From: Pseudohongiella sp.
GTDB taxonomy: Bacteria > Pseudomonadota > Gammaproteobacteria > Pseudomonadales > Pseudohongiellaceae
NCBI GenBank assembly: GCA_030651695.1
Contig: JAUSCD010000012.1
Span: 62,001-126,000, forward strand
Reading direction: 5' to 3'
Length of the DNA: 64,000 bases
Position numbers and translations under genes: made by a program. Shown here in pieces: positions 1 through 64,000 of this stretch (the first letter of the stretch is position 1; every line of letters begins with the position of its first letter). The notes under the pieces are model-generated. The model had not been told where the DNA came from. It was given only the letters and a program-made list of their open reading frames with translations, and made no database searches.

Positions 1-1
1 G

Positions 2-1327
2 TATTTCGATTTACCCGGATTGCAGTTTTCCATGAACTGGCAATTGGTATTGATTGCCTCATCGGTCAGCCTGTTGGGGGCGTGCACGGGGGCAATGAAT
101 GCCGTCCTGAAAGCAGTGCGCTTGCCACCGGCCGAAGCCATGCGGCCGGAACCACCAGCGAGCTTCAAACCGGGCCTGATGGAACGTATCGGGATAGCCC
201 GGTTACTGCCCTCTGCGGGCCGAATGATCCTGCGTAACGTCGAGCGCAAAGCCCTGCAAAGTTTTTTATCGTCACTGGGTGTGGCGTTTTCAGTTGCGAT
301 TCTGGTGATCGGATTTTTTATGTTTGATGGTGTGCGCTTTCTGATGGATCTGCAGTTCCGCGAAATTCAGCGTGAAGACGTGTCGGTGAATTTTCACCAG
401 CATCAGTCTGACCGGGTGTTACATGAATTATGGCGCCTGCCGGGTGTCACGCGGGTGGAACCTTTCCGCACTGTGCCTGCGCGTTTGTCCAACGGGCACC
501 TGTACCGTGACAGCGGCATACAGGGCATGCAGGCGGACGGCAAACTCAGACGCGTGGTGAGCAGCAATATACTGACTTACCCTTTGCCTGCTGATGGCCT
601 CGTACTGAGTCGTGTGCTGGCACAGCGGCTGGATGTGAACGCTGGCGACTGGCTGCATGTCCAGATGCTTGAAGGGCAGCGACAACAACATCCCGTTCAG
701 GTCACAGGTGTGGTCGATGACTTTATGGGCGTCAGTGCCTACATGGACATCCAGGCATTGCACCAACTCAGCGGGGAGCACGGACTGATCAGCGGCGTGT
801 ATCTGTCGGTGACGCAGGATGAGCGCAGCCGGTTGTACCAGACCCTGAAACAGATGCCTATGGTGGCAGGGGTCGCCTCGCCCGCGGAGATGCTGGTTTC
901 TTTTGACACTCAGATGGCGCAGAATATTTTTATATCGGTTGGCTTTCTGGTCGGATTTGCATCAGTGATTGCTGTTGGCGTGATCTATAACGGCGCGCGT
1001 ATTGCGCTGTCCGAGCGCGGACGCGAGCTGGCGAGTCTGCGCGTGATGGGCTTCCATCGCCGTGAAGTCGCCATCTTGTTATTAGGCGAGCAGGCACTGA
1101 TTACCCTGTTTGCCATTCCTATGGGCTGGGTCATTGGTTACAGCATGGCCTGGCTGGTCGTTCAGGGTATGGCTACCGATATGTTCAGGATTCCGTATGT
1201 ATTGAATCCTCAAACCTGGCTGTACTCGGCATTAATCACCATGGCGGCTGCACTGGCCAGCGGTATAGCCGTCAGACGTCGCCTTGATCATTTTGATCTG
1301 ATCAGCGTGCTGAAAACACGGGAGTAG
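2..1327 (+). CDS. ABC transporter permease, FtsX/MacB type (5' end cut off)
   Basis: The reading frame is open to the first base, so the N-terminus lies outside the window. The visible part holds a hydrophobic segment at its start, a transmembrane helix after the LQSFLSSLGVAFSVAIL stretch, a periplasmic MacB-PCD-like domain, and three C-terminal helices with the FtsX signature ERGRELASLRVMGFHRREV. This is the second half of a large two-FtsX-domain permease. It would sit in the inner membrane and work with an ATPase presumably encoded upstream. The adaptor gene follows after 3 nt, so the two are co-transcribed. The substrate cannot be read from sequence; lipid, lipoprotein or peptide export is usual for the family. 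Confidence 0.85.
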   Translation, partial: YFDLPGLQFSMNWQLVLIASSVSLLGACTGAMNAVLKAVRLPPAEAMRPEPPASFKPGLMERIGIARLLPSAGRMILRNVERKALQSFLSSLGVAFSVAILVIGFFMFDGVRFLMDLQFREIQREDVSVNFHQHQSDRVLHELWRLPGVTRVEPFRTVPARLSNGHLYRDSGIQGMQADGKLRRVVSSNILTYPLPADGLVLSRVLAQRLDVNAGDWLHVQMLEGQRQQHPVQVTGVVDDFMGVSAYMDIQALHQLSGEHGLISGVYLSVTQDERSRLYQTLKQMPMVAGVASPAEMLVSFDTQMAQNIFISVGFLVGFASVIAVGVIYNGARIALSERGRELASLRVMGFHRREVAILLLGEQALITLFAIPMGWVIGYSMAWLVVQGMATDMFRIPYVLNPQTWLYSALITMAAALASGIAVRRRLDHFDLISVLKTRE

Positions 1328-1330
1328 TTC

Positions 1331-2497
1331 ATGCGCAAATGGATAGTGGGAGCTCTGGCTCTGCTGGTTGTTATCATTTATTTTTTCAGCACTTCCTCAT
1401 CCGCGGTTCGTGTTGAGACAGCCACCGTCGGGCAACGGGATCTGATGATTACAGTGCAGGAACAAGGGCGCACCCGCGCACGTCTGCCTTACACAGTGAC
1501 AGCGCCTGTTAATGCCTACATGCAACGCACAGCGCTGATCGAAGGACATCGCGTTGAACAGGGACAAGCCTTGGTGGAGTTGTCTCTGCTGGCGGAGGAC
1601 AATCGTGCTGAAGCCAGCTACCGGGCCAATCTTCAGGCGGCCGAAGCACGCCGACGCGTAGCAGAAGCCAGCCTTACCGAAGCGGAATCCACGCTGGCGC
1701 GCAGCCGCAACGAAGCTGATCGCCGCGAACGACTTTATCTGGACCGACTGATTGGCAGCGAGGAGCTGGAGCTTTACCGACAGGCTGTGCAGGCCGCAGA
1801 ATCCCGCCAACAAAGTGCGCGCTCCTCGCTCGCGGCGGCGCAAGCCGAAATAGAAAGTGCGCGTGCGCGCCTGATGGGCCGCGGTGACAACAATGAATCT
1901 GAAGGCAACCTGACCTTGACCGCGCCGGTCAGCGGCACGGTGCTGAGGGTGCACGAGCGTGGTGATCGCGCTGTCAGCGCTGGCACCGCCCTGTTTGAAA
2001 TCAGCGATGGCGATGCACTGGAACTGGTGGTCGACCTGCTGACACAAGACGCAGTGCGTGTCAGCGCAGGCGACGAGATACTGATCAGCGGCTGGGGCAG
2101 TAGTGAAGTACTGCGCGGCGTGGTGGACTATGTGGAACCGCAGGCATTCACCAAGTTCTCAGCCCTCGGGGTTGAAGAGCAGCGGGTCAATGTGGTGGGT
2201 TCGCTGATACAGAATCATCCGTCACTGGGCGCAGGCTACAGAATCGAAGCCGCGATTGTAGTAGCCCGGCACGAACAAACGCTGGCAGTCCCTGCCAGCG
2301 CCCTGTTCCGTCGCAATGAACAATGGCATGTGTTTACAGTGGCCGACGGCAGAGCCAGCCTGCGGGAAGTGCGGATCGGTGACCGGAACAGAGAATATGC
2401 GCAGGTACTCGACGGCCTGCAGCCCGGCACTGAAGTGATCATTTTCCCGTCTGACCTGGTGATTGACGGCGCTGAGGTCAGCGCGGCCAACATCTGA
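1331..2497 (+). CDS. HlyD-family periplasmic adaptor subunit
   Basis: 388 aa membrane-fusion protein. One N-terminal transmembrane helix (about residues 5-20, LLVVIIYFFSTSSSAV) anchors it. A split biotinyl-lipoyl region flanks a long Ala/Glu/Arg-rich coiled coil (about residues 85-180), followed by beta-barrel and membrane-proximal domains. It would connect the upstream FtsX permease to an outer-membrane factor or act as a periplasmic regulator. The ATG lies 3 nt after the permease stop, showing translational coupling. No outer-membrane TolC-like gene is visible downstream. Confidence 0.87.
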   Translation: MRKWIVGALALLVVIIYFFSTSSSAVRVETATVGQRDLMITVQEQGRTRARLPYTVTAPVNAYMQRTALIEGHRVEQGQALVELSLLAEDNRAEASYRANLQAAEARRRVAEASLTEAESTLARSRNEADRRERLYLDRLIGSEELELYRQAVQAAESRQQSARSSLAAAQAEIESARARLMGRGDNNESEGNLTLTAPVSGTVLRVHERGDRAVSAGTALFEISDGDALELVVDLLTQDAVRVSAGDEILISGWGSSEVLRGVVDYVEPQAFTKFSALGVEEQRVNVVGSLIQNHPSLGAGYRIEAAIVVARHEQTLAVPASALFRRNEQWHVFTVADGRASLREVRIGDRNREYAQVLDGLQPGTEVIIFPSDLVIDGAEVSAANI

Positions 2498-2516
2498 GTC
2501 CGTGTTATCGCCCAAA

Positions 2517-2535
2517 ACAAATGATAATCATTCCT
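2517..2535. promoter_or_regulatory. Fur box upstream of hemP
   Basis: The central 13 bases (AATGATAATCATT, 2520-2532) match the classical 19-base Fur consensus exactly; 13 of 19 bases match over the whole box. It lies about 100 nt ahead of hemP and the heme-type TonB receptor, where an iron-responsive promoter would be expected. Fe-Fur would repress the hemP-receptor-cbiX-like operon when iron is plentiful. Confidence 0.8.
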
Positions 2536-2637
2536 ATTTACATCCGGCAAAAACCTGTTTACCATGCTTTCACGTTGGTTGATCGCCTGCGCGCGCAAAT
2601 GATCTCTTGCTGCCAGAATCGGAGGTTCGGCCTCACC

Positions 2638-2826
2638 ATGCAAAAACAGATGAGCAAAATGGAAATGACAACCCAAACTGCCCCCGTGTTACCCGCTCGG
2701 GGGAAACCCCGGATAATTGAGTCTTCACAACTATTCGATCAACACCATACGGTCACCATTCTGCATCAAGGTGAGCAATATACCTTGCGGCTGACTGCCA
2801 GCAATAAATTGATTCTGACCAAATAG
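2638..2826 (+). CDS. hemP: Hemin uptake protein HemP
   Basis: 62 aa with the ATG at 2638, preceded by GGAGG at 2621-2625. A longer frame runs back through the Fur box and is not credible as the start. The C-terminal half carries the HemP signature: a Ser-x-x-Leu-Phe start, then ILHQGEQYTLRLT, ending in NKLILTK. HemP proteins are small cytoplasmic proteins found with heme receptors; in several bacteria they activate receptor gene expression. The TonB receptor begins 87 nt downstream on the same strand, so both are probably in one Fur-controlled transcript. Confidence 0.88.
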   Translation: MQKQMSKMEMTTQTAPVLPARGKPRIIESSQLFDQHHTVTILHQGEQYTLRLTASNKLILTK

Positions 2827-2913
2827 TTTTAAAGAAACACCTAAAATACGTCCGCCAGCCAGGCTTTCAGCCGTCGCCAGCCAGACACTCTGATCAACAG
2901 GAGAACTCTGACT

Positions 2914-5181
2914 GTGCAAAATTCAATGCAATCCACTTTATCTGGAAAACCCTTTTTTATCCTGCCCGCAGCAGCGCTGCTACTACTTTGTTCATCGCAG
3001 GTTTTGGCGCAAGCGGCCGCTGATACTTCAGGTGCCAACAACACACCCGCAACCGAAGAAGTTATCGTAACTGCGACCCGGCTGCCCCGCCGCAGCTCGG
3101 AAATTGCCGGCACGGTATCTGTCATCACTGATGCCGACATTCAGCGCCAGATGGCCAACGATCTGAACGACCTGACACGCTACCAACCGGGCATCAGCAT
3201 GGAAACCGCCAACCGCGGCGGTAATCAGGGATTTATTATCCGCGGTATCGGTGGCAATCGGGTGTTAACTGTTCTGGACGGAGTACGCAGCGCGGATATT
3301 TACAACGCCGGCCCGTCCTCCTATGGCAAGGATGCTTTTGAATTGGATGATGTCAAAGCCGTTGAACTGATCCGCGGCCCTGCATCTGTGCTGTACGGCG
3401 CCGATGCTATGGGCGGTGCGGTACTGCTGCGCAGCAAGGATGCTGCCGACTATCTCACCGGCAACGACAGACATTTTATTGGTATACGCAGCTCAGGTGA
3501 CAGCGCCAACGACCAATGGAAGCTGGGTATGACCTATGCCACTCAGGCACACACTTCTGCCGGGAACTTCGATACCGTTGTGCAACTGACAAAACGCGAA
3601 TATTCCGAACGGGATGTCAAAGGCGAAGGTCGCCTGAATCCTCAGCAAGCCGACACGGTTGGCACCCTGATCAAAACGCGATGGACACTTAATCCTGCGC
3701 ACTCACTGCAGCTGACACTTGACCGCCGGGATGAGGAAACCGATAGCGAGATCCTGACCGAACTCAGCAGCTCAGTGCAGGAATCACTGGCATTTGACAG
3801 CAGCACAAGACAACGCATCAGTCTCCGGCATGAATGGCAGACTGATGCCATGCTGGCAGATCACATTCAGACCCAAATCGACTATCAGAAAAGTGATGGG
3901 CGCCAGGTGTCCTATCAACTGAGAACCAGCTTTTCATTCGTGAATCCGCGCAACCCCCCCAGTTTCAGCGGCACACAGGCGCACCGCAACTCGGACTTTG
4001 GATTCAATCAGGATACTACTCAGCTCAGCATCATTGCGCACAAAGCGACGGCGTCGCACGCCGCCCGGCATGAGCTGGTTTATGGTCTGCATTCAGAACG
4101 AACGGATACCGAGCGGCCACGTGAACGCTGCGATACCGCAGTCAGCACAGGCATGGTCAGTTGTGCTATACCATCCTACCCAATGGCTGCGCCGGAAGTA
4201 TTCCCGAACAAGACCTTTCCGGATACACGTACCGAGCGCACAGGTTTTTTTGTGCAGGACGAAATACGTCTGTTGGAAAACCGGCTTAGCCTGATTCCGG
4301 GTGTACGAGTGGATCGTTACCGCATGGACCCGCGCCCGGACGCCTTGTTCACATCATACACGGACGTGGAAAACCTGAGTGGTTTTCAGATTGGACCGGT
4401 GGCAGAAAACAATGTCTCTTTTAATCTTGGAGCGGTCTATCAGCTTACGCCAGCACTGAATGTGTTTGCACAATATGCCGAAGGTTTCAGACCTGCCAAC
4501 TTTGATGAGGCCAACCAGGCATTTGTGAATGCGGGTCATGGCTACATCATAGTGCCCAATACCGAACTGGAGGCGGAAACCAGCGAAGGTCTTGAACTGG
4601 GCATTCGTGCCGCGATGGACAACACCTCGTTATCCTTTGTGGTATATGACAACCGCTACGACAATTTTATCGAGAGCCGGAACATCGGTACACGCAATGG
4701 ACTCAGTCTGTTCCAGGATCAGAACGTCGGTAAAGCGCGCATTTATGGTGCCGAGACATCTCTCGACTGGTTCATTGCCCCATCCCTGAGCCTGCGCAAC
4801 AGTCTGGCATGGTCACGTGGTGAGGATCGCATTACAGGAGCCTCTCTCGATAGCGTGGATCCACTTACTCTGGTCAGCGCCTTGCGATACGCACCCGACA
4901 ATCGCTGGGCGGTGGAGGCTGTCCTGAGCGCTGCCGCAAAACAGGACCGTGTGTCTGCCCCCGATCGTGTGCAGGGCGAGTCATGGCAGATATTGGATAT
5001 TCTGGGACACCTGGCCATTAACGAAAACACCCGTATTCAGTTCGGCATTTTTAACGTCACTGACGAGCAATATGCACGCTGGAGCAGTATTCGTGGTCTT
5101 GCTTCCAATGATGCCCGCAATATCGCCAACGCACAGTCCACCGGCACTAACGCCCGGCTTTCAATCAATCTTCAGTTCTGA
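2914..5181 (+). CDS. TonB-dependent heme/hemoglobin-type receptor
   Basis: 755 aa outer-membrane receptor. A signal peptide covers about residues 1-33, a TonB box (EEVIVTATR) residues 48-56, then the plug domain with the RGIGGNRVLTVLDGVR motif, then the 22-strand barrel ending in Phe. The barrel contains FRPANFDEAN followed by VPNTELEAETSEGLELG, which correspond to the FRAP and NPNL boxes of heme receptors. The start is GTG (2914) because an AGGAG-type site lies at 2898-2903 at proper spacing; the in-frame ATG at 2926 is too far. It follows hemP and a Fur box, so iron-repressed heme uptake is the likely role. The exact ligand (free heme or hemoprotein) is inferred. Confidence 0.87.
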   Translation: MQNSMQSTLSGKPFFILPAAALLLLCSSQVLAQAAADTSGANNTPATEEVIVTATRLPRRSSEIAGTVSVITDADIQRQMANDLNDLTRYQPGISMETANRGGNQGFIIRGIGGNRVLTVLDGVRSADIYNAGPSSYGKDAFELDDVKAVELIRGPASVLYGADAMGGAVLLRSKDAADYLTGNDRHFIGIRSSGDSANDQWKLGMTYATQAHTSAGNFDTVVQLTKREYSERDVKGEGRLNPQQADTVGTLIKTRWTLNPAHSLQLTLDRRDEETDSEILTELSSSVQESLAFDSSTRQRISLRHEWQTDAMLADHIQTQIDYQKSDGRQVSYQLRTSFSFVNPRNPPSFSGTQAHRNSDFGFNQDTTQLSIIAHKATASHAARHELVYGLHSERTDTERPRERCDTAVSTGMVSCAIPSYPMAAPEVFPNKTFPDTRTERTGFFVQDEIRLLENRLSLIPGVRVDRYRMDPRPDALFTSYTDVENLSGFQIGPVAENNVSFNLGAVYQLTPALNVFAQYAEGFRPANFDEANQAFVNAGHGYIIVPNTELEAETSEGLELGIRAAMDNTSLSFVVYDNRYDNFIESRNIGTRNGLSLFQDQNVGKARIYGAETSLDWFIAPSLSLRNSLAWSRGEDRITGASLDSVDPLTLVSALRYAPDNRWAVEAVLSAAAKQDRVSAPDRVQGESWQILDILGHLAINENTRIQFGIFNVTDEQYARWSSIRGLASNDARNIANAQSTGTNARLSINLQF

Positions 5182-5209
5182 TTTTTTACATTCACAAAGG
5201 AGTCACATC

Positions 5210-6172
5210 ATGCAAATTGTGCGTGGAATTTCACTGGCCAGTCTGTTTCTGTTGGTGGGCGCATTTGGCAAAGCGCACGCGCAAACCAGCAATCACGAGC
5301 ACACACCAAATCATTCCCAGAGCCCGACGCGCACGGGCGTCTTGATTATGGCGCACGGCGGTAATCCTGAGTGGGACGCAGGTGTGCTGGAAACACTGGA
5401 ACCGCTAATGCTGAAATATCCACTGGAAGTCGCCTTTGGTATGGCTGATGCGTATTCCCTGCAGGAAGCAGTCAGCAAGCTGGAACATCAGGGAGTGACC
5501 GAAATTGCAGTCGTGCGTCTGTTTATCAGCGGCGAAAGCTGGTACGAGCGCACCCGGCAGATTCTTGGTCTGCAGGCGGGCGCCCCCGTCAGAGAAGTAC
5601 CTGCAGACGACCACAGCGCTCACGGACAACATGGAAGCCACGGTGCACCGTCGGACGCAAACCACACCATGCACCGCATGGAATTCTGGCAGCTTGATAC
5701 ACGCGCCAACTTCAGCATGAGCACCGAGGGATTGGCGGATGCCGAAGGCATGTCAGAAGTATTGTTGAGCCGCGCTCTGGAACTGAGCCGCAATCCGGCG
5801 CAGGAAGATGTGCTGATTCTTGCGCACGGCCCGGAAGATGATGGCGAAAACGACCGCTGGCTCAGTGCAATTGGTGAGCGCACCAATCTGCTCAGACAAG
5901 GCGGCTTTAACGAAATAAGGGTTGCAACACTGCGTGAGGATTGGCCGGAAAAACGTGAAGCAGCACAGAAACAGGTACGCGATTTTATTGCAGCAAGCCG
6001 CGCTGCCGGCCGCACACCTGTCGTGATCCCTTACCGCGTACACGGCTTCGGCCCTTATGCCCAAGTACTCGACGGTCTGGACTATGTATCTGACGGCAGA
6101 GGCCTGATCCCCCACCCGGCGGTCACCCGCTGGATAGAGGATCAGATCGCTGAATTGGGCGTGACGCCCTGA
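5210..6172 (+). CDS. Exported CbiX-like sirohydrochlorin chelatase family protein
   Basis: 320 aa. Start ATG at 5210 follows AAAGGAG; the open frame extends further upstream but only inside the receptor gene. A Sec signal peptide ends near AHA-QT (about residue 25). Two CbiX-type half-domains are visible, each opening with the active-site pattern: GVLIMAHGGNP (His49) and VLILAHGPEDDG. Between them lies a His-rich loop (about residues 134-158, DDHSAHGQHGSHG). CbiX/SirB enzymes insert Co, Ni or Fe into sirohydrochlorin in the cytoplasm; this one appears periplasmic and belongs to a heme-uptake operon. A role in tetrapyrrole or metal handling is inferred; classical cobalt chelation is less likely here. 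Confidence 0.78.
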   Translation: MQIVRGISLASLFLLVGAFGKAHAQTSNHEHTPNHSQSPTRTGVLIMAHGGNPEWDAGVLETLEPLMLKYPLEVAFGMADAYSLQEAVSKLEHQGVTEIAVVRLFISGESWYERTRQILGLQAGAPVREVPADDHSAHGQHGSHGAPSDANHTMHRMEFWQLDTRANFSMSTEGLADAEGMSEVLLSRALELSRNPAQEDVLILAHGPEDDGENDRWLSAIGERTNLLRQGGFNEIRVATLREDWPEKREAAQKQVRDFIAASRAAGRTPVVIPYRVHGFGPYAQVLDGLDYVSDGRGLIPHPAVTRWIEDQIAELGVTP

Positions 6173-6184
6173 CACAAGACCCTG

Positions 6185-7192
6185 CTACTGCACAGACAGT
6201 TGTTCCAGTACACGCGCACCCATCAATATGCCTGGCATGGAGTGGTTACCTTCGTGGCAGGCATATTCATACAGATCCGGTGATGCAAACATGGGCAATT
6301 CACCGGTCCACGCGGTGCTGTAAAGCTCGGGATCTTCGATAGTGAATTGGTAACGGATCTCGCGCTCATTAACACGGTAAAAGCGCTCGGTGATTTTGGC
6401 ATTGGCAGAAGTATATGCGCCCCCACGTGAAACCTGCTCGGGATGGAAATTGATCGTCTCCACCACCAGTGTATTGCCTTCATACCAACCGATAGAATCG
6501 CCGTGCCACTGAGGGATCCCTGCAGCGTTGTGTTTGCCATTGATTTTTACAATCCGCGCATCGTGAGCCATTTCAGCCAGGATCATCACATGTGTCGGAC
6601 TTTGCACAATCTGGATTGTATTGTTATACAGCGATGGCAATGAGGGAACAATTGACGCAAAACTCAAAAGGCAGCGCTCCGCCAGACTGCGTCCCTCGGG
6701 GCCGTCATTCTGATCCAGATGCGCGTAGGACATTGCAGCGCGCTGCGCACTGCGGGCTTCACGCCCGCCATCTTTCCAGGGGATACGACCGTCTTCCGGT
6801 TCGATGATAAAGGAGGTGCGCAATTCACCATCAATCACCGCTAGCCAGTCTCCCGGGCTGATCCAGAAGGCATTGTAACCGCCGACGTTATGCGGGCCCG
6901 GCGCTTCAGCACCACGTTCTTCCAGCGCATCGGTGTATTGTTGCAGACTGGGCACCAGACGCTCGGCCTCTTCCTGAGTAACTGTCAACTTGCCCTCAAA
7001 CTGAGGACTCCGTTCGACGGCTGTGCGTGACGAATAATCCCAGATGCCCTGCAGGTCGGGCACACCCCAATTGGTCGTGGGCCAGTCTATAGCGCTGTCA
7101 GCTGCCTGCAGTGAACCGCTCAGCATAAAACCCGCACATACTACGGCGACAGACAGGTTTTGAGTTTGCCTGATAAACATTGACTTGATCAT
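6185..7192 (-). CDS. Exported protein of unknown function
   Basis: 335 aa with a signal peptide (cleavage near SLQAAD, about residue 31). I recognise the pattern of a large uncharacterised exported family (WGVPDLQGIWDYSS near the N-terminus; QWHGDSIGWYEGNTLVVET and ERFYRVNEREIRYQFT in the C-terminal half), common in Acidobacteria and marine Gammaproteobacteria, but no assigned function. It is Trp-rich and likely a beta-rich periplasmic fold. It converges with the CbiX-like gene with only 12 nt between stops. A 180 nt stretch upstream holds its own promoter region. No enzymatic motif can be named. Confidence 0.72.
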   Translation of the reverse strand: MIKSMFIRQTQNLSVAVVCAGFMLSGSLQAADSAIDWPTTNWGVPDLQGIWDYSSRTAVERSPQFEGKLTVTQEEAERLVPSLQQYTDALEERGAEAPGPHNVGGYNAFWISPGDWLAVIDGELRTSFIIEPEDGRIPWKDGGREARSAQRAAMSYAHLDQNDGPEGRSLAERCLLSFASIVPSLPSLYNNTIQIVQSPTHVMILAEMAHDARIVKINGKHNAAGIPQWHGDSIGWYEGNTLVVETINFHPEQVSRGGAYTSANAKITERFYRVNEREIRYQFTIEDPELYSTAWTGELPMFASPDLYEYACHEGNHSMPGILMGARVLEQLSVQ

Positions 7193-7374
7193 AGATACGC
7201 TTCGTTATTTTGTTGTTATTAAAATCGGCCACTTACGACTACGTCCGAAACTCAATCAGATACTGCGTTAAGTATCACGCAGGTATGATAGCGTCAAACG
7301 ATTCACTTACTTTTAGCCAGAAGTCACTTCCGGCCATCAGCCTGCCAAAGCGTCTTGAATCTCTGCCGGAGCAA

Positions 7375-9591
7375 TCAGCTTCGCACATCCAGAAAATAGT
7401 CTTCCGCTTTAAACACATCTACTTCGATTGCTGCCATTGCTGCCGCATTGGCTTCCTTTAACATCGCTGCTTCTGCCTGTGTGATCACTTTGGAGCTGAA
7501 TGCAAGATCAATAAGATCATAAGCCATACCCCGGGGCAGTTCGCGCGCGCGTTGCGCCTTGCTGATCTTTTTCTTGATTGGCTCAACCTCAGTGTGCAGA
7601 CGGAAGGCCTTCATCAAACGTCCCATACCAGGATCACTTTCATCAATCGGCGCAATACCGTCAGTGATGCGTTTGTACTGTTCGTTCATCAATTGAATGG
7701 AGCCGGCAACTTTCGGGATCAGTTTGTCAGACGGACCGCGCGATAGTGGATTCATGCGCAGGAACAATGCCGATGGCCCGCGCAGCCACCAACCGACAAT
7801 TGGCGCATCGAAGTTGGCATGAATACCTTCAAACGCATCCTGAATTTTGGCGAGTGCGTATTCACAGCTGTATGCGACCAGGGGCAGATCTTCTTCACGG
7901 CTGCCTTCCGCTTTGAAACGACGCAAAGCAGACAATGCCAGCACCTGATATGTGAGAGCATCAGCAAAACGACCACCCAGGCTGCCTTTTGCTTTGAGTT
8001 TGCTGCCGATCAGATAAAGCGCCAGGTCTGCCAGTAAAGCATAACGCGTTGAAGCCCAGGCCAGCCGGCGATAATAAGTTGCAACTGCGCCCGGCTCAGG
8101 ACTGCCGGCACTGAATCCCCGCGTCAGGCCACGCACCTTGGCTCGAAAGAAATTGCTGGTGGTGTGCCATAACCAGCCCAGCAGCTTGCTGCGGAACTCG
8201 GCAGAGTCGTTGTTTTCTACAGCTTTCACCAAAGGCAGTGCGTACGGGTGACAGCGCGTTGCACCCTGACCAAAGGTTATAAGCGTGCGCGTCATGATGT
8301 TAGCGCCTTCCACGGTGATGCTGACCGGCGCACTGCTGTAGCCACCGCCCAGAATATTATTGGGTCCCTGCATTACACCGGAGCCTGAGAAAACGTCCAT
8401 GCCGTCGATAATGACGCGCTGTGTGTAATCGGTGCTGCTCGATTTCAGCAAGGCAGAAATTACCGGCGGTTGTTCGCCATTGTCCAGAGCAGAGCAGGCG
8501 TATACACGCGAACCCTCAAACATGTAGGTGAACGCAGCAATGCGGGCAATTTTTTCCTGTACGCCTTCCATCAATCCAATCGGGATTCCAAACTGGTTAC
8601 GGATGACAGAATAGGCGCCGGTAGCCGCTGCAATCAGTTTCATACCACCAATTGCACCAGCTGGCAGCGAGACCGCGCGTCCGCCTGCCAGTTGCTCCAT
8701 CAACATACGCCAACCCTGGCCGGCATAATCAGGCCCACCAATAATTTGCTCCGGTGAGGCAATGACATTTTCGCCAATAATCGGGCCGTTATAGAAACTC
8801 AGACCAATAGGCAGATGGTGATCGCCGTTATACAAACCCGGTGTGCCTTTGTGCAGCATGATTACAGTGATACCCGGATATTCACCTTTACCCAGAAGGT
8901 TCTCCGGGTCATGCATCTGGAATGCGAGCGAAATCAAGTTAGCGGCCGGTGCCAGCGTGATGTAGCGTTTGCGGAAATTGAGACGGATTTTTACTTCGCC
9001 CTGATCGTCGCGGAACACCACACCTTCTGCCTTGATGGACGCAGCATCGGATCCGGCGGTCAGTTCTGTGAGACCAAAACAGGGAACGTACTCACCACTG
9101 GCCAGCTTGGGCAGGTAGGCGTCTTTTTGCGCTTCCGTGCCGTAGTGTTTTAACAGTTCGGCCGCGCCCAAAGAGTTGGGGATCACAACAAAAGTGCCGG
9201 CAGTAGGACAGTAGGGATTGATCTTGGCCATAATCGACGAGATAGCCAGCGTGGAGAACTCCTTGCCGCCGTACTGCTTCGGAATCAGCAGCCCCATAAA
9301 CCCCATTTGCTTGATGGCATCGAGTACTTCGTCGGGAACCTTGCGTGTGATACTGATCTGATATCGATCAATCATGCGGCACAGGTCTTCTGTCGGACCA
9401 TCCAGAAAAGCCTGCTCCTCTGCGGAGTGCTGGCTGTAAGGCTCGGCCAGCATTTTTGCGAAATCAGGATTGCCGGAGAAAATCTCTCCGTCTATCCATA
9501 CAGTACCCGCCTCCAGGGCCTGTTTCTCGGTGTCAGAAATACGGGGCAGCACATTGTTATCCCGCATGAACTTCATAATGGCAGCAAACAT
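7375..9591 (-). CDS. fadE: Acyl-CoA dehydrogenase FadE
   Basis: 738 aa. The ATG at 9591 follows AGAGG at good spacing; a TTG six bases upstream is less likely. The protein has the FadE layout: an N-terminal acyl-CoA dehydrogenase domain with CFGLTELTAGSDAASI (FAD/substrate loop), the middle beta domain, the helical domain with the signature VEGANIMTRTLITFGQGATRCHPY, and the C-terminal FadE-specific DUF1974 region. It is shorter than E. coli FadE (814 aa), lacking its N-terminal membrane segments. It performs the first, FAD-linked step of fatty-acid beta-oxidation. fadJ and fadI lie 2-5 kb away on the other strand. Confidence 0.92.
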   Translation of the reverse strand: MFAAIMKFMRDNNVLPRISDTEKQALEAGTVWIDGEIFSGNPDFAKMLAEPYSQHSAEEQAFLDGPTEDLCRMIDRYQISITRKVPDEVLDAIKQMGFMGLLIPKQYGGKEFSTLAISSIMAKINPYCPTAGTFVVIPNSLGAAELLKHYGTEAQKDAYLPKLASGEYVPCFGLTELTAGSDAASIKAEGVVFRDDQGEVKIRLNFRKRYITLAPAANLISLAFQMHDPENLLGKGEYPGITVIMLHKGTPGLYNGDHHLPIGLSFYNGPIIGENVIASPEQIIGGPDYAGQGWRMLMEQLAGGRAVSLPAGAIGGMKLIAAATGAYSVIRNQFGIPIGLMEGVQEKIARIAAFTYMFEGSRVYACSALDNGEQPPVISALLKSSSTDYTQRVIIDGMDVFSGSGVMQGPNNILGGGYSSAPVSITVEGANIMTRTLITFGQGATRCHPYALPLVKAVENNDSAEFRSKLLGWLWHTTSNFFRAKVRGLTRGFSAGSPEPGAVATYYRRLAWASTRYALLADLALYLIGSKLKAKGSLGGRFADALTYQVLALSALRRFKAEGSREEDLPLVAYSCEYALAKIQDAFEGIHANFDAPIVGWWLRGPSALFLRMNPLSRGPSDKLIPKVAGSIQLMNEQYKRITDGIAPIDESDPGMGRLMKAFRLHTEVEPIKKKISKAQRARELPRGMAYDLIDLAFSSKVITQAEAAMLKEANAAAMAAIEVDVFKAEDYFLDVRS

Positions 9592-9802
9592 CTGCAATCC
9601 TCTGGCAAACCTGGAACTGGTTGGGCTGTCACGACAGCTTTAAATTTCTGTGATATACCCTTGTTGATAGCGGGGTAGCGACATATTACTGAATTGATTC
9701 ATTTTTACAATATTCCCGCACCGCTCAATCGCAAAAATGTATCAACCAAAACAATTTAACAGACTGCCAAGTCATTGTCCCTACAAAGAAAAAGGCCTGA
9801 AT

Positions 9803-11401
9803 ATGAAATCCGCTGCGAGCCCGCTGAAATCCCCTGTGCATCGACTATCCAAAACCACCTATGGTTTCGCTTTAGCCCTGGTGGCATCGGTTGTATCAGT
9901 CAACGTCCACTCACAAACGTTTTATCCGGCACCCGCCAGCGAAACGCCGGAGTCATGGTTTGCATCAGGCCAGGCTGAGTTGCAACGTGCATTGCAGCGC
10001 ACTCAAAACACACGGCGCGCAAAAAACATAATCCTCTTTGTTGGCGACGGCATGGGAATATCGACCGTCACAGCAGCAAGAATATTTGCAGGTCAGCTTC
10101 AGGGCAGCGCAGGCGAAGAGAATTTCCTGTCGTTTGAACAATTCCCTGCTGTTGCGTTATCAAAAACATACAACACTAATCAGCAAACCTCAGACTCCGC
10201 GGGCACAGCAACTGCCATCATGGCGGGCATCAAGACGCGGGCCGGGGTGATTGGCGTCAATCAACATGCAGATCGTGCAAACTGTCAGTCTTCGCTGGGC
10301 ACCGAAGTACCCAGCCTGATGCAACAGGCGGCGGAACGCGGCCTTGCTACGGGGTTTGTCACGACCACGCGGGTGACCCACGCAACACCGGCAGCGACTT
10401 ATGCCCATAGCCCTGAGCGCGACTGGGAAAATGATTCCGCCTTACCTGAAGAGGCTCTGCAGCACGGTTGCAAGGACATCGCACAACAACTGATTGAGTT
10501 CTCCTATGGTAATGGCATCAACGTAGCGCTGGGCGGTGGTATCGAGCAATTTTTGCCCGAGAGTAAAACCGACCCAGTCACTGGAGGGAGCGGGCTGCGA
10601 AAAGACGAAAGAGACCTGACGCTGGAGTGGACGGACCGCTACAACAACAGCGCTTTCATCTGGAATAAAGAGCAATTGGGTGCTGTAAACGTCGACAACA
10701 CACAACACTTGCTGGGGCTTTTCAGTCGCTCACAAATGGACTACGCCTATGACCGCAACACGGATAGTACACAGCCAGATCTGCCTTCGATGACAGAAAC
10801 TGCGATCAGACTATTACAGGCGCAATCGGGCGATAGCGGTTTTTTCCTGATGGTAGAAGCAGGCCGGATTGATCACGCACACCACGCAGGCAACGCCTTC
10901 CGTGCGCTTGACGACACACGGGAGTTATCCGATGCGGTGCTTGCAGCAATTGAACTCACTAATGAACAGGACACTTTGATTATTGTCACTGCTGACCACA
11001 GTCACTCTTTGACCATCGGCGGCTATTCAACCCGCGGTAACCCGATCCTGGGCGCTGTGGTTGGTAATAATAATCACGGGCATGCCAACGAACAGCGTAG
11101 CGTGGCTCGCGACAGCCTGCCCTACACCACGCTTGGTTACCGGGATGGACCGGGTTTTGCCGTCAATGCCGGCGGCGATGTTCGTTACACCATACCCGGT
11201 GCTCCTGGCCGCCACGATCTGAGTGATGTTGACCCCACGCATCCGGATTTTCATCAGGAAGCACTGGTTCCGCTGCAATCAGAGGGACATGCGGGTGAGG
11301 ATGTGGCCATTTACGCTCGCGGCCCCTGGTCACATCTGTTCCATAGTACGCACGAACAGCACTTCATCTACCATGTCATGAGGCACGCTTACGGCTGGTA
11401 A
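9803..11401 (+). CDS. Alkaline phosphatase, PhoA family
   Basis: 532 aa from ATG 9803 (AAAGG seven bases upstream); a longer start at 9737 would give an unlikely N-terminal extension. A signal peptide ends near VNVHSQT. Motifs of the alkaline phosphatase superfamily are present: IILFVGDGMGIST (metal-binding Asp), QQTSDSAGTATAIMAG (nucleophile Ser after Asp), VEAGRIDHAHHAGN and TADHSHS (zinc ligands). The enzyme would release phosphate from monoesters in the periplasm. It is divergent from fadE. I could not find a convincing Pho box in the 200 nt between them. Confidence 0.9.
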   Translation: MKSAASPLKSPVHRLSKTTYGFALALVASVVSVNVHSQTFYPAPASETPESWFASGQAELQRALQRTQNTRRAKNIILFVGDGMGISTVTAARIFAGQLQGSAGEENFLSFEQFPAVALSKTYNTNQQTSDSAGTATAIMAGIKTRAGVIGVNQHADRANCQSSLGTEVPSLMQQAAERGLATGFVTTTRVTHATPAATYAHSPERDWENDSALPEEALQHGCKDIAQQLIEFSYGNGINVALGGGIEQFLPESKTDPVTGGSGLRKDERDLTLEWTDRYNNSAFIWNKEQLGAVNVDNTQHLLGLFSRSQMDYAYDRNTDSTQPDLPSMTETAIRLLQAQSGDSGFFLMVEAGRIDHAHHAGNAFRALDDTRELSDAVLAAIELTNEQDTLIIVTADHSHSLTIGGYSTRGNPILGAVVGNNNHGHANEQRSVARDSLPYTTLGYRDGPGFAVNAGGDVRYTIPGAPGRHDLSDVDPTHPDFHQEALVPLQSEGHAGEDVAIYARGPWSHLFHSTHEQHFIYHVMRHAYGW

Positions 11402-11422
11402 CCGCACTCTTTGTAAAACCTT

Positions 11423-11462
11423 CGTTGCTCAGGCAAAATGAATGCATTCAGCGTGAGCAACG
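11423..11462. repeat. Inverted repeat in the fadJ leader
   Basis: Nine-base arms CGTTGCTCA (11423-11431) and TGAGCAACG (11454-11462) enclose 22 bases and end just ahead of the GAGG ribosome site of fadJ. It could be an operator or an mRNA hairpin. The first possible ATG of fadJ (11438) would lie inside the loop, which supports the downstream ATG at 11471. Confidence 0.5.
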
Positions 11463-11470
11463 AGGTTTCT

Positions 11471-13564
11471 ATGGACGCGACATCTGGCACTGCACATTTA
11501 CCTGCCCGGGCTTTGTACCCCGACCAGCATTTCAAACATTGGCGCCTGACTCACGATCGCGACAATATCCTGTACGCACGACTGGATCGCGCGGGCGAAC
11601 GGGTTAACGCACTGTCGCGCGAAGTGCTGGAAGAATTTGAACAACTGATCAGCCTTGTAGAACGCGAAACACCGCGCGGTTTGGTGCTGATGTCAGGCAA
11701 AACCACGGGGTTTGTATTCGGTGCCGATGTACGTGAGTTTGACGGTTTTACATCTGCAGACGATGTCACTGCCGAAATCAATCGTGTACATGAGATGTTT
11801 AACCGTCTTGAAAAACTTGATTGCATCACTGTCGCTGCCATTGAAGGTTATTGTCTTGGTGGTGGACTTGAGATGTCACTGGCGTGCAACTGGCGTATTG
11901 CGAAAGATGTGCCTTCGACCCGTCTTGGGTTCCCGGAAATTCAGCTCGGTATATTCCCCGGCTTTGGTGGCTCCGCACGCTCTGTCAGAGTGATGGGAGG
12001 CCTGAAGGCCATGGAACTGATGCTGACTTCACGTCAGTTAAAAGCGCGCGCAGCCAAGAGTGTCGGCCTGGTAGATCAGGTCATCGGGCGTCATGAGGAA
12101 CTGGTGTGGGCCGCACGCAAAGCGGTGCTGGCGGGCAAAAAAAATCGTGGCCCCGGTCTGGTCGGCCGTTTGAGCAATACCTTGCCCGCACGTAAAATAC
12201 TTGCAGAACAGATGCGCAAACAGACCCGGCGCAAAGCACGCCGCGAACATTACCCTGCGCCCTACAGTTTGATAGATACCTGGGAGCAGTTTGGCGGCAG
12301 CTACAAAAACATGATGCAGGAAGAAGCGCGCGCTGTTGGCAAGCTGATGGTGTCATCAACCGCTGAGAGTCTGCGCCGGGTATTTCATCTGATGGAGCGT
12401 CTGAAGTCGGAAGGCAAAAGCAGCGACTTCAAAGCCAATCATGTGCACGTGGTTGGCGCTGGCGTCATGGGTGGCGACATCGCTGCCTGGTGTGTGCTGC
12501 GCGGCATTGATGTCAGTCTGCAGGACCGCGAGATGAAATTCATCACACCGGCTTTAAAACGCGCAGAGATCCTGTTCAAAAAGAAACTGAGAGATCCTGT
12601 CAAAGTCAAAGCTGCGCTCGAGCGCCTGCGCCCTGATCCCGATGCCAGATATGTGCCGCGCGCAGATGTTGTAATCGAAGCCATTTACGAAAACGTGGAA
12701 GCCAAACAGGCCTTGTTCCGTGATCTGGAGCCTCGCATGAAAGCGGGCGCCATTCTGGCCACCAATACCTCAGCCATTCCACTGGAAACCCTCGCTTCTG
12801 CGCTGACAAATCCTTCGCGGCTGATCGGATTGCACTTTTTTAATCCGGTGCCACAGATGCCGCTGGTGGAAGTAGTTTACAGCCTGGACACGGACGCAGA
12901 GGAGCGACGTAAAGGCGCTGCTTTTTGTCAACAGATCAGTCGCTTCCCCCTGCCGGTAAAAAGCAGTCCCGGATTTCTTGTTAACCGCGTGCTCGCTCCC
13001 TATATGATGACCGCCCTAAAACTTCACCGCGAAGGCATTCCGGCTGAAGCACTGGACGCCGCTGCTGAGGCCTTCGGCATGCCTATGGGCCCGGTGGAAC
13101 TTGCCGATACAGTTGGTCTTGATGTCTGCCTGATGGTGACAGGTGTCCTGCAATCGGATGATCTGATTGTTTCGCCGGAGAAGAGTTTTATTCAGTCGCT
13201 GGTCAGTGCCGGCAAACTCGGCAAAAAATCGGGCTCAGGTTTGTATGTCTGGAAAGATGGCAAAGCGCAGAAGAAACCCGGCGTGGCAGATGCCTACAAT
13301 CTGGCCGAATTGGCAGAGCAGCTGATTGAAGCCTACACCGACGAGTGTATCGCTGTGTTGCAAGAAGGTGTTGTTGCTGATGAAGACCTGCTTGATGCCG
13401 GTATGATTTTCGGCACTGGTTTTGCTCCGTTCAGAGGAGGCCCGCTATATTATCTCGCACACAAAGATAAACAGCCGGTGGTCAGTGACAAAGTAAAAGT
13501 CACGCCACAGCAAACCAATACCGAAACGGACGAACCCGAGCAGGAGACTGAAACCCGTGTCTAA
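11471..13564 (+). CDS. fadJ: Fatty oxidation complex alpha subunit (enoyl-CoA hydratase / 3-hydroxyacyl-CoA dehydrogenase), FadJ-like
   Basis: 697 aa bifunctional enzyme. ATG 11471 has GAGG five bases upstream and is preferred to ATG 11438. The N-terminal crotonase domain shows FVFGADVREFDGF (oxyanion hole region) and AIEGYCLGGGLEMSLACN, with the Glu of FPEIQLGIFPGFGG. An NAD-binding Rossmann motif, HVVGAGVMGGDIAAW, begins near residue 320. The dehydrogenase active site is GLHFFNPVPQMPLVEVV, followed by the C-terminal domain with FLVNRVLAPY. It hydrates enoyl-CoA and oxidises 3-hydroxyacyl-CoA. The thiolase gene overlaps its 3' end by 8 nt. A charged Glu/Thr-rich tail follows the last domain. 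Confidence 0.9.
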   Translation: MDATSGTAHLPARALYPDQHFKHWRLTHDRDNILYARLDRAGERVNALSREVLEEFEQLISLVERETPRGLVLMSGKTTGFVFGADVREFDGFTSADDVTAEINRVHEMFNRLEKLDCITVAAIEGYCLGGGLEMSLACNWRIAKDVPSTRLGFPEIQLGIFPGFGGSARSVRVMGGLKAMELMLTSRQLKARAAKSVGLVDQVIGRHEELVWAARKAVLAGKKNRGPGLVGRLSNTLPARKILAEQMRKQTRRKARREHYPAPYSLIDTWEQFGGSYKNMMQEEARAVGKLMVSSTAESLRRVFHLMERLKSEGKSSDFKANHVHVVGAGVMGGDIAAWCVLRGIDVSLQDREMKFITPALKRAEILFKKKLRDPVKVKAALERLRPDPDARYVPRADVVIEAIYENVEAKQALFRDLEPRMKAGAILATNTSAIPLETLASALTNPSRLIGLHFFNPVPQMPLVEVVYSLDTDAEERRKGAAFCQQISRFPLPVKSSPGFLVNRVLAPYMMTALKLHREGIPAEALDAAAEAFGMPMGPVELADTVGLDVCLMVTGVLQSDDLIVSPEKSFIQSLVSAGKLGKKSGSGLYVWKDGKAQKKPGVADAYNLAELAEQLIEAYTDECIAVLQEGVVADEDLLDAGMIFGTGFAPFRGGPLYYLAHKDKQPVVSDKVKVTPQQTNTETDEPEQETETRV

Positions 13565-14852
13565 TTCAGATCATAGTTCACAAACATTGCGCCGGGTTGT
13601 TATCGCAGGTGGAACACGTGTCCCTTTTTGCCGGTCAAACACGGCCTACGCTGACCTCGGCAATCTTGATATGCTGTCAGACACGCTGCAGCAGCTTAGC
13701 ACCGAATTTGCTCTGGCCGGGAAAAAAATTGACGAAGTAATCGCGGGCGCTGTCACCAGCCACAGCAAAGACTGGAATCTGGCGCGTGAAGCGGTACTGA
13801 GCACAGATCTGTCGCCTGCAACTCCGGGCATTACGTTACAGATGGCATGTGGCACCTCTCTGCAAGCTGCGCTGATGCTGGGAGCAAAAATCGCCAGCGG
13901 CCAGATTGATTGTGGAATTGCAGCAGGCACTGACACCACCAGCGACGCGCCTATCGTATTTCAGCGCAGATTCGCACAACGCCTGATTAAACTTGGTCAG
14001 GCACGCAGTTTGAAACAGCGTATGCAGACATTCAAAGGCTTTCGATTATCAGAACTGGCTCCGCGACCACCAGCCAACGGTGAACCCCGCACCGGCCTGG
14101 CCATGGGTGAACACTGCGAATTGATGGCGCGCGAGTGGGGTATCAGTCGGGCAGACCAGGATCAACTGGCGCTGGAAAGCCATTTAAAAGCCGCCGCGGC
14201 ATATGAGGCCGGCTTTTTTGACAGCCTTGTCAATCCTTATGAAGGTGTCAGCCGCGACAATAACATCCGTGCAGACAGTTCACTGGAAAAACTCGCCGGC
14301 CTGAAACCCGTATTTGATAAAAAACACGGCACTCTGACTGCAGGCAACAGCACACCACTGACTGACGGTGCGGCCGCGGTATTGTTGTGTAGCGAAGAAT
14401 GGGCTGTTGCGAACAATATTCCGATTCGCGCTTACCTGGTGTCGGGTCGCAGCAGTGCCATTGATTTTGTAAACGGCGAAGGTTTGTTGATGGCACCCAC
14501 TGTTGCAGTCAGCGAGTTGCTGCAGATGAGCGGACTGACACTGCAGGACTTTGACTGCTATGAGATACACGAGGCATTTGCTGCACAGGCACTGTGCACA
14601 CTAAAAGCCTGGGAGGACGAAAACTTTTGCCGCGAAAAACTCGGGCGCGAGACTGCGCTCGGTGCGATTGACCGGGGCCGCATGAACATCAAAGGTGGTT
14701 CACTGGCGTTCGGGCATCCGTTTGCGGCTACCGGCGCACGCATTCTGGGAACGCTGGCTGCCATACTGGAGGAAAAGGGTCAGGGGCGCGGATTGATTTC
14801 CGTGTGCACCGCCGGTGGAATGGGTGTGGCTGCGATCGTGGAGCGGCCTTAG
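13557..14852 (+). CDS. fadI: Acetyl-CoA C-acyltransferase (thiolase), FadI-like
   Basis: 431 aa thiolase catalysing the final beta-oxidation cleavage. The start is GTG 13557 with AGGAG at 13542-13546, overlapping fadJ by 8 nt, so the two subunits are translationally coupled. Active-site Cys98 lies in QMACGTSLQAA. The His of YEIHEAFAAQ, the His of GGSLAFGHPFAATGAR and the second Cys in SVCTAGGMGVA complete the catalytic set. The length and sequence favour the FadI branch over FadA. It is the last gene before a repeat-rich convergent intergenic region. Confidence 0.9.
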   Translation: MSNSDHSSQTLRRVVIAGGTRVPFCRSNTAYADLGNLDMLSDTLQQLSTEFALAGKKIDEVIAGAVTSHSKDWNLAREAVLSTDLSPATPGITLQMACGTSLQAALMLGAKIASGQIDCGIAAGTDTTSDAPIVFQRRFAQRLIKLGQARSLKQRMQTFKGFRLSELAPRPPANGEPRTGLAMGEHCELMAREWGISRADQDQLALESHLKAAAAYEAGFFDSLVNPYEGVSRDNNIRADSSLEKLAGLKPVFDKKHGTLTAGNSTPLTDGAAAVLLCSEEWAVANNIPIRAYLVSGRSSAIDFVNGEGLLMAPTVAVSELLQMSGLTLQDFDCYEIHEAFAAQALCTLKAWEDENFCREKLGRETALGAIDRGRMNIKGGSLAFGHPFAATGARILGTLAAILEEKGQGRGLISVCTAGGMGVAAIVERP

Positions 14853-14892
14853 GTGGTTAGTGCCGGTAAATGGTTGCAGTGGGGGCCCGGCA

Positions 14893-14935
14893 GTTCCTCA
14901 CAACGACGCTACGCGTCTGACTGTTGTTCGCTCAC
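14893..14935 (-). repeat. 43-base palindromic repeat, copy 1
   Basis: Read on the minus strand this 43-mer (GTGAGCGAACAACAG...GAGGAAC) matches the plus-strand segment 15136-15178 at 39 of 43 bases. It holds an internal inverted repeat (GACGC/GCGTC with flanking CAAC/GTTG) and is flanked by CGGCAGT/ACTGCCG arms (14889-14895 and 14934-14940). Two facing copies resemble a REP/BIME-type intergenic element. Confidence 0.65.
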
Positions 14936-15044
14936 TGCCGACTGACCACTATCACCATTTTTGGTGGGCCGGAAGTTCGCCTTGCCACTGCCCTCACTTA
15001 CTGGCCAGTTGTTTGAACCGGCCGCTCACGTCTTGCTTGTTCGC

Positions 15045-15084
15045 AAAGAGGGGTCAGAGGGCGTACGCCCTCTGACCCCTCTTT
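15045..15084. repeat. Perfect 40-base palindrome
   Basis: Twenty-base arms meet with no spacer (centre between 15064 and 15065, GGGCGT/ACGCCC). The left arm begins AAAGAGGGGTCAGAGGGC. I checked every base pair and found no mismatch. The phrase GGGGTCAGAG recalls the ends of elements mobilised by REP-associated transposases in Proteobacteria; that link is from memory and unverified. It could form a very strong hairpin or cruciform and might act as a bidirectional terminator. Confidence 0.7.
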
Positions 15085-15113
15085 CGCTCCACCCAACGCG
15101 TTGGTCGGCACAA

Positions 15114-15200
15114 GCCCGGCGGCGGAGACCGGGACGTGAGCGAGCAACAATCAGACGCGCAGCGTCGTTGCGAGGAACGTCCCGGTCCCCGCCGCCGGGC
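15114..15200 (+). repeat. 43-base repeat copy 2 inside a 22-base inverted repeat
   Basis: The repeat copy (15136-15178) is enclosed by GC-rich arms 15114-15135 and 15179-15200, which pair at 21 of 22 positions, the remaining pair being a wobble. The whole 87-base unit folds as one nested hairpin. It ends 27 nt before the maeB stop codon, so it would be transcribed as the maeB 3' tail. Confidence 0.65.
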
Positions 15201-15227
15201 GTACCCAAACAAAGCAACCAAACCAAT

Positions 15228-17516
15228 CTATGTGGTGGTTTGTTTGTGCTGATAAATATCCGCCGCCATTAATGCCGTCAGGTTCAGGATGCCGCGGCCT
15301 GACACCGAAGGTATCAGAATATGCGCTGGCTTCTCCAGGCCATTCAGAAACGGACCTATCAAGGGCGCATTGGTGAATGAGCGCAGCAAGCCCAGGGTGA
15401 TGCTTGCCGCGTCCATGTTCGGCATGATCAAGACATTCGCGCGTCCTGAGATCGAAGATCCCTCAAAAATGGTTTCCCGATACTCCGGATTCAACGCCGA
15501 CAAGGAATGCATTTCGCCGTCAATCTTGACGTCGGGCAGCTCGTTACGCAACCGATGTGCTGCGCCCTTCATCTTCAGCGCAGATGCATCTTCATAGGTT
15601 CCGAAATTTGAATGCGACAACAAGGCCACTACCGGCTCAATATCAAACGCGTGTTGAACAAAATGCACAGCATCTTTTGCGATATCAACAATTTCTTCTT
15701 CAGTCGGATTTACGTTAACAAACGGGTCTGCCAGGAACAATGGACCATCTTCCATCAGCAACACACAAATGGATGACAGCCGTCCGCCGGTTTTTGTGGA
15801 GCGGATAATTGGGCGAATATCTTTCAGGTGCTGATCAAAACGCCCTACTTTTCCACATACCATTCCATCGGCTTCACCCAGTGCTACCATCAAAGCGGCC
15901 AGTACCGTGGTATTGCTGTGCACTGCTGATTTAGCTGCTTCAATAGAAACCCCTGAGCGGCCAACATGCTGGTGATAATACTGCCAGTATCGTGTGTGAA
16001 CGTCGGCGCTCTCTGAATTGAACACTTCAAAGTGTTTACCAGTGTCCAGTCTCAACCCCATCTTCCTGATCTTGTCAGCTATCACCTGCGGCCGGCCGAT
16101 CAGAATCGGGCGCGCAACCGCCTCGTCAACGATCGCCTGCAATGCGTACAGAACATCTTCGTTCTCGCCTTCTGCATACACAATACGTGCCGGATGTTTT
16201 GCGGCCAGATCGATGCTTGGCTGCATAAACAGACGACTGCTGTTAACGTAGGCACTGAGTTTTTTGCGGTAGGCGCCCAGATCCTCGATCGGGCGTGTCG
16301 CAGCGCCGCTGGCCATGGCTGCTTTCACAACTGCCAACGGCACTTCTTCAATCAAACGTGGGTCAAAAGGTTTTGGAATCAGATAATCACGTCCGAACTT
16401 CAGCTCCTCACCAACATATGCCTGGGCTACAGTTTCAGAGATTTCACGTGTCGCCAGATCCGCAATTGCGCGCACACAGGCGCGCTTCATCTCATCATTG
16501 ATATGCGTGGCACCACAATCGAGTGCTCCGCGGAAAATAAACGGGAAGCACAGCACGTTGTTGACCTGATTCGGGTAGTCAGATCGTCCTGTCGCCAGAA
16601 TGGCATCAGGACGTGCAGCACGCGCCTCTTCTGGCATTATTTCGGGCACCGGATTCGACATCGCCAGAATCAAAGGGTCACGTGCCATTTTTTTAACCAT
16701 ATCGCCATTTAAAACGCCCGGCCCCGACAGACCAAGAAACAGATCGGCATCCACAATCGCATCTGAAATAGTGCGATCAGTGGTCTCGACGGCGAATTTT
16801 TCTTTCCATATATTCATGCCTTCTTTGCGGCCTTTGTAGATCACACCGCTGCGGTCCAGCATACGCACGTTCTCAAGACGCACGCCCATGGTCATCAGCA
16901 ACTCTACACAAGCGATACTGGCAGCCCCGGCGCCGGAAACCACCAGTTTGATGTCTTCAAACTTCTTCTCGACAATACGCAGACCGTTGTAAACCGCCGC
17001 CGCCGCAACGATCGCAGTACCGTGCTGATCATCGTGGAATACCGGAATTTTCATGATGTCGCGCAGCTTGCGTTCCACCAGAAAACACTCAGGCGCTTTG
17101 ATATCTTCCAGGTTGATACCACCAAAGGTAGGTTCCAGCGAGGCAATAATCTCTACCAGCTTGTCGACGTCTTTCTCGTTGATCTCAATATCAAACACAT
17201 CAATATCAGCAAACTTTTTGAACAGTACTGCCTTGCCCTCCATAACCGGTTTGGAAGCCAGCGGACCAATATCGCCGAGACCCAGCACGGCTGTACCGTT
17301 AGTAATAACAGCCACCAGATTGCCGCGCGCAGTCAGCCGCGCCGCTTGTGACGGATCCTGTTCAATGGCTTCGCAGGCATAGGCAACACCCGGTGAATAC
17401 GCACGGGAAAGGTCGCGGTTGTTGGCTAGCGGTTTGGTCGGGCGTATCGCCAATTTCCCCGGCGTCGGCTCCGAATGGTAGCGCAGGGCGCTGTCTTTAA
17501 AGGAATCGTCTGACAT
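15228..17516 (-). CDS. maeB: NADP-dependent malic enzyme, MaeB type
   Basis: 762 aa, matching E. coli MaeB (759 aa). The ATG at 17516 has AGGAAG six bases upstream; a longer frame starting at 17585 runs through a terminator hairpin and is rejected. The N-terminal malic domain shows [15 protein letters not shown] and [12 protein letters not shown], the catalytic region [11 protein letters not shown], and the NADP-binding motif [16 protein letters not shown]. The C-terminal 330 residues are a phosphotransacetylase-like domain (from about residue 430; [27 protein letters not shown]) of regulatory rather than catalytic role in the family. It converts malate to pyruvate and NADPH, which fits the neighbouring fatty-acid genes. 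Confidence 0.94.
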
Positions 17517-17542
17517 GAAAATCTTCCTGATTAACAAGCACT

Positions 17543-17581
17543 TAAAATAAAAACGCTGCCACCCCTTACGGGACGACAGCG
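17543..17581 (-). terminator. Rho-independent terminator between the TonB receptor and maeB
   Basis: On the minus strand a stem CGCTGTCGTCCC / GGGGTGGCAGCG (one mismatch and one wobble possible) closes a GTAA loop and is followed by TTTTTATTTT. It lies 58 nt after the receptor stop and 27 nt before the maeB start, so it either ends the receptor transcript or sits in the maeB leader. Confidence 0.75.
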
Positions 17582-17638
17582 TCATCGAACGGTCGATCTA
17601 TATTTTAGCGCTGTTGGACCGTGAATTGCCAACCGGTG

Positions 17639-20530
17639 TTACAAGTCAAAATCCAGCGAAACATAGAACTGGCGACCAAAAGGATCATCAATTCGGGTTT
17701 CCAGCCCCCCTGCTTGCGGAAGTCGCTGAGCATCCCGATCAAACAGATTGGTAATACCAAATGTCACATTGGAATCAGTATTAAATGCGTTAAACCGATG
17801 GGAGAAACGCGCATCCACTTTGGTAATCGCTCTGATGAAATCGGGCGCAAAAGCTCCATAACGCTCAGTCAGTGTGGTTTGGTCAAATCGCAATTTGCCT
17901 GCGTGGCGTACCGTCATACTGGCACTGTTATTTTCCCTGAACCAGGACAATCCAGTGTTGAACTTGTATCTGGACAGCGGTGGTGCCAGGTTAGTCTCGG
18001 CATTCTGCACCGCAATACCACTGGTCAACGCAGAGAATTCGTCGGGCAGATACTCCCAGCGTGTGTAGTAGTTACCACCGAGGCTGGCGGTAAAATTGCC
18101 CAGACTGCCCACATCAAACGCATAGCGGACCCGGAAGTCAATTCCCTCTACAAATTGCGAAGACAGGTTGATCGGCGCACGATAAACATCCGTGACTCTT
18201 CCACTTGCATCGCGAGTAATCAACTCGTTAGGATTCGCTAACGCCCAGGCGATACCAGCTGCTGCATCTGCCGGGTTGGTAGCAGGCCTGAAGTCAGCAG
18301 TAGTACGACCAGTAGATGCCAGGAAGGCATTTAATTCGCGTCGGGTCACATCGGCGGTTACCAAAGAGGAAATACGACCTGCGTACTCAATTTCCTGATA
18401 ATCAAGATCGATGCTTAAACCATCGATGGGTCTCCAGCTCAAACCGACGTTGGCAATGATAGACTCCTCTGCACCCAGGCTTGGGTTACCGGAAGTACAG
18501 CTGTCGGTACCGTCAAGCGAGATATTTGTCAGAGGATCAACACCACTGGTCACTATCGTACAAACGTCTTTTGCAAGCGGGCGAAGTTGTGCCGGAGACG
18601 GTGCGAGGAAGCTTTCACCGTAGCTGGCGCGCAGCGCCAGGGTATCGAGCGGCTCCCACAAAACAGAAATCTTGGGTTTTGTAGCACTGAAGCCTATGGT
18701 GTAGAAATCCTCACTTCTTACTGCGGCCTTTATGCCCAGGTTTGAAAGTATAGGTACCTCAATCTCCCCGAAGATGGCACGCACACCGGAACTCCGATCT
18801 ACTCTGGGCGTCAGGGGTGCAATTGCATTCGAATAGAGATTGTCGCGAATAGCTGTCAAAGGATGCTCAAAGTCAAAAGTCTTCTGGTTACGCACCTGCC
18901 CACCCACTGCAGCGCGCACAGTGCCACTGGGGATATCCATGACCTCGCCATTAAACACAATATCGAAGTACTTGAGTTTGTCCCGGGTATCGGTCCATTT
19001 CACAGATTCAACCAGCCAATCGACCACCTCCTGGCTATTGCTGGTTATGCCTGCACGATAAAACGGCGAACGAGGGTCCGCTGAGCCAAAGGGATTGAAG
19101 TACTGGTTGCCTCCAGGACCACCCTGTCCCCTGAGAGCAGCCTGCATTTTGGACAGTCGCATACCCCTGCCATCAAATTCACGCAGGGAATCCTGCTGAC
19201 CAATCCAGGCCTCACCTTCCCACGTTGTGCCAACGATGTCGAACTGACCACCAAACTTGTAGGCTTCCGCATAGTAGTTGTAATCGGTCAGCCCCAGACC
19301 ATCGGAAGTCACAACACTCGGCAAGGTCCCTAATTTGGTGAACGGGCGCCAGGCTGAAGGTCTGACTTGTGCACCAAAGGGGTTTGCAGGGTGGGACACC
19401 GGAACGATCAAAGTCGTCAGGTTAGTAGTCACTGCGTTACTTGGTGAACTGACCAGCGTTGATGTACGGTCGTTATGGCTCATCTGGAATTCAAGATCCA
19501 GCCAGCTATTCACTTCGTACGTAAAGTTGTTGAACAAGGTTACGCCTTGCGAAGGGCGGCCAAAGTCCTGCCACTCCCCAAAATGGAGCCGGCAGCCTGT
19601 CGCAAAGGGCTCGCCACTAGGAAAAGAACCGGCCTGACTAAGATCAGTGTTAGTACCGTTAAAAGTGCCGCAGCTGGGGTCTGTACGGCCAGTTGCAGCG
19701 CCAGATACCCATCGTCCGGGGTTGTTGAAGGTGCTGTCCTGGTCGTAGTACTCCAGATACCTGGGGCGTTCAGACACCAGGAATGCAGTGCGCTTGTTGA
19801 CTTCAACGGCGCCCACCCATTCGATGCCGTTGCCGATATTGAATCTATGCCCTATCAGAAACTCTGCGGTGTACTGTTCCGAGCTGTTTTCCTGGTCGGT
19901 TTTGTAATACACACGTCCCTTCATGCCATCGTATTGTTTATATGGGATCAGGTTGGCCACGCCGGCCACCGCGTCAGAACCATAAAGCGCAGCACCACCG
20001 TCAGTAACAATTTCAACAGAGCGCTGGGCTATGCCGGGCAGCAACGCTGCAATGGCGCTTTCATTAACTGCGCGCCGTCCGTCTACCAGTGTGAGTGTAC
20101 TTTCAGTGCCAAGCCCGCGCAGGTTAAAACGGGCAGAGTTGGAGTCCTGCTGCCCATCTTGGGTAGCCAATACAGAAGCTACCGTATCGATGTTCTCCAT
20201 GTATGGCATGGAACGCAGATACTCCCCCAGGTTTGCGGCACCTGATACCCACAGATCGTCCTGAGTGATAGTCACCACAGGTGATGCATTGGTGAACTGA
20301 CTGTTCCGGATAAATGAGCCAGTCACCACCACTTCTTCAACTTCCCGCTCGGGTTCTGAGGTTGATGCCGCCGGCGCCTGAGCCATGGCCGCCATAGGCA
20401 AAACAAAGAGGGCTGCAGCGCCGAGCGCCCAAGTGTTTTTCACGTGTACCAAATGGTTTTTTTGTGAGGCCTTGTGATAAATGTCTGCCTTCTTACTACT
20501 GGTCGTTCCTCTTCTTTTAGTTGATCGCAT
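17639..20530 (-). CDS. TonB-dependent receptor (large, oxidised-substrate or peptide type)
   Basis: 963 aa. ATG 20530 follows AAAGGAG. The N-terminus is basic and extended (about 30 residues) before the signal helix TWALGAAALFVLPMAAMAQ. A TonB box (VEEVVVTGSFI) precedes the plug with FNLRGLGTESTLTLVDGRR and GGAALYGSDAVAGV. The barrel ends in FYVSLDFDL. The plug style (IRNSQFTNASPVV, VDGRR, SDAVAGVANLI) is that of the large receptor group abundant in sphingomonads, Shewanella and marine gammas. The ligand cannot be assigned. A possible Fur-type site lies just upstream. It stands alone, with a terminator behind it. Confidence 0.88.
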   Translation of the reverse strand: MRSTKRRGTTSSKKADIYHKASQKNHLVHVKNTWALGAAALFVLPMAAMAQAPAASTSEPEREVEEVVVTGSFIRNSQFTNASPVVTITQDDLWVSGAANLGEYLRSMPYMENIDTVASVLATQDGQQDSNSARFNLRGLGTESTLTLVDGRRAVNESAIAALLPGIAQRSVEIVTDGGAALYGSDAVAGVANLIPYKQYDGMKGRVYYKTDQENSSEQYTAEFLIGHRFNIGNGIEWVGAVEVNKRTAFLVSERPRYLEYYDQDSTFNNPGRWVSGAATGRTDPSCGTFNGTNTDLSQAGSFPSGEPFATGCRLHFGEWQDFGRPSQGVTLFNNFTYEVNSWLDLEFQMSHNDRTSTLVSSPSNAVTTNLTTLIVPVSHPANPFGAQVRPSAWRPFTKLGTLPSVVTSDGLGLTDYNYYAEAYKFGGQFDIVGTTWEGEAWIGQQDSLREFDGRGMRLSKMQAALRGQGGPGGNQYFNPFGSADPRSPFYRAGITSNSQEVVDWLVESVKWTDTRDKLKYFDIVFNGEVMDIPSGTVRAAVGGQVRNQKTFDFEHPLTAIRDNLYSNAIAPLTPRVDRSSGVRAIFGEIEVPILSNLGIKAAVRSEDFYTIGFSATKPKISVLWEPLDTLALRASYGESFLAPSPAQLRPLAKDVCTIVTSGVDPLTNISLDGTDSCTSGNPSLGAEESIIANVGLSWRPIDGLSIDLDYQEIEYAGRISSLVTADVTRRELNAFLASTGRTTADFRPATNPADAAAGIAWALANPNELITRDASGRVTDVYRAPINLSSQFVEGIDFRVRYAFDVGSLGNFTASLGGNYYTRWEYLPDEFSALTSGIAVQNAETNLAPPLSRYKFNTGLSWFRENNSASMTVRHAGKLRFDQTTLTERYGAFAPDFIRAITKVDARFSHRFNAFNTDSNVTFGITNLFDRDAQRLPQAGGLETRIDDPFGRQFYVSLDFDL

Positions 20531-20548
20531 ATCTAACTCCTTTGACCG

Positions 20549-20567
20549 ATCTATGATTATTATTATC
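20549..20567. promoter_or_regulatory. Possible Fur-type site upstream of the large TonB receptor
   Basis: The AT-rich stretch around TATGATTATTATTATC matches the Fur consensus at 13 of 19 bases but with a less perfect centre than the box at 2.5 kb. It lies 19-37 nt ahead of the receptor start. The rest of the 293 nt between the receptor and the hydrolase gene is AT-rich without another recognisable element. Confidence 0.35.
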
Positions 20568-20823
20568 TGTCGTCAAATCCTCACACTCACGACTCCATAA
20601 CATGAATGCATTCATAAAATATTAATTATTTCTGAATGTTGACTGATCGAATTTGAATCAATTTGTCTAAATGTAAAAGAAGGGATCGAACGTATTACCG
20701 CAACAAAGTCTCGCTTTGTCGAGTATGAGCAATTCAGGGAATAGATGGTCAAGAATGGGGCGTACGCCTCAGCGCTCGCCCCCTTGATAAGTTAGCAGAT
20801 TCTGAGATATGCCTGGATCGAAA

Positions 20824-21903
20824 TTACTTCCAGCTGCTATCAGCAGGTTGCGACGGATCAGAACGCAGAAACGCAATCAGATCTGCGTGATATTGTTCCG
20901 GATGTTCAAAATGCGGGTTGTGGCCTATACCCGGATACAGGTTCAACTCTGCGTTCTGCAATGTCTCTGCCACGCGGCGCGCCTGCCCGGCAAAATCATT
21001 GGTCAACCGGTCGTCAGCACCGCCAAGCACGAGGGATTTGGTACTGATGTGCTGCCAGTCATACACCACCGGATCAAAAAACAGAATGGCCTGTTGCCAT
21101 GCGCGGATACGCGCCAACAACGGCCAGTCCGCACTCAGCGTCTGACCATATTGCATACGCACAAACTCAAGATACTCAGGCTTGATCTCGGTATTGTAGT
21201 AACGCATGTGATTGGCAAGAATTGACTGATAGCTGGTAGATGCCTGCACGCGCGCAGCTGCTTCATCAATATCGCTCCAGCCGCGACCCTGGCGCTGATC
21301 GGTCATTCCAATCTGATTCACCAACACCATGTGAGTAACTGTATCCGGATACGTCATGGTAAAACGAGCTGCCAGCATGCCACCCATTGAGTGACCAACA
21401 ATCGCGGCCTTATCTATTCCCAGATGATCCAGCAGCTTCTTTGAGTCCGCTGCAAAAATGTGAAGATTATAGGGTATATCCATTTTTGAAGACTTGCCGT
21501 AACCAATACGATCCGGCACAACTACCCTGAATCCTGCAGCAGCCAGTTCAGTAATGGTTGGGCCAAAACCGATGCCGCCAAAATTCATGCCATGAAATAG
21601 CATGGCAGTCTGGCCATTTGCGCGCCCGGTAGGTGCCACATCCATGTACGCCATATTGCCGCTTTTGCCAAAGTGAGTAACAGGCAGCAAACTCACAGGA
21701 TGTGGATACTGCACTTCATCCATGGTCGAGGATACCGGACCCCAGTCAGCAGGAGGTTCGCCTGGCTGGGCGAAAAGGTTGCCCGAACCAAACAACAGAC
21801 TGCTACCCAGCACCAGCGCGCCGGCAGCCTTCAGCCATGAAGCTGTTGCAATTGATGGCTGTAAACCAGACGGTTGTGAAATCGGCGTTTTTAATTTTGT
21901 CAT
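20824..21903 (-). CDS. Exported alpha/beta hydrolase
   Basis: 359 aa. A signal peptide covers about residues 1-46 (AAGALVLGSSLLFGSGNLFAQ). The alpha/beta hydrolase fold is clear: oxyanion region MLFHGMNFGG, nucleophile elbow AIVGHSMGGMLAARF (Ser), acid region LVLGGADDRL (Asp) and catalytic His in YPGIGHNPHFE. Such proteins hydrolyse esters or C-C bonds of varied small molecules in the periplasm; the substrate is unknown. It is encoded in the same direction as the upstream antiporter gene (52 nt apart) and the downstream receptor. Confidence 0.85.
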   Translation of the reverse strand: MTKLKTPISQPSGLQPSIATASWLKAAGALVLGSSLLFGSGNLFAQPGEPPADWGPVSSTMDEVQYPHPVSLLPVTHFGKSGNMAYMDVAPTGRANGQTAMLFHGMNFGGIGFGPTITELAAAGFRVVVPDRIGYGKSSKMDIPYNLHIFAADSKKLLDHLGIDKAAIVGHSMGGMLAARFTMTYPDTVTHMVLVNQIGMTDQRQGRGWSDIDEAAARVQASTSYQSILANHMRYYNTEIKPEYLEFVRMQYGQTLSADWPLLARIRAWQQAILFFDPVVYDWQHISTKSLVLGGADDRLTNDFAGQARRVAETLQNAELNLYPGIGHNPHFEHPEQYHADLIAFLRSDPSQPADSSWK

Positions 21904-21955
21904 TGAGGAGCCCTCTTCTTTTTTTGTGTAATTCTGCGATACAACAAAACATGTA

Positions 21956-23677
21956 TCAGGCGATTTTCATACCAATACGTTTCACCCTGCCACCATCCAT
22001 CTCGGCAACACTCCAGATAAAACCCTGCCACTCAATCTGATCGCCAAGTACCGGTTTGCCACCCATCTTATCTGTCAAAAAGTCTCCGATCGACCGTGAC
22101 GCGACCAATGGATCGGGGTGCAAGCCGTAAATAGGCGCAAGATCCTGGATCCTGGCAGCAGCATCCAGGATAAAGTCTCCGAAGAACCAGTCATTCATGC
22201 CTTTGGCTGGCGCTTCGCTGAATAGTTTGCCCAGCGCTGTCAGATTGTGTTCGTGTCCCACTATACAGAGAATGTCATCGACTAACAGACGTGTACTGCC
22301 TGTTGGATGCAACAGCTCGCGCCCCCTGAACAGGGCGGCAATGCGGGTTCCTTCTGGCATGCGCAAACCCCGAAGCTCCTTGCCTATGCACCATTTTTCG
22401 GCTCCCAGACGGTAGACAAACAGCTCCCATTCACTGGTGGGATGTATTTCAAGGCCGGCGCGGGATATGGGTTGCGGTTGTGATGGTATCTGCACTTTGG
22501 CGAATCTGGTCGCAAATGGAATCGAAGTACCTTGCACCAGTAATGAGACCAACACCACAAAAAACGCCAGATTGAAGTACAACTGCGCGTCTGGCAGTCC
22601 GGCCATGATTGGGTAGACCGCAAGGATGATAGGCACCGCGCCGCGCAAGCCAAGCCAGGATATATACCAGCGCTCTCGCATTTTGAATCGCACAAAGGGA
22701 GCCAGACTGATAAACACTGCAAGCGGGCGGGCAACAAAAATCATCCACAATGCCAGCAACAGACCCGGTACCGCGATAGGCAACAGATCACTCGGTGTCA
22801 GCAATAGGCCAAGCACAAGGAACATGCCTATCTGACTGAGCCATGCCATCCCGTCCAGCACACTGAGAATGGAGGTTCTGCTACGCAAAGGTTTGTTGCC
22901 CAGAAACAGCCCTGCCAGATAAATCGCAAGGAAACCACTGCCGCCCGCCACGGAGGTCACCGCAAAAATGAACAATCCGCCGCTGATCGCCAGCAAGGGA
23001 TACAGCCCGTTAGCCAAGGTTGAGCGATTGACCAGCTGCAGCAACAGATAACCGCCAATACCTCCGAAAATCACCCCCAGACCAAACTGTTGCACCAGCA
23101 TCACGGCAAAAGACAGCAAGGGCGCACCTTCGACACTTTGTGACTTGGCAACAACATCAATCAGGGCGACAGTCAAAAAGATAGCCATCGGGTCGTTGCT
23201 GCCTGACTCAATCTCCAGCGTGGCTCGCACACGTTCGTTGATATCACGGCCACCCAGCAGGGAAAACACTGCTGCCGCGTCGGTTGAGCCTACGATGGCG
23301 CCTATCAGCAAACCCTGCAGCAGGCTCAGATCAAATAACCATGCCGCCAGCATTCCTGTCAGTGCCGCTGTGATGATGACGCCGAACGTTGCCAGAGACA
23401 GCGCTGGTCCCAGTGCTACTTTGAACGTGGCCACCTTGGTGCGCATACCACCATCAAACAGAATGATGGCCAATGCCAGATTGCTGGCTACAAAAGCCAG
23501 AGAATAGTCATCGAACAGGATGCCGCCGATACCTTCCTCACCAGCAAGGATGCCAACACCCAGAAAAATAACCAGAATGGGGATACCAAAGCGCGATGAC
23601 AGCGCACTGACCAATACGCTGAAGCCCACCAGCAAAGAGCTGACGAGAAACAGACTATTCATGGTCAGTAGGTCCAT
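21956..23677 (-). CDS. Potassium/proton antiporter, NhaP2/CvrA family
   Basis: 573 aa, the usual length of NhaP2 (CvrA). The N-terminal 390 residues form about 12-13 transmembrane helices of the CPA1/CPA2 exchanger fold ([19 protein letters not shown], the ion-binding region [20 protein letters not shown], and [18 protein letters not shown]). The C-terminal cytoplasmic part holds a TrkA-C domain ([16 protein letters not shown] through [12 protein letters not shown]) and a CorC/HlyC-like tail. It would exchange K+ for H+ in the inner membrane, aiding osmotic and pH control. A 7-base inverted repeat (TGACACA/TGTGTCA, 23733-23755) lies upstream. Confidence 0.87.
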
Positions 23678-23844
23678 AAGTATTCCCTGGATTATTGATC
23701 AAGCCGTGCTTTTTCTGGCTCAGGCAAAAAGCTGACACAACTCTGAGCTGTGTCATGAGGCGGCTATTCACCGCACTTTTTGCCTCTACGGGCCGGAATT
23801 AGCGGTTTGAGTGTAACGGAAACTAACGTTTCACCCAAACAAGA

Positions 23845-25176
<1,332 letters not shown>

Positions 25177-25201
25177 TCAACGCCTGTCCTGAATCAGGAG
25201 A

Positions 25202-26410
25202 TCAGGCAAGTTCAATCACACACCAATTGTTGTTGTCGTCGCGGACAATCTGACGACTGCAGCCAAGCTCTTTTACCAGCGCTGCATCAGGTGCCCGGGC
25301 TACCGGATCAGCACCCAGATTTACCACTACAGTGTGCGCCTGTGAGCGCAGCACGTTCATCAGGTCCAGCAAAGCGGAGTCGTCTGAATCAGGCGCAAGA
25401 ATAACACAGCGACGCGGATAGTCCCGGCTGCTGAGTCTTGCCAATATCTTCAGATCCGCATCAAAGCCGGATGCCGGACGGGCGCGGCCAAATACCTCAC
25501 CGATATCATCGTAGCGACCGCCCTTGGCGACTGCACGACCGTGTCCCGGTGTATATGCCGCAAAAACGATACCGGTATGGTACTGATATCCGCGCAGTTC
25601 CGACAGGTCGAATCCGAGAGTGAGTTCAGGCAACCTTGTTGCTACCCGCTCTGCAATCTGTCGAATCTCCCTTACTGCCTGCTTGACACTGGAAGGGGCT
25701 CCGGCAAACACAGAATCCGCCTGATCGAGCACAGAGGCATCACCACTGAGGCGAGACAATGATCTGAGCATGCTGCGCAGCGCCAGATCGCTTACTTGCG
25801 TATCCAACAGGTTGTCCAACTCACTGTAGGCCTTGCGTTGCATGGTGTCGAAAAGCTCGGCTTCGGTTTCGTCGCTTAACCCGGCGGAAGCCAGCAGATT
25901 GCGGAAAATACCAACATGTCCCAGCACTATATGCACAGGGGCAATACCAGCAAGACGAAGTGTTTGCGCCATCAGCACAATAAGCTCAACGTCGCAGGAG
26001 ACACCAGCATGACCAAATAACTCAGCCCCGATGCGAATAGGCGCACGAGAAGTCAGCAACCCTTGCGGCAACGTATGCAACACACTATCTGCGTAACATA
26101 GCCGGGTCGGGCCTTCGCGGTGCAGATTGCGGGCATCAATACGCGCAACCTGAGGCGTGATGTCAGCACGCACACCCATCATACGACCGCTGAGCTGGTC
26201 GGTAATTTTGAATGTGTGAATATCGAGATCGTGTGACGAACCAACCAGAAGCGAATCGAGAAACTCAATCAGCGGGGTTATAACAAGTTCATAACCCCAG
26301 GATTGATACAGATCCAATATGTCGCGGCGAAGTGTTTCCAGTTGCAGGGCCTGAGGAGGCAAAACCTCCTCAACCCCTTCCGGCAACAGCCAGCGGTCTG
26401 CACGTGTCAT
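25202..26410 (-). CDS. hisZ: ATP phosphoribosyltransferase regulatory subunit HisZ
   Basis: 402 aa class II aminoacyl-tRNA synthetase-like protein. The start TRADRWLLPEGVEEVLPPQA is that of HisZ; motif 2 is present in ADITPQVARIDARNL, and ELRGYQYHTGIVFAAYTPGHG recalls HisRS. It lacks the anticodon-binding domain and is too short to be a tRNA synthetase. In HisZ organisms it forms an octamer with short-form HisG and allows the first step of histidine synthesis. Its placement between hflC and purA is typical of Pseudomonas-like gammas. Confidence 0.94.
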   Translation of the reverse strand: MTRADRWLLPEGVEEVLPPQALQLETLRRDILDLYQSWGYELVITPLIEFLDSLLVGSSHDLDIHTFKITDQLSGRMMGVRADITPQVARIDARNLHREGPTRLCYADSVLHTLPQGLLTSRAPIRIGAELFGHAGVSCDVELIVLMAQTLRLAGIAPVHIVLGHVGIFRNLLASAGLSDETEAELFDTMQRKAYSELDNLLDTQVSDLALRSMLRSLSRLSGDASVLDQADSVFAGAPSSVKQAVREIRQIAERVATRLPELTLGFDLSELRGYQYHTGIVFAAYTPGHGRAVAKGGRYDDIGEVFGRARPASGFDADLKILARLSSRDYPRRCVILAPDSDDSALLDLMNVLRSQAHTVVVNLGADPVARAPDAALVKELGCSRQIVRDDNNNWCVIELA

Positions 26411-26460
26411 CTTGTCTATCCTGTCTTTATCGTCTTGTCTTCCGTGTGCCGGCTACGCAG

Positions 26461-27330
26461 TTATTGTGGGGCGTCGCCACTGCGCATGTACTTGAAGTAA
26501 TCACTATCCGGCTGCAGCAACAACACATCACCCTTGGATGAGAAAGTGTCACGGTAAGAGTTCAGGCTTCGCGTAAAGGAATAAAACTCAGGATCTTTGG
26601 TAAACGCGCTGGCATAGATGGATGCGGCCTGTGCATCGCCTTCACCACGAATAAGTTCTGAGTCACGGTAGGCTTCAACCAGAAGAACCGCTTCCTGACG
26701 ATCCGCATCTGCTTCGATACCAATCGCCAGCTCGTTACCACGTGATCGCAGTTGTTGTGCTTCACGCTGACGCTCGGAAGTCATACGCTCATAAACAGAT
26801 GAACGCACATCATCAGGCAAATCGATACGCTTCACACGCACATCAATTACCTCAATACCGTACTGCTCGGCAGTATAAGTATTAAGCTCTTCAGTCAGTT
26901 CCATCATCAGCGCATCACGCTGACCTGATACCACTTCCTGCAGGTCACGCGCACCGAATTTGTTACGCAGACCATCGTTTACACGCTGGGCAAGCAGGGA
27001 GTTTGCGCGACTTTCATCACCCGATGTCGCAGTATAAAAACGCTCCACATCGATGATGCGCCACATTGCATACGAATCCACCAGCAGCGCTTTTTGCTCC
27101 AGTGTCAGATAACGCTGCGGTGTTGCATCCACAGTGAGAACACGGGCATCGAATTTACGAACCGTGTTGACGTATGGAACCTTGAAGTGCAGGCCCGGTG
27201 GAATATCAGTTCTCACCATGTCACCAAACTGCAGCATCACTGCACGCTCAGTCTGGGCAACAACAAAGATCGAGTTAGACACAACTGTTATCAGCAAAAA
27301 TATGATGATGCCAAATATAGTATTTTTCAT
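26461..27330 (-). CDS. hflC: FtsH protease regulator HflC
   Basis: 289 aa SPFH/prohibitin-domain protein. One N-terminal transmembrane helix (IFGIIIFLLITVVSNSIFVV) is followed by the band-7 domain (ERAVMLQFGDMVRTDIPPGLHFKVPY) and a coiled coil ending in the ADRQEAVLLVEAYRDSELIRGEGDA repeat region. With HflK it forms a large membrane assembly around FtsH. The ATG overlaps the hflK stop by one base (TAATG). Confidence 0.95.
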   Translation of the reverse strand: MKNTIFGIIIFLLITVVSNSIFVVAQTERAVMLQFGDMVRTDIPPGLHFKVPYVNTVRKFDARVLTVDATPQRYLTLEQKALLVDSYAMWRIIDVERFYTATSGDESRANSLLAQRVNDGLRNKFGARDLQEVVSGQRDALMMELTEELNTYTAEQYGIEVIDVRVKRIDLPDDVRSSVYERMTSERQREAQQLRSRGNELAIGIEADADRQEAVLLVEAYRDSELIRGEGDAQAASIYASAFTKDPEFYSFTRSLNSYRDTFSSKGDVLLLQPDSDYFKYMRSGDAPQ

Positions 27331-28562
27331 TATCGAGGTCCTCGAACTGGAACCGTCTGAACGCGAGCGCGGTCACCGGCAGTAGACTGGGACGAAAGTT
27401 CACGACCAACCTGATCGGCCAATTCGCGGATCTGCTGGCTGTTCAGCTGCAGACGCGGCATGGTGCCTGACGCATCCGATACTCCTTGCATCATGCGATC
27501 CAGAGGCAGGAACATCATGTTGTTGCCGCCTTCCACATCTATCAACACTTTACTGGTGTTGGCGAGCACTTCCTGAATCGCGTCTATGTACAGACGCTCG
27601 CGGGTTACGCCTGGCGCACGCTCATACTCGGTCAGCAATTGCTCAAAACGCGAAGCCTCACCCTGGGCCCGGGCAATCACCTGATCGCGGTAGGCATTGG
27701 CCTGTTCGATAACCCGTTGTGCTTCACCGCGCGCTTCCGGAATAACACGGTTGGCGTAGGCCAGCGCCTGGTTCTGAGCACGCTGCTCATCTTCCCGCGC
27801 CCGGATCACATCATCAAATGCCGGTTGCACGGCCATAGGAGGTTGCGCATTTTCCACGTTGACCTGAGTAATCAAAATACCGGTTCGGTAAGTTTCCATG
27901 TAGCGTTGCGCTCTTGCGCGCACTTCGTTGGCCACATCAGCACGGCCCTGAGTGAGAACCCTGTCCATCGTGGTTCCGCCAACAACGTGCCGCACCGCTG
28001 ATTCCACCGCCTGATCCAGACCCAGCTGTGGATCCCGAACCAGAACGGCATAAGCCATTGGATCCTGCACCAGATACTGAACAGAAATGGCTACAGTAAC
28101 GATGTTTTCGTCGGTAGTCAGCATGTCGCTGGCGTATGAGCGCGTGTTTACACGCGAAATATTGACCTTCTCCACCTGATCGATCAGCGGTGGATTCCAG
28201 CGCAGACCCGGCAGTACAACTTCGTCCTGAATCTCGCCAAAACGCAGCACAACGCCACGCTCTGCTTCGTCGATGGTATAAAAACCCAGCGCAGCCCAAA
28301 CGACTGCAGCCAGCACCACAAGGCCACCGAGCAGTCCGGCAGAAGCACCGCCGCTGGGTGCACCACCAGTGCCGGAACCACCTGAACCACTGCCGCCTTT
28401 TCCGCCCAGCAGACCATTAAATTTTTTGCTGAGATTACGAATCAGCTCGTCAATATCGGGCGGCCCCTGATCGTTATTTCCACCACCACGACGTCCACCA
28501 CCCCCGTTTCCACCCCAGGGATCGTTGCCGTTACCTTTGTTTCCAGGTTCATTCCAAGCCAT
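27330..28562 (-). CDS. hflK: FtsH protease regulator HflK
   Basis: 410 aa. A Gly/Asn-rich cytoplasmic N-terminus (NKGNGNDPWGGNGGGGRRGG), a transmembrane helix (LLGGLVVLAAVVWAALGFY) and an SPFH domain starting at AERGVVLRFGEIQDEVVLPG are visible. The coiled-coil stretch with EARGEAQRVIEQANAYRD follows. It partners HflC in controlling FtsH and is encoded directly upstream with a one-base overlap. The Gly- and Ser-rich linker before the helix is longer than in some relatives. Confidence 0.95.
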   Translation of the reverse strand: MAWNEPGNKGNGNDPWGGNGGGGRRGGGNNDQGPPDIDELIRNLSKKFNGLLGGKGGSGSGGSGTGGAPSGGASAGLLGGLVVLAAVVWAALGFYTIDEAERGVVLRFGEIQDEVVLPGLRWNPPLIDQVEKVNISRVNTRSYASDMLTTDENIVTVAISVQYLVQDPMAYAVLVRDPQLGLDQAVESAVRHVVGGTTMDRVLTQGRADVANEVRARAQRYMETYRTGILITQVNVENAQPPMAVQPAFDDVIRAREDEQRAQNQALAYANRVIPEARGEAQRVIEQANAYRDQVIARAQGEASRFEQLLTEYERAPGVTRERLYIDAIQEVLANTSKVLIDVEGGNNMMFLPLDRMMQGVSDASGTMPRLQLNSQQIRELADQVGRELSSQSTAGDRARVQTVPVRGPR

Positions 28563-28634
28563 CGTTTACTCCATACCCAGCGAATGCGCGGGTGATTTTA
28601 ACGAATTATTGCGTATTAACCCAGCTTTTCGGCT

Positions 28635-29924
28635 TCAGTGTTGCGCCGGATGTCCGGAAATCAGATTATCTTCCTGCAACAGGCGCTCATAGTCCTGTCG
28701 CGGCAATTTGATACTAAGAACTGTACTGCCACTATCATCCACTGACTCACTGCTGACTGCTCCCCGCGCATAAAGCCTGGCTCTGAGACGACCCTGCTCA
28801 GGCCCCAGTGTCAGATCTCTGGTGATCACGTCCTCGCCAATCATTTCACTTATTGCTGCCAGCAGCAGGTCGATACCGGCGCCTGTACGGGCTGATACCC
28901 AGACACGCGACGGCTTACCATTCTCGCCACGCTCGACACGTGGCTCAAAACCTTCCAGCAAATCGATCTTGTTAAGCACCTGAATACAGGGAATATCCTC
29001 TGCACCAATCTCGGTCAAAACCTCATGCACCTGTTCTATATAATAGTCATGCGCCTCATTGGCAACGTCTATGACATGTAACAGCAGATCAGCCTGCACG
29101 GTTTCTTCCAGAGTAGCTCTGAAAGCCTCAACCAGTTTATGTGGCAGATGACTGATAAAACCCACCGTATCGACCAGCACAGCCTCACCGTACGATGGCA
29201 GCTGAATCTGTCTCAAGGTCGCATCCAGCGTTGCAAACAGCTGGTCTGCTTCATATATACCAGCATGAGTGATCGCGTTAAACAGCGAAGACTTACCGGC
29301 ATTGGTGTACCCCACCAACGAGATAATCGGAACCTCCGCTCTTTTACGGGAGCGGCGCCCTTGCTCGCGCTGGGCACGGACCTTTTCCAGACTCTTATTG
29401 ATGTTTTTAATGCGTTGGCGAATCATGCGCTGGTCAAGTTCCAGCTGTGTTTCACCGGCGCCGCGCAGATTTACACCACCCTTCTGTCTGTCGAGGTGAG
29501 TCCAGCCACGCTTCAACCGGGTAACGGTATGCTGCAACTGAGCCAGCTCAACCTGAAGCTTGCCCTCATAAGTGCGGGCACGCTGACCAAAAATATCCAG
29601 AATCAGCCCAGTGCGATCCAGCACTCTGCATTTCAGGATTTTTTCGAGGTTACGCTCCTGACTGGGCGAAAGGGAATGGTTGAACAACACCAGTTCGGCC
29701 TTGTACTCCTGCACAGCATTAGCTATTTCTTCGAGTTTTCCTTCGCCGGCAAAAGTACGGGCGTCCGGTGACTTTCGACTGCCTTTGATGAAACAGACAG
29801 GATCAGCACCGGATGACCTTACCAGCTCCTCGAATTCGACGGGATCTTCCTGTTCACGCTCGGACTGCAGCTGGATGTGAACAAGTATGGAGGTTTCCCC
29901 TCCCTCGGGACGCTCAAAGAACAA
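28635..29924 (-). CDS. hflX: Ribosome-associated GTPase HflX
   Basis: 429 aa. The start is a TTG at 29924 (encoding FFERPEGGETS... after the initiator), supported by GAGGG six bases upstream; the first ATG would remove conserved residues. The N-terminal HflX domain has LFNHSLSPSQERNLEKIL, then the glycine-rich GVNLRGAGETQLELDQRMI, then the G domain: G1 VGYTNAGKSSLFN, G3 DTVGFISHLP, G4 LNKIDL, G5 SARTG. It rescues stalled ribosomes and splits subunits in other bacteria. It lies 13 nt downstream of hfq. Confidence 0.95.
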   Translation of the reverse strand: MFFERPEGGETSILVHIQLQSEREQEDPVEFEELVRSSGADPVCFIKGSRKSPDARTFAGEGKLEEIANAVQEYKAELVLFNHSLSPSQERNLEKILKCRVLDRTGLILDIFGQRARTYEGKLQVELAQLQHTVTRLKRGWTHLDRQKGGVNLRGAGETQLELDQRMIRQRIKNINKSLEKVRAQREQGRRSRKRAEVPIISLVGYTNAGKSSLFNAITHAGIYEADQLFATLDATLRQIQLPSYGEAVLVDTVGFISHLPHKLVEAFRATLEETVQADLLLHVIDVANEAHDYYIEQVHEVLTEIGAEDIPCIQVLNKIDLLEGFEPRVERGENGKPSRVWVSARTGAGIDLLLAAISEMIGEDVITRDLTLGPEQGRLRARLYARGAVSSESVDDSGSTVLSIKLPRQDYERLLQEDNLISGHPAQH

Positions 29925-29937
29925 TCAAGCCCTCGAT

Positions 29938-30213
29938 TCAGGCCATATTACCTGTAGTAGCAGAGTCATCGTCGTCCGGGCCAAATTCGCCACCCTGTGA
30001 AGGGATCTTGACGGTACGAGCCGGGACAACAGTGGAGATGGCATGTTTGTACACCATCTGGTTCACGGCATTTTTAAGCAGTATGACAAACTGGTCAAAA
30101 GATTCGATCTGGCCTTGCAGCTTGATGCCGCTAACCAGATATATTGAAACCGGAATACGCTCCTTACGCAGCACATTCAGGAAAGGGTCTTGTAGGGAAT
30201 GCCCTTTTGACAT
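29938..30213 (-). CDS. hfq: RNA chaperone Hfq
   Basis: 91 aa. Sm1 motif region [30 protein letters not shown] and Sm2 motif [10 protein letters not shown] are intact, including Gln8, Phe42-like and the YKH residues that bind uridine-rich RNA ends. The C-terminal tail is short and acidic (GPDDDDS). It pairs small RNAs with mRNAs, relevant to the candidate sRNA near oxyR. AGGAG precedes the ATG; miaA lies 139 nt upstream. Confidence 0.97.
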
Positions 30214-30352
30214 TGCTTTTCTCCTTAAAAGATTCAGCTAAAAACCGTGTTTAACAGCAGTATGGGTCCATCCAACAAACATAAAAATCTAATGCTGGGC
30301 GTGATGGCGTCAAGAGCTACAGCAATCTAGATGGTGACTGCCCGGATTGATT

Positions 30353-31297
30353 TCAAGTGCCAATCGTGTTTATGACAGTATCTATCAGATTTTTATCTTC
30401 ACTATCGAAATTATGCAGTGAGGACCAGCTTCGCAACCAGGTAATCTGTCTCTTCGCCAACTGACGCGTGGCAATGATACCTCTTTCCACCATGGCATCA
30501 TAGCCGTATTCTGCGCCCAGATACTGCCATACCTGCCTGTAGCCGACGCTGCGTATGGAGGGAAGCCCCTCGTGCAGGTCGCGGCGGGCACGCAGCAGGC
30601 TGACCTCATCTACTAACCCATCATCAAGCATCTTACGGAACCGTGCCTCGATTCTGTTGTGTAATACGCTGCGCTCGGTTGGCTGGATCGATAAAAACAA
30701 TAAAGGCTCGTCTGCGTCATCACCGGATTTTTGCTGAGCGTCGCGCTGCCAGTCAGTCAGAGACCGGCCAGATACCCGATATACTTCAAGCGCTCTTTGC
30801 AAACGCTGAGGGTCATTGGGATGGATACGGGCACCGGAAACCGGGTCGACTTGCATCAATTCGGCGTGCACTGCTGCCCAGCCACCGGAGTTGGCCATAG
30901 TCAGAATTTCAGCACGCACCTTTTCGTCTGCAGCTGGCATCTGTGCCAGACCGTCGCGCAGGGCTTTGAAATAAAGCATGGTGCCACCTGTCAGCAGCGG
31001 GATATTGCCACGCGCCCGGATTTCGGCCATCTCACGCCGGGCATCCACACAAAAACGCGCTGCAGAATAGCTCTGCGCAGGATCCAGGAAATCAATCAGA
31101 CGATGCGGTGCAATTTCAAGCGTGGCTGCGTCAGGCTTGCCGGTGCCAATATCCATTCCCCGGTAAATCTGCGCCGAGTCCACACTGATGATTTCCATGG
31201 GAAAACGTTGCACCAACTCAATTGCCAGCGCAGTTTTGCCGGAAGCCGTTGGGCCCATCAGGCAAATGACCGGACATGACTGCGGATCAAGTTCCAT
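30353..31297 (-). CDS. miaA: tRNA dimethylallyltransferase MiaA
   Basis: 314 aa from ATG 31297, which lies 7 nt after the mutL stop; an open frame extends back to 31423 but inside mutL. The P-loop is [15 protein letters not shown], followed by [19 protein letters not shown] and the substrate channel residues of [22 protein letters not shown]. It adds the isopentenyl group to A37 of tRNAs reading codons starting with U. The [15 protein letters not shown] motif near the C-terminus is typical. Confidence 0.95.
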
Positions 31298-31304
31298 AGA
31301 TAAT

Positions 31305-33215
31305 CTACCGGCCGCGCAGGAAAAGTTTGTCCAGATCTGACAATGACTGATAAACCCAGGTCGGCCGGCCGTGATTGCACTGGCCGCTGCGCTCGGTACG
31401 CTCCATATCACGCAGCAATGCATTCATCTCAGTAATGCTGAGCTGTCGATTGGCCCGCACTGCTCCGTGGCAAGCCATTGTGGCCAATAACTCATCACGG
31501 TAGGCGCTGATGCGCTCACTTTGACCATGTTCGCGCACATCGGACAAGACATCACGTACCAGTTGTTCCACATTGGCCCGCGCAAGAATCACCGGCACTT
31601 GACGCACAACCACAGATTCGGCAGCCACGCGCTCAATCACAAACCCGAGCTCCGCCAGTGCTGCCGATTGCTGCTCCGCGCATTCTGCCTCGGCCTCACT
31701 GACCGCGAGCGACACAGGCACCAGTAATGGCTGCGCTTTGACGCTCTGTGAGTCGCAAGCTGTTTTCATATGCTCATAGGTAATGCGCTCATGAGCGGCG
31801 TGCATATCCACTACAATAAGCCCGTGCTGATTCTGCGCCAGAATATAGATACCGTGAAGCTGAGCAATAGCAAAACCCAATGGCGGAATCTCGCTGTCCT
31901 TTGCCAGTTGATGATAGATAGCCGCCTGGTCAGCCATTTCGCGAACGCTAACCGGCGCCTGCGGATATTGCCGCGCGAAAAACGCAGCGCCTGAGCTTTG
32001 TAAACTTCCGCCTGACAGACCCGGGTTTTGCGAAGCCGCCGCATGGTCTGATTCACCCGGGAAATTGAAAGCCACAGGCTCAGGCTGCAGGATCTCACCC
32101 GTCTCAGGGTCTATCCGCAAACCTAATGCAGATTGTTCGCGCAGCCCTCCGCCATCATCTGCCATCGCAGCACTGGCCATATGCGAGCCGTCAAGATGAT
32201 CGGTCGGACGCACATCGGCCAACGCCTTGTGCAGCGAGCGGAACAGGAAATCATGCACAAGCCGCTGGTCCCGGAAGCGCACTTCATGCTTGGTCGGGTG
32301 AACATTCACATCGACCAATGAAGGCTGCAACTCAAGGTACAACACAAAAGCAGGATGTCGCCCGCCAAACAATACATCCCGATATGCCTGTTTGACTGCA
32401 TGCGTTACCAGCTTGTCCCGGATAACGCGGCCGTTCACATAAAAATATTGCAGATCTGCCTGGCTGCGCGAGAATGTCGGCAGACAGACCCAGCCCCACA
32501 GCCGCAAACCGGCAGCTTCGATATCAACATACACCGCATGCTCCAGAAACGCCGGACCACAGACCAGCCCTATACGACGCTGCTGCTCCTGAGTTGAAAC
32601 CGCTGCCTGCAACTGATGAACAGTGCGCTGATTATGGCGAAGGGTGAATGCCACATCAAAACGACTGAGGGCCAGACGCTTGATGACCTCGTCAACACGA
32701 CTGAATTCGGTATTTTCTGTACGCAGAAATTTTTTACGTGCAGGTGTATTAAAAAACAGATCTCTCACTTCCACAGTGGTGCCTTGCGGATGCGGGGCCG
32801 GGCGCATGCTGGCGGTCATCGCCTGACCTTCGGCTTCTACCAACCAGCCACCACTATCGGTAGCATCAGCCGAGCGCGACATCAACTGCAGACGCGACAC
32901 CGAACTGATACTTGCGAGCGCTTCGCCACGAAAGCCAAGGCTGGCTATATTTTCCAGATCGTCAAGATCAGCGATCTTGCTGGTAGCGTGGCGGCTCAAT
33001 GCAAGTGCCAGGTCATCTTTATTGATGCCGACACCGTCATCACGGATGCGTATGAGCTTGCTGCCGCCTTGCTCGATATCAACGTCAACACGGCGGGCAG
33101 CAGCATCGAGACTGTTTTCCAGCAATTCCTTGACTACGGAAGCAGGCCGTTCAACGACCTCGCCGGCAGCAATCTGGTTGGCCAGTCGCTGGCTGAGAAG
33201 AGCAATTCGTTTCAT
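31305..33215 (-). CDS. mutL: DNA mismatch repair protein MutL
   Basis: 636 aa. The GHKL ATPase domain is intact: the N-terminal [21 protein letters not shown], motif [10 protein letters not shown], motif [15 protein letters not shown] and [14 protein letters not shown] variable linker follows (about residues 340-440), then the C-terminal dimerisation domain ([31 protein letters not shown]). The endonuclease DQHA-type motif is absent, as in species with Dam/MutH-style repair; here the equivalent position reads [12 protein letters not shown]. It lies between the amidase gene and miaA in the conserved order. Confidence 0.95.
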
Positions 33216-33243
33216 GAGAATTCAGTAATCCAGGGTTCAGGGC

Positions 33244-34794
33244 TCAGGAGGCGGGGATCACCAGAACCTGACCGACCCGGATTGTATCATTACGCAGCTG
33301 GTTGGCTTCCCGCAAGCGCGAAAGACTGATGCTGTAACGCTGGGCAATGCCGGACAGGGTTTCGCCACGGGCAATGGTGTGCTGGGAAACCTGGGGTGGT
33401 GCGGAGGCTGCTACCAGCGTCGGCCCGGCCCCCGGAATACGCAGCTTCTGGCCAACCTGAATGTTGTCGCTGCGCAGATTGTTGGCGGAGCGCAACTGCG
33501 ACAGACTTACATTGTTGCGCTGCGCGATCAAAGACAGGCTGTCACCACGGGTAACCACGTACTGACGGTCGGGCCCCTGATTATTGCTCTTCTGCCAGGC
33601 CACTAATGTCCCTTCCGGCGGCCTTTCGTAAAAGTAATTCATCACCCCCTGCACAATGGAGTCCGCCAGCCTGCGCTGATAATCAGGCGATGCCAGACGA
33701 CGCGCCTCAGCCGGATTCGACAGGTAGCCTGTTTCAATCAGCAAGGACGGGATGTCCGGCGAACGCAGCACCCACAAATTGCCTTGCTGAGGCACATCGC
33801 GGCGCAAGGTGGCAACGTTACCCATAGAGTTCAGGATATAGCTGCCGGCCGCCATACTCTGCTCAATACTCCATGCCATGGAAAGATCAAGCAGGGTCAG
33901 GGCCAGATCGTCGTCAAAATTGCGCAGACTGGTATCGCCTGAAGTTCCACCCAGAAGGTCAGCGGAGTTTTCCTTTTCAGTCACGCGACGGATGTTTTCG
34001 TCCTCCGCCGTGCGCTGGGACAACGCATATACCGTTACGCCTTCTGCGCGCGAAGTGCTGTGCGAATCGGCGTGTATCGACAGGAAAATATCAGCCCGGT
34101 TCTGACGCGCCAACTGTGGCCGTTGCTGCAGTCGAACAAAATAATCACCCTGGCGAATCATCACCGGTTCGTAACCGGGCGTCGCCTTCAACGCTTCGAA
34201 CACGGCTCGTGAAATCGCCAACGCCACGTCTTTTTCGCGGATTCGGCCGTCGTATCCAATAGCGCCGGGGTCAGTGCCACCATGGCCGGCATCAATTGCC
34301 ACCACAATATTACGTCGACTGCTGGCAGGAATCTGGGCGGGCGTAGCGGCAGGCGTTATCTGTGCTGTGGCCGGCGCCAACGCGGGCGCCTGCACGCCGG
34401 TATCGTATAAGTCCACCACCAGCCTGTCTCCTGCCTCCGCATTGGGTGGCAGGGTAAAGCTACTGGGGTTAACCGGGGCATTCAGATCAAGTACGATTCT
34501 GATATCAGCATCGTTGCGCGGACCGCTTCTGACCGATGTGATGGGACTGTTCTGCAGATCAAGACCAACAAGGGAGGCATTCATCCGCGATTGACGGATA
34601 TCAATGACTACCCGATGCGGATTATCGAGCACAAACACGCTGTACTCGGGGCGACTGCTGACATCGATCACAACACGGGTGTAATCAGGAGAGCGCCAGA
34701 CATTTACGGATTCGATATCACCGGCATGCGCGGCACCGGCAACCATGGTTACCAGCCACAAAGCGACGTTAGTCCGAATTACCCGTAAATTCAT
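33244..34794 (-). CDS. N-acetylmuramoyl-L-alanine amidase, AmiB/AmiC type with two LysM domains
   Basis: 516 aa. A signal peptide (to about AHAG) precedes an AMIN domain (about residues 28-130) that targets the septum. The zinc amidase domain begins at IVVAIDAGHGGTDPGAIG, with ligands in that His, in the Glu of IREKDVALAISR and in the His of FLSIHADSHS; the catalytic Glu is in LLIETGYLSNP. Two C-terminal LysM repeats (from QYVVTRGDSLS and from QHTIARGETLS) bind peptidoglycan. It separates daughter cells. Its start overlaps the tsaE end by 26 nt. Two LysM repeats rather than one favour the AmiB-like branch found beside mutL. Confidence 0.93.
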   Translation of the reverse strand: MNLRVIRTNVALWLVTMVAGAAHAGDIESVNVWRSPDYTRVVIDVSSRPEYSVFVLDNPHRVVIDIRQSRMNASLVGLDLQNSPITSVRSGPRNDADIRIVLDLNAPVNPSSFTLPPNAEAGDRLVVDLYDTGVQAPALAPATAQITPAATPAQIPASSRRNIVVAIDAGHGGTDPGAIGYDGRIREKDVALAISRAVFEALKATPGYEPVMIRQGDYFVRLQQRPQLARQNRADIFLSIHADSHSTSRAEGVTVYALSQRTAEDENIRRVTEKENSADLLGGTSGDTSLRNFDDDLALTLLDLSMAWSIEQSMAAGSYILNSMGNVATLRRDVPQQGNLWVLRSPDIPSLLIETGYLSNPAEARRLASPDYQRRLADSIVQGVMNYFYERPPEGTLVAWQKSNNQGPDRQYVVTRGDSLSLIAQRNNVSLSQLRSANNLRSDNIQVGQKLRIPGAGPTLVAASAPPQVSQHTIARGETLSGIAQRYSISLSRLREANQLRNDTIRVGQVLVIPAS

Positions 34795-35314
34795 TGCGCC
34801 TGCTTTCCTTTACCGCCATTAAACCATTGAATTGTTTTGCTATTTCCATACCTTTTGGCGTATTGGCCCGGCACTTGATAACACGTCCCTCGCCCTCATC
34901 CTCCAGCTCAAATCGTACATCCGGCGCAGGCAAACTACCCTTACCCCGGTCTGGCCATTCGATCAAACAAACAGCCGGTGGTTTGAAATAGTCATCAACG
35001 CCCAGGAATTCTACCTCCTCAGGATGCGATAGTCTATACAGATCAAAGTGATAGAGCGGAAACTCAAAAAACTCGTAAGGTTCCACCAATGTGTAGGTAG
35101 GGCTCTTGACTGCGCCACTGTGCCCAAAAGCACGAATCAAACCACGCGAGAAGGTGGTCTTTCCTGCTCCAAGATCGCCATCCAGATAAATTACCGCACC
35201 CGCCATTGCTGAGTCAGCGCTGAACACCGATACCAACGAACGTGCCATCAGCGCGCCCGCCAGTTCGGTTTCATGCTCATCTTTCAAATAGTAACTGCTC
35301 ACCGGCGAGGTCAT
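34769..35314 (-). CDS. tsaE: tRNA threonylcarbamoyladenosine biosynthesis ATPase TsaE
   Basis: 181 aa. Walker A is in GDLGAGKTTFSRGLIRA, then VKSPTYTLVEPYE and FDLYRLSHPEEVEFLG, the TsaE signature. It is the ATPase partner of TsaB-TsaD in making t6A37 of ANN-decoding tRNAs. The C-terminus is about 20 residues longer than in the E. coli protein and is shared with the amidase start region. Its ATG overlaps the nnr stop by one base. Confidence 0.94.
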   Translation of the reverse strand: MTSPVSSYYLKDEHETELAGALMARSLVSVFSADSAMAGAVIYLDGDLGAGKTTFSRGLIRAFGHSGAVKSPTYTLVEPYEFFEFPLYHFDLYRLSHPEEVEFLGVDDYFKPPAVCLIEWPDRGKGSLPAPDVRFELEDEGEGRVIKCRANTPKGMEIAKQFNGLMAVKESRRNEFTGNSD

Positions 35315-36945
35315 TATGTGACTCTCCGGGCAGGGGTGGAAGCCAGCAAGCTCTGCCCCGACAAAACAACAGGCAGATGAGAAAACAGGTCTGTCGCCAA
35401 CAAACCGCGCTCACCTGTTACGGCCGCGGCCCGGTCTGCAGCCTCCCCATGCGCGCAAACTGCAAGACGTGCTGCAACGCAGGCATCAAAACCCTGAGAT
35501 AACTGCCTGGCCGTCAGACTGCGCCCCAGCGCCAGCATCGCTCCACAAATGCCGGCCAACACGTCACCCATGCCGCCAGAAGCCATGCCCGGGTTGCCTT
35601 CCAGACAAATATCCACCGGCACCAGCGCACCCGGAAACGCCAGCAAACTTCCTGCTCCTTTAAGAATACAAACGGCCCCGGTTTTGTGTTGCAAGGCTTT
35701 TACAGCAGCAAAGCGATCCTGCGATACCTGCTCGGTGGACCAACCCAGCAGCCGCGCCGCCTCCGCCGGATGAGGCGTGACAATCCATTGCGCCCGCGCG
35801 GCCAAGGCTCCAAGCTCTTGCCAGTGTGTTTTCTGAGCGGCCAACATATTTAAGGCATCTGCATCCAGCACTAATGGCGTTTGAGAGCGGCCGGCTCGTG
35901 ACATCACATTTTCCAGCAGATTGGCTGACCATTCAGACTGACCAAGACCGGGCCCGAGCACAATGACTGTGGCGCGCGCCATCAATGCCAATGCTCGCTC
36001 AGCCGGCTCTCCATGCCACACGTCCAGACCATGCACCATCACCTCAGGCCGGCGCGACAGCATGGCACTGACATGCATGGGGCGGGTAATCAGACTGACT
36101 GTACCGGCACCCGCGCGCGCAGCCGCCTCGGCAGCCATTATCGCTGCGCCACCAAAACCCTGATCACCACCAATGACAAGCACATGACCGGAGTCACCTT
36201 TATGCGCAGTACGCGAACGGGTCAGACCAGGATGCTGCAACAGACCGGCATCAATGCCGCGGGCGGAGGGTGTTGTCGCTGGCTCGCTTGCCGCTACAGA
36301 GGAAGGAAGACCGAGATCGTCAAATAACAGCTCTCCTGTAAACGCGGGTGCATCGCCGGTGAAAAGCCCTTGTTTGCGCGCAACCACGCAGAGTGTGGCG
36401 TCCGCTTTGATAGCCAGCCTATCGACATATCCGGTATCTGCATCTACACCGCTCGGAATATCGATCGCCAACACAGGGTGGCCGCAGTGGTTTATGCAGA
36501 CAATGGCGTCGGCATAGGCGGTGCGCAATGGCCCCGAGAATCCGATACCAAGCACAGCATCAACGACAACGTATGAGTCTTCAGGGCCGGACTGCAGGCA
36601 ATGTGTGAATGCATCCTCTGAAAATGGCTGGCAGCAGACATCTTCAGCCAGCGCCGCATTCGCTGCTGTCAGTGCATCATCAGTCATGCCAGCAGGGGCC
36701 TTGAGATAAAGAACCTGTACCCGCCAACTGGCGCCTGATGCCTGGCGCGCCAACTCGTATCCGTCGCCGCCATTGTTGCCAGCCCCGCACACAATAAGCA
36801 ATTGCCTGGCGTCGGGCCAACGCTGCGCCAAGGCGCGCAATGCTGCCGCTGCCGCGCGCTGCATCAGGGCATAACCGCTGATACCACAGTCTATGGCCTG
36901 CTGATCGATCCGGCGCACCTGATTACTGGTATACAGAGCTTTCAT
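35314..36945 (-). CDS. nnr: Bifunctional NAD(P)H-hydrate epimerase / ADP-dependent dehydratase
   Basis: 543 aa fusion. The N-terminal YjeF domain (to about residue 220) has the epimerase signature LLIVCGAGNNGGDGYELARQ. The C-terminal ribokinase-like dehydratase domain has HKGDSGHVLVIGGDQGFGGAA, PLVLDADALNMLA, WIVTPHPAEAARLLG and GNPGMASGGMGDVLAGICGAML. It repairs hydrated NADH and NADPH. It is the first of the nnr-tsaE-amidase-mutL-miaA-hfq series, with a one-base overlap to tsaE. In many gammas queG precedes it; here a MarR gene does. Confidence 0.94.
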   Translation of the reverse strand: MKALYTSNQVRRIDQQAIDCGISGYALMQRAAAAALRALAQRWPDARQLLIVCGAGNNGGDGYELARQASGASWRVQVLYLKAPAGMTDDALTAANAALAEDVCCQPFSEDAFTHCLQSGPEDSYVVVDAVLGIGFSGPLRTAYADAIVCINHCGHPVLAIDIPSGVDADTGYVDRLAIKADATLCVVARKQGLFTGDAPAFTGELLFDDLGLPSSVAASEPATTPSARGIDAGLLQHPGLTRSRTAHKGDSGHVLVIGGDQGFGGAAIMAAEAAARAGAGTVSLITRPMHVSAMLSRRPEVMVHGLDVWHGEPAERALALMARATVIVLGPGLGQSEWSANLLENVMSRAGRSQTPLVLDADALNMLAAQKTHWQELGALAARAQWIVTPHPAEAARLLGWSTEQVSQDRFAAVKALQHKTGAVCILKGAGSLLAFPGALVPVDICLEGNPGMASGGMGDVLAGICGAMLALGRSLTARQLSQGFDACVAARLAVCAHGEAADRAAAVTGERGLLATDLFSHLPVVLSGQSLLASTPARRVT

Positions 36946-36955
36946 GGGTCCCCCG

Positions 36956-37402
36956 TCAGGGTTTTTCCATACGGTGGATCAGACGTTGCAGGTAACGCAA
37001 AGTGGTTTCAATGTCTTCGACAGGGGCATCATCGGTGAGGCCTATCGCCCACGGATCCTGCACATTACGCAGGGAGTGATAAACCTGCTGCCCTTCGTCG
37101 GTCAACTGCACCAATACTGAACGCTTGTGTCTCGGGTTTTCCACATAGCGAATAAGACCATCAGTCTGCATGACATCTGTAATGCGCTGCACTGCCTGAC
37201 GTGATTGCCCCAGTGATCGCGCAATGCCGGGCACTGTTATGCCCGCGCTGGACAATGCAACTGCGCCTATCACTTTCCAGCGCGCACTGGTGAGCCCTAC
37301 GCCTTCCGCCATGCGGTCGCCGTCAGCCAGCAACAGACTGTTGATGCGAAATATGGCGCGCACCAGATCGAGAAATAGTTTTCGTTTGGGAGAATGAACC
37401 AT
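36956..37402 (-). CDS. MarR-family transcriptional regulator
   Basis: 148 aa winged-helix protein. The recognition region is GIARSLGQSRQAVQRITDVMQTDGLI and the wing VENPRHKRSVLVQLTDEGQQ, with flanking dimerisation helices. It lies 10 nt upstream of nnr and 92 nt downstream of the molybdenum hydroxylase operon, all on the minus strand. Control of the hydroxylase operon is a reasonable guess; small phenolic or xenobiotic ligands are usual for the family. Confidence 0.85.
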   Translation of the reverse strand: MVHSPKRKLFLDLVRAIFRINSLLLADGDRMAEGVGLTSARWKVIGAVALSSAGITVPGIARSLGQSRQAVQRITDVMQTDGLIRYVENPRHKRSVLVQLTDEGQQVYHSLRNVQDPWAIGLTDDAPVEDIETTLRYLQRLIHRMEKP

Positions 37403-37494
37403 CGGCCTGATCTGAGATTAACCGTTCAAAAAATTTCGTCGATGCTGTCACTCTGACCGCATGTTGTCAATCGGGCAAATGTCACCCGTGAAAG

Positions 37495-39789
37495 TTAACG
37501 CCTGCGTCGGGCTGCTTTTTTTATTGCCTTGTGAACTGAGGGAGGAGACATGGGCAAATCAAACAGTCGCACCCCGGTCGCTCTTGCGACCGCGTTGGCA
37601 ACGGCCCCCAGTGGCGGGATGATGGGCACTTCGCCCACACCTTTTACCCCAAACGGATGCCGTGGGTTAGGTACTTCCACAAGCACGGTATCGATCATCG
37701 GCAGATCCGATGCTACTGGCACTCTGTAGTCCAGAAACCCCGGGTTTAGCATACGACCGTTTTCATCGTACAAATAAGCTTCGTTCAGGGCCCAGCCAAT
37801 GCCCTGTGCGACACCGCCTTGCATCTGACCTTCGACGTAGGAAGGATGAATGGCCTTACCCACATCCTGCACAGCGGTATAACGCAATACCTTGACGTGA
37901 CCTGTCTCCGGATCCACTTCGACGTCACAAATATGAGTCGCGAAACCCGGGCCTGCGCCCTGTGCGTTTATATTTGCCTGGGCAGCAATCGGACCACCGG
38001 TTCTGGCAGCTTGCCCGGCAATGTCCGCGAGGCTTAATTGTTTCTGCTCTGCCACCAGCACCGCATTTCCTGTCAACCACTCGACCTCTGCCGGCTCAAC
38101 TGACCAAAGCAAGGCCGCTCGGCGTTTCATATCCTCAATCACAGCCTGTGCGGCCTGGGTAACCGCCATACCCACCGCGAAGGTGACACGGCTGCCGCCA
38201 GTGAGATCGGAATATGAAACCGCATTGGTATTGCCGATCAGCACCTGAACCCTGTCATAGGGGATACCCAGAGTCTCGGCTGCCATCATTGCCATGGCCG
38301 CGCGCGAGCCACCAATGTCAGGATTGCCGGTAGTGACCACTGCCGTGCCATCTTCATTGATATTGATAGCCGCGCTTGAGGGGCCACCGATGTTGAACCA
38401 GAACCCTGATGCCACACCTCTGCCTTGATTCGGCCCCAACGGAGCGCTGTAATGCGGGTGCTGCCTGGCCGCCTCCAGAGTCTGGCGGTACCCGATATGC
38501 TTGAAAGTGACACCGTAGGCTGTCTGCGTGCCATCGTCAGCTGCATTTAGCAGACGCAACGCCACAGGGTCCATCTCCAGCTTCTGCGCCAGCATATCAA
38601 TCAGACATTCTGCGGCGAAAGAGGCCATAGGCGCTCCCGGAGCGCGATAAGCGGCACTCTTCGGCCGGTTCACAACCACGTCGTAGCCGATGAGTTTGAC
38701 GTTGGGAATATTGTAAGGCGCAAACGCAGTCATACATCCCAGCCGTACCGGGGATCCCGGAAATGCGCCAGCCTGATAACACAGAATGCCCTGAGCTGCG
38801 ACCAGAGTGCCATCTTTTCGGGCACCTATTTTCAAACTGATAAAAGTCCCTGATGTGGGCCCTGTCGCTTTGAAAACTTCGCTGCGGTTCATCTGCATAC
38901 GGACAGGTTTGCCACTCTTTCGCGCTAACAGAACCGCCAGCGGCTCAAGATAAACAGTTGTTTTGCCGCCAAATCCACCGCCGATTTCAAGCGGGATCAC
39001 GCGGATTTTTGACAGCGGCATATCCAGCAATCGCGCGCAGTAGGCCCGCACCATAAACTGGCCCTGGCTGCTGCACCAGATATCAGTCTGGCCGTCGGCC
39101 GCCACTTGTGCCATACAGGCGTGCGGTTCGATATAAGCCTGGTGCACAGGCTGCGTGGTGAATTCCTCAGAAATCACAATATCAGCTCCGGCAAAACCCG
39201 CCTCCACATCACCATGCACCTGCTCGTAACGGCTGGCAATATTGGACGGCTTTTTAGGCGCTGGGGTGATCCCTTTGGTGATCAGGTGCTCATGCAAAAG
39301 AGGGGCGTCCGGCTCCATTGCCTGATGCAAATCGACCACGTGCTGGAGCACTGCGTATTCCACATCTATCAATAACAGAGCCTGATGCGCGGTCTGCTCG
39401 TCAATCGCCGCGATCGCCGCAATCGCATGCCCTTCGTACAACACCTTGCCGCGCGCCAGAACGTTGGCCGACAGATCACGGAAGTCCGGCGGCTGATTGT
39501 TGATCAGCGCCATGTCTTCACTGATCACAGGCAGATCTTCTGCCGTGATGATGGCTTTGACACCCGGCAGCGCCTGAGCTTTGCTGATATCAATATTCAA
39601 TATTCTTGCGTGTGCGTGAGGACTGCGGAAAACCGCGCCCACCAGTGAGCCTGGCAAATTAACATCCGCACCAAAGCGTGCGCGGCCCGTCACCTTGTCT
39701 ATACCGTCCGGGCGCACAGGGCGTGTGCCAATTATTGTTGGCGCCATACCCGGCGCTTCATTTCCAATCGCGGCAGATTTTTTTGTCAT
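37495..39789 (-). CDS. Molybdenum hydroxylase large subunit (xanthine dehydrogenase/CoxL type)
   Basis: 764 aa cofactor-binding subunit. The N-terminal hammerhead domain begins at DKVTGRARFGADVNLPGSLVGAVFRSPHAHARI. The molybdopterin domains show GGGFGGKTTVYLEPLAVLLA, AYRAPGAPMASFAAECLID, GSRVTFAVGMAVTQAA and the C-terminal FGVKGVGEVPIIPPLGAVANAV, whose Glu is the catalytic base. Moco sits here and hydroxylates a heterocycle or oxidises an aldehyde. The FRAP-like CoxL selenylcysteine loop is absent, so it is not a CO dehydrogenase. Start overlaps the 2Fe-2S gene by 4 nt. The substrate is unknown. A basic C-terminal tail (KKAARRRR) is unusual. Confidence 0.88.
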   Translation of the reverse strand: MTKKSAAIGNEAPGMAPTIIGTRPVRPDGIDKVTGRARFGADVNLPGSLVGAVFRSPHAHARILNIDISKAQALPGVKAIITAEDLPVISEDMALINNQPPDFRDLSANVLARGKVLYEGHAIAAIAAIDEQTAHQALLLIDVEYAVLQHVVDLHQAMEPDAPLLHEHLITKGITPAPKKPSNIASRYEQVHGDVEAGFAGADIVISEEFTTQPVHQAYIEPHACMAQVAADGQTDIWCSSQGQFMVRAYCARLLDMPLSKIRVIPLEIGGGFGGKTTVYLEPLAVLLARKSGKPVRMQMNRSEVFKATGPTSGTFISLKIGARKDGTLVAAQGILCYQAGAFPGSPVRLGCMTAFAPYNIPNVKLIGYDVVVNRPKSAAYRAPGAPMASFAAECLIDMLAQKLEMDPVALRLLNAADDGTQTAYGVTFKHIGYRQTLEAARQHPHYSAPLGPNQGRGVASGFWFNIGGPSSAAININEDGTAVVTTGNPDIGGSRAAMAMMAAETLGIPYDRVQVLIGNTNAVSYSDLTGGSRVTFAVGMAVTQAAQAVIEDMKRRAALLWSVEPAEVEWLTGNAVLVAEQKQLSLADIAGQAARTGGPIAAQANINAQGAGPGFATHICDVEVDPETGHVKVLRYTAVQDVGKAIHPSYVEGQMQGGVAQGIGWALNEAYLYDENGRMLNPGFLDYRVPVASDLPMIDTVLVEVPNPRHPFGVKGVGEVPIIPPLGAVANAVARATGVRLFDLPMSPPSVHKAIKKAARRRR

Positions 39790-40283
39790 GGCTGAAGCTC
39801 GTTAACTGAAGCGTTTCCGCGCAACCTCTGCGCTGCATCCAGAATGGCACGAACAATTTTGTCGTAGCCGGTGCAGCGACAGAGATTGCCTGCGATCCAA
39901 TAGCGAACTTCTGTTTCTGTGGGGTCAGGATTTTTGTCGAGCAGCGCTTTGGCAGCCACAAGAAGACCCGGCGTGCAAATGCCACACTGTAATGCAGCAT
40001 TGTCCAGAAATGCCTGTTGCAGCGGATGCAATGCATCGCCGGCCGCCAGGCCTTCCACTGTTCTTATATCAGCGTGCGAACATTCCACGGCCAGCACCAG
40101 GCAGGAACATACCAGAGTGTCGTTCATCATGACGCTGCAGGCACCGCAGTCTCCGCTTCCGCAGCCTTCTTTGGTACCAGTCATCTGCAGTGAATCACGC
40201 AGTGCGTGCAGCAAGGTGCCAGATGTCTCACACAAAAATTCTACTGACTGACCATTCAGTTGCATTTGTATGTGCTTTTTCAT
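39786..40283 (-). CDS. Molybdenum hydroxylase 2Fe-2S subunit
   Basis: 165 aa. A plant-type ferredoxin domain with GCGSGDCGACSVMMNDTLVCSC, then the second 2Fe-2S domain with CGICTPGLLVAAKALL and NLCRCTGYDKIV. All eight cluster cysteines are present. It passes electrons from Moco to FAD. It overlaps both neighbours by 4 nt (ATGA), so the three subunits are produced in step. Confidence 0.94.
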   Translation of the reverse strand: MKKHIQMQLNGQSVEFLCETSGTLLHALRDSLQMTGTKEGCGSGDCGACSVMMNDTLVCSCLVLAVECSHADIRTVEGLAAGDALHPLQQAFLDNAALQCGICTPGLLVAAKALLDKNPDPTETEVRYWIAGNLCRCTGYDKIVRAILDAAQRLRGNASVNELQP

Positions 40284-41152
40284 GATGCTATATCCGCCGC
40301 GGCTCTATCGTAGGCAATCCGGGCTGCCCGGGCTGCCAGCACTGCTGTCACATCAGTGCGATATTCGGCAGTGCTACGCTTGTCACTGATTGGCCGGCAC
40401 ATGACACTGACCTGTCGGCGAAAACGTTGCAAGACTTCCTCGTCCAGGGAAGAGCCCAGCAGGATTCGTGATGCAGCAACTGCAAATACCGGCACAGGGC
40501 CAACCGCACCAAGCGCAACATGACTGTCGGTAATAACACCAGAGTCGTCCAGTGTCAGATTCACAGCCACACCCGCAATAGCAATATCCATTTCCGTCCG
40601 GGGTGTCATTCGCAGATAAGCATCAGCGCTGCGCGATGCCCGCGCCGGCAAAATAAAACTGACAATAAATTCATCCTGTCTGAGACAAGTACGTCCGGGG
40701 GAGATAATCACCTCTTCCACTGGTACTTCGCGCTGACCAGCGACACTGACTATACGGCAGTGTGCACGCGCTGCGATGAGCGCTGGCACTGCATCTGCAG
40801 CAGGGGATGCGTTGCAGAGATTACCGCCGAGCGTGGCACGGCCCTGAATCTGTACTGATCCGATCAGATCCATTGCTTCCGACAAACCAGGCCAGTACTT
40901 CCCCAGCAGCTTGTCCGCTCGTATGTGAATACCGGGACAGGCAGCACCGATTTCAAAACTGCCGTCGGGCAGTTGCCTGATTACACGCGCCGGCGCCAGC
41001 TTCTTAATATCCACCAGCATGGAAGGACGTGGCATGCCGCTGGCAAAACGTGCGAGCAAATCGGTGCCTCCAGCTAACACCCTCACCGGACCGTCCGCAT
41101 TACTTAGCGCGGCACAGACTTCTGCCAATGTCTCAGGCGCGCAATATTCCAT
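40280..41152 (-). CDS. Molybdenum hydroxylase FAD subunit
   Basis: 290 aa CoxM/xanthine-dehydrogenase-FAD type. The FAD pyrophosphate loop is VRVLAGGTDLLARF and the second motif GRATLGGNLCNASPAADAVPAL. The C-terminal CO-dehydrogenase-flavoprotein domain follows (VALGAVGPVPVFA). It is the first gene of a three-gene operon (FAD, 2Fe-2S, Mo), giving a complete cytoplasmic enzyme that would reduce NAD+ or another acceptor. Confidence 0.92.
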   Translation of the reverse strand: MEYCAPETLAEVCAALSNADGPVRVLAGGTDLLARFASGMPRPSMLVDIKKLAPARVIRQLPDGSFEIGAACPGIHIRADKLLGKYWPGLSEAMDLIGSVQIQGRATLGGNLCNASPAADAVPALIAARAHCRIVSVAGQREVPVEEVIISPGRTCLRQDEFIVSFILPARASRSADAYLRMTPRTEMDIAIAGVAVNLTLDDSGVITDSHVALGAVGPVPVFAVAASRILLGSSLDEEVLQRFRRQVSVMCRPISDKRSTAEYRTDVTAVLAARAARIAYDRAAADIAS

Positions 41153-41217
41153 GTTTACTTCCCGATAATAATCATTGCAGTTCAGCGTTACCCGGCCAAG
41201 CTGATGTCACGCACCTA

Positions 41218-42000
41218 TCAGAATCGCAGCAGTAGAGTCGCTGCAAATTCGGTATCTGTTTTCTCCCGTAGAACCGGGACTTCAGTCTGGTGTTTTACTT
41301 TGACACCAAACTTCATGGACAGGTTGGACATGATGTCGGATTCAACAGCTGTTTCAGAACGGGCAATGGTGGTTTCTTCACCGATATCCACGCCAAGCGA
41401 CTGAATAAAGCGCGCATTGTCAGAAAGATCCCACGTGTAGTCGGTAGACAATCTCACTATCGCTTCGCTGAAATCTTCTCCCAGTGGCCCTGACTCCCTT
41501 GACGTTCGCATACCGGCACCGACTGTGTATTGCCATGTCATGTTGGAACGGTTGCGCAGTAACTCCTGACCATAACTCACAGAGAAATCTGTTTGACCGT
41601 CGTAACCACTGAACCGGTCATCTTCATGCGCGATACGTGTCATCACAAAATTACTGAGATCATAATTATAGGTAGCGCTGCCTACGGTATATAGCCGCTG
41701 AGCGGCCAGCACGTCATTCTTGGAGGAGCGAAAACCTTCCGCTGATAACAAATAAGACCACTGCTCTCGCGCGGCAATAAACTGACCTTTAAAACGAATA
41801 TTCTCATCTTCTGTATTGCCTGTTGTAATCACGGCACCGAGTTCGAGCTGGGTTTGCAGGTCCCAATTCTGGGCATAGGCAGGCAAACTACCCAAGCCGC
41901 CCAGCGCTAACACCAGAGCACTCATGAACAGGATTTTTCGGGATTTTTTAGCAATGATAGCGGTGGTTGATGGCACGTGTTCAGAGGTAAAGTCAGACAT
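41218..42000 (-). CDS. DUF481 outer-membrane beta-barrel protein
   Basis: 260 aa from ATG 42000 (AGGAG seven bases upstream); the frame stays open to 42216 without a better start. An unusually long N-region precedes the signal helix ILFMSALVLALGGLGSLPAYAQ. The mature part has the DUF481/YdiY pattern: LELGAVITTGNTEDENIRFKG, alternating aromatic strands and a terminal Phe (LLLRF). It is probably a salt- or stress-linked outer-membrane barrel; function is not established for the family. It is divergent from the SixA-like gene. Confidence 0.83.
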   Translation of the reverse strand: MSDFTSEHVPSTTAIIAKKSRKILFMSALVLALGGLGSLPAYAQNWDLQTQLELGAVITTGNTEDENIRFKGQFIAAREQWSYLLSAEGFRSSKNDVLAAQRLYTVGSATYNYDLSNFVMTRIAHEDDRFSGYDGQTDFSVSYGQELLRNRSNMTWQYTVGAGMRTSRESGPLGEDFSEAIVRLSTDYTWDLSDNARFIQSLGVDIGEETTIARSETAVESDIMSNLSMKFGVKVKHQTEVPVLREKTDTEFAATLLLRF

Positions 42001-42223
42001 CAGCAACTCCTGTTGTTTACCCCGCGGGATTCTGAGCAATTCAATCGGCAAAGTCCAGCCTCGGACCCAATACGACATAGAAAAAGTCAGACCGCGGCAA
42101 CAGTTCCAATTTTGTATGTTTTCCGGACTTGAGTAGTTACAATGCCTGCTGACTAAATATGAGAACATCAACGAGAGATCCGTGAACAAACAGGGCAACA
42201 ATGCCCGGGGAAGCATAACGGCA

Positions 42224-42733
42224 ATGAAAACTCTGATATTGCTCAGACACGCAAAATCCAGCTGGAATGATCAGGCCCAGCGCGACATTGACCGACCACT
42301 GAATGAACGCGGCCGGCACGATGCACCGTTGATGGCTGACCGCCTCGGCGCCCGCGGCTCAATTCCTCAGCGCATAATATGCAGCCCGGCATTACGCACC
42401 GTCACAACCGCCGAAATATTTGCCAACAGATTACATATCCCGCTCGAACTTATTCAACACGAGCGACAAATTTATCTGGGTGGTCCCGCACACTTGCTGC
42501 ACCTTGTGCGTCAACAGGAAAGCAATATTGATTGCATATTGCTTGTCGGTCACAACCCTGCATTAACTGATTTTCTGAATGAGCTTTGCCCGGATGCACG
42601 TGTAGACAATATGCCGACCTGCTGTGTTGCTGAACTTCAGTTTCAGAGCGCTGACTGGACGAGCGTGGATTTTGCTCAGGCGACATTAAAAACCCTTGAT
42701 TATCCAAAGCTTGACCGCGCTGCGGCTGGCTGA
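42224..42733 (+). CDS. SixA-like phosphohistidine phosphatase
   Basis: 169 aa from ATG 42224; an in-frame GTG at 42182 is possible but family members begin at MKTLILLRHAKSSW. The phosphatase RHA/RHG motif (LRHAKSSWND), the Arg of RIICSPALRTVTTAEIF, and the second His in LLVGHNPALTDF are present. SixA removes phosphate from His of HPt domains or of nitrogen PTS proteins in E. coli. Its stop lies inside the start region of the next gene, so they are probably coupled. Confidence 0.85.
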   Translation: MKTLILLRHAKSSWNDQAQRDIDRPLNERGRHDAPLMADRLGARGSIPQRIICSPALRTVTTAEIFANRLHIPLELIQHERQIYLGGPAHLLHLVRQQESNIDCILLVGHNPALTDFLNELCPDARVDNMPTCCVAELQFQSADWTSVDFAQATLKTLDYPKLDRAAAG

Positions 42734-43739
42734 CACCTTTACTCAATTGACTACTTTACTTAAACACATCGCCACATATCTTTGCTTGTGTCTGCCGATT
42801 GCCGCTCAGGCACAAACTGGCGAAACTGACCAGAGCTCACAGCAGGCCTCACGCCAGACATCACAATGGCTGAGCGAATTACATTCAGACCACCCGTTAA
42901 ATGGAAAGATCTGGTCAAGTGCCAAGCAAGATTTTCTCAGCCCCGATCAGCTTATCTCTCTGTTAGCTGAAGCTGGAATATTGCTGCTGGGCGAAAAACA
43001 CGACAACCCGGATCATCACAGGCTTCGCCTTATCATCCTGGAATCGCTGCTGGCCTCAGACGCACCTGTGCTCATAGTGATGGAAATGATGACTCAGCCT
43101 CAGCAACCCGCTCTGGACAGACTTGCGGCCAGCGATCCCGTGCCAGCAGCAAACGAATGGCAGCGATGGCTGGACTGGGACGAAGCCTGGAACTGGGAAT
43201 TTTATCAACCTGCACTCGGGCTTGCGCTGCAAAACCGGACACGGACGCGACTGGTCGCAGGCAATATCAGCGCTGAAACCATGATGGCGATCTACCGTTC
43301 CGAAGCGCAGGCGGATCAGCCTCTGAGCCCGGACCAGCTGGCAATCCTGTCTGAAGAAATAGACGCCAGCCACTGCGGTATGTTGCCGGCTTCGCAGATC
43401 CCGGCCATGGTTCGTGTGCAGCAGGCGCGGGATCAACAAATGGCGGACTCTTTGCTGGAGACCGGCGAATTTGCACAACGCATATTGCTGGCAGGCAACT
43501 ATCATGTGCGGCACGACCTGAGCGTACCGAATTATCTGAAACAGCATGACGCTTCCACTACAGAGCCACTTACTGTGATGAATCTTGCTTTTCTGGAGGT
43601 CGATCCCGGGCTGATGCAGGCAGAGGACTACCTCCCCGCCATCGAATCCGGCGGCGCCGATACAAAGCCCGCGTATGATTTGATCTGGTTTACCCCGGCG
43701 GTGCGGGCGGATGACTACTGTGCGGATCTCTCCCGCTGA
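42696..43739 (+). CDS. ChaN-like (haem-binding uptake, Tiki superfamily) protein
   Basis: About 347 aa at most. No ATG or clear ribosome site is found; TTG codons at 42696, 42711 or 42747 are the candidates, and a signal helix (HIATYLCLCLPIAAQAQT) follows, so only the mature part is certain. The ChaN core is plain: GILLLGEKHDNPDHHRLRLIILE, VLIVMEMMTQPQQPALD, and RILLAGNYHVRHDLSVP. ChaN of Campylobacter binds haem; the wider superfamily includes metalloproteases. It follows a SixA-like gene and overlaps it by up to 38 nt. Confidence 0.8.
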   Translation: MIIQSLTALRLADTFTQLTTLLKHIATYLCLCLPIAAQAQTGETDQSSQQASRQTSQWLSELHSDHPLNGKIWSSAKQDFLSPDQLISLLAEAGILLLGEKHDNPDHHRLRLIILESLLASDAPVLIVMEMMTQPQQPALDRLAASDPVPAANEWQRWLDWDEAWNWEFYQPALGLALQNRTRTRLVAGNISAETMMAIYRSEAQADQPLSPDQLAILSEEIDASHCGMLPASQIPAMVRVQQARDQQMADSLLETGEFAQRILLAGNYHVRHDLSVPNYLKQHDASTTEPLTVMNLAFLEVDPGLMQAEDYLPAIESGGADTKPAYDLIWFTPAVRADDYCADLSR

Positions 43740-43771
43740 ACCATGTGCCAGCCCGCTGAGCCATGTGCCAG
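43732..43771. repeat. Tandem duplication of 20 bases at a gene end
   Basis: The 20-mer beginning CCCGCTGA and ending CCATGTGCCAG occurs twice without a gap (43732-43751 and 43752-43771; 19 of 20 bases equal). The stop codon of the ChaN-like gene lies in the first copy. The second copy ends 2 nt before the stop of the convergent DUF4159 gene. Confidence 0.75.
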
Positions 43772-43773
43772 AA

Positions 43774-44580
43774 TCAGTGTGTCATTGAATAAATCAGGTA
43801 ATTGAGACCCAGCTGATAAGCCATATTTGCATAGCGGGTTGGATAGCGCGGATGGTAGGTATGCTCCCAGCCATCCCCCATATCTGTATTCCAGTTGATC
43901 AGGACCATAATACGGCCATCATCATCCAGAATGGCATGCACTGATGCCTCAGCGACGTCACGTTCGGGTATGTTCTCGGGATTACCCAGCGCAGGGATCA
44001 TCTGGGGGCCTTCAGTGTCGTAATACACTCTGAAAATTTCATGATCGGAAGGTAAACGCACAATTTCGCGCTCGGGGAAAACGGCAGTGAACGAGTTTTC
44101 AAAAGCCTGCCATTCACGGGTACCCCAGAAATCGTCAATCAACAGGAAACCCCCGCGCAGCAGATATTCACGCAGATTGCTCAACTCTGCCGGCGAAAAA
44201 TATGGCCCTCCGTTTCGCCCCATCTCCAGAGCGTAAAGAAACGGGTACTCAAAAATCTGATCGTCGTCCAGACGCAACACAATCGGCTCAGGCATAACAC
44301 GAATGTTGCTGAGCCGGGCTACGCCACGCAGAAAATTGCGGTCTGCGTCAGGGAAGTCCACTGACCACGGCCCGTAGCCGCCGAATCCGCCCTGATAATA
44401 CGAGTCGTACTGAACCCTGACAAAGGCAAACTCTCCGGCAATATCGGGAGGATCCAGATTCACTTGGGCAAGTACGGGCATGCACAAAACCAGAGCACAC
44501 GCCATTGCCGACACCGTACGGACCAAACCTAACCCGGCTCGATAGAGTTTTTTATGCAATATCATGACCTTAGAGCTCAT
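43774..44580 (-). CDS. DUF4159 domain exported protein
   Basis: 268 aa from ATG 44580 (ATG 44565 is an alternative; the frame stays open to 44817 across the start of the divergent gene). A signal peptide ends at MPVLAQV. The DUF4159 core is visible: FAFVRVQYDS..., PFLYALEMGRNGGPYFS, LLRGGFLLIDDFWGTREW and HEIFRVYYDTEG. The fold resembles a glutamine-amidotransferase/flavodoxin-like domain found in Bacteroidetes and gammas, often near MoxR/vWA genes; none is nearby here. Function is unknown. Confidence 0.78.
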   Translation of the reverse strand: MSSKVMILHKKLYRAGLGLVRTVSAMACALVLCMPVLAQVNLDPPDIAGEFAFVRVQYDSYYQGGFGGYGPWSVDFPDADRNFLRGVARLSNIRVMPEPIVLRLDDDQIFEYPFLYALEMGRNGGPYFSPAELSNLREYLLRGGFLLIDDFWGTREWQAFENSFTAVFPEREIVRLPSDHEIFRVYYDTEGPQMIPALGNPENIPERDVAEASVHAILDDDGRIMVLINWNTDMGDGWEHTYHPRYPTRYANMAYQLGLNYLIYSMTH

Positions 44581-44726
44581 CTGATTTTGACATCCATACA
44601 GAAAAGCGAATGTTCCGCCTGTGACACTATACGTGTGCCGGATTTGCAGTTTGGTGTAAGCTGAACCGGATTTCAACCGTACAGCGGTCAATAGCCCTGC
44701 CGAAAAATCAGTCCGGAGCCGGAACC

Positions 44727-47012
44727 ATGAAAATAACAAAAAACGAAACTGTTTCCATTGCACGCCTGTCTTCATCAAAGATTCGCGCCAGGCTTCTGTC
44801 AGGCGCAGTGTTGGCATTGACTATGACGGCGTGCGGCCAGTCCGAGCAGACGCCTGTTGAACTCAGCATGAGCGTACGCTCCAGCGTTCCGCACCTGGTG
44901 AGCGGAGGCAACGCGCTGGTAGACATCCGATTCCAGCCCCGGGATTTCAGAGTGCCGGAACTTACTCTTAATAACCAGGCCATTTCACCCGACCCGGGCA
45001 GCTTTGCCATCCTCACTGAGGCCGACGCCAACGCTGACACCAACCCCGACATACGGATCATGCGTACATTGATCCACGGACTGCAGCCGGGGGCAAACAC
45101 ACTGACGGCCTCGCTGCATGGCTCCGAAACACAAATAACCCTGGTAAATTACCCGATCAGCGGCCCGGTTATTTCAGGCCAGCAACAGACACCGTATGTT
45201 TGCCTGAGCGCGCTGGCCCCGGATAGCAGAGGCAATGCGCGACGTTTTGCCATCGGCAATGGCGAATTCCTCGATACCGCAGACCAGCGCGAAGACTGCT
45301 CTTTGCCAACCCGCGTCGATTATGTGTACCGCTCCGGCGCCAGCGAGAACTTTTTACCACTGCGCAATCCGTCCCAACTTCCGTCAGATGTCATATCAAC
45401 ACAAACATCCGAAGGCATTGAAGTGCCATTTATTGTCAGGCTGGAAACCGGCACCATCAATCGTGCTATTTATCAGGTCGCGATCCTGCATAACCCGCAA
45501 AACGGCGAACCCTCTGCAGCCAGACCGTCAGAAAGCTGGAATGGCAGATTGGTCTACAGCTACGGCGGCGGCTGTGAAGCGGGCTATTTCCAGGGCAACA
45601 CAACTGGCGGCGTGCTACGCGAGTCCATGTTGGCGCAAGGTTATGCCATCGCCTCATCAACACTGAATGTAAATGCCCAGGGTGGCTGCAACGACGTGTT
45701 GTCCGCTGAAACCACCATGATGGTAAAAGAGCATTTCACTGAACAGTACGGGGTACCAATTCATACCATCGGCACCGGCGGCTCTGGCGGCGCCATGCAG
45801 CAATTGCTGATTGCAGGCGCCTACCCCGGCATTCTGGATGGCTTGCTGATCAGCATGACATTCCCGGACGCTGTCACTTATTTTACCGACTCGCAGGAAT
45901 GCAGTGGCCCCTGGCGTCGTTATGCCAACGATCCGGACAACGCACTGGACGAAGAAACCCGAGCGCTGATCGGCGGGTGGCCAAACTGGTATCTGTGCGA
46001 CCAGTCACTTGGCCTTCGCCCCGATCGCATTTCGCCATTCGGCTGTTCCGGAGAAATTCCAGCCATGATGCATTACCACCCCCAGACTAATCCGGGTGGA
46101 GCGCGCTGCTCGATTTATGACGGTATGCGTAACATTTTTGGTGAGAAACTTTATTCGTCTATCAATGCCACACGCCCTTTTGCTCCCAGCCCTCATGACA
46201 ATGTCGGTGTGCAATATGGACTGATGGCGATGAATCAGGGTTTGATTGATAAATCCCTGTTTCTGGACATTAACGAAAAGTTCGGCGGCTGGGACATTGA
46301 CTTTCAACCCACCAGCGCGCGTACCGAAGCAGATGCCGATGCCATCCGTATTGCGTATGACACCGGTCGTATCACCAACGGCACCGCCGGCCTGTCACGC
46401 GTGCCCATTATTGATGACCGTCCATATCTTGATCACGAAGGAAATTTCCACGCCAGCATCTATTCCTTTGTCACACGTGCACGACTGGAACGCGACAATG
46501 GTCATGCTGACAACTATGTTATCCGCCGGCACGCCAGCAGCCTGTCACTGGCCGATGAAAATCTGACATTAATGAATCGCTGGCTGGATGCCATCAAAGC
46601 TGACAGCAGCAATCGGCCGTTGCTTGAGCGCATTGTTGCAGCCCGACCTGCGGATCTGGCTGATGACTGTTTTGATGAAAATGGCGAACGTATCGTAGAA
46701 CCTGCTGTTTTTGATCTTACAAGTGTCCTGAATAAAACCCAGGGTGAGCAAAGCCGGTGCAATGCTTTATTTCCGCCGCATGCCGGACTGCGTCTGGTGG
46801 CAGGAGCACCACTTACCAATGACATCATGAAGTGCAGCCTGAAACCCATCGACTATGATGATTACCGGGTGGAATTTACGAGTGAGGAAAAACAACGTCT
46901 GGAAACAATTTTCCCGCAAGGTGTGTGTGATTGGGAGCAGCCAGGTCAACATCAGAACAGCAACCAGACCTGGCTATCTTTCGGACCGTCTCCGGTTAAT
47001 TTGTATCGCTGA
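44727..47012 (+). CDS. DUF6351 family exported hydrolase-like protein (probable lipoprotein)
   Basis: 761 aa. The N-terminus is long and basic, then ALTMTACGQ, an acceptable lipobox with Cys about residue 36. I recognise the DUF6351 layout: an N-terminal beta domain (VRSSVPHLVSGGNALVDIRF), then an alpha/beta-hydrolase-like core with YSYGGGCEAGY, the nucleophile-like TIGTGGSGGAMQQLLIAGAYPG, and C-terminal LRLVAGAPLTNDIMKC. Many Cys residues suggest disulfides. Esterase or polyester-depolymerase-like activity is inferred from the GGSGG elbow only. Its 3' end overlaps the convergent TRAP gene by 17 nt. Confidence 0.75.
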   Translation: MKITKNETVSIARLSSSKIRARLLSGAVLALTMTACGQSEQTPVELSMSVRSSVPHLVSGGNALVDIRFQPRDFRVPELTLNNQAISPDPGSFAILTEADANADTNPDIRIMRTLIHGLQPGANTLTASLHGSETQITLVNYPISGPVISGQQQTPYVCLSALAPDSRGNARRFAIGNGEFLDTADQREDCSLPTRVDYVYRSGASENFLPLRNPSQLPSDVISTQTSEGIEVPFIVRLETGTINRAIYQVAILHNPQNGEPSAARPSESWNGRLVYSYGGGCEAGYFQGNTTGGVLRESMLAQGYAIASSTLNVNAQGGCNDVLSAETTMMVKEHFTEQYGVPIHTIGTGGSGGAMQQLLIAGAYPGILDGLLISMTFPDAVTYFTDSQECSGPWRRYANDPDNALDEETRALIGGWPNWYLCDQSLGLRPDRISPFGCSGEIPAMMHYHPQTNPGGARCSIYDGMRNIFGEKLYSSINATRPFAPSPHDNVGVQYGLMAMNQGLIDKSLFLDINEKFGGWDIDFQPTSARTEADADAIRIAYDTGRITNGTAGLSRVPIIDDRPYLDHEGNFHASIYSFVTRARLERDNGHADNYVIRRHASSLSLADENLTLMNRWLDAIKADSSNRPLLERIVAARPADLADDCFDENGERIVEPAVFDLTSVLNKTQGEQSRCNALFPPHAGLRLVAGAPLTNDIMKCSLKPIDYDDYRVEFTSEEKQRLETIFPQGVCDWEQPGQHQNSNQTWLSFGPSPVNLYR

Positions 47013-49095
47013 TCTTTGATTCAGAAGTCACCACCGCATCGGTAACTGCAGATACACGGCGGCTGGCAAGGATGCCAAGCACGCCCAGTGTCATGCCTGC
47101 GATAAACAGCGGTGTATCTCCAACAGGTATGCCTATGGAGGTCAAACCGGGCAGAGACACCAGAATACCTCCGGATACAATCATGAATCTGCCTGCAGTT
47201 GCCGCTGAGCCGGGTTTATCCAGAAATCCTATAAACGGCATATAAGCCTGCAAGCCACCTGCAATCAGTACGATACCGGCAGCAACAACCATTGTTGCGA
47301 TTACGATCTCGGCTGCTGTTCCCTGCATGATCAAAGCTGGCTCAAGTACAAAAAAGAACGGAATAAAATAGATCACACTACCCAGTCGCATGGCTTTGAA
47401 GCCGGTCTTCAACGCAGACCCACCAGCAATGCTGGCCGCAGCAAAAGCGCCAAGTGCCACAGGCGGTGTAATAAACGAAAGCATGCCCCAGTACAGGATA
47501 AATAAATGCACACTCATGGGATCAAGCCCGCCCTGAATAAGCGCAGGGGCAAGCACAATAGCCAGAAAAATATAAGCCGCAGTTACCGTCATACCAATAC
47601 CAAGAATAAAACTGGTAAAGGCGCCCATTAACAACAACATGATGATTGAGTCACCTGCAATATAAAGCAGATCGTTCACCAGCGTGCCTGACAGCCCGGT
47701 GACTGACAACGCGCCTACAATCAGGCCAACGCCAGCCATGATAGACAGCAACTCAACCAGCAGCTTGCCACAGGCCACCAGAAACGATCCGGTCTGATTG
47801 ATGTTCCACCGGTTTTTCGCGGACAGCTGATTTAGTATGAGCAGCATACCGGTGGCATAAAACGGAGCCACCGCTTCGCGCTGCATAAACACCAGCAAAA
47901 AGATCAACACCACGAACGAGGCCATGTAGAACCAGCCTTCGCGCAATGTGTCGCTGAATTTCGGTAGTTCCTCGCGCGGCGTCCCCTTTAATCCCTGCCG
48001 TGCGGCATAGGCGTCTATCTGCATAAACAACCCAAAAAAATACAGCAGGGCCGGAATCGCCGCAGCCAGCGCAACCGAGGTATAGGGCACATTCAGAAAG
48101 GTTGCCATCACAAAGGCTGTTGACCCCATGATTGGCGGCAGCAATACCCCGCCCGTGGACGCGCAGGCTTCCACACCGCCAGCATACTCACGCGAAAACC
48201 CTGACTTGCGCATTGCCGGAATAGTCAGTGGTCCGGTGGACAACACATTGGTTATCACACTGCCACTCATCGAGCCCATCAAGGCACTGGAGACCACTGA
48301 CACTTTGGCAGAACCGCCACGCACGTGCCCGAATCCGGCAAACGCCAGATTGATAAAAAAGCGGCCGCCTCCGGTATGTTGCAGTGCAACACCAAAAATC
48401 AGAAACCCTATCACCAGCTGTGCAAATGCGCGGAACGGCAGGCCCAGAATACTTTCGATGCTCATCACATGATAAGAGGCGGTTTCAGCAGCTGACGACG
48501 CCATGCCTGAAATAGGCCCCGGCATTTTGTCCGCAAATATCGGGTACATGGAAAACACCAGTACCAGCCAGAACAGCGTAGCACCACCACATCTGCGCAC
48601 AGCTTCCAGCGTCAGCGCCCACAACAAATAACTCATCCAGACCGCGGTAACCGGTGCCGAAAATTCCCAACCATAATCGAGCATGGTTTCGGAGTTGATG
48701 AAAAAGAAAGCACAAATCGCAAAGGTCGCAGCACTGAGAATAATGTCATACCAGTAACGGGTAGCATTTTTTACAGGCGGATAAATCAGAAAACAAAGCG
48801 GCAATAACAAAGCAAGCAAGGCATAGTAGTAGTGATTCTGGACGGTAATCACGAACTCCATCAACGGGCGTTCAGAAAACAGTCGCAGCGAGTCCATCGC
48901 CAGAAACACAGCTAGAACAGCGGCAATGGCAACAGTCCAGCGCAGCACCACCGGCATGTCCGCCGACGTTCTTACTTTCTTCATCAGCCCGTTTTCCGTG
49001 AGCGGCGAATCCAGCGCACCGGTCCTCATGTCATTGTCAGTGAGATCATCATTATTTTTATTTTGTTTCTCCTCTGTCACTCGAATCACTCCCAA
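46996..49095 (-). CDS. TRAP transporter fused permease subunit (TAXI type)
   Basis: 699 aa with about 17-18 hydrophobic segments: an N-terminal four-helix DctQ-like part fused to the DctM large subunit (GSAKVSVVSSALMGSMSGSVITNVLSTG, GGVEACASTGGVLLPPIMG, FILGIGMTVTAAYIFLA, MLSFITPPVALGAFAAASIAG). This fused form pairs with TAXI solute-binding proteins, and one is encoded directly upstream with a 10 nt overlap. It would import an organic anion with Na+ or H+. The C-terminal extension of about 90 residues adds further helices. Confidence 0.93.
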   Translation of the reverse strand: MGVIRVTEEKQNKNNDDLTDNDMRTGALDSPLTENGLMKKVRTSADMPVVLRWTVAIAAVLAVFLAMDSLRLFSERPLMEFVITVQNHYYYALLALLLPLCFLIYPPVKNATRYWYDIILSAATFAICAFFFINSETMLDYGWEFSAPVTAVWMSYLLWALTLEAVRRCGGATLFWLVLVFSMYPIFADKMPGPISGMASSAAETASYHVMSIESILGLPFRAFAQLVIGFLIFGVALQHTGGGRFFINLAFAGFGHVRGGSAKVSVVSSALMGSMSGSVITNVLSTGPLTIPAMRKSGFSREYAGGVEACASTGGVLLPPIMGSTAFVMATFLNVPYTSVALAAAIPALLYFFGLFMQIDAYAARQGLKGTPREELPKFSDTLREGWFYMASFVVLIFLLVFMQREAVAPFYATGMLLILNQLSAKNRWNINQTGSFLVACGKLLVELLSIMAGVGLIVGALSVTGLSGTLVNDLLYIAGDSIIMLLLMGAFTSFILGIGMTVTAAYIFLAIVLAPALIQGGLDPMSVHLFILYWGMLSFITPPVALGAFAAASIAGGSALKTGFKAMRLGSVIYFIPFFFVLEPALIMQGTAAEIVIATMVVAAGIVLIAGGLQAYMPFIGFLDKPGSAATAGRFMIVSGGILVSLPGLTSIGIPVGDTPLFIAGMTLGVLGILASRRVSAVTDAVVTSESKISDTN

Positions 49096-50303
49096 ACAGG
49101 CGCAAAACCTGCTGCACGCAGACGCTCAGCCCGCAGCTGATGCCAGGCAGCAAGAAACTCTTGCTGATTCCGGATGCGGCGTGCGGTAACCTCCGTCCAG
49201 GCTGCTGCAAGCACATCCTGACGACGTATCAGCTCCTGGTTGTGCATATCGTATTCGTCGGTCCAGATACCTATTTCTTTCCAGTAACGAACAGCCCCGT
49301 CATGGTAAGGCACCACCCAGTCGAACACCTGTAAATCAAGGGCCCAGCCGATAGCGCCAGGATCAGCGTCTTTGTAGCTGTCATAATTTTCCGTCATGAC
49401 ACGTGTCAGCCAGTAGACAGTATTTTCGTCCTGCTGCGCCTGAGTAATCAAAATCGGGTAAGGGTATGTTCCTGCTTCCTGAGGATTTTCATCACTGATG
49501 CCAGGGCCACGGGTAGCGTTGTATTTGGTGAAGTAAGGCGCGACATCCAGCAATCGCTGCCAGCACGCTTCATCGTCGTGCGGCGCAGGCAGCCAGGCGA
49601 TGCCTCTTGGGGAAGCCTCCAACCGGCGTGTCGGACCAGAGACGGTTGTGCCAAATGCCACATCTACATCACCGTTGATAATGCCTTCCCACGCGGCGTC
49701 ATAACCAGGGAAATCCACCCGCACTACGTCGTCCCAGGTCAGACCACCACACGCAAGATAAGCCTCCATGGAGATATTCAAGGCAGGGGCGGCACGCACA
49801 AATGGCACACGTTTTCCGCGCAATTCAGCAAATGTGCTGACCCCGATGTCGGCAGCAACGGCCACGGCCTGGTTACTCAGCCCACTTGAGCTCATTACCA
49901 TTCGTAGCGGCTGAGGCCCCCATTCCGGATCCGCGAACTGATAGACACCTTCCTGTGCGAAATAAGTGGCAACACCATTGGCTGAAAACTGCACACGCCC
50001 GGTTTTAAGAGGCAACAGCCTTGAGACATCGTTCTGCCCGGGTATCACACGCAACGTGACATTGAATTTTTCGCGCAACATGGCGCCTATGGCCACGGAC
50101 TGGTTATAGCCGGTAGTCCCCAGATTGTAGGCAGTCCAGGCCATCTGAGAGGGCAACTCTGGCCTGGTTGTCTGTGCGTGGACCGCACTCACAACAGATA
50201 AACTGACAGCAATAGCCAAAACAGCGCCGCATGCCAACCGCCCGGCCTTGATCAGAGTGTGACGACCGATACCTGGCAAAACATTTAATTGCTTGATTTG
50301 CAT
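49086..50303 (-). CDS. TAXI-family TRAP transporter solute-binding protein
   Basis: 405 aa from ATG 50303, preceded by a run of Gly-type purines (GGGGGGAA). A signal peptide (ACGAVLAIAVSLSVVSAVHAQ) is clear. The TAXI core follows: MAWTAYNLGTTGYNQSVAIGAML, LKTGRVQFSANGVATYFAQEG, GKRVPFVRAAPALNISMEAYL. It captures the substrate in the periplasm for the permease encoded next. TAXI substrates are mostly unknown (glutamate, C4 acids or aromatic acids in known cases). It diverges from the MoaD-like gene, 133 nt apart. Confidence 0.93.
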   Translation of the reverse strand: MQIKQLNVLPGIGRHTLIKAGRLACGAVLAIAVSLSVVSAVHAQTTRPELPSQMAWTAYNLGTTGYNQSVAIGAMLREKFNVTLRVIPGQNDVSRLLPLKTGRVQFSANGVATYFAQEGVYQFADPEWGPQPLRMVMSSSGLSNQAVAVAADIGVSTFAELRGKRVPFVRAAPALNISMEAYLACGGLTWDDVVRVDFPGYDAAWEGIINGDVDVAFGTTVSGPTRRLEASPRGIAWLPAPHDDEACWQRLLDVAPYFTKYNATRGPGISDENPQEAGTYPYPILITQAQQDENTVYWLTRVMTENYDSYKDADPGAIGWALDLQVFDWVVPYHDGAVRYWKEIGIWTDEYDMHNQELIRRQDVLAAAWTEVTARRIRNQQEFLAAWHQLRAERLRAAGFAPVWE

Positions 50304-50436
50304 TATTATTCCCCCCAATCTGGCGCTGGCAAAGAGGCCAAAGATTATCAGGGACAGTAACACAGTGGAAGAAATATGCGATACTTGCCCATGGAGACGT
50401 GGCAACCTGTCACAAAAAACGTCGCTTCGGGGAATC

Positions 50437-50700
50437 ATGGCAAAACTGACAATAAACAGCCTGCTGCGTGATGCAGTGGCAGTCACCGGGAAACCGCTGC
50501 CGTCGGGCAGCAAGATGGAGATTGAGGCAAACTCGGTCATTGCGCTGATCAAGGCGCTGGACAAACTTTATCCGGGCTGTGCTCCGGCTTTAACCAATGC
50601 CTCTGTTGCCATAGATGGAGACATCTACAGTGATGCGCTCACAGAACCGCTGGATGAACTGAGCGAAGTCGTATTTATGCCATCGATCGAGGGCGGGTAG
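50437..50700 (+). CDS. MoaD/ThiS-family sulfur carrier protein
   Basis: 87 aa from ATG 50437 (GGGGA upstream); a longer frame back to 50293 enters the divergent promoter region. A beta-grasp fold is suggested by AKLTINSLLRDAV, IALIKALDKLYPG and VVFMPSIEGG. The C-terminal Gly-Gly is the thiocarboxylation site of sulfur carriers. It could serve molybdopterin synthesis for the neighbouring Mo hydroxylases, although no moaE or moeB gene is in the window. It stands alone. Confidence 0.78.
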   Translation: MAKLTINSLLRDAVAVTGKPLPSGSKMEIEANSVIALIKALDKLYPGCAPALTNASVAIDGDIYSDALTEPLDELSEVVFMPSIEGG

Positions 50701-50708
50701 CCGCCCTC
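50689..50708. repeat. Hairpin across the MoaD-like stop codon
   Basis: Eight-base arms GAGGGCGG and CCGCCCTC enclose GTAG; the stop codon is in the loop. There is no following T run, so termination is possible but not shown. It may protect the 3' end of the message or mark the convergent boundary with the lipoprotein gene. Confidence 0.5.
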
Positions 50709-50739
50709 TCTCGCACTACTTGTTACAAACTTCAAGCTC

Positions 50740-51114
50740 TTACATTCGACGGCCTGACACCGGAATAGCGCCGAAGTCGGTGTTAAAACTTCCGCTCATC
50801 AGATCACCTACAACGGTACCCGCAAATACCAGCGTCAGGCTCTGGCCTTGTGCGTCAACGACAGTGCTGAAGTTCACGGCGTCACCGTTAACTGTGATAC
50901 CTGTCAGAGGCGCAGAACCCAGGTCCTGCGAACTCAGCTGTCCGCTCATATCCTGATTAACAAGCAGATTTGCATTCATGGCACCGATTGGAGTTTCAAT
51001 TGTGATTTCCCAGGCGCCTACCAGTGGATGCGGAGCTGATGCTGTGCTTGCACAGGCGCTGAGAAACAGAGCTACAGCAAAACCCATCAGTACTGATCCA
51101 ATTTTTGTCTTCAT
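50740..51114 (-). CDS. Small lipoprotein of unknown function
   Basis: 124 aa. The lipobox LSAC ends the signal helix VLMGFAVALFLSAC. The mature part is a short beta-rich domain (LVGAWEITIETPIGAMNANLLVNQD, GITVNGDAVNFSTVVD, LVFAGTVVGDLMSGSFNTDFG), the pattern of small lipocalin-like or META-like domains. No function is known to me. It is transcribed toward the MoaD-like gene and is divergent from the IorAB-type operon. Confidence 0.78.
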   Translation of the reverse strand: MKTKIGSVLMGFAVALFLSACASTASAPHPLVGAWEITIETPIGAMNANLLVNQDMSGQLSSQDLGSAPLTGITVNGDAVNFSTVVDAQGQSLTLVFAGTVVGDLMSGSFNTDFGAIPVSGRRM

Positions 51115-51508
51115 TATTACTTCCCCTTCAAATTGATACGGTATTAACTCAAATGTTGTTCAGAATTGAAACGATTCTGACCCTGAATCCCTGTGACCTA
51201 GAAACCTGATATCTTGAACACTGTGAGATTGAAAATTGTCGCCGGAGATTGTGCAGCTTTACCTTTTATCGATAAAAGCCATCCCTGGAACACTGCATTG
51301 TTAAATTCCTGGAGAACCGCTCGCTTAAAATGCAGCGAATACTCTGATATTGAATGCCTTTGAGGTCAACGTCTTTTCGCCACATACCTTGAAAATAGTG
51401 ACCAATGGCCTACTTGAACAAGTAGGCTTGGTGTCAAATTGAGGCGTATCATGTGGTCAATGCAGATAGCTTGCCAAACTCACAACTTAAATCGCCAAGA
51501 GGCGCATC
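51115..51508. other. Divergent intergenic region with an inverted repeat
   Basis: 394 nt between the lipoprotein start and the 2Fe-2S gene. It is AT-rich with no convincing gene. A perfect 9-base inverted repeat (GCCTACTTG/CAAGTAGGC, two-base centre) lies at 51408-51427, 82 nt before the 2Fe-2S start, and looks like an operator or hairpin. No -10/-35 pair is clear enough to call. Confidence 0.55.
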
Positions 51509-52000
51509 ATGATTGAACTTCAAATTAACGGAGAAACGAGGCAACTCGATATTGAACCGGAGATGCCTTTGTTATGGGCCTTAAGAAATGAACTTGGATT
51601 GACCGGCACAAAATTCGGATGCGGCATCGCCGCCTGTGGTGCCTGCACCGTGCATATCAATGGTCAGGCCGTGCGCAGTTGCGTCACCCCGGTAAGCGCC
51701 GTTCAGAACACCAACATACGCACCATTGAAGGCCTTTCCGCAAACGGTTTGAATCCGGTGCAACTGGCCTGGATACAGCACCAGGTACCTCAGTGCGGTT
51801 ATTGCCAGTCCGGCATGATCATGGCGGTCAGTGCATTGCTCGAATCAAATCCGGATCCTGACGAACAGGCTATTGCCAGCAGTATCAGTAATGTCTGCCG
51901 GTGTGGCACCTATCCGCGCGTCAGCAAGGCGATTGCTGATCTGGTTGCCAGTCGCTCTGACACCCCCTTTGTTGATGCAACCGCGGAGGCCAACGTATGA
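51509..52000 (+). CDS. 2Fe-2S subunit of an IorA-type molybdenum hydroxylase
   Basis: 163 aa. Cluster motifs GCGIAACGACTVHING with VRSC, then CGYCQSGMIMAVSALL and NVCRCGTYPRV give all eight cysteines. The sequence belongs with isoquinoline 1-oxidoreductase alpha subunits, which transfer electrons from Moco to an external acceptor rather than FAD. It has no signal peptide of its own, as usual: it is thought to be exported bound to the Tat-signal-bearing large subunit. The large subunit gene overlaps it by 4 nt. Confidence 0.9.
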   Translation: MIELQINGETRQLDIEPEMPLLWALRNELGLTGTKFGCGIAACGACTVHINGQAVRSCVTPVSAVQNTNIRTIEGLSANGLNPVQLAWIQHQVPQCGYCQSGMIMAVSALLESNPDPDEQAIASSISNVCRCGTYPRVSKAIADLVASRSDTPFVDATAEANV

Positions 52001-54234
52001 GTATTTCTCGTAGACGTTTTCTGCTTGGTGCCACTGTTGTGGGTGGTGGATTGCTGCTGGGATATGCCTTCACGCGCCCAAGCCGCCAGTCTCTGGCCAA
52101 CCGCGACTACGCTGAGGATGGTCAGACTTTCCTGACCACCTGGCTGCGTATTGATCCTGACAATATTGTCACTGTTATCGTGCCTCACTCGGAGATGGGT
52201 CAGGGCGTACTGACATCTCTGCCAATGATGGCGGCAGACGAGCTTGATGCTGACTGGGCCAATGTCAGGGTTGAGCAGGCTCCTGCAACTGATCTGTTTG
52301 CCAATGGCGTGCTGGTTAAAGGTTTTGCGGCCTCCATGGGATTCACCGCGCCGGCGTTTCTCAACCGCACTATGGATTTTGTGACGCTGAAAGCGGCTGA
52401 AATCATGAATATGCAAATTACCGGCGGCAGCAGCTCAGTGCGCTTCACCGGTGAAATGGGCATGCGTGCTGCAGGAGCTGCAGCACGGGAAATGCTGATT
52501 AAAGCCGCCGCTGAAGAATGGAGCGTTCCCGTTGCAGAAATCACCGCCCGCAACAGCCGTGTGTATCATGAATCCAGCGGCCGTAGCCTGACATTCGGTG
52601 AACTGGCAAGTGCCGCCGCCCGATTTGAACCTTCACGCACACCTGTGCTCAAACGCCCTGATCAATTCACGCTGATGGGCACCTCCGTACCTCGTGTAGA
52701 CATTCCGGCCAAAGTCGATGGCACCGCTCAGTTTGGCATTGATGCCATGCCGGAAGGCATGCTGTATGCCGCTGTGATGACATCACCGGTATTTGGCGGT
52801 CTGCTTCAAAGCGTCGGCAATGTTGATGCTGTCATGCAGCAGCGTGGCGTTGTGCGGGTAGTTGAACTTGATGATGCAGTCGCGGTTGTTGCCGACAACT
52901 ACTGGCGCGCCAGCAAAGCGCTGGCCATGTTACAACCGGTTTTCTCCAGCACAGATTCTGACAACCGCTCAAGCTCGGATATTTTTGCTGATTATGAAAG
53001 CGCGCTGGATAGTGGCGAAAAAAATAAAGACGTCCATGCAGGCAATACCGAACAGGCATTGGCGGACGCCACTGAAGTGCTGAGCGCAAGTTATCGTGTC
53101 CCCTTCCTCGCGCACGCTGCTATGGAACCAATGAACTGCACTATTCTGTTCCGTGATGGTCACGCCGACGTCTGGACAGGGACTCAGGACAATCTGGGCA
53201 TACGTGGCCGCGTGGCCAGCATTGCTGGCATGAAGGAAAACGATGTAACAGTCCACCCGTTTTATCTGGGCGGCGGTTTTGGTCGTCGCCTGCCAATGTC
53301 TACCAATACCATAGATCAGGCAACGCTGATTGCGCAGCAGTTTGATGTACCGGTACAGACTTTGTGGAGCCGCGAAGAAGATACCCGTCAGGACTACTAC
53401 CGACCTGCCGTCACCAGCCGATTCCGCGCAGGTTTTGACAACAACGGCCAGCTTGTTGCATGGGAGAATGCCTACATCGGCAAGAACGAACCGGCAGAAG
53501 CCGCCCATATTGCCTACAACATTCCAAACCAGAAAATCGATTATGTTGACAGCGCAACTCACGTACCCTTTGGTGCGTGGCGCAGCGTTGCACACTCTCA
53601 ACATACCTTCTTTCTGGAATCATTCACCGATGAACTGGCATGGAACCGGCAGCAGGACCCGTTGCAATTCAGGCTGGCGATGCTGGCTGACAAACCGCGT
53701 CACGCGCGCGTTCTTCGCGAAGCGGCAGCAAAGGCCGGATGGGGCACTGCTGTACCAGCCGGACGTGCCCGCGGCATAGCTCTACAGGAAAGTTTTGGCA
53801 GCATTGTGGCGGAAGTCGCAGAGATTTCCCTGACTGCAGATGGCCAGGTTCGTGTTGAAAAGGTGACATGTGCCATTGATTGTGGTCGCGTGGTACATCC
53901 CGACAATGCGGCATCCCAGGTAGAAAGCGGCATCATCTATGGATTAACTGCAGCCATGTACGGCCAGATCAGTATTGAACAAGGTCGCGTCAAGGAAAGT
54001 AATTTCCACGACTATGAAATGTTACACCTGGCCGAGTCTCCGGAAATTGAAGTGATCTTGCTCGAGTCAGACGGTGCAGCGATTGGCGGTCTTGGTGAGC
54101 CGGCAACGCCACCAATCTCTGCCGCAGTTTCCAACGCGCTGTATGCACTGACGGGCCAGCGTATCAGAGAGCTGCCATTGAAGAATTACCGCTTCCTGCC
54201 GCCGCCCGTCGAGCGCGGTGCGGTTGATGCATAA
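51997..54234 (+). CDS. Molybdopterin subunit of an IorB-type hydroxylase with Tat signal
   Basis: 745 aa. The N-terminus SISRRRFLLGATVVGGGLLLG is a twin-arginine signal, so the enzyme is periplasmic. IorB-type features are VIVPHSEMGQGVLTSLPMMAADELDADW, PRVDIPAKVDGTAQFGID, FYLGGGFGRRLPMSTN, WRSVAHSQHTFFLESF and the C-terminal catalytic Glu in IGGLGEPATPPISAAVSNAL. No FAD subunit or cytochrome gene is adjacent, so the electron acceptor is unclear. It oxidises an aldehyde or N-heterocycle. A bidirectional terminator follows. Confidence 0.9.
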   Translation: MSISRRRFLLGATVVGGGLLLGYAFTRPSRQSLANRDYAEDGQTFLTTWLRIDPDNIVTVIVPHSEMGQGVLTSLPMMAADELDADWANVRVEQAPATDLFANGVLVKGFAASMGFTAPAFLNRTMDFVTLKAAEIMNMQITGGSSSVRFTGEMGMRAAGAAAREMLIKAAAEEWSVPVAEITARNSRVYHESSGRSLTFGELASAAARFEPSRTPVLKRPDQFTLMGTSVPRVDIPAKVDGTAQFGIDAMPEGMLYAAVMTSPVFGGLLQSVGNVDAVMQQRGVVRVVELDDAVAVVADNYWRASKALAMLQPVFSSTDSDNRSSSDIFADYESALDSGEKNKDVHAGNTEQALADATEVLSASYRVPFLAHAAMEPMNCTILFRDGHADVWTGTQDNLGIRGRVASIAGMKENDVTVHPFYLGGGFGRRLPMSTNTIDQATLIAQQFDVPVQTLWSREEDTRQDYYRPAVTSRFRAGFDNNGQLVAWENAYIGKNEPAEAAHIAYNIPNQKIDYVDSATHVPFGAWRSVAHSQHTFFLESFTDELAWNRQQDPLQFRLAMLADKPRHARVLREAAAKAGWGTAVPAGRARGIALQESFGSIVAEVAEISLTADGQVRVEKVTCAIDCGRVVHPDNAASQVESGIIYGLTAAMYGQISIEQGRVKESNFHDYEMLHLAESPEIEVILLESDGAAIGGLGEPATPPISAAVSNALYALTGQRIRELPLKNYRFLPPPVERGAVDA

Positions 54235-54281
54235 AGCTGTCCGCCTTTGATGTTATTGCCGCCTGCAGACATGCGGCAAGC

Positions 54282-54315
54282 AAAAAAAACGGCTACCTTG
54301 GTAGCCGTTTTTTTT
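54282..54315. terminator. Bidirectional rho-independent terminator
   Basis: A nine-base stem (ACGGCTACC/GGTAGCCGT) is flanked by eight A on the left and eight T on the right, so it serves both the IorB-type gene from the left and the multidomain redox gene from the right, which ends 14 nt further on. Confidence 0.9.
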
Positions 54316-54329
54316 GCTCCGTTAAAATA

Positions 54330-56288
54330 TCAATCCCGCCCCATCATATTGGTCTGGATCATAAACTGACGGAATTCCTCGAACTCGAGACCACCGGTTT
54401 TGTCTTTGTCCATGAAGGCGAATGCGAGTGCAAGCTGCTGCCTGGAGCGCTCAGGCATTTCATCCAGACTGACCTTGCCATCCATGTTCTTGTCGAACAT
54501 CCCCATGCCAAGTGACGCAAAATATTCCTCTACGTTAATTTCAAAGTCATTCTCACGCGCTTCTGCATATCGGAAGGAGATCCCACCGTAAAGCATTTCT
54601 TCCCAGGTCTGTTCACCGAATCTCACGGTGACTGTGGGATCAGGATTACTCAGATTAGCGGTCGAGTTGTCGTAAGTGGTCCTGTGAATAACCTGAGTAC
54701 CCGCCGGCGCCGCTATCGGCTTTTCAAACTGAAAATAACGTTGCCAGTTGAAGTCATAATTAGGCACCGACAGTACCAGCTCCTCCCGGCCGTCGGGATA
54801 ACGCAAGACAAACTCGGAAGAGCGGCCGCGGTAGTGCGCATGCGGGAACAGACTGTAAATTACCGCATCACGCTGAAACGCATAGTAGGCACCTTCTTCA
54901 TGCTCGGCGGCACCTGCGGGAATATTCAGATCCTGATTCAGAATTGAATAATGCTGCAACACGTGTGCAGGAGCCTCATCCGCAAAATACAATCCGATTT
55001 TCGTCTGATCACGGGTTTCGCGGCCGTAAGTGGTGTAGTGCATCTGCGTGAAGAACGAAGTACCTGCAGGAATAAAAACACCTGTATCCTCCGGATAAAT
55101 ATAAGTGTCGTTGCCCGGCACAAAGGTCATCAATTGCGGCTGAAACAGGGAGGCGCTACTGTCAGCCATGCCCTCAGGCGCTATGCCAAAGGTTGCAATT
55201 GCATGGTGCACAACCTGACGGTCACCCGGCGCGATCTGCACCGCCTTGACCCATACGTCCCGGTCGAGCGTGTTTGGTACTTCAAAAAACTGATAATCGA
55301 GCGAACCGGTCGCGGGGATATCAAATTCAGGCAGAGTCACAATATAGTCCGGCTCTCCCATCGACCACTGCGTCAATTGCGCATCCACCTGCGTCAGTGG
55401 ATCGGCGCCGGTTCCGCGCTGGGCACCGGCATCTATCCAGGACAGCAGTTGTTGTTTCTGTTCAACTGATAAACTCATATCGTGCATGAACTCGCCAATA
55501 GCGGGATCAGCATGCCAGGGCGGCATACGACGGGTGAGCACCGTCTCGCGGATCATCGGTGAAAAGCCCTGTACCATGGCATGACTGGTCATAGCCCAAG
55601 GTGCAATGCCGCCCGGCCGGTGACAGCCCGCGCATTTCTCAAGCAACATTGGAGCAACCACATCAGTGTAACTTACGTTCGCCGGCGCTTCGTGCCGGGG
55701 CAGTGCCTCAGCCAGTGACATGGCCTGAGTAACCGCCTCAGGCGTATTACCAGCGATCAACGCTTGCAATGCGACTGCCAGAGCTGGCTGAATCGCATCA
55801 CCTGCCTCATTCAGCGCAGGGCCCCTGTAGACAACTTCCCAGCGCTGCGGACTCAATAACAATATCTCACCGGCGTAACGCAGATCCAGTGTCGACGCAA
55901 CCAGCCCTGCCTCATCCTGCAGAATTGAAGACCTGATGCCTTGCGCAACAGCCGCGGCGAGCAATTTCGCTCTGTCCATGCCCGGCTCCTGATTGATCAG
56001 GGCCACAGCAACACCTTGTGACTGCAGCTCATCGCTATTCAGAGCTTCCAATGATTGCGTGACGTAGTCTGAACCACTGGCATGCGCCATCAACAGCACC
56101 GCCGGTCGCTGAGCATGATAGTGTAGATTAAAGGCCTTGCCTTGCTGATCCAGCAGCGTAAAGTCCGCCGCCCTCACGACCGCGGAACTGACTTCATTGG
56201 CTGCCACCGGGCCACTAAACGCCAGCGCGGAAAAAAATACAGCCGGCAGCGTCCGGACACATGTGGCCAGAATGGAAAAAGTGCGCAT
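54330..56288 (-). CDS. Exported multidomain redox protein: redoxin-like, cytochrome c, copper-monooxygenase-like, EF-hand
   Basis: 652 aa from ATG 56288 (GAGGTG upstream). After a signal peptide (to about residue 31) comes a thioredoxin-fold domain (about 40-180) whose cysteine site is missing (MAHASGSDY at 67-75). A c-type heme motif CAGCH lies at 219-223. The following beta-rich part resembles copper type II ascorbate-dependent monooxygenases: HH at 361-362, His417 in QMHYT and FPHAH at 481-485 as possible copper ligands. Two EF-hands end the protein (DKNMDGKVSLDE 599-610; DKDKTGGLEFEE 627-638). Substrate unknown; an oxidative periplasmic role is inferred. Confidence 0.82.
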   Translation of the reverse strand: MRTFSILATCVRTLPAVFFSALAFSGPVAANEVSSAVVRAADFTLLDQQGKAFNLHYHAQRPAVLLMAHASGSDYVTQSLEALNSDELQSQGVAVALINQEPGMDRAKLLAAAVAQGIRSSILQDEAGLVASTLDLRYAGEILLLSPQRWEVVYRGPALNEAGDAIQPALAVALQALIAGNTPEAVTQAMSLAEALPRHEAPANVSYTDVVAPMLLEKCAGCHRPGGIAPWAMTSHAMVQGFSPMIRETVLTRRMPPWHADPAIGEFMHDMSLSVEQKQQLLSWIDAGAQRGTGADPLTQVDAQLTQWSMGEPDYIVTLPEFDIPATGSLDYQFFEVPNTLDRDVWVKAVQIAPGDRQVVHHAIATFGIAPEGMADSSASLFQPQLMTFVPGNDTYIYPEDTGVFIPAGTSFFTQMHYTTYGRETRDQTKIGLYFADEAPAHVLQHYSILNQDLNIPAGAAEHEEGAYYAFQRDAVIYSLFPHAHYRGRSSEFVLRYPDGREELVLSVPNYDFNWQRYFQFEKPIAAPAGTQVIHRTTYDNSTANLSNPDPTVTVRFGEQTWEEMLYGGISFRYAEARENDFEINVEEYFASLGMGMFDKNMDGKVSLDEMPERSRQQLALAFAFMDKDKTGGLEFEEFRQFMIQTNMMGRD

Positions 56289-56508
56289 TATTATCACCTC
56301 GACAGCCAGTCGCAGAAGCGCGGGCTTGGCATTTAAACGTAGAAACAACTAACGCATAAACTTGTTGATTGCAAAAACCTGAACACATTCAGATACGTTC
56401 GTATTCAATACCTGGATGAGTGCCAAGTCAATCGGCCAGAAGTCATAGCGGTCGCCACTTCTGCGACCCGGTCCGAACCGGGTCGCGCCGGCTTTGGAAC
56501 TGGTAGTG

Positions 56509-57417
56509 TCAGGGCAGTTCGGGTTGGTAATGTTTTTTAATGAATTCACCCAGCATTGTAAACTCATCCTGACGCGTACTGGCTTTGCGCCAGACCAGAC
56601 CAATCTGTCGGGAACTGCGGGCATCCATGGGCATGGTTTTAATACGGGTGTTCTTTAAAAGTTGCGAATGCACTGCCATGGCAGGCAGATACGTAATTCC
56701 GAGATCAGCATCGACCATCTGCACCAGCGTCAGCAATGATGTAGCGGTAATACTACTGACTTTGTCGGCATTCTGGATATTACAGGCTGACAGTGCGTGG
56801 TCACGCAGACAGTGACCATCTTCCAGCAACAATATACTGTCGCTCGGCATGGTGCTGACGCTGTAGTGAGCAGGATCAATAAATGCAGTCTTCTGCTGAT
56901 AAGCCAGATAAAACCGATCGTCGAACAATACCATTTCAGCGGTATTACGCAGTTCGTAAGGCAGCGCAATAAGTATAAGATCAAGCTCACCATCCATCAG
57001 ACGATCGTAAACGCGCTCTGTCAGATCTTCTTTAAGGTGCAGTTTCAAATCCGGGTATGCCTTGCGCAAGGCAGGTAGTAATCGGGGCAACAAAAACGGC
57101 GCGATGGTGGGGATCACACCAAGTTTCAGTTGCCCGGTCAATGGTTGCTGATTGCCTTTGGCGATATCAACAAGGTCCTCAAGATCCCGCAATACAACAC
57201 GCGCCTGCTTTGCGATTTCGCGGCCCAGCGCAGTTACTGTGACATTCTTGTTAGTGCGATCAACCAACTGGATATTCAACATATTCTCCAGCTCTTTAAT
57301 CGCCACGCTGAACGCCGGCTGAGAGACAAAACACGCATCCGCCGCTTTGCCAAAATGCTCGTGCTGATCCAGCGCCACAAAATATCGCAGCTGTTTGGTA
57401 GTTGGTAGATGAGTCAT
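56509..57417 (-). CDS. oxyR: Hydrogen peroxide sensor/activator OxyR
   Basis: 302 aa LysR-type regulator. The winged helix is AADACFVSQPAFSVAIKELENMLNIQLVDR. The redox pair is intact: Cys203 and Cys212 in GHCLRDHALSAC, with the same nine-residue spacing as E. coli Cys199/Cys208. It would activate peroxide-defence genes when oxidised. No katG, ahpC or recG is adjacent. The 160 nt downstream hold no gene. Upstream on the other strand lies a candidate small RNA. LysR regulators commonly repress their own promoter, placed here in the shared 350 nt gap. Confidence 0.93.
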   Translation of the reverse strand: MTHLPTTKQLRYFVALDQHEHFGKAADACFVSQPAFSVAIKELENMLNIQLVDRTNKNVTVTALGREIAKQARVVLRDLEDLVDIAKGNQQPLTGQLKLGVIPTIAPFLLPRLLPALRKAYPDLKLHLKEDLTERVYDRLMDGELDLILIALPYELRNTAEMVLFDDRFYLAYQQKTAFIDPAHYSVSTMPSDSILLLEDGHCLRDHALSACNIQNADKVSSITATSLLTLVQMVDADLGITYLPAMAVHSQLLKNTRIKTMPMDARSSRQIGLVWRKASTRQDEFTMLGEFIKKHYQPELP

Positions 57418-57477
57418 TGGCGCTCCCGAAAACGCGGATCAGCTAACCATGATGATTGCCAATTATTTACGATTGAT

Positions 57478-57504
57478 TTGTCATATCACTCTAATACATA
57501 TAAT
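57478..57504 (+). promoter_or_regulatory. Candidate sigma-70 promoter divergent from oxyR
   Basis: A perfect -10 box TATAAT (57499-57504) is preceded by TTGTCA (57478-57483) at 15 bases, or by TTGATT (57473-57478) at 20. The -35 spacing is poor, which is common for activator-dependent promoters such as those bound by OxyR. An ATTG-C-CAAT palindrome lies about 25 bases upstream. I did not find the full four-part OxyR ATAG/CTAT pattern. Confidence 0.45.
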
Positions 57505-57510
57505 CGATTT

Positions 57511-57658
57511 TATCTATGCCACCAAGAGGCCTAGGCTTGTTCCCAGTCCTGATCAGAAAGCGCAGAAGTCGCATGTTCTGGTCATTGCAGGAAGATATAC
57601 AGGTTTGTAACGATCCCTCTTGGCCGGCATGGTGCCCAAACACCTTCCGGCCTTTTTT
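57511..57658 (+). ncRNA. Candidate small RNA divergent from oxyR
   Basis: From the predicted start (about 57511) to the terminator T run at 57658 is about 148 nt. A long-range stem CCAAGAGG (57522-57529) with CCTCTTGG (57616-57623) closes most of the RNA, and a strong terminator follows. No ribosome site or conserved peptide supports coding; the 62-codon frame present ends beyond the terminator. The position equals that of oxyS in enteric bacteria, but I see no sequence likeness to OxyS, 6S or SRP RNA. Hfq is encoded in this window. Function is inferred only. Confidence 0.45.
57622..57658 (+). terminator. Rho-independent terminator of the candidate small RNA
   Basis: The stem is GGCCGG (57622-57627) with CCGGCC (57647-57652), and an inner stem GGTG/CACC (57631-57634, 57641-57644) lies inside a small internal loop. 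Six T follow directly (57653-57658). This is a good terminator far from any coding stop on the plus strand, which is the main reason to suspect a short transcript. Confidence 0.75.
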
Positions 57659-57769
57659 ATGGCCGGGTTTTGATCGTGCGGGGCCGGGATCGACTTGCAG
57701 TTAGACTGGAGATTGCTGTTATACTGCCGGCCGTCTGTATTTTTGACTGACCGCCACGGGTGACAGTAA

Positions 57770-58192
57770 ATGATGTTTAACACCATGACTCATTCATTCC
57801 AGCGCCTGCTGATTTCCTGCCTGTGTATGGCAGCTCCTGCTATTTGTCTGGCAGATGACTCAGCCACTCAGGGCTACTCATTTGACAGCAGCGCCTGGCA
57901 AGGTGAATGGCAGGCTGAGAACACGACATTCATTCTGCGTGTTATACCTGAAGGAAACCGTTTTGCTGTAGAACCGATACAACCCCTGGGTTTGGACTGG
58001 ACAAGCAGCAATGGCATCATCAATGGCAACAGCGGCACCATCAATGTGGAATATCAGGGAGTTACCGCGTTGGTTCTGGTGCAGCTGATCACACACAGCA
58101 GCGCCATTGTGCGCTCTATGTCCTGCCAGCCTGATTATCATGTTGTGTGCACCCTGGTGAGAAACCAGCAGGCGTTGTTCATCAAACAATAA
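57770..58192 (+). CDS. Exported protein of unknown function
   Basis: 140 aa with a signal peptide (LLISCLCMAAPAICLADD). ATG codons at 57770, 57773 and 57785 are all possible; the ribosome site is weak. The mature part is small and beta-rich (AWQGEWQAENTTFILRVIPEGNRFAVEPIQPLG) and has two Cys near the C-terminus (MSCQPDYHVVCTLV) that may form a disulfide. I do not recognise the family. A likely promoter, TTGCAG with TTATAC 18 bases on, lies at about 57695-57725. It converges with the ClpP gene. Confidence 0.65.
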   Translation: MMFNTMTHSFQRLLISCLCMAAPAICLADDSATQGYSFDSSAWQGEWQAENTTFILRVIPEGNRFAVEPIQPLGLDWTSSNGIINGNSGTINVEYQGVTALVLVQLITHSSAIVRSMSCQPDYHVVCTLVRNQQALFIKQ

Positions 58193-58242
58193 GTCTTTGA
58201 AACAACGCCCCGGCGCACTTTTTATAAATTATTAAAAATTAA

Positions 58243-58830
58243 TTAAGTCAGTTCCTGCATGCTACGAATGCACCGACCCACAATGCCATACTCTATGGCC
58301 TCGTCTACAGACATCCAATAATCACGATCAGTATCTTTGGCAACCCGCTCAATCGGCTGACCGGTTTCATCAGCTATCAACTGGTTTATGCGTGCACGCA
58401 TTTTGATAATCTGCTCAGCCTGAATCTTGATATCCGAGGCGCTACCGCGCGAACCGCCCGAAGGTTGGTGCACCAGAAAGCGCGTATTGGGCAAAGCAAA
58501 GCGGTGCTCTTTTTTGGCTGCCAGGTAAATAGTGGTTGCAGCGCTTGCTACCCAACCGGTGCCTACCACTCTTACTTCGGGCTCAATGAATTTGATGATG
58601 TCGTATATGACGTCACCTGATTCAACATGTCCGCCCGGTGAGCTGACATAAATCGTGATAGGGTCGCTGCTTTCCGCTGCCAGCGCTAACAGGCGCTCAG
58701 TGACACTGCGCGCAATACGCTCGTTGATTTCGCCGAATATTGTCACTGCACGTGCTTTGAACAGCTTTTCATCCAGCAATCGGCTGGGAGCAGGCGTCGG
58801 TGTTTCCTTGGTGGATGACATCTCTAACAT
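58243..58830 (-). CDS. ClpP-family serine protease
   Basis: 195 aa. The catalytic triad is in place: Ser96 (TGWVASAATTIY), His121 (RFLVHQPSGG) and Asp170 (DTDRDYWM), at the same spacing as E. coli Ser97/His122/Asp171. Around the active Ser the usual GQAASMG is replaced by GWVASAA, and there is no clpX, tig or lon neighbour, so this is probably a second, specialised ClpP rather than the main one. GGAGAAA precedes the ATG. It would still form a tetradecamer needing a Clp ATPase encoded elsewhere. Confidence 0.87.
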   Translation of the reverse strand: MLEMSSTKETPTPAPSRLLDEKLFKARAVTIFGEINERIARSVTERLLALAAESSDPITIYVSSPGGHVESGDVIYDIIKFIEPEVRVVGTGWVASAATTIYLAAKKEHRFALPNTRFLVHQPSGGSRGSASDIKIQAEQIIKMRARINQLIADETGQPIERVAKDTDRDYWMSVDEAIEYGIVGRCIRSMQELT

Positions 58831-58912
58831 GGTATTTCTCCGAATCTGAATCTGTTTCCGCTATCAGTTGTTGTCCGCTTTTTTTGCAGACCAGCCTGCT
58901 TGAAGTTGCCGA

Positions 58913-61417
58913 TCATAACACGGCTTCAGATGCCCCGTTGCCGACGCTGTTGTCCGGATGCGATTCTGGCCCCAGCCCCCGGAAACTGATCAGCAGTTGC
59001 GGCAACAGAGTCAACGCACCTAGCAGGGCAACCACCATCGCAATACTGGTCAGCAGACCGAACACAATGGTCGGAATAAAGTTGGATAGTACCAGAATGG
59101 AGAAGCCGGCCACGATGGTCAGCGATGTAAAATACATGGCTCGCGCAATACTGCCGTGGCAGTAATACATGGCTGCTTTGTAGTTGCCAAGCCGGTGGAA
59201 TTCACGGCGAAAGCGGTGCATATAATGAATAGTATTATCGACGCCGATACCAACAGATATCGCCGCAATCGTTATGGTCATTATATCCAGCGGGATACCC
59301 ATCCAGCCCATTATGCCCAGCACCAGCGCGGCGGCAATGATATTCGGAATAATACAGATAATGGCAATACGCATGGACCTGAACAACAGCAGGAACATGA
59401 TCATGATCACACCTAGCACAACGCCCAGCGTAAGAATCTGCGATTCATAAAGACTTTGCAGAACATTGTTGTACATCACCAGCAAGCCTGTTATCTGGAC
59501 TTGCTCAGGCGCCAGATTAAAGTTGCTCTGCATGCCTTCGCGGATTTCACCTATGAGCTCGTTGCGGTTCAGCTCAGGATCAGACTCGATCACACGTACG
59601 TTAAAACGCGCCTGATTGTGCTCTACTGACAAAAAAGGTGACAACACAGTGGAGCGCAATGTTTCAGGCAACATGGTGTAGAGCAAGGCCCAGAGGAAAC
59701 TATCCACCGGCCCGTTGTTCAGTTGCTCAGCCAGTTGCACTACCGCTCCAAACGACAACACCTTGCCTGTACGGGGGTGGTTGTCCAGATACTCATGCAT
59801 CTGTTTCAGCTGATCCATTTTATCAGCGGTAAACCAGTAGGCATCACTTGAGTCTTCTTCGAACCCGTCGTCAAAGCCATCGTCAAAATCATCAAATTCG
59901 GCCTCTTCAGGCAGGTTAACCAACACCTCGAATGACAACGTCCCGCCGAGCTTGTCGTCAAACAGCTTCATACCCTGATAGATTTCGGTGTCTTCTGCGA
60001 AATAGGCGATAAAACTGTTCTCGACCTGCAATCGCGAAATACCGATGGCACTGATCACAAATATCAATGCAAAAACCCAGAGCAGTTTGGCACCGGCAGC
60101 ATCGGTCAGGCGCGCCAGCGCGCCGGTCAGACTGAAACGCGGGTTTTTATTTTCGACTACACGTTTTTCGGCAGGCAACAGGCTCATCAGGGCAGGGAAC
60201 AACAGGAACACCACCATCAGCGCGGTGCCAACCCCCATCACCATGATCCAGCCAAACGAGATGATCGGCGTAATCCCGCTGACCACCAGCGAGCCAAAAG
60301 CAACCATGGTCGTCAGCGCGGTGAACAGGCAGGGCTTGAACATCACCAACACAGTATGGCGCAGTACTCTGCGCTGATCAGTGAAACGCCGGCTCGCGCG
60401 AAGCTCACGGTAGCGCACCATCAGGTGCACGGTCAGAGAGATCGTGATGATCAGCAACAGCGACATAAAATTGGAGGACACAACTGTCACTCTCCAATCC
60501 ATCAATCCCAGGATACCGAGCACTATCACGCCAGCGAATGCACAGCAGATCAGCGGCAATACTACCCACCGCTTTTGTCTGAATATCATACCCAGTGCGA
60601 TGATGATGAATGCGAGCACCACCAGGCTGAAGGTCGCAAGGTCATTCTGCACAAAGGTGACCATATCATCAGCAATCATCGGGGCGCCGCCAAGATAGAG
60701 CTCAACCTCCGCCTTGTAAGGCTCCAGAATCGCGCGGATGCTGGCGATATCCTCGTGGCGCAGTTGAGCGGTTTCAGAGCTATAGACGTCGAATTGCGCG
60801 CTCACAGCCTGAAGTTCGCGCGCCTCCTCTGCACTTAATCCTTCAGCGTTACTCTTATTGCGCAATTCAGTCCTGCGGTTGATCAGCTCAATATAACGGG
60901 TATCAAGATAAAAACTCGCGAGCATGGCGCCTGTGGTGCCATCGGGGCTGATTATGGCATTGCTGAATACAGGGTTGGTCATCAGCTCCTGACGCACGGC
61001 TTCCGGGTCCTGCCCCTCATCAAGCACAGTCAGGTAGTCTTCATTTATGCCTGTAAGCGGCGTATTACCAAACACCGGCACGTTCAGCAGGCTATCCACC
61101 GATTCAATCCGCTCCATCGCGAGCAGTTCGTCTCTGATGCTGGCCATAATCGATAGTGACTGCTCGCTGAGCAGATCAAAATTGTAAGGCCTGAATGCAA
61201 TGGTTACCGAATCACGTACGCCATAGCGCTGGTTGATTACCCTTGAGAACTCAAGATCGCGGTCGTCTTCCATCAACAAAGAGTCGGCAGACACGTCCAG
61301 TTTAAAGTCCTGCGCGTACCAGGCGAAACCTCCGGCAAGCACAAACAGAAAGGCGATAACCAACCAGGGCCGGTCAAATACCAGCGCGCTGTACCACCGG
61401 GAAAGAGTCGAACTCAT
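58913..61417 (-). CDS. MMPL/RND-superfamily transporter
   Basis: 834 aa from ATG 61417; a frame open to 61453 adds an unlikely 12 residues. Two repeats of one plus five transmembrane helices are visible (helix 1 at 17-35, helices 2-6 at 262-412; second half from 445 and 640 onward), with periplasmic domains between. SSD/MMPL features include LLIITISLTVHLMVRYRELR and ISVGIGVDNTIHYMHRFRREF. Such proteins move lipids, sterols or hopanoids to the outer membrane. A very acidic stretch (504-524) lies in the second periplasmic domain. No outer-membrane partner is adjacent. Confidence 0.87.
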   Translation of the reverse strand: MSSTLSRWYSALVFDRPWLVIAFLFVLAGGFAWYAQDFKLDVSADSLLMEDDRDLEFSRVINQRYGVRDSVTIAFRPYNFDLLSEQSLSIMASIRDELLAMERIESVDSLLNVPVFGNTPLTGINEDYLTVLDEGQDPEAVRQELMTNPVFSNAIISPDGTTGAMLASFYLDTRYIELINRRTELRNKSNAEGLSAEEARELQAVSAQFDVYSSETAQLRHEDIASIRAILEPYKAEVELYLGGAPMIADDMVTFVQNDLATFSLVVLAFIIIALGMIFRQKRWVVLPLICCAFAGVIVLGILGLMDWRVTVVSSNFMSLLLIITISLTVHLMVRYRELRASRRFTDQRRVLRHTVLVMFKPCLFTALTTMVAFGSLVVSGITPIISFGWIMVMGVGTALMVVFLLFPALMSLLPAEKRVVENKNPRFSLTGALARLTDAAGAKLLWVFALIFVISAIGISRLQVENSFIAYFAEDTEIYQGMKLFDDKLGGTLSFEVLVNLPEEAEFDDFDDGFDDGFEEDSSDAYWFTADKMDQLKQMHEYLDNHPRTGKVLSFGAVVQLAEQLNNGPVDSFLWALLYTMLPETLRSTVLSPFLSVEHNQARFNVRVIESDPELNRNELIGEIREGMQSNFNLAPEQVQITGLLVMYNNVLQSLYESQILTLGVVLGVIMIMFLLLFRSMRIAIICIIPNIIAAALVLGIMGWMGIPLDIMTITIAAISVGIGVDNTIHYMHRFRREFHRLGNYKAAMYYCHGSIARAMYFTSLTIVAGFSILVLSNFIPTIVFGLLTSIAMVVALLGALTLLPQLLISFRGLGPESHPDNSVGNGASEAVL

Positions 61418-61614
61418 AAGACAGATCCGTTGTTTAAAGCTGAGGTTTATCAATTGCTCAGCACTATACCGCGTTGCGGCGCGAATTGTTATATTCTGCC
61501 GTCATGAAGGCAGGCCAATACGGGCCTCGCCAAAAAGAACGAGCGGATGCTTTGCGGATGACCCATAAATGGATCTGATCGCATCCAGGCTCACAATTCG
61601 TCACAATGAACATC

Positions 61615-61628
61615 TTGATATACGTCAA
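61615..61628. promoter_or_regulatory. FNR/ANR-like box upstream of the redoxin gene
   Basis: TTGAT-ATAC-GTCAA matches the FNR consensus TTGATNNNNATCAA at 9 of 10 fixed bases. A TAGTAT sequence (61650-61655) lies where the -10 of a class II FNR promoter is expected: with a start at about 61663 the box is centred at -41.5. This predicts activation under low oxygen, about 70 nt of leader and then the ATG at 61733. Confidence 0.55.
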
Positions 61629-61690
61629 GATAATTGTTTTAGTTGTCAGTAGTATCTGACGTAACAAGCAATATCCAAGTTCGCCAATGT

Positions 61691-61716
61691 AGACCCAGTT
61701 GATAGACCCAGTTGAT
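61691..61716. repeat. Perfect tandem duplication of 13 bases in the redoxin leader
   Basis: AGACCCAGTTGAT is present twice in a row and ends two bases before AAAGGAG, the ribosome site of the redoxin gene. It lies in the 5' untranslated region. Confidence 0.7.
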
Positions 61717-61732
61717 AGAAAGGAGTAGAAAC

Positions 61733-62332
61733 ATGCGTAAAACATTAACCCTGATGATGGTTGCAGCATTTTCCCTGCTCTCATTGGTTGTTCATGCTCA
61801 AGGCTCCTACCTGAAAAGTGTCAAGGAATTCGAGCTGGTTGACCACCTTGGTGTCACTCATACACTGGAAGAGTACGCTGACAAAGACTTCATCGTAATG
61901 TATATCCACGGCTCAGGCTGTCCGATTGCGCGCCTGTCGGTTCCAACCTATCTGTCCATTCAGCAGGAATACGCCGACAAGAACATCGAGTTCCTGATGC
62001 TGAACTCCTTTATCCAGGACGATATCCCGCGCATCAGGAACGAGGCGGAAGAGTTCAAGATAACCTTCCCCATTCTGAAAGATGCCGATCAGTCCGTAGC
62101 CCGCTCTATGGGCGTGGAGCGCACTGCGGAGGTGTTTATCATTGACCCGCGCACCCGCGAGATTCACTTCCGTGGCCCGATTAACGATCAGTTGGGTTAT
62201 GAGACACAGCGTCTCCACACCACTCACCACTACCTTCGCGATGCTCTGGATACTGTGATGTCGGGTGGTAAAGTGAATATGAATGACATACCTGATGCCA
62301 AAGGCTGTCTGGTTGGTTTTTTCCTGAGCTGA
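61733..62332 (+). CDS. Exported redoxin (thioredoxin-fold) protein
   Basis: 199 aa from ATG 61733 (AAAGGAG). The signal peptide ends near VVHAQG. The thioredoxin fold carries a single active-site Cys63 in IHGSGCPIARLSVPTY; the second position of a CxxC is Ala. A further Cys192 lies in the C-terminal KGCLVGFF. CPIxR redoxins of this kind are often fused to cytochrome c and copper-monooxygenase domains; here the protein is free-standing. It could reduce peroxides or thiols in the periplasm. An FNR-like box and a terminator frame it as a single-gene unit. Confidence 0.82.
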   Translation: MRKTLTLMMVAAFSLLSLVVHAQGSYLKSVKEFELVDHLGVTHTLEEYADKDFIVMYIHGSGCPIARLSVPTYLSIQQEYADKNIEFLMLNSFIQDDIPRIRNEAEEFKITFPILKDADQSVARSMGVERTAEVFIIDPRTREIHFRGPINDQLGYETQRLHTTHHYLRDALDTVMSGGKVNMNDIPDAKGCLVGFFLS

Positions 62333-62371
62333 TAAATTAGCGGCAAAACTGCGCTATTAAAGGCCATAAAC

Positions 62372-62403
62372 AAAAAGCCCGGTAATGTTACCGGGCTTTT
62401 TTT
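62372..62403. terminator. Bidirectional rho-independent terminator
   Basis: AAAAAGCCCGGTAA and TTACCGGGCTTTTTTT pair around a two-base TG centre. It ends the redoxin transcript on the plus strand and, with the A run, can end the fpr transcript on the minus strand. Confidence 0.9.
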
Positions 62404-62442
62404 CGCCTTGAAGCGCAACGACAATTTTCAAATCAGACAGAC

Positions 62443-63213
62443 TTATTCCACAAATGCCCTCTCGATCACGTATTCAGCCTGAATACCGTGGCGGGATTCT
62501 TTAAATCCGGCTTCCTCCAGTATTTTGCACATATCTTTGAGCATCGTCGGACTGCCACATAACATGAAGCGGTCGTTTTCCGGCGATAAGGTCGGAACAC
62601 CTATTTTCCTCGCCAGCGTCCCATCAGCCAGAATGTCGGTGACACGACCCTGGTTTTCGAATTCATCGCGAGTCACCGTCGGGTAATACACAAGCTTTTC
62701 ACGCACCAGATCACCAAAAAACTCGTTCTGTGGCAGCTCTTTTGTGATGTAGTCGCGGTAGGCCAGATCCACAATACGGCGCACGCCGTGGACCAGAATC
62801 ACTTTTTCAAAGCGATCGTATACTTCCGGGTCGCGGATAATGCTCATAAATGGCGCCAGGCCGGTGCCAGTGCCTACCAGATACAGATGGCGCCCGGGCA
62901 GCAGGTGATCGGCTACCAGCGTGCCTGTGGGCTTGCTGCTGATCAGCAGCTCATCACCAACTTTGATGTTCTGCAGGCGTGAGGTCAGCGGGCCATCCGG
63001 CACCTTGATACTGAAAAACTCCAGCTCTTCGTCATAGTTCGCGCTGGCAATGCTGTACGCACGCATCAGCGGGCGACCATCAACCTCCATACCCACCATC
63101 ACAAAATGGCCATTCTCAAAACGCAGGCCCTTGTCGCGGGTAGTGGTAAAACTGAACAGGGATTCATTCCAGTGATGTACGCTGGTGACACTCTGTTTGG
63201 AAATCGCAGCCAT
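62443..63213 (-). CDS. fpr: Ferredoxin/flavodoxin--NADP+ reductase
   Basis: 256 aa, typical of bacterial Fpr. FAD binding is shown by RAYSIASANYDEELEFF; the NADP part begins HLYLVGTGTGLAPFMSII with FEKVILVHGVR and DRFMLCGSPTMLKD. The C-terminus YVIERAFVE is that of subclass I bacterial reductases. It transfers electrons between NADPH and ferredoxin or flavodoxin, for Fe-S repair and oxidative defence. It is divergent from a LysR gene, as fpr and finR are in Pseudomonas. Confidence 0.94.
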   Translation of the reverse strand: MAAISKQSVTSVHHWNESLFSFTTTRDKGLRFENGHFVMVGMEVDGRPLMRAYSIASANYDEELEFFSIKVPDGPLTSRLQNIKVGDELLISSKPTGTLVADHLLPGRHLYLVGTGTGLAPFMSIIRDPEVYDRFEKVILVHGVRRIVDLAYRDYITKELPQNEFFGDLVREKLVYYPTVTRDEFENQGRVTDILADGTLARKIGVPTLSPENDRFMLCGSPTMLKDMCKILEEAGFKESRHGIQAEYVIERAFVE

Positions 63214-63326
63214 TTTTTAATCCTGTCTCTGAAACATGCATTAATGCGGTAATTAGTTGGTACAGTAGAAAGCCTCTATATGGTAGTCACAGGATCGTTA
63301 TCAGTAAAATGATTTAATAAGATATA

Positions 63327-63350
63327 GTTAATCTATTTTATAGATATAAC
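63327..63350. promoter_or_regulatory. AT-rich inverted repeat between fpr and the LysR gene
   Basis: ATCTA and TAGAT (63331-63335 and 63341-63345) flank TTTTA, and GTTA/ATAAC extend the symmetry with one base shift. The T-N11-A form and its position in the divergent gap suit a LysR-type operator; it lies 17-40 nt ahead of the LysR ATG. Confidence 0.45.
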
Positions 63351-63366
63351 TTCAAGGGAGATGCAC

Positions 63367-64000
63367 ATGCACTACACCTTGCGACAAATCGAAGTATTCC
63401 TGGCCACCGCCTGGCATGAAAACGTCTCGCTGGCAGCAGAAAGCCTGTCTATGTCTCAATCTGCCGCCAGCGCAGCGCTCAAAGAGTTTGAGCAACGATA
63501 TGACATGCAATTGTTTGACCGCATAGGCAAACGCCTGCAGCTGAATGATTTTGGAAAAAGCCTGCGTCCCAGAGCTGAAGCTCTGCTCAGTCAATCGCGC
63601 GAATTTGAACAGTTATTGTTGCGCCAGGGCGAAGCGGGCCAGATCAAGGTAGGCGCTACTCTGACTATCGGCAACTACCTTGCCGTCCCTATCATGGCAG
63701 AGTTCATGAACCGCTATCCCGGTGCGCGCATTCTGCTTACTGTAGAAAACACGGCCTCCATCACACAAAAAGTGCGCAACTTTGAGTTGGATATAGGACT
63801 GATTGAAGGTGAACTGCAGGACGACTCATTGAATGTGATTCCCTGGCGCGACGACGAACTTTGTCTGTTTTGCGCTCCCACCCATGAACTGGCCGGGCGT
63901 CCGACACTCAGCGACGAGGACCTGCTCAGTGCTGAATGGATATTGCGGGAAACAGGGTCAGGCACACGACAAGGCTTTGACCGTTCTGTCTATGGTCTGC
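63367..64000 (+). CDS. LysR-family regulator, FinR/YeiE-like (3' end cut off)
   Basis: 211 codons are visible and the frame runs off the window. ATG 63367 is preferred to ATG 63361 because AAGGGAG sits directly before the latter and six bases before the former. The helix-turn-helix is SLAAESLSMSQSAASAALKEFEQRYDMQLFDR; the effector domain begins IKVGATLTIGNYLAVPIMAEF. The sequence resembles YeiE and FinR. FinR activates fpr under superoxide stress in Pseudomonas putida, and the divergent arrangement here suggests the same (inference). Confidence 0.86.
   Translation, partial: MHYTLRQIEVFLATAWHENVSLAAESLSMSQSAASAALKEFEQRYDMQLFDRIGKRLQLNDFGKSLRPRAEALLSQSREFEQLLLRQGEAGQIKVGATLTIGNYLAVPIMAEFMNRYPGARILLTVENTASITQKVRNFELDIGLIEGELQDDSLNVIPWRDDELCLFCAPTHELAGRPTLSDEDLLSAEWILRETGSGTRQGFDRSVYGL

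What the first reader, a model, noticed from the sequence alone, without database searches (positions are those of the whole stretch)
57473..57658. Possible OxyS-like position: a promoter-to-terminator unit divergent from oxyR
Seen: TATAAT at 57499-57504, a long-range stem closing about 100 nt, and a strong terminator with six T ending at 57658, with no supported gene between. Known: in E. coli the sRNA OxyS is divergent from oxyR and peroxide-induced. Inference: an unrelated sRNA may fill the same regulatory place here, acting with the Hfq encoded in the window.
Basis: partly seen in the sequence, partly recalled or inferred. Interest (0 to 1): 0.72.

Follow-up and report, generated by a model that had tools for sequence, protein, structure and literature searches.

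The report
Unrelated OxyS-like RNA beside oxyR
Bacteria of the genus Pseudohongiella and close relatives appear to carry a small non-coding RNA, with no detectable likeness to E. coli OxyS, in the same place beside the peroxide sensor gene oxyR and behind a control region with the same spacing, which suggests that a peroxide-triggered RNA may have arisen there independently.

Summary
In 26 of 29 related oxyR gaps (Pseudohongiella and two sister genera) the same order recurs: operator, -10 box, a short variable RNA body, a CCCUC/CCCUU motif, and a terminator with compensatory changes. The operator's three inverted repeats and the -10 box have the spacing of the E. coli oxyR-oxyS region (22, 9 and 22 bp). 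The likely -10 is therefore TAGGCT 57532-57537 with the start near 57546; 'TATAAT' 57499-57504 is operator (TATAAT in 6 of 29). The long-range stem is not conserved, and its 5' arm lies upstream of that start. No Rfam family matches, OxyS included, and no conserved peptide was seen. In OxyR relatives outside this clade the slot holds dps-like (5 loci) or peroxiredoxin (1) genes; in three of the five dps cases the -10 has the same position. Best reading: an OxyR-activated small RNA of about 113 nt that works like OxyS without being a detectable homologue, probably pairing with mRNAs with Hfq. Expression, OxyR binding, Hfq binding and targets are untested; two target predictions were negative.

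The parts
57471..57487 (.). Operator inverted repeat 1 (17 bp, centre 57479)
   Evidence: Best mean match to GATAG-N7-CTATC of 52 centres scanned over 29 gaps; invariant columns.
57493..57509 (.).
   Evidence: Second best centre; TATAAT in 6 of 29.
57502..57518 (.). Operator inverted repeat 3 (centre 57510, 9 bp from repeat 2), overlapping repeat 2
   Evidence: Third best centre.
57532..57537 (+). Likely -10 box TAGGCT (a weak one in this species, 3 of 6 consensus letters)
   Evidence: A [T/C]AnnnT box at this offset (18 gaps) or one base further (8 gaps), 26 of 27 examined.
57546..57658 (+). Predicted small RNA, about 113 nt; start inferred from E. coli oxyS geometry
57590..57595 (+). GGAAGA, local form of a GGAAGG motif (GGAAGG in 16, GGAAG in 18 of 26 transcripts)
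57615..57621 (+). CCCTCTT, candidate pairing segment (CCCT[C/T] in 25 of 26 transcripts)
   Evidence: Identity 0.87 over 57616-57625 in 13 g1 gaps.
57622..57658 (+). Intrinsic terminator: hairpin 57622-57652 with C-rich loop, T-run 57653-57658
   Evidence: Changes on both sides in 7 of 11 pairs over 14 rows and in 3 of 8 pairs over 12 g5 rows.
56509..57417 (-). oxyR, OxyR-type LysR regulator, 302 aa
29938..30213 (-). hfq, possible partner protein

Best explanation
The gap encodes a small non-coding RNA (about 57546-57658) transcribed away from oxyR. OxyR is predicted to bind the three-repeat operator 57471-57518: by analogy with E. coli, reduced OxyR on repeats 1 and 3, oxidised OxyR on repeats 1 and 2, activating the -10 box at 57532-57537 when peroxide is present. 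The RNA ends at the terminator 57622-57658. It most likely acts in trans by base pairing through CCCUCUU and/or the C-rich terminator loop, probably with Hfq, to tune mRNAs during peroxide stress. Shown by comparison: the unit, its control geometry, the terminator, lack of a conserved peptide. Inferred: OxyR binding and the redox shift, peroxide induction, Hfq binding, pairing with targets.
For: Unit present in 26 of 29 gaps beside this OxyR. Operator: 18 invariant columns; the three best centres of a scan for GATAG-N7-CTATC are 22 and 9 bp apart, as in E. coli oxyR-oxyS (-66, -44, -35; passages of PMC5002191). Repeat 3 to -10 is 22 bp in both (E. coli -10 read by eye). -10 in 26 of 27. An operator profile is reached by at most 1 of 60 shuffles upstream of 7 of 12 katG2 and 10 of 13 katG1 genes, and 0 of 15 dps genes. 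Terminator compensatory changes. Conservation peaks at operator, GGAAGG, CCCTCTT and terminator, falling to 0.28-0.36 over 57666-57715. ORFs not conserved. OxyR cysteine pair in 36 of 37 proteins, the other cut short. hfq present.
Against: No transcript data. The window's -10 is weak (3 of 6) while TATAAT upstream is perfect, so a second promoter in the six genomes that have it is possible. G013 lacks the box at the usual place and its RNA would be only about 53 nt. The unit is lost in 3 of 29 gaps. No target support: seed complement near ATG 88 against 86 control matches; six candidate mRNAs without signal. The number of further pair types in the g1 terminator is not above shuffles (363 of 500). 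The RNA body is hardly conserved.
Confidence: 0.7

Rival explanations
1. The unit is a leader and attenuator of the downstream gene (57770-58192 in the window): the OxyR promoter makes a leader that ends at the terminator unless a signal opens it.
For: A + strand gene follows in g1; the window's long-range stem would compete with the terminator.
Against: The competing stem is not conserved. Downstream genes differ: the 140-aa ORF in g1, an NnrU-type gene in the g5 locus tested (L042). A TATACT box between terminator and ORF recurs in g1 (57720-57725), a consensus match only.
Confidence: 0.12
2. A decaying relic of a lost divergent gene (dps), with promoter and terminator left over and no RNA function.
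For: Relatives have dps in the slot; the body is variable and the unit is lost in 3 of 29 gaps.
Against: -10, CCCUC/CCCUU motif and a terminator with compensatory changes persist across three genera. The body shows no dps 5' UTR likeness once ribosome-site letters are masked.
Confidence: 0.1
3. A true but strongly diverged OxyS, inherited from a common ancestor with enterobacteria.
For: Same place and same control spacing.
Against: No OxyS match over cut-off in 15 genomes, none at all in the window's genome, E. coli positive; none in 15 loci, E. coli 139.5 bits. OxyRs with dps or peroxiredoxin lie outside the clade, but E. coli OxyR was not placed in that tree.
Confidence: 0.08

Closest known systems
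OxyS (Rfam RF00035), enterobacterial peroxide-induced sRNA
   Same: Divergent from oxyR; three-repeat operator with 22 and 9 bp spacing and the same distance to the -10; about 110 nt in the window species; own terminator; Hfq encoded.
   Different: No covariance-model match; lengths from about 53 to 124 nt across species; other motifs; outside the enterobacteria, where PMC5793797 (passage) reports OxyS homologues in 10 genera.
dps divergent from oxyR in other Gammaproteobacteria (L026, L027, L028, L079, L080)
   Same: Divergent slot opposite a related OxyR; in L026, L027 and L028 the -10 has the same offset (sequences).
   Different: The product is a protein (PF00210 over cut-off; Dps models best but below their cut-offs in the two tested). 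L079 reads GATCAT at the offset and L080 lacks the anchor, by eye. In Pseudohongiella a dps-like gene lies elsewhere without such an operator.
pgdX divergent from oxyR in Haemophilus influenzae
   Same: An OxyR-controlled gene in the divergent slot (PMC3511568, passages).
   Different: A peroxiredoxin-glutaredoxin protein, not an RNA; L081 here is of this kind.

Membership tests
OxyS (RF00035) | Match to the OxyS covariance model over its gathering score | tested here: not met
   0 of 15 genus genomes over cut-off, E. coli positive; 0 of 15 loci, E. coli 139.5 bits; no OxyS match up to E 10 in 57400-57800.
OxyS (RF00035) | Gene divergent from oxyR | tested here: met
   26 of 29 gaps.
OxyS (RF00035) | Control by OxyR through three inverted repeats at fixed spacing | tested here: met
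   Geometry only, 22 and 9 bp; binding not testable here.
OxyS (RF00035) | Induction by peroxide | not testable with these tools
   No expression data.
OxyS (RF00035) | Pairing with fhlA, nusG and binding of Hfq | not tested
   Known for OxyS from passages; not examined here.
Intergenic trans-acting sRNA | Own promoter and terminator, no conserved ORF, conserved above its surroundings | tested here: met
   By sequence comparison only.
Intergenic trans-acting sRNA | Conserved pairing with target mRNAs | tested here: inconclusive
   Two limited predictions, both negative; no genome-wide target search was possible.
OxyR | Redox cysteine pair (C-N8-C) | tested here: met
   GHC-N8-C in 36 of 37 proteins; L028 is cut short.
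OxyR | NCBIfam OxyR model (NF008361) over its cut-off | tested here: not met
   Best-scoring model, 236.8 bits against a cut-off of 329; best PDB match is an OxyR, 7l4s, E 8.3e-70. Hence called OxyR-type.

The most novel reading that the evidence does not exclude
A second, independently evolved OxyS: in the Pseudohongiella lineage a non-coding RNA took over an ancestral OxyR-controlled promoter that drives dps in relatives, so that an oxidative-stress RNA beside oxyR arose at least twice behind a control region with the same spacing, while dps is found elsewhere without that operator.
Probability: 0.5. Interest if true: 0.75.

Novelty: new variant of a known kind. Interest (0 to 1): 0.6.

Why it matters
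If true, the slot opposite oxyR is a place where an RNA or a protein can sit behind one conserved redox switch, and OxyS is not a one-off of enterobacteria. Two unrelated RNAs under the same switch would allow a direct test of what a peroxide-induced RNA has to do: shared targets, shared logic, or neither. It also marks an RNA family that no model of Rfam release 15 finds at gathering score.

Tried and rejected
Long-range stem as RNA structure: not conserved. TATAAT 57499-57504 as the promoter: 6 of 29; a secondary promoter in those six genomes is not excluded. Peptide: ORFs not conserved, 3 of 26 transcripts have none of 9 codons or more, and many that start behind GGAAGG run through the terminator without a stop. 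Seed CAAGAGGG within 12 bases of ATG in 15 genomes: 88 matches against 86 for the reversed control pattern, no support. Duplex energies of the RNA against start regions: mean z katG1 -0.79 (n 8), katG2 0.20 (11), dps 0.69 (13), oxyR -0.50 (13), orfB -0.35 (1), clpP 0.15 (7), against letter shuffles, no support. RNA 5' part derived from the dps 5' UTR: 3, 0 and 5 of 27 rows with at most 10 of 200 shuffles as good, vanishing (0, 1, 0) when AGGA is masked, not supported. Hairpin GGAAGG with CCCUU in g5: 75% of cells paired, no change on both sides, left open. R1 over 293 genomes of the order: besides six genus genomes only weak matches, G301 5.5e-4, G021 0.003, G341 0.006, not inspected. Operator-plus-promoter pattern: 18 of 137 family genomes, once each, at the oxyR loci; it misses the window because it asked for TTTAAT.

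Rows dropped: G006 (72% complete) has no match at the cut-off. L038, L045, L046 left out of transcript sets; L045 and L046 also out of the -10 count; L049 out of alignment A2. One search did not score katG2 of L172, L174 and L184 (no usable start found). One search printed 14 of 30 ferritin-family loci (L113-L127 and L138 not). One search skipped rows whose start could not be placed.

Full report
Place. The window lies in a 3.86 Mb genome (G000); the closest named records are Pseudohongiella MAGs (Pseudohongiellaceae, Pseudomonadales). oxyR (56509-57417, minus) faces a 352-base gap, then a 140-aa ORF of unknown family (57770-58192, plus; no Pfam or NCBIfam match) and a ClpP-type gene (58243-58830, minus).

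Conservation. A DNA search with 57420-57700 matched 15 of 56 genomes: 14 of the genus, the own genome included, and one weak order-level hit (G044, E 3.7e-4) not followed. An OxyR 76-85% identical to the window's exists in 13 other genomes of genus g1, in 14 of genus g5 and in one of g7. Of these 29 gaps, 26 hold the unit with a run of six or more T; L038, L045 and L046 do not (for L046 a T-run further on was judged not to be the unit). The operator has 18 invariant columns over 29 gaps. Mean pairwise identity in 13 g1 gaps is 0.85-0.96 over 57486-57515, 0.06-0.19 over 57556-57585, 0.73 over 57586-57595, 0.87 over 57616-57625 and 0.28-0.36 over 57666-57715.

Control region. For the published dyad GATAG-N7-CTATC, the three best mean scores among 52 centres over 29 gaps lie at 57479, 57501 and 57510 (7.00, 5.83 and 5.45 of 10; the fourth, 57490, has 5.07), 22 and 9 bp apart. 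Passages of PMC5002191 give repeats centred -66, -44 and -35 from the oxyS start in E. coli, the same 22 and 9 bp, and describe oxidised OxyR on four adjacent grooves and reduced OxyR on two pairs one turn apart. On the E. coli K-12 record the third centre lies 22 bp before the -10, which I read by eye as GATAAT; here 57510 to 57532 is also 22 bp. The start is therefore put at 57546. A [T/C]AnnnT box stands at this offset in 18 and one base further in 8 of 27 gaps examined; G013 is the exception. I saw the dyads by eye, read the E. coli figures and ran the scan. No chance probability was computed for the coincidence.

TATAAT stands at that position in 6 of 29 gaps and lies within repeat 2. The stem's 5' arm (57514-57529) would not be transcribed from 57546, and it forms only in part in relatives (58.8% of cells).

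The RNA. Predicted lengths are about 53 to 124 nt in 26 gaps. The terminator shows changes on both sides in 7 of 11 pairs over 14 rows (71.4% of cells paired) and in 3 of 8 predicted pairs over 12 g5 rows. Model R1 (12 g1 rows plus G020) matched 16 of 137 family genomes: its 13 training genomes, G013 at the oxyR locus (E 0.004), and two g8 genomes weakly (0.001, 0.003). Model R2 (12 g5 rows) found those 12 and, full length at the oxyR locus, two g1 genomes (G008, G010) at E about 9e-6; but a hairpin-only match elsewhere in G003 scored the same (9.4e-6) and weaker ones are common, so this recovery is suggestive, not proof. Folded from 57546, the RNA has a 5' hairpin, a weak middle hairpin and the terminator (z -1.97, 8 of 200 shuffles as good).

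OxyR link. Best PDB match is an OxyR (7l4s, E 8.3e-70); the cysteine pair is kept in 36 of 37 proteins, L028 being cut short; the NCBIfam OxyR model is the best but below its cut-off. The operator profile (27 distinct sites) applied to 220 bases upstream is reached by at most 1 of 60 shuffles in 7 of 12 katG2 and 10 of 13 katG1 regions, and in 0 of 15 dps regions (the window's own katG2 is not among the 7). Three g1 genomes have a second, 43-45% identical OxyR-type protein at the cut-off used (G008, G010, G013), so katG sites may belong to either.

Evolution. In a maximum-likelihood tree of 37 OxyR-type proteins the 29 of the three genera form one group (support 91/93, below the tool's star), apart from those with divergent dps-like genes (L026, L027, L028, L079, L080), a peroxiredoxin-glutaredoxin gene (L081), a LysR-type gene in the same direction (L082) and rubrerythrin (L058). 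Outgroup branches are long and the root is a midpoint. In L026-L028 the dps -10 has the same offset of 26 from the anchor. A dps-like gene sits elsewhere in the genus without the operator. This fits one gain of the RNA in the slot and losses in at least two lineages. It does not prove independence from OxyS, since E. coli OxyR was not in the tree.

Function. hfq is present. No target is supported. The mechanism after transcription is inference from OxyS.

Literature. Seen: listings; passages of PMC5002191, PMC5793797 and PMC3511568. None of the listed titles and abstract openings describes an oxyR-divergent sRNA in Pseudohongiella or its relatives. The library holds open-licence papers only, the ten papers listed do not name Pseudohongiella, and the three were not opened.

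Noticed in passing
L158-L177 (katG loci, genus g1): Most genus genomes carry two KatG-type genes; one begins with a signal-like N-terminus (by eye), suggesting an exported catalase-peroxidase.
   Followed up: partly
G008 C5:178658-181976 (L159), similarly G010: A second OxyR-type gene (45% identical) lies divergent from a katG, so this genus may use two OxyR-type switches.
   Followed up: no
L058 (G113): A more distant OxyR-type gene in the same family is divergent from a rubrerythrin gene.
   Followed up: partly
57770-58192: A 140-aa ORF, conserved next to the unit in the genus and one gene further away in g5, matches no Pfam or NCBIfam family.
   Followed up: partly
L128-L142 (dps-like loci): A TGTGTTAAGCT element recurs upstream of dps in many species and may be its own promoter.
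   Followed up: no
L038 (G011) and L039 (G004): Sister genomes: one has lost the terminator block, the other has a degraded hairpin, so the RNA may be decaying in this branch.
   Followed up: no
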